Assembly: GCA_009885905.1 (NCBI GenBank)
Contig: VFJU01000560.1
Span: forward strand, 1-12,420
From: Verrucomicrobiota bacterium
Lineage (GTDB): Bacteria > Verrucomicrobiota > Verrucomicrobiia > Verrucomicrobiales > Akkermansiaceae
Direction of reading: 5' to 3'
Length of the DNA: 12,420 nt
Part shown: in pieces, positions 1 through 12,420 of the stretch
Position numbering within the stretch: the stretch's first letter is position 1
Layout of the letters: every line of letters begins with the position of its first letter
Notes under the pieces: generated by a model
What the model was told of the DNA's origin: nothing
What the model saw: only the letters and a program-made list of their open reading frames with translations
Database searches by the model: none
Translations under genes and position numbers: made by a program

Positions 1-968
1 CGAGAAAATCGGTAATGGTCTGAAAATCGACGGCGGATTTCCACTCGTGCCCCGAGTTTTTCGAGCGACCCCTCGAATGCTTCAGGCACGGCGATGGCAC
101 TGATTGCTCCGACCCACTTGCTTTGCAAAAACGCCAACGTTTGACGTTCGCGGGTGAAGACATCTTCGAGATAAATTGGTCCGTGGGTGCACTCAATAAT
201 TTGTGCGGTTGGGTTGTATTTTCGGATGCGGGAAATCAACGAGTCGTTCGGGTTACCGTTGCATTTGGTGATGAGGATGTAACTGGCGCGGCGCAGGTTT
301 TTCGGTGGCTCTCGTAGCGTCCCACGAGGCAACAAGGCTTCCGTGCCGAAGGGCGCCGTGGAATCCACTAGCACGATGTCGATCGAGTGGGCCAAGTCGA
401 GGTACTGCATCCCATCGTCCAGCAAGAGCGTATTCGATTCTAACTGGCCGACGGCGAACACTCCACCTTTCACACGGTTTTTATCCACAACAACCGCCAC
501 CCCATCTAAATTTTTCGCCAGCATGAATGGCTCGTCTCCAGCAAATTTTGAATCTAGCAAAAGCGCGGAGCCTGTTGAGACGACCTTTGGCATCAGCTCG
601 TCCGAGATGAGTTCGCCGTTTTTATCTAGCCACTTTTGTGGTCGATCAAGTTTCTTGCTTTTGTATCCGCGGGAAAGGATCGCCACGCGCCGCCCTCGGT
701 CGCGAAGTGATCGTGCTAACAGTTCGACCACCGGTGTTTTTCCTGTGCCACCTACCGTGATATTTCCAATGGCGATGACCTGCGTTCCCAGGTGTGCTTG
801 CGCTCGCCATCCCCGGCGGTAGCGCATGAGGCGGATTTGTACGATCAGTCGAAAAACTCCAGACAGTGCCCGCATCGAAAATCGCATCAACGCTGCGCGA
901 AATCCTTTGGCACGACCGAAGATCACATCCGCTCCCCAGCGTTCGAGTTCTTCGATGAGTTCCTTCAT
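1..968 (-). CDS. lpxK: Tetraacyldisaccharide 4'-kinase LpxK (partial, 3' end outside window)
   Basis: LpxK phosphorylates the 4' position of the tetraacyldisaccharide-1-phosphate precursor of lipid A, using ATP at the cytoplasmic face of the inner membrane. The minus-strand frame stays open from an ATG at 968 to the window edge (322 codons). It carries the family Walker A segment GNITVGGTGKTP at residues 68-79, then a DDGMQYLDLAHSIDIVLVD segment starting near residue 184, LPRGTLREPPKNLRRA, and near the edge SAIAVPEAFEGSLEKLGA followed by FSDHYRF, matching the order seen in LpxK. The N-terminus has a basic, hydrophobic stretch (about residues 25-50) like the family's membrane-associated helix. 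LpxK proteins are usually about 330-390 residues, so only the C-terminal tail is missing. No in-frame start exists for at least 30 bases upstream of 968, and there is no strong ribosome binding site. It lies 37 bases downstream of the MFS gene and is probably co-transcribed with it. Family assignment is firm. Confidence 0.95.
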   Translation of the reverse strand, partial: MKELIEELERWGADVIFGRAKGFRAALMRFSMRALSGVFRLIVQIRLMRYRRGWRAQAHLGTQVIAIGNITVGGTGKTPVVELLARSLRDRGRRVAILSRGYKSKKLDRPQKWLDKNGELISDELMPKVVSTGSALLLDSKFAGDEPFMLAKNLDGVAVVVDKNRVKGGVFAVGQLESNTLLLDDGMQYLDLAHSIDIVLVDSTAPFGTEALLPRGTLREPPKNLRRASYILITKCNGNPNDSLISRIRKYNPTAQIIECTHGPIYLEDVFTRERQTLAFLQSKWVGAISAIAVPEAFEGSLEKLGARVEIRRRFSDHYRFS

Positions 969-1005
969 GGCTTGCGGAAAGCATGTCCTGATGCGCCGTC
1001 CGCGA

Positions 1006-2274
1006 TCAAGCGCGTTCGCTTGGGTTCGGCAACATCAGTGCGAATGCCGCTGCGGGAATGAACAACCAAGAGGCTGCCAACAATACCCCGGCGAAGTCGC
1101 CTTGCACCTTACTAAAAATACCGAAAAACACCACGCCGGCGGCTGATAGAATCCGGCCGATGTTGTAACAGAAACCAGCGCCTGTGCTGCGTAAGAGAAC
1201 CGGAAACAGCGGAGGCAGGCACATGGTGAATAAGCCGAAGCACCCTTGCATCAGCCCGATGATGGCAAACAACGCGTAAGTGGTATCTAAGCTGTGACCG
1301 CGCGAAAAGGTGAACCACATCACCACAAAATAGCCGAGCAACATCAGCGCGATGGCTTTACCGAAGCCCATCATTTTTGCGAGTCCTCCCGCTACGAAGT
1401 TTCCAATCAGAGATCCGATCATGATCCAGAGCAGTGCCATCACGGTCGCTTGGTCTTTCGCCGCCTTTAAATTTCCAACTTCTGGTAGGGCGCGAATGTA
1501 ACTTTGTTGCCAAAACATGAATGTCCAGTGCGCAGTCAGCGACACCGCGCAGATCAGCATCACACGCCAAGTGACACTTCGCACCTGAGGACTAAATAGT
1601 TCGAGAATGCTCGGCGCGGGTTGATCATTTCTCGCCTCCGTCCATTCTTCCGTCTCCGGCACCGCTCGGCGAATCCACAGCGTGATAAAAGCCGGTAAAA
1701 TTCCCACCAAGAAAATCCACTGTGGCGGATGACCCTCAAGTAAAGCTCCTGCTAGACAAGCTAACAAGATACCAAGATTCACCGCGCTTTGCAGTGTCGC
1801 CGCGATCCAAGGTCGCCATTTCTTTGGCCATGTTTCCGAGATAAGCGAGGCGCCCACCGCCCACTCGCCGCCGATCCCTAACGCCGCGATAAAGCGAAAA
1901 ATCATCAGGTGCCACCATTCGGTTGAGAAATACGATAACCCAGTGAAGCATGCGTATGTTAGAATAGTCAGAATCAGTGTCTTGCTTCGGCCTAGAAGAT
2001 CTGCCACCCGCCCAAAAATTCCGCCGCCGAGCGCCCAGCCGATGAGAAACGCAGCTTGGATGATCGATGCTTTTTGCCCGACCTCTGGATCTGCCTCACT
2101 CGTGACAAGCAACTGCGCCACGAATGCTGTCGCGACCAATGTATAGAGGTGCATGTCGAGTCCATCAAAAAGCCAACCAAGCCAAGCTGCTAGGCCTGAG
2201 CGCACCTGTTGCGGTGACAAGTCGCGTAGGTGTTGGATTTCTTCGGTTGAGTTTGGAAGGCTAGACATCGACAC
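1006..2274 (-). CDS. MFS transporter, metabolite:H+ symporter type
   Basis: This is a 422-residue inner-membrane protein with about twelve hydrophobic segments, typical of the major facilitator superfamily. The first helix contains FDGLDMHLY (residues 36-44), where acidic residues D37 and D40 resemble the helix-1 motif of the sialate/lactate and aromatic-acid H+ symporter groups. The loop after helix 2 has the MFS motif A form GRVADLLGRSK (88-98), and R127 with GIGGEW (133-138) matches the RxxxGxGxGGEW signature of the same groups. The substrate cannot be read from sequence; an organic acid or sugar acid is an inference. The start used is GTG at 2274, with AAGGA at 2285-2281 six bases upstream; an ATG two codons in (2268) is an alternative. 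It is divergent from rlmN and probably heads a short operon with lpxK, with no obvious functional link to it. Confidence 0.9.
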   Translation of the reverse strand: MSMSSLPNSTEEIQHLRDLSPQQVRSGLAAWLGWLFDGLDMHLYTLVATAFVAQLLVTSEADPEVGQKASIIQAAFLIGWALGGGIFGRVADLLGRSKTLILTILTYACFTGLSYFSTEWWHLMIFRFIAALGIGGEWAVGASLISETWPKKWRPWIAATLQSAVNLGILLACLAGALLEGHPPQWIFLVGILPAFITLWIRRAVPETEEWTEARNDQPAPSILELFSPQVRSVTWRVMLICAVSLTAHWTFMFWQQSYIRALPEVGNLKAAKDQATVMALLWIMIGSLIGNFVAGGLAKMMGFGKAIALMLLGYFVVMWFTFSRGHSLDTTYALFAIIGLMQGCFGLFTMCLPPLFPVLLRSTGAGFCYNIGRILSAAGVVFFGIFSKVQGDFAGVLLAASWLFIPAAAFALMLPNPSERA

Positions 2275-2438
2275 GAGAATTCCTTAAGCAGCAACTTGCC
2301 CATGGCGAGACTATTTCCCATATCGGGCTGGGATATTCTACCGCTTTTACGATTTAGCCATTTTAGTAAACGCAGATTGAAAGCCCTTTCCGATGCTTGT
2401 AGCGAGCGGTCGCGTTGGCGTCAGTCGGTTTGCCAAGC

Positions 2439-2464
2439 GTTCAGCGTTCATCCGAACGTTGAGC
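2439..2464 (+). other. Hairpin in rlmN upstream region
   Basis: GTTCAGCGTTC (2439-2449) can pair with GAACGTTGAGC (2454-2464) around an ATCC loop, giving 11 pairs of which two are G-U. The wobble pairs hold only in plus-strand RNA, so any role would be in the rlmN leader. The left arm overlaps a tandem GCGTTCA GCGTTCA repeat (2437-2450). No U-tract follows, so it is not a standard terminator. Function is unknown. Confidence 0.4.
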
Positions 2465-2569
2465 AAAGGGGCGATGAAATAAAGTTAGAAATGAGAGGAG
2501 CTAATCCCAAGGGTTGACTGGCTAATTTAGAAGCATTTCAAGATTCTAATACCGCTTTTGGTCTCGGTG

Positions 2570-2581
2570 GCGAGATCTCGC
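2570..2581. promoter_or_regulatory. 12-bp perfect palindrome just upstream of rlmN
   Basis: GCGAGATCTCGC is a perfect dyad ending 10 bases before the rlmN GTG. Its left half can alternatively pair with the preceding GGTCTCG (2560-2566) as a 7-pair stem around GTGG, so the two structures exclude each other. It could be an operator or a translational leader element, or chance; nothing in the sequence decides this. Confidence 0.3.
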
Positions 2582-2591
2582 TTGAAAGCCA

Positions 2592-3683
2592 GTGCTGACG
2601 GGGTTGCATTCAGACGTGAGCGATACTTCTCCAAGATCTTTGCATGACCTCGGATTTTCCGAACTGGTCGCCATGCTCGCGGCCGACGGAGTGATTCTCC
2701 ATCATGCCAAAGTCCTTTGGCGGGTGATCCACGGCCATGGTGAGCTGGATTTGGCATCGCGGGATTTCCTGCCGCCGCTCAAACGCTGGGTCGCAGACTC
2801 CGTGGGGGAGGGGAAGCGGTTTTTTCTCGATGCGCCTGAACTGGTGGATGAAATTTACAGCTCAGACGGACTGACGCGGAAATTTTTGCTGCGACTGCGC
2901 GATGGTCAGACGATCGAGACGGTGCTGATGGCTTATGCTGGCCGGCACACAGTTTGTGTGAGTACTCAGGCGGGCTGTGCGATGGGTTGTGTCTTCTGTG
3001 CCACCGGGCAAATGGGTTTTGTCCGGCACTTGAGACCCGGAGAAATCATCGCGCAAGTGCTTCACGTGCGACGAGTTTTAAAAGCCATCGATCCTAAAAA
3101 ACGCCTTAGAAATATGGTTCTCATGGGAATGGGCGAGCCACTTCATAACTACGACTCCGTGATGGCCGCGCTGGAAACGATTTCAGATCGACGAGGGTCG
3201 GGCATCGGGCCGACGCGGATTTCCATCAGCACCGTGGGCGTTGTTCCGGCCATCCTCAGGCTCGCGGAGGAAGAACGGCCGTACTGTCTCGCTGTCAGTT
3301 TACACGGTTCGACTGAGGAGGAACGCGCCGCATTGGTGCCGGCGAGCAAGCGTTGGCCGCTGGCCATGCTGATCGATGCCTGCCGACGATATGCGGTGAT
3401 CACTCGGAGGCGGATTTTTTTCGAGTGGACGCTCATCGCTGGAAAAAACGACTCGCCGGAGACGGCCAAGCGCTTGCTGGAGTTACTTTCCGGCATCGAC
3501 GCGCACATCAATTTGATCCCGCTCAACCCCACGGGAGGCTTCGCGGGATTACAGAGCGATGCCGGGCATGAGTTTCAAAAAATCCTAATTGCGGGTGGCA
3601 TCCCATGCACCTTCCGCCAACGCCGAGGCATCGATGTGGCGGCGGGATGCGGAATGCTGAGGGCCGAGAGGCGACTAAAATAG
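2592..3683 (+). CDS. rlmN: Dual-specificity 23S rRNA/tRNA adenosine C2-methyltransferase RlmN
   Basis: RlmN is a cytoplasmic radical-SAM enzyme that methylates C2 of A2503 in 23S rRNA and A37 of some tRNAs. The protein is 363 residues, the normal family length. The radical-SAM cluster motif CAMGCVFC gives C129, C133 and C136, followed by ATGQMGF, which is the RlmN form rather than the Cfr form. The two catalytic cysteines are present: C122 in VCVST (E. coli C118 position) and C353 in AAGCGML (the methyl-carrying E. coli C355 position). The GMGEPLHNYD and ISISTVG segments, and the Pro/Asn-rich LIPLNP near the C-terminus, also fit. An in-frame stop at 2583-2585 limits the start; GTG at 2592 is used, GTG at 2616 is an equally plausible alternative, and neither has a clear Shine-Dalgarno. 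It is a housekeeping gene, apparently separate from the operon that follows. Confidence 0.96.
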   Translation: MLTGLHSDVSDTSPRSLHDLGFSELVAMLAADGVILHHAKVLWRVIHGHGELDLASRDFLPPLKRWVADSVGEGKRFFLDAPELVDEIYSSDGLTRKFLLRLRDGQTIETVLMAYAGRHTVCVSTQAGCAMGCVFCATGQMGFVRHLRPGEIIAQVLHVRRVLKAIDPKKRLRNMVLMGMGEPLHNYDSVMAALETISDRRGSGIGPTRISISTVGVVPAILRLAEEERPYCLAVSLHGSTEEERAALVPASKRWPLAMLIDACRRYAVITRRRIFFEWTLIAGKNDSPETAKRLLELLSGIDAHINLIPLNPTGGFAGLQSDAGHEFQKILIAGGIPCTFRQRRGIDVAAGCGMLRAERRLK

Positions 3684-3705
3684 CTTCTAGGGTTGGGGAA
3701 TTGAG

Positions 3706-3731
3706 CCAATGTGACGGTTTCGTCACATTGG
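3706..3731 (+). terminator. Strong hairpin between rlmN and the secretion operon (terminator or operator)
   Basis: CCAATGTGACG (3706-3716) and CGTCACATTGG (3721-3731) form a perfect 11-bp stem closing a GTTT loop, 22 bases after the rlmN stop. No T-run follows the stem, so it is not a textbook intrinsic terminator; it could be a factor-assisted terminator for rlmN, or a dyad operator for the operon starting at 3796. The left arm AGCCAAT (3704-3710) can also pair with ATTGGCT (3746-3752), which would open an alternative fold. Confidence 0.55.
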
Positions 3732-3746
3732 TGCCCTTGAGACAAA

Positions 3747-3776
3747 TTGGCTGACTCGATGATTCTTGATTTCAAT
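3747..3776 (+). promoter_or_regulatory. Weak candidate sigma70-type promoter for the operon
   Basis: TTGGCT (3747-3752) and TTCAAT (3771-3776), separated by 18 bases, each match four of six positions of the -35 and -10 consensus. Transcription would start about a dozen bases before the ATG at 3796. The match is weak and promoter rules in this phylum are poorly known, so this only marks where the promoter should be sought. TTGAGA at 3737-3742 is a better -35 but lacks a -10 at normal spacing. Confidence 0.2.
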
Positions 3777-3795
3777 TTTACCTCAGGGCTTTGGC

Positions 3796-5403
3796 ATGCG
3801 TTTCCTTCAATCATCTAACTTCAATCTACCTATGGTCCTAGCGGCGTTAGGTTCGTTGTTTTTGGTGTTGAGTCAGTCGGCACTTGGGGTGGAGGAAGTC
3901 GTCACCTTTTACATCCGCGAATACCGCGTAGACGGGGCGAAGCGTCTGAAAAACCTTGAAGTAGAAGAGGCGGTTTATCCGTTTCTCGGTCCAGCACGCA
4001 CGCCGAACGACGTCGAACAGGCGCGCATGGCACTGGAAAAAGTCTATCACGATAAAGGATTTCAAACCGTCTCGGTTAACGTTCCTCAGCAAGATCCCCG
4101 CCGTGGGGTGATCCGTTTGGAGGTGGTCGAAAACAAAGTCGGGCGGCTTCGGGTGAACGGCGCGCGCTGGTTTTTGCCAAGCCAGATCAAGCGCGAGGCC
4201 CCTTCGATCGCGGAAGGCAACGTGCCGGACTTAAAACAGGTCGGGAAGGAGATCGTGGCCCTCAACCGCTTGGGTGACCGGCGCGTGACACCGGTCTTGC
4301 GGCAAGGCGTGGAACCAGGGACGGTAGACATCGATCTCAATGTCGAAGACAAACTACCGCTGCATGGGTCGTTAGAACTCAACAACCGATACAGTGCGAA
4401 CACCACACCACTCCGGGTCAATGGTTCGTTGAGCTATGGAAATTTATTTCAGCTAGGACACACGGGTGGATTGAGTTTTCAAATCGCACCGGAAAATACC
4501 AACGACGCACTTGTTTTCTCTGGCTACTATCTGGCTCGTATTTCGGAGGGCATGAGTCTGATGGCGCAAGCGACCAAGCAGGACAGCAATGTCTCTACCC
4601 TCGGAGGTGGCGCAGTCGCTGGTCGCGGAGAAATCGCCGGCTTACGTATGCTGCTAGATTTGCCAACCACTCCCAAGTTTTATCAAAATGTCACCCTCGG
4701 TATCGATTGGAAAAACCTCGAAGAAGATATCGTCATCGGTGAAGATATCATATCATCTCCGATTGAATATTACCCACTGAGTGCAAACTACATGGCCACT
4801 TGGATGCACGATACGAGTTTCACAGCGCTTAACACATCGCTTAATTTCAGCTTGCGTGGCGCTGGTGACAGTGAGGAAGACTACGCAAACAAGCGCTACA
4901 ATGCAGATGGAAGTTACGTCTATTTGCGTGGTGATTTGGCCCACACTCGAGACCTACCGTGCGATTTTCAGTTATTTGGAAAATTCCAAGGGCAGGTTGC
5001 AAGTCAACCACTCGTCAACACCGAACAATTTGCGGGTGGGGGACTCGACACGGTGCGGGGCTACCTTGAGGCCACGGTGTTAGGTGATAACGGTTTTTTC
5101 GGTACAGTCGAGTTTTTGAGCCCATCGTTGATCGGCAATTCCACCGATGCGGGCAAGGTGTCAGATCGTGAATCTAACGAGTGGCGTTTTTTCGCCTTCA
5201 GCGATGCTGGGATGGTAGGAATTTATGATGCACTACCTGGTCAAGAATCGCAGTTCAGTCTGGCAAGTTTAGGTATTGGTAGCCGCGTGAAGTTTCACAA
5301 ACATTACAACGGATCAGTGGATGTGGCCTACCCGCTTGTTGAGCAAGCAGACACCGACCAAGGCGAAGTCCGCGTCACTTTCCGCAGCTGGGCCGAATTC
5401 TAA
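3796..5403 (+). CDS. TpsB-family outer-membrane transporter (ShlB/FhaC/HecB type)
   Basis: TpsB proteins are outer-membrane barrels that bind and export a large partner (TpsA) in two-partner secretion. The protein is 535 residues from ATG 3796, chosen over an upstream TTG at 3766 because AGGG (3785-3788) sits seven bases before it and a signal peptide then begins properly (residues 1-31, likely cleaved after ALG). Residues about 36-112 form the first POTRA domain (YIREYRVDGAKRL onward). Residues about 113-186 form the second, with the family-typical RRVTPVLRQGVEPGTVDIDL and then LPLHGSLELNNRYS. The rest is the barrel, with GGGLDTVRGYLE supplying the conserved loop-6 VRGY arginine (R421) and FAFSDAGMVGI matching the late F-D-G motif. 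It ends in Phe, the usual barrel-assembly signal. It is the first gene of the eight-gene run; its probable cargo is the last one in the window. Confidence 0.93.
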   Translation: MRFLQSSNFNLPMVLAALGSLFLVLSQSALGVEEVVTFYIREYRVDGAKRLKNLEVEEAVYPFLGPARTPNDVEQARMALEKVYHDKGFQTVSVNVPQQDPRRGVIRLEVVENKVGRLRVNGARWFLPSQIKREAPSIAEGNVPDLKQVGKEIVALNRLGDRRVTPVLRQGVEPGTVDIDLNVEDKLPLHGSLELNNRYSANTTPLRVNGSLSYGNLFQLGHTGGLSFQIAPENTNDALVFSGYYLARISEGMSLMAQATKQDSNVSTLGGGAVAGRGEIAGLRMLLDLPTTPKFYQNVTLGIDWKNLEEDIVIGEDIISSPIEYYPLSANYMATWMHDTSFTALNTSLNFSLRGAGDSEEDYANKRYNADGSYVYLRGDLAHTRDLPCDFQLFGKFQGQVASQPLVNTEQFAGGGLDTVRGYLEATVLGDNGFFGTVEFLSPSLIGNSTDAGKVSDRESNEWRFFAFSDAGMVGIYDALPGQESQFSLASLGIGSRVKFHKHYNGSVDVAYPLVEQADTDQGEVRVTFRSWAEF

Positions 5404-5422
5404 CAATAATTTATTCAATCTT

Positions 5423-7315
5423 ATGAATCAACGCTCCATATTTTCACTGCTTAGTCGTCTAGCCATATCAGTCGTTCTGACGGGTCATCTGCAAGCAGAA
5501 GAAGCCGCCGCCGCATGGTGGAATCCGGACTGGTCACAGCGCCAACCGCTCACCCTCGACACCGGAGCAGACGCTGCCGGAATCACCGATCCAGCAGGCG
5601 TTGTCACGGTGCTGGTTCGTCTTCATGATGGAAATTTCCAATTTGCCAACGCTCGTGAGGACGGTAGTGACCTGCGTTTCGTCGCTGCCGATGGCAAGAC
5701 GATCTTGTCACACCAGATCGAGAGTTATGACAACCTACTGAACGAGGCATTTGTTTGGGTGAAGTTTCCGGAGGTGAAGCCTGCATCGAAGGAAGTCATT
5801 AATGTTTACTACGGCAATGTCGACGCTGCCATGTCAGCGCCCGAAAAGCCCACCGCCACCTATGACTCGGACACCGTTCTGGTCTATCACTTTGCTGGAC
5901 GTGGCACGGCTCCTACAGACGCCACGGCCAATACTAACAATTCCGACACCGTCGCAACCACCGCAGAGAGTTCACTCATCGGCAACGGTCTTCGTCTGCT
6001 AGGAAATTCTCCTGTATTAATTCCTAACACGCCAACATTGGAGTGGAAAGTTGGCCAACTTTTGACCATTTCCACTTGGATTAAACCTTCGGCTCTCCAA
6101 GAGAATGCTGTCATCCTGAGTCGTGCTGACGGTCAGAATTCGATCCGTTTGCTTATCGATCAGGGGGTTCCAGTGATCCAGTTTGGTTCCACCCGCAGTC
6201 AGGCTGGTGCGCCTCTCGCGCCTTTGGTTTGGAGTCACCTAGTGCTCGTGGCGGATGGAATGACATTGAAGCTCGTCGTGAATGGAGTCACTTATGCAAG
6301 CATTGAGGGCACACTACCCGCCTTAAATAGTCCCTATTCCATAGGTGGTCTCGTCACCGAGGCTACTGGAATTAATTCATTCAGCGGTGAGCTCGATGAG
6401 TTAAGCATTTCAAAAATAGCCCGCACCGAATCATGGGCGAAACTTATGTTTGCGACGCAAGGTGCCTCGGATACTGCGCAACGCACCCTCTCCATCGGTG
6501 CGATGGAAATGGGCGAAGGCGGCGGCGAGCATGGTGGTGTCATGGAGCATCTATCACTTTTTGGCGATATTGCCAATAACATGATGTTTGACGGTTGGAT
6601 CGCCATCGGTGTCTGCGCCATCATGATCGTTGTCGGTTGGACCGTTGCGGTGAAAAAATTCATCTATCTGAATTCCATTGAAAAGGGGACAAAGATTTTT
6701 CTTAAAAAATGGAAAGAGCTCTCCACCGATCTCACGGCGCTCGATACAGAAGACAACAAGAGTGTTAGCAGCCTCGGCGGGCAAGTAGACGATTCCGATC
6801 AATCGCTCATCCAGAAATCTCCGCTCTTCCATATTTACAAGATCGGAGCCGATGAAATCCGCCACCGTCTTGATCAAGATAACACGCGCGTTCATGGCCT
6901 TTCCGGCCGTTCCATTCAGGCAATTCGCGCTAGCCTTGACGCGGGCTTGGTCCATGAAACTCACCGCCTCTCCGACGGCCTCGTTTACCTCACCATGAGT
7001 ATTGCCGGTGGGCCGTATGTTGGATTGTTAGGTACTGTGGTGGGCGTGATGATCACTTTCGCGATCATTGCGAAATCTGGTGAGGTCAACGTCAATTCCA
7101 TCGCCCCGGGTATTGCTTCAGCGCTTCTCGCAACCGTTGTTGGTCTCGTTGTCGCCATTCCTGCGCTCTTCATTTACAGTTATATAAACGGACGTATCAA
7201 AAACTCACTCGGCTTGATGCAGGTCTTCATCGACGAGTTTGTCGCCAAGATGGCCGAGTTCTATCGGCCTCTTAATGCTGAATCTGATTCCAACGGTGGC
7301 GGCTCAAGCCATTAA
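5423..7315 (+). CDS. exbB: ExbB/TolQ/MotA-family proton channel fused to periplasmic DUF2341 and LamG domains
   Basis: ExbB with ExbD uses the proton gradient to drive TonB. This 630-residue version is far longer than ordinary ExbB (about 240). A signal peptide (about residues 1-26, ending HLQA) is followed by a DUF2341 domain (about 32-134: WWNPDWSQR, then GSDLRFVAADGKT, HQIESYD, VWVKFPEV, VYYGN). Next comes a laminin-G/concanavalin-like fold (about 147-345: VLVYHF, ISTWIKPS, WSHLVLVADG, GELDELSISK). Then come a first membrane helix (about 387-410), a cytoplasmic loop, and the ExbB core GLLGTVVGVM and APGIASALLATVVGLVVAIPA (about 530-590). T538 and T571 sit 33 residues apart, as do the functional E. 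coli ExbB residues T148 and T181. The start ATG 5423 is chosen because it opens the signal peptide; there is no Shine-Dalgarno. Topology puts the lectin-like part in the periplasm. It lies 19 bases after the TpsB gene and 20 before exbD. Confidence 0.92.
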   Translation: MNQRSIFSLLSRLAISVVLTGHLQAEEAAAAWWNPDWSQRQPLTLDTGADAAGITDPAGVVTVLVRLHDGNFQFANAREDGSDLRFVAADGKTILSHQIESYDNLLNEAFVWVKFPEVKPASKEVINVYYGNVDAAMSAPEKPTATYDSDTVLVYHFAGRGTAPTDATANTNNSDTVATTAESSLIGNGLRLLGNSPVLIPNTPTLEWKVGQLLTISTWIKPSALQENAVILSRADGQNSIRLLIDQGVPVIQFGSTRSQAGAPLAPLVWSHLVLVADGMTLKLVVNGVTYASIEGTLPALNSPYSIGGLVTEATGINSFSGELDELSISKIARTESWAKLMFATQGASDTAQRTLSIGAMEMGEGGGEHGGVMEHLSLFGDIANNMMFDGWIAIGVCAIMIVVGWTVAVKKFIYLNSIEKGTKIFLKKWKELSTDLTALDTEDNKSVSSLGGQVDDSDQSLIQKSPLFHIYKIGADEIRHRLDQDNTRVHGLSGRSIQAIRASLDAGLVHETHRLSDGLVYLTMSIAGGPYVGLLGTVVGVMITFAIIAKSGEVNVNSIAPGIASALLATVVGLVVAIPALFIYSYINGRIKNSLGLMQVFIDEFVAKMAEFYRPLNAESDSNGGGSSH

Positions 7316-7335
7316 TTCTTAAATTTCAAATTCCC

Positions 7336-7746
7336 ATGGCCTCTTCAGAAAGTAACTACGACGACATCAACGTCACCCCGATGGTGGACCTTTACCTCGT
7401 TCTCCTGCTGATTTTCATCATCATGACCACTGCTGGTGTGCAGGGCGTGAAGGTAAATTTGCCAAGCGCTAGCAAGAGTGCTGCTAAGAAAATGGAGGAG
7501 CCTAAAACGCAGGCGATCACGATCGATACCTCCGGTAAGATCAAGCTCAACGCTGTCGGTGTAACCCTTGATGAACTTGATTCCAAACTAAAGGCGCTCG
7601 TTGCGGCAAACAAAGATGTTCCCGTGGTGGTGCGTGGTGACGGGCAAAACCAATACCAAGGAATCATGGACGTGCTTGATGTCTTGGGTCGTAACAACAT
7701 CAGCCAGATCGGCCTCGCAACCCAAGCGCCGAAGGGCGGAAAGTAA
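7336..7746 (+). CDS. exbD: ExbD/TolR-family biopolymer transport protein
   Basis: ExbD pairs with ExbB to form the proton-driven stator that energises TonB at the inner membrane. The protein is 136 residues, the usual size. A short cytoplasmic N-terminus leads into INVTPMVDLYLVLLLIFII, a single membrane helix (about residues 17-36) with D18 in the place of the essential E. coli ExbD D25. The periplasmic part contains KVNLPSA, then AITIDTSGKIKLNA and VPVVVRGDGQNQYQGIMDVLDVL, the standard ExbD/TolR fold pattern. The ATG at 7336 is preceded by AT-rich sequence with no Shine-Dalgarno. It sits between the exbB fusion and tonB in the normal exbB-exbD-tonB order. Confidence 0.95.
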   Translation: MASSESNYDDINVTPMVDLYLVLLLIFIIMTTAGVQGVKVNLPSASKSAAKKMEEPKTQAITIDTSGKIKLNAVGVTLDELDSKLKALVAANKDVPVVVRGDGQNQYQGIMDVLDVLGRNNISQIGLATQAPKGGK

Positions 7747-7758
7747 TTTTTGCTGCGC

Positions 7759-8463
7759 ATGTCATCCAGACCTACAATTTCACCGGTGCCGCCCAAGCCG
7801 AACAAGCAACGTCTCTTCATTGGGGTGGTGTTGGCGATTGTGCTGTTAGGTGGTATCGCGTCGTTTTTGGTCAATGGTGGAAAAAGCAAAAAATCACGAC
7901 CGAGGAAATCTGAGATTGTTCAGATCACCCTCCCACCACCACCGCCGCCACCACCACCGCCGAGGGTTGAACCACCCAAGGAAGAGCCGCCGAAGGAGGA
8001 CGAGATGGTCGAGCAGGAACCTGTGCCCGATGATGAACCGCCCCCAGACAACACGCCGTTGGAAGCTCCTTCGGATGATCTATCCACTGGTATCGCCGGC
8101 AATGGTCCCGACATGGGACTTAGTGGTGGCAATGGCAACGGTGGAAAAATCGGCGGTAAGGGTCGTAAAGGTGGTGGCAGCAAATACGGTTGGTACGCAG
8201 CCAAAGTCCAGACGTCCATCGCGGACGCGCTCCGCAGGCACCCATCCACACGTAATGCCAAAATGGTTCTGCAGGTGCGAGTCTGGCCAGATTCTAACGG
8301 ACGGATCACTCGTGCGCAACTTGTTGGTTCATCCGGAAATCCGGCGGTAGATCAAGCCATTAAAAATCAAATTCTAACTGGATTACAGCTTCCGCAAGCA
8401 CCGCCCGCGGATATGCCCGTCCCTATTGTCCTTCGTATTTCCGCCAGCAAGGCGTTGCTCTAA
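7759..8463 (+). CDS. tonB: TonB-family energy transducer
   Basis: TonB spans the periplasm and pulls on outer-membrane partners. The protein is 234 residues from ATG 7759; a TTG three codons upstream (7750) is possible but less likely. A membrane anchor covers about residues 19-38, preceded by a short Pro-rich cytoplasmic tail. A run of ten prolines (59-68) opens the Pro/Glu-rich linker, followed by a Gly/Asn/Lys-rich stretch (about 115-145). The C-terminal TonB domain (about 168-232) has VRVWPDSNGRITRAQLVGSSG, then NPAVDQAIKNQILTGLQLP and VPIVLRISA, the typical pattern. It lies 12 bases after exbD. Which outer-membrane protein it contacts is not shown; no TonB-dependent receptor with a plug domain is present in the window, only the TpsB barrel and the porin-like barrel. 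Confidence 0.93.
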   Translation: MSSRPTISPVPPKPNKQRLFIGVVLAIVLLGGIASFLVNGGKSKKSRPRKSEIVQITLPPPPPPPPPPRVEPPKEEPPKEDEMVEQEPVPDDEPPPDNTPLEAPSDDLSTGIAGNGPDMGLSGGNGNGGKIGGKGRKGGGSKYGWYAAKVQTSIADALRRHPSTRNAKMVLQVRVWPDSNGRITRAQLVGSSGNPAVDQAIKNQILTGLQLPQAPPADMPVPIVLRISASKALL

Positions 8464-8481
8464 CTTCTATTTTCTATTTCT

Positions 8482-10314
8482 ATGTTCTTTGTTCGTTCAT
8501 TCCTCATCGTCGCCTTCCTCGGAGCTAGCAGTCAGCTACGAGCAGAAGACGAAGTCGCCACCGAGACCACTCCAGTCGAGGCACCTGCAAGCACCCCTGC
8601 GCCATCAGAAGCACTGGATCCCACCATTGAGGCCCCACGTTCGTCTGATCTACCATCAGATTTACCGGCCATCGCTCCTGCGGCACCGTCTCCAAATGTC
8701 ACGGTGAATCTCATCAATCGCCTCGTGCAAAAAGGCATCCTTACCCAAGCGGAAGCAAGCGAGATGATTCAACAAGCGGAGGCCGATGCCGTCACCGCCT
8801 CGCAGAATGCATCTGCTCAAGCCGATGTCGCCGCTCTTCCTCCCCTACCAAACCCAGATGAAATGCGCATCACCTACATCCCTGAGGTTGTTAAAAACAA
8901 CATGCGCGATCAAATCAAACAGGAACTCATGGCTGCGGCCCGTGAGGAGAAATGGAGCGAGAAAAAATACCCAGATTGGACTTCCAAGTTTCGCCCGTTC
9001 GGCGATCTCCGGGTTCGTTGGGAAAACACAATCTATCCTGATGGTAACGATGACTCAGGTGCGTTTCCTAATTTCAACGCCATCAATAGAGATAAACCCT
9101 ACGACGCATCGCAAACTAATCCTAACTATGCGCAGCAATACAACGTCGACCAAAATCGCGATCGAATCCGTTTGAGAGCTCGTATCGGCACGGACATCAT
9201 GATTGGTGAGGGTTTTAATGGTGGAATCCGCCTCGTTACGGGGGATAATAACGCGCCCACTTCATCGAACCAAACCTTGGGCGGTTCTGGTGGTGACTTT
9301 TCAAAATATGCCATTTGGATTGATCGAGCATTTTTAAGCTACGACGTCGGACCTGGGCGCGGCGAGGAGTTGGTATTTCTAGCAGGTCGCTTTGATAATC
9401 CTTTTTTCTCGAGCGAAATGCAATGGGATAAGGATCTCGGATTCGATGGTCTGGCAGTGCGTGGGAAAGTTAAAATTAACGACAATGTTTCCACGTTTTT
9501 TACAGGTGGTTATTTTCCAATCTATAATACGGATGTCAATTCAGCTGAGAATCAGCCAACGAAATATCCAAGCACTAACAAATGGCTGACGGGTGCACAA
9601 ATTGGCGTCGATTGGAAAGTCGCAGAGGACTGGAAAACCAAATTCGCCATCGCTTATTACGGTTTTGACGGAGTTCAAGGCAAGCTATCGAAACCATATA
9701 TTCCGTTAAGTGACCGTGATGCGGGCAACACCGACACAACACGCCCAAGCTTCGCTCAACGTGGAAATACTTACATGGCTCTCCGTGACATCGATAATTC
9801 GACCTCAGCGAATGACTATGGCAATGAAGACCAATATCAATATTATGGGCTTTCTTCTGAGTTCGAAAATCTAACGATGACCGGTAAGATTGAGTATGAC
9901 GGATACGATCCTGTGACCATTTCTCTCGTGGGTGAGGCAACGAAGAACATCGCATTCGATTCTAGTACTAACGAAATCACCGCCATCACCAATCGTGGTG
10001 GTGATAACGTGTACGAAGGTGGCGATTTTGGTTGGTACACGGCCCTTGTGGTTGGCAAGCCTGCCCTTGAGGCGTTTGGTGATTGGCAGGCAGGCTTTGG
10101 TTACCGCTACGTTGAGAGTGATGCAGTGGTTGACGGTTTTACCGACTCAGATTTTGGCGGTGGCGGCACCAACGTGAAAGGATTCACCTTAGGAGGTACT
10201 TTCGCGCTATCTCCCTTCGTTCGTCTCAGCCTTGTTTGGATGAGTGCTAATGAAATCGCAGGGCCACCTCTTAGTTCCGACATCATCCAGTTTGACATCA
10301 ACGCTAATTTCTAA
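8482..10314 (+). CDS. Putative outer-membrane porin (Porin_5-like) with N-terminal periplasmic extension
   Basis: The protein is 610 residues. A signal peptide covers about residues 1-21 (cleavage after LRA). Residues about 22-72 are a Pro/Ala/Glu-rich, probably unstructured linker. Residues about 75-106 are a predicted helix with LVQKGILTQAEASEMI, a motif seen ahead of barrels in several such porins. From about 167 (SKFRPFGDLRVRWEN) to the terminal Phe the sequence alternates short amphipathic strands and Gly/Asp/Asn-rich turns, as in an outer-membrane barrel; LSYDVGPG, FLAGRFDNPFF and GDWQAGFGYRYVESDAV fit the putative-porin family. The end QFDINANF is a good barrel-assembly signal. There is no Shine-Dalgarno before ATG 8482. 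It follows tonB by 18 bases, so it could be a TonB client or a structural partner in the envelope. The substrate is unknown, and the family name is from pattern recognition. Confidence 0.8.
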   Translation: MFFVRSFLIVAFLGASSQLRAEDEVATETTPVEAPASTPAPSEALDPTIEAPRSSDLPSDLPAIAPAAPSPNVTVNLINRLVQKGILTQAEASEMIQQAEADAVTASQNASAQADVAALPPLPNPDEMRITYIPEVVKNNMRDQIKQELMAAAREEKWSEKKYPDWTSKFRPFGDLRVRWENTIYPDGNDDSGAFPNFNAINRDKPYDASQTNPNYAQQYNVDQNRDRIRLRARIGTDIMIGEGFNGGIRLVTGDNNAPTSSNQTLGGSGGDFSKYAIWIDRAFLSYDVGPGRGEELVFLAGRFDNPFFSSEMQWDKDLGFDGLAVRGKVKINDNVSTFFTGGYFPIYNTDVNSAENQPTKYPSTNKWLTGAQIGVDWKVAEDWKTKFAIAYYGFDGVQGKLSKPYIPLSDRDAGNTDTTRPSFAQRGNTYMALRDIDNSTSANDYGNEDQYQYYGLSSEFENLTMTGKIEYDGYDPVTISLVGEATKNIAFDSSTNEITAITNRGGDNVYEGGDFGWYTALVVGKPALEAFGDWQAGFGYRYVESDAVVDGFTDSDFGGGGTNVKGFTLGGTFALSPFVRLSLVWMSANEIAGPPLSSDIIQFDINANF

Positions 10315-10321
10315 CTACTAT

Positions 10322-11032
10322 ATGAATTTTTTATCATTAACCATTTCCAAGTGGCTCGGACTTCTTGCACCAAACCGATGCGGATGCGTCTCGCTAACAG
10401 CGACCGTTCTGTTTGCGTTTCTCGCTCAACCACTTCAGTCGGCTCCGGAAGTTGATCCCACGATCAAGCTCCGCGAGCAACTCCGGACGGTCATGCTCCA
10501 GCTCCGCACGTCACAAATCGATGCTGCCAATGCATTGGCTGAGAAGGCCATCGCCGAAAAAAAAGCCGAAGACCAAGCGGTCAAGATCACCGAACTGGAC
10601 AAGCGTTACGCAACCCTCGTTAAGCAGGGTAATGCCGATAAAACTGCCTCAGATGAGACCATTGCTAAGCTCAATAACAAAGTCGCCGAGCGCGATAAAC
10701 GCATCGAGGAATTCACCAAGGCACTCGAGGAATGGAAATTGGGCTATCAGAAAGCTGCGGCGATTGCTCGCACCAAGGAAGACGAGCGTGCAACGCTTGC
10801 CTCCGAGGTCATTGTCAACAAGCGCACGATCGCAGATCTTCAATCCAAGAATATCGTATTGTTCAATACCTCTAACGAAATTCTCGACCGCTATGAAAGC
10901 TATGCCCTCGGCAAAGCGCTTGGAGCACGCGAACCCTTCATCGGCACCACTCGCGTAAAAATCGAAAACCAAGTGCAAGGCTACAAGGATAAGATTCTCG
11001 ACAACCGTCTCGCGGCCCCGGTCAAACCATGA
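10322..11032 (+). CDS. Exported coiled-coil protein of unknown function
   Basis: This 236-residue protein has no function I can name. A long signal peptide (about residues 1-41: basic start, hydrophobic LTATVLFAFLA, likely cleavage after QSA) predicts export to the periplasm; C20 and C22 lie within it and do not form a convincing lipobox. Residues about 46-180 are charged and heptad-like (many Ala, Lys, Glu, Leu), consistent with a long coiled coil. Residues about 181-232 form a different, compact-looking block: NTSNEILDRYESYALG, KALGAREPFIGTTRVKIENQ and VQGYKDKILDNR, which resembles a conserved C-terminal module. It starts 7 bases after the porin stop with no Shine-Dalgarno. Position between a porin and a prolyl isomerase suggests a periplasmic scaffold, tether or holdase chaperone for the secretion system, but that is inference. 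Confidence 0.8.
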   Translation: MNFLSLTISKWLGLLAPNRCGCVSLTATVLFAFLAQPLQSAPEVDPTIKLREQLRTVMLQLRTSQIDAANALAEKAIAEKKAEDQAVKITELDKRYATLVKQGNADKTASDETIAKLNNKVAERDKRIEEFTKALEEWKLGYQKAAAIARTKEDERATLASEVIVNKRTIADLQSKNIVLFNTSNEILDRYESYALGKALGAREPFIGTTRVKIENQVQGYKDKILDNRLAAPVKP

Positions 11033-11064
11033 AATTAGCTGGGCCGTCTCGACCCGATTCCTGA
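11029..11064 (+). CDS. Possible coupling mini-ORF (11 codons) before the isomerase gene
   Basis: ATG at 11029 overlaps the stop of the coiled-coil gene as ATGA and opens an 11-residue frame, MKLAGPSRPDS, ending 7 bases before the isomerase ATG. It may exist only to hand ribosomes to the next gene by stop-start re-initiation. A second mini-ORF with the same layout follows the isomerase gene. Chance is a real alternative. Confidence 0.3.
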   Translation: MKLAGPSRPDS

Positions 11065-11071
11065 TTTCCGC

Positions 11072-11914
11072 ATGAAATTCACAATACTCATCCTTCTCCT
11101 TGCCACCCTCGCACACGCGGCACCTGCTGACGTGCTTGGCAAGGTAGGGGACATTGAAATCACCAGCACCGATGTCCGTGAGATGATTGCTGGGCTCGAT
11201 GCTGAACAACAAGCGGCCCTCGCCAAAGATCCCGAGGCTCTCGGACAATACGTCCGCGCCCTCCTTGTCCAGCGCTTGGTCTTGAAGCAAGCTCTTGACC
11301 AAAAGTGGGATCAAGAACCCGCAGTTATCTCAAAACTCGTGCGAGCCCGTGAGGCAGCGCTCACGGAAAGTTTTCTCCAGAATGCGTCGGTTTCTAACGC
11401 TTCTTACCCAAGCGCGGAGGAACTCAGTGCAGCCTACGAAGTCGCCAAGTCCAAGCTCATCATTCCTCGCAGTTACAAACTCGCTCAGATCTACATCGCC
11501 AAGGATAAGGCGAAAATGGAGAGCATCTCCAAGCAGATCAAAGCCAAGGGTGCCGACTTCGCCACCATCGCCCGTAGTTCGAGTGAAGAGTCTACCAGTG
11601 CCGCCAAAGGGGGAGAAATCGGCTGGCTAACTGAAGACCAAATCCAACCTGAAATCCGTGAAAAAATTCTCACTCTAGCTCCGGGAAAAGTTGGAGAGCC
11701 TGTTAGTCTTCAAGACGGTTGGCACCTCATCAAGGTACTGGAGATCCGTGAGCCTAGGACACCTGCACTGGATGAAATTCGTGACAATCTCGTCACACAG
11801 CTTCGAAAAGATCGTTCTCGCAGCATACGACAAGAGTATCTCGCCACTTTGTTGAAAGACCATCCGCTTGCAATCAACGAAATCGAGCTTACGAAGTTAG
11901 TCGAAAAACCATGA
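11072..11914 (+). CDS. Exported parvulin-type peptidyl-prolyl cis-trans isomerase (PpiC/SurA-like)
   Basis: These proteins assist folding of exported and outer-membrane proteins in the periplasm. The protein is 280 residues. A clear signal peptide (1-16, cleavage after AHA) is followed by an N-terminal helical region beginning VLGKVGDIEITSTDV, as in SurA/PrsA-type proteins. Next comes a parvulin domain at about 133-229: YKLAQIYIA, FATIARSSSEESTSAAKGGEIGWL, and PGKVGEPVSLQDGWHLIKVLEI. One parvulin domain is present, whereas E. coli SurA has two. No lipobox is visible. ATG 11072 lacks a Shine-Dalgarno and is preceded by a mini-ORF. Its place directly before a large secreted protein and after outer-membrane barrels suggests it keeps the exported partner or the barrels competent in the periplasm. 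Confidence 0.92.
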   Translation: MKFTILILLLATLAHAAPADVLGKVGDIEITSTDVREMIAGLDAEQQAALAKDPEALGQYVRALLVQRLVLKQALDQKWDQEPAVISKLVRAREAALTESFLQNASVSNASYPSAEELSAAYEVAKSKLIIPRSYKLAQIYIAKDKAKMESISKQIKAKGADFATIARSSSEESTSAAKGGEIGWLTEDQIQPEIREKILTLAPGKVGEPVSLQDGWHLIKVLEIREPRTPALDEIRDNLVTQLRKDRSRSIRQEYLATLLKDHPLAINEIELTKLVEKP

Positions 11915-11943
11915 TGTTTAACATTTTGGAAGAGATCAACTAA
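11911..11943 (+). CDS. Possible coupling mini-ORF (10 codons) before the exoprotein gene
   Basis: ATG at 11911 overlaps the isomerase stop as ATGA and encodes MMFNILEEIN, stopping 9 bases before the exoprotein ATG at 11953. The overlap lies in AAACCATGA, the same nine bases found at the previous junction. A GGAAGAG at 11928-11934 lies inside it, 18 bases from the exoprotein start, too far for a standard ribosome binding site. It may act in translational coupling or be chance. Confidence 0.3.
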   Translation: MMFNILEEIN

Positions 11944-11952
11944 CACAATTTA

Positions 11953-12420
11953 ATGATGACTAAACGATTATACTTTAAAACGATCCAGCGTTTCAGCACG
12001 CGGGTGTTTTTGGGCGTTTTCGTTTATCTAACAAATGCTCAAGTTGAGGGTCGCGATATTCTTCGGCCGTCTTCCTCATCGGGTGGTGCTGTGGCGCCGA
12101 CTGGATCCAACGGCGCGGCCCTCACTCGCGCCGCCACGGATGCCGCGCGGGCTAACACTCAAGACATTCTCCGCCGCACCGGCCAAACGCTCGACGCGAT
12201 GCGCGCGATGCAGGCCGCCGCCCGCGCTGCTGCTGGCAACGGCCCTAACAGTCTAGGCCCCAATCTCCCCGACGTCCCTAACGGCCTCCGCAGCGGTGGC
12301 CTCAACCCTGTCGCCGATGCCGCCACTAACCCGGCCCGTTGGTCCGGTGCGGGACAACCTGTGGAGACGATCAATGGCGAGAACGTCAGCGTCACCATCA
12401 AGCAGACCACGCAACAAGCG
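11953..12420 (+). CDS. N-terminus of a large secreted protein, probable TpsA exoprotein (partial)
   Basis: The frame is open from ATG 11953 (or the next codon, also ATG) to the window edge, 156 codons. A basic N-terminus and hydrophobic RVFLGVFVYLTNAQ (about residues 16-31) make a signal peptide. Then comes an Ala/Arg/Asn/Gly-rich stretch of about 100 residues, part of it probably helical (LTRAATDAARAN, LDAMRAMQAAARAAAG). The window closes on PVETINGENVSVTIKQTTQQA, which resembles the opening of the TPS (haemagglutinin-activity) domain as it occurs in Verrucomicrobiota exoproteins, where it leads to a beta-helix. TpsA proteins are usually very large, so most of the gene should lie to the right. 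The call rests on the TpsB gene in the same operon, the signal peptide and this terminal motif; the decisive domain is outside the window. The G+C of this segment looks visibly higher than that of the porin gene. Confidence 0.7.
   Translation, partial: MMTKRLYFKTIQRFSTRVFLGVFVYLTNAQVEGRDILRPSSSSGGAVAPTGSNGAALTRAATDAARANTQDILRRTGQTLDAMRAMQAAARAAAGNGPNSLGPNLPDVPNGLRSGGLNPVADAATNPARWSGAGQPVETINGENVSVTIKQTTQQA

Follow-up and report, generated by a model that had tools for sequence, protein, structure and literature searches.

Organization of the Locus

The stretch of DNA analyzed here (the window, 12,420 nucleotides) is the entire contig C334 (GenBank VFJU01000560.1) of the 2.78 Mb genome G000, which belongs to a Verrucomicrobiota bacterium of the Akkermansiaceae. 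Between positions 3796 and 12420 it carries eight genes in one co-directional run on the + strand (Table 1), among them tpsB of a two-partner secretion (TPS, type Vb) system. Among named records, those closest to the window are assemblies of Akkermansiaceae and other Verrucomicrobia. This run had been described in the initial annotation and is borne out both by the coordinates of the open reading frames and by a profile scan of ten window proteins, in which six of the eight gene products received Pfam support. The intergenic gaps are, in order, 19, 20, 3 or 12, 18, 7, 39, and 38 bases, the third being 3 bases if tonB starts at TTG 7750 and 12 bases if it starts at ATG 7759. Because the window is the whole contig, the last gene, tpsA, is cut by the assembly. 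Upstream of the run lie an MFS gene and a second gene, which we take to be lpxK, on the − strand, and a radical-SAM gene, presumably rlmN, on the + strand.

Table 1. Features of the gene run and of the region upstream of it (positions in the window).
Feature	Position	Strand	Description
Operator-like palindrome CCAATGTGACGGTTTCGTCACATTGG	3706..3731		Exact core TGTGAC-N6-GTCACA at 3710-3727
tpsB	3796..5403	+	ShlB/FhaC-type outer-membrane transporter; POTRA_2 (PF08479) 9e-15 and ShlB (PF03865) 2e-12, both over cut-offs
exbB	5423..7315	+	DUF2341 and LamG N-terminal to MotA/TolQ/ExbB proton-channel domain (MotA_ExbB)
exbD	7336..7746	+	PF02472 4e-26; transmembrane Asp (P-M-V-D)
tonB	7759..8463 (ATG; TTG 7750 alternative)	+	Anchor, D-box-like strand IVQITL, polyproline, TonB_2 C-terminal domain (PF13103) 9e-11
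porin	8482..10314	+	Porin_5 (PF16930) E 1e-189
Coiled-coil protein	10322..11032	+	Conserved C-terminal REPF region; PA0697 counterpart by position
PpiC-type parvulin	11072..11914	+	Rotamase_3 5e-20
tpsA start (probable giant TPS exoprotein)	11953->12420	+	N-terminal similarity to relatives; gene cut by contig end

In the region 3600-12420, 11 promoter-like matches were found, where shuffled sequences gave a mean of 6.3 (sd 2.4); the 13 terminator-like matches compare with a mean of 10.3 (sd 3.2) after shuffling. One promoter-like match (10292-10321) covers the end of the porin gene and the gap 5′ of the coiled-coil gene, and there may be an internal promoter at this point.

The run encodes the features of a complete Ton motor, namely the ExbB channel domain, the transmembrane Asp of ExbD, and the C-terminal domain of TonB. 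No Plug domain was matched in the ten window proteins scanned, which agrees with the earlier statement that the operon has no plug-domain receptor; a scan of the window's genome located two Plug receptors elsewhere. The coiled-coil protein matched no Pfam family above cut-off in the window scan.

Features of the Encoded Proteins

TpsB matches the structure of CdiB (6wim, 1e-10). In most rows of the TpsB alignment, few residues lie between the signal peptide, whose end was placed by eye, and POTRA1. The structure model of TpsB is of low confidence (pLDDT 42), and the few residues ahead of POTRA1 may leave little room for an N-terminal plug helix such as that of FhaC. The aligned N-termini of the TpsB clade are variable and share no conserved linear motif.

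The identity of ExbB as initially annotated was upheld by the MotA_ExbB match, and its fusion to DUF2341 and LamG is an addition to that first reading. The protein aligns with those of relatives over 91-100% of its length and has a conserved channel region. Because its similarity to the Methylosinus and Klebsiella proteins spans residues 28-614, the DUF2341-LamG part is common to these bacteria as well. The D-box-like strand of TonB was recognized by a pattern given in the excerpted text of PMC10907165.

In the predicted structure model of Porin_5, 16 strands are preceded by N-terminal helices. Close database matches of this porin include proteins named as Luteolibacter. The motif MRITYIPEVV (residues 128-137) is conserved across phyla and ranks 27th in conservation among 600 segments, 26 segments of the protein being more conserved, and it overlaps a low-confidence stretch of the structure model.

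The 156 aa of TpsA encoded in the window have no Pfam match; over 85-156 residues, they share 37-65% identity with the N-terminal ends of co-located giant proteins in relatives. In two TpsA proteins of relatives that were scanned in part, the TPS domain PF05860 was matched at 5e-16 and 3e-16, and one of the two has a C-terminal DUF3739 (PF12545). Open frames of 3,720-4,035 aa contain 18 of the 25 matches to DUF3739 in relatives, and the other 7 lie in shorter frames. This domain is missing from 8 of the 25 genomes that carry the module, the window's own among them, and G003 is the one genome in which it was matched although the module is absent.

Inheritance of the Module in Verrucomicrobiota

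Conservation of the gene order in relatives, by which the initial annotation had proposed to judge the arrangement, was found at several levels: relatives within the order have the same run, as do four members of the class from outside the order (L068-L071), and the gene set recurs in other phyla. Because the run is conserved in relatives and in other phyla, a chance arrangement is excluded.

In 59 related genomes, including that of the window, the 25 genomes with the TpsB clade are also those with the fused ExbB and those with Porin_5, and the other 34 have none of the three (Fisher value for co-occurrence 3e-17, relatedness ignored). Membership of the TpsB clade was set at E below 1e-90, and TpsB matches at E 1e-44 or weaker were taken as paralogues. 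Counted as present were the contig-edge pieces of Porin_5 in G027, G029 (37 residues), and G058 and the ExbB of G020, which has one in-frame stop; the ExbB matches of G001, G005, and G012 (E below 1e-60), which cover the channel domain only, were left out. In the window's genus, the module is present in 19 of 37 genomes and absent from 18, and therefore it has been gained or lost as a unit. Of eight control loci with distant TpsB paralogues (L080-L087), none (0/8) has an exbB, exbD, tonB, porin, coiled-coil, or PpiC gene.

A similar association was found in 145 phylum-wide genomes, where full-length Porin_5 (not counting that of the window) and DUF3739 are both found in the same four genomes, all of which carry the module. 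Matches to PF16930 in frames of 371-556 aa, which account for 35 of the 40 matched genomes, were excluded from this full-length count. Over 35 locus entries, two of which (L091 and L094) are stretches of one plasmid, the genes were counted as follows: tpsB in 33, exbB in 34, exbD in 34, tonB in 31, porin in 34, coiled-coil in 30, PpiC in 18, and YbjN in 4. One genome, G009, has four near-identical copies of the module.

Counterparts in Proteobacteria

According to excerpts of three reports (PMC2729926, PMC7035377, PMC4971064), the pdt locus of Pseudomonas aeruginosa comprises PA0690 pdtA, phdA, PA0692 pdtB, exbB2, exbD2, tonB4, PA0696 (a putative outer membrane porin), PA0697, PA0698 (YbjN), and PA0699 (PpiC); it is induced by phosphate starvation, and both PhoB and the sigma factor VreI are required. 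PhoB binds the pdtA and phdA promoters and is needed there (excerpt of PMC4971064). Measured against this published list, the window has the same gene set, and from tpsB through PpiC the order of the genes is almost identical. The two loci differ in that tpsA closes the run in the window, whereas pdtA lies upstream in P. aeruginosa, and in that the window has no YbjN, phdA, or vreA/ECF/FecR genes. They are alike in the unexplained role of the Ton part, which is called "still uncharacterized" in the excerpted text of PMC7035377, and they would also be alike in a control by phosphate starvation, which is proposed here for the window. The run is very likely the Verrucomicrobiota counterpart of the pdt locus.

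The set is also present on plasmids of Methylosinus (pMSC49a), Klebsiella (pKqq_SB98_1), Cupriavidus, Aquabacterium, and Methylomagnum. These proteobacterial plasmids, like the window, have exbB (with the DUF2341 region)-exbD-tonB and a porin gene, and mostly tpsB, coiled-coil, PpiC, and FHA-type TpsA genes as well; several of the sets include YbjN, which the window does not have. The set of Methylosinus is adjoined by ECF/FecR/STN genes. In Methylomagnum, the parts are split over one plasmid, with the motor genes apart from tpsB-tpsA and with phosphate genes near the porin gene. In the stretches read, Aquabacterium is without tpsB and Cupriavidus without tpsA. Most parts were also found in Burkholderia arboris, in an unannotated stretch. 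The named Pseudomonas porins belong to PF16930, and the 16 rows matched by the Klebsiella porin, including that of Pseudomonas purpurea, are 33-36% identical to the window porin.

Because the gene set occurs in Proteobacteria and matches the published pdt locus, it is not new, and a view of the arrangement as unprecedented is not supported; an association of TPS, ExbBD, and PA0696 in other Proteobacteria is already noted in the excerpted text of PMC2729926. Titles and abstract openings among the literature matches listed mention neither this locus in Verrucomicrobiota nor a TonB-powered TPS. We regard the locus as a new branch of a type that has been described before and is still unexplained.

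Several of the products have been seen under phosphate limitation in Pseudomonas, according to excerpts of the published work. At low phosphate, both P. putida BIRD-1 and P. fluorescens SBW25 produce a PF16930 protein, which a phoBR mutant of BIRD-1 lacks in its exoproteome (PMC5082522), and PdtA, PA0696, and PA0698 are among the most enriched proteins at low phosphate (PMC9769906). VreI-induced virulence in zebrafish was retained when tpsA, tpsB, the tonB homologue, or PA0696 was disrupted by insertion (excerpt of PMC2729926). PdtA contributes to virulence in a nematode model (excerpt of PMC5422565), and a role beyond phosphorus is therefore possible.

A Palindrome Common to tpsB and Phosphate Genes

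What is novel here is a rare palindrome, TGTGAC-N6-GTCACA, whose core is located 68 bp ahead of the ATG of tpsB. Exact copies of the core occur twice in the window's genome, before tpsB (C334:3710) and 48 bp before a phoB-like gene (C271:5793). The response regulator encoded at the latter site, which is followed by a PhoR/PnpS-like kinase, has PhoB as its best NCBIfam model, with 217.8 bits against a cut-off of 296.2; the response regulators scored best as PhoB, yet below the curated cut-off.

The palindrome was found by scanning 27 tpsB upstream regions, 15 of which have a match at 11 or 12 of the 12 core positions (exact in 10). A match of 11/12 or better is missing from the other 12, namely L038 (G009), L042 (the second copy of G032), L044 (G016), L049 and L050 (G038), L051 (G045), L052, L053, L057, L068, L069, and L070; among these, L050 and L051 have 10/12 matches, and L068, L069, and L070 are three of the four class-level loci. 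Upstream of Porin_O_P, pstS, or phoU, a match of 11 or 12 of 12 was found in 18 of 20 stretches; two of the 18 are divergent promoters common with tpsB and one has a spacing of 5. The Porin_O_P/pst cluster of the window's genome has a 10/12 site only (p about 0.06).

The exact core occurs 104 times in 44 of the 59 genomes (0-6 per genome), whereas a reversed control core is absent from 57 of the 59, with 10 copies in G046 and 1 in G051. Of these 104 sites, 75 were listed, and 54 of the listed ones could be assigned to a gene class: 22 are 46-50 bp upstream of phoB, 22 are at the Pi-uptake genes Porin_O_P, pstS, or phoU, 9 are at tpsB (that of G030 included, and one in common with Porin_O_P), and 1 is at a GT4-type glycosyltransferase gene (lipid models best, below cut-off). 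The remaining 21 listed sites have no assigned gene class, and G029:C181:14808, which is 190 bp away from a response regulator gene 60% like phoB, was kept in this group. Because the 28 genomes that contain the 75 listed sites all belong to the window's genus, many of these sites represent one inherited site. Three class-less sites, G021:C226, G018:C26, and G026:C67, are close to a PhoU-domain match and were left uncounted.

The palindrome was also considered as a terminator of the upstream gene. In five tpsB loci (L037, L047, L054, L055, and L056) the upstream gene is divergent, and therefore the hairpin is not its terminator, which rules out this explanation for these five loci.

Phosphate genes are also found close to the module. 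PstS genes lie within 10 kb of it in 4 of 29 genomes, where 0.21 would be expected (Poisson P 7e-5). In G006, G036, and G071, a PhoU, pstS, or Porin_O_P gene is next to tpsB or separated from it by one gene. Because the palindrome is common to phoB and Pi-uptake genes, the operon is probably under Pho control, like pdt, and we consider this likely with good confidence, although a good site is missing from 12 of the 27 tpsB loci. The palindrome has the form of an inverted repeat, in contrast to the pho box described in the excerpted text of PMC4971064, which consists of direct repeats. Because of this difference and because the regulators score below the cut-off, PhoB is regarded here as a candidate for the protein that binds the palindrome.

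Proposed Function and Alternatives

Gene content, inheritance as a unit, and a rare palindrome common to phoB-phoR and Pi-uptake genes characterize the locus. In the model that we prefer, it encodes a pdt-type TPS with a dedicated ExbB-ExbD-TonB and Porin_5, acting as a surface system for phosphate starvation; as a whole chain, this model has about an even chance of being correct. When phosphate is short, a PhoB-type regulator would bind the palindrome and turn the operon on. TpsB, aided by the parvulin, would then export the giant TPS/DUF3739 exoprotein, which would stay at or near the surface and capture or handle a phosphorus-containing substrate. The ExbBD motor would move TonB, whose C-terminal domain may engage the N-terminal periplasmic motif of Porin_5, and this engagement would drive or gate uptake of the captured material through Porin_5.

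The porin is favored as the partner of TonB because its motif is conserved across phyla, in contrast to the variable N-terminus of TpsB. An action of TonB on Porin_5 is nevertheless a tentative assignment, to which we give somewhat less than an even chance, and the capture of a phosphorus substrate by TpsA is more tentative again. The most general form of the model would be a novel type of energized outer-membrane uptake by a plugless 16-strand porin, with a private ExbBD-TonB, an N-terminal Ton-box-like motif, and a giant TPS exoprotein collecting phosphorus-containing polymers, from Verrucomicrobiota to Pseudomonas under independent Pho-type switches; in this full form it is rather unlikely. 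Among the roles initially suggested, that of a surface adhesin coupled with uptake by way of the porin comes nearer to the preferred model, although the context of phosphorus starvation was missing, and nothing was found in favor of TonB-assisted export or anchoring.

By analogy, the nearest working model is HxuABC, in which TpsA captures and a TonB-dependent transporter takes up (excerpt of PMC5422565). In HxuCBA of Haemophilus influenzae, which acts on haem-haemopexin, TpsA and TpsB are encoded with the TonB-dependent transporter HxuC and act together with it in capture and uptake. The operon described there has three genes and no motor, whereas the present locus would combine a plugless porin with a private motor.

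It is also conceivable, though unlikely, that ExbBD-TonB acts on TpsB, or on TpsA in its translocation, release, or anchoring, so that the locus would be a powered TPS for exoproteins of about 4,000 residues. The motor genes are inherited together with tpsB, the TpsA proteins are very long, and the TpsB clade has little room for an N-terminal plug helix and may therefore be gated differently, all of which would suit a powered export. According to the excerpted text of PMC5422565, however, TPS operates with no outside source of energy, and an in vitro reconstitution of type V secretion required no external energy input, in agreement with the initial remark that no energy source is established for known TPS. 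Moreover, powered export would leave the constant presence of Porin_5 unexplained, it finds no conserved linear motif at the N-terminus of TpsB, and the separate position of the motor genes on the Methylomagnum plasmid speaks against it.

Improbable, too, is that the parts are co-regulated and mechanically separate, with TpsA/TpsB as an adhesin system, Porin_5 as a passive channel, and TonB serving plug receptors encoded elsewhere. Such receptors are available in all 22 of the module genomes scanned (of 29), at 1-9 each, and the ExbB channel domain shares 67-71% identity with its equivalent in a DUF3450-ExbB-ExbD-TonB-TPR operon of relatives, which adjoins a plug receptor in L112. However, none of the Plug matches in the 22 scanned genomes lies inside a module, and fused ExbB, TpsB, and Porin_5 would have no reason in such a scheme to co-occur without exception across 59 genomes. 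The receptor-linked ExbB also has an operon of its own and differs from that of the module in its N-terminal part, in the accompanying TPR and DUF3450 genes, and in the plug receptor nearby (families scanned in L112); this operon is presumably TonB2/TtpC-like.

Finally, that the palindrome is the site of another regulator, near phosphate genes by coincidence, and that the operon is without Pho control is very improbable: the inverted repeat unlike the direct-repeat pho box and the 21 class-less sites among the 75 listed (104 in all) would fit, but 44 of those listed divide equally between positions 46-50 bp before phoB-phoR and Pi-uptake genes, Pi genes adjoin the module in G006, G036, and G071, and the Pseudomonas locus is PhoB-dependent (excerpt of PMC4971064).

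Implications

Two distant phyla have a TPS that is accompanied by a motor and a porin of its own and is apparently governed by phosphate-type switches. Whether Ton motors act on anything beyond plug receptors thereby becomes a testable question, as does the purpose of the pdt locus, and Pseudomonas putida and Luteolibacter are indicated as harmless test hosts. In the Akkermansiaceae-like group, the palindrome is a candidate Pho operator. The likely role of pdt moves from virulence toward phosphorus scavenging.

Palindrome sites beyond the one upstream of tpsB

A copy of the operator-like palindrome TGTGAC-N6-GTCACA with one mismatch lies within the PpiC gene of the window (11780-11797), approximately 155 bp upstream of tpsA, and is probably a coincidence of coding sequence. 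Even so, at three loci in relatives (L031, L070 and L121), tpsA is preceded by its own, weaker palindrome sites. The palindrome also precedes a gene for a GT4-type glycosyltransferase at two loci (L183 and L185), which would fit phosphorus-sparing lipid remodelling. At two further loci (L194 and L205), an exact palindrome is followed, 85 bp on, by mutually similar proteins with a signal-like N-terminus, which are possibly additional members of the palindrome regulon.

Operon copies and variation in tpsA and tpsB

One relative (G009) carries four near-identical copies of the operon (L038-L041, on contigs C8, C9, C11 and C13), all at the ends of contigs; of the two with upstream DNA to compare, L039 has the palindrome and L038 lacks it. 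Four genomes (L112-L115; G012, G001, G005 and G002) have an exb operon that shares 67-71% identity with the window in the channel domain of ExbB; at L112 this operon contains genes for DUF3450, TonB, TPR and a plug receptor. On the Klebsiella plasmid pMagicconchshell_02 (L089), tpsB is split into two pieces, and a tpsA match was not found within the stretch read. Additional tpsA genes of the DUF3739 type occur in G045 and G038 (L117, L118 and L121), with no tpsB found beside them within the stretches read, as if several exoproteins used one transporter.
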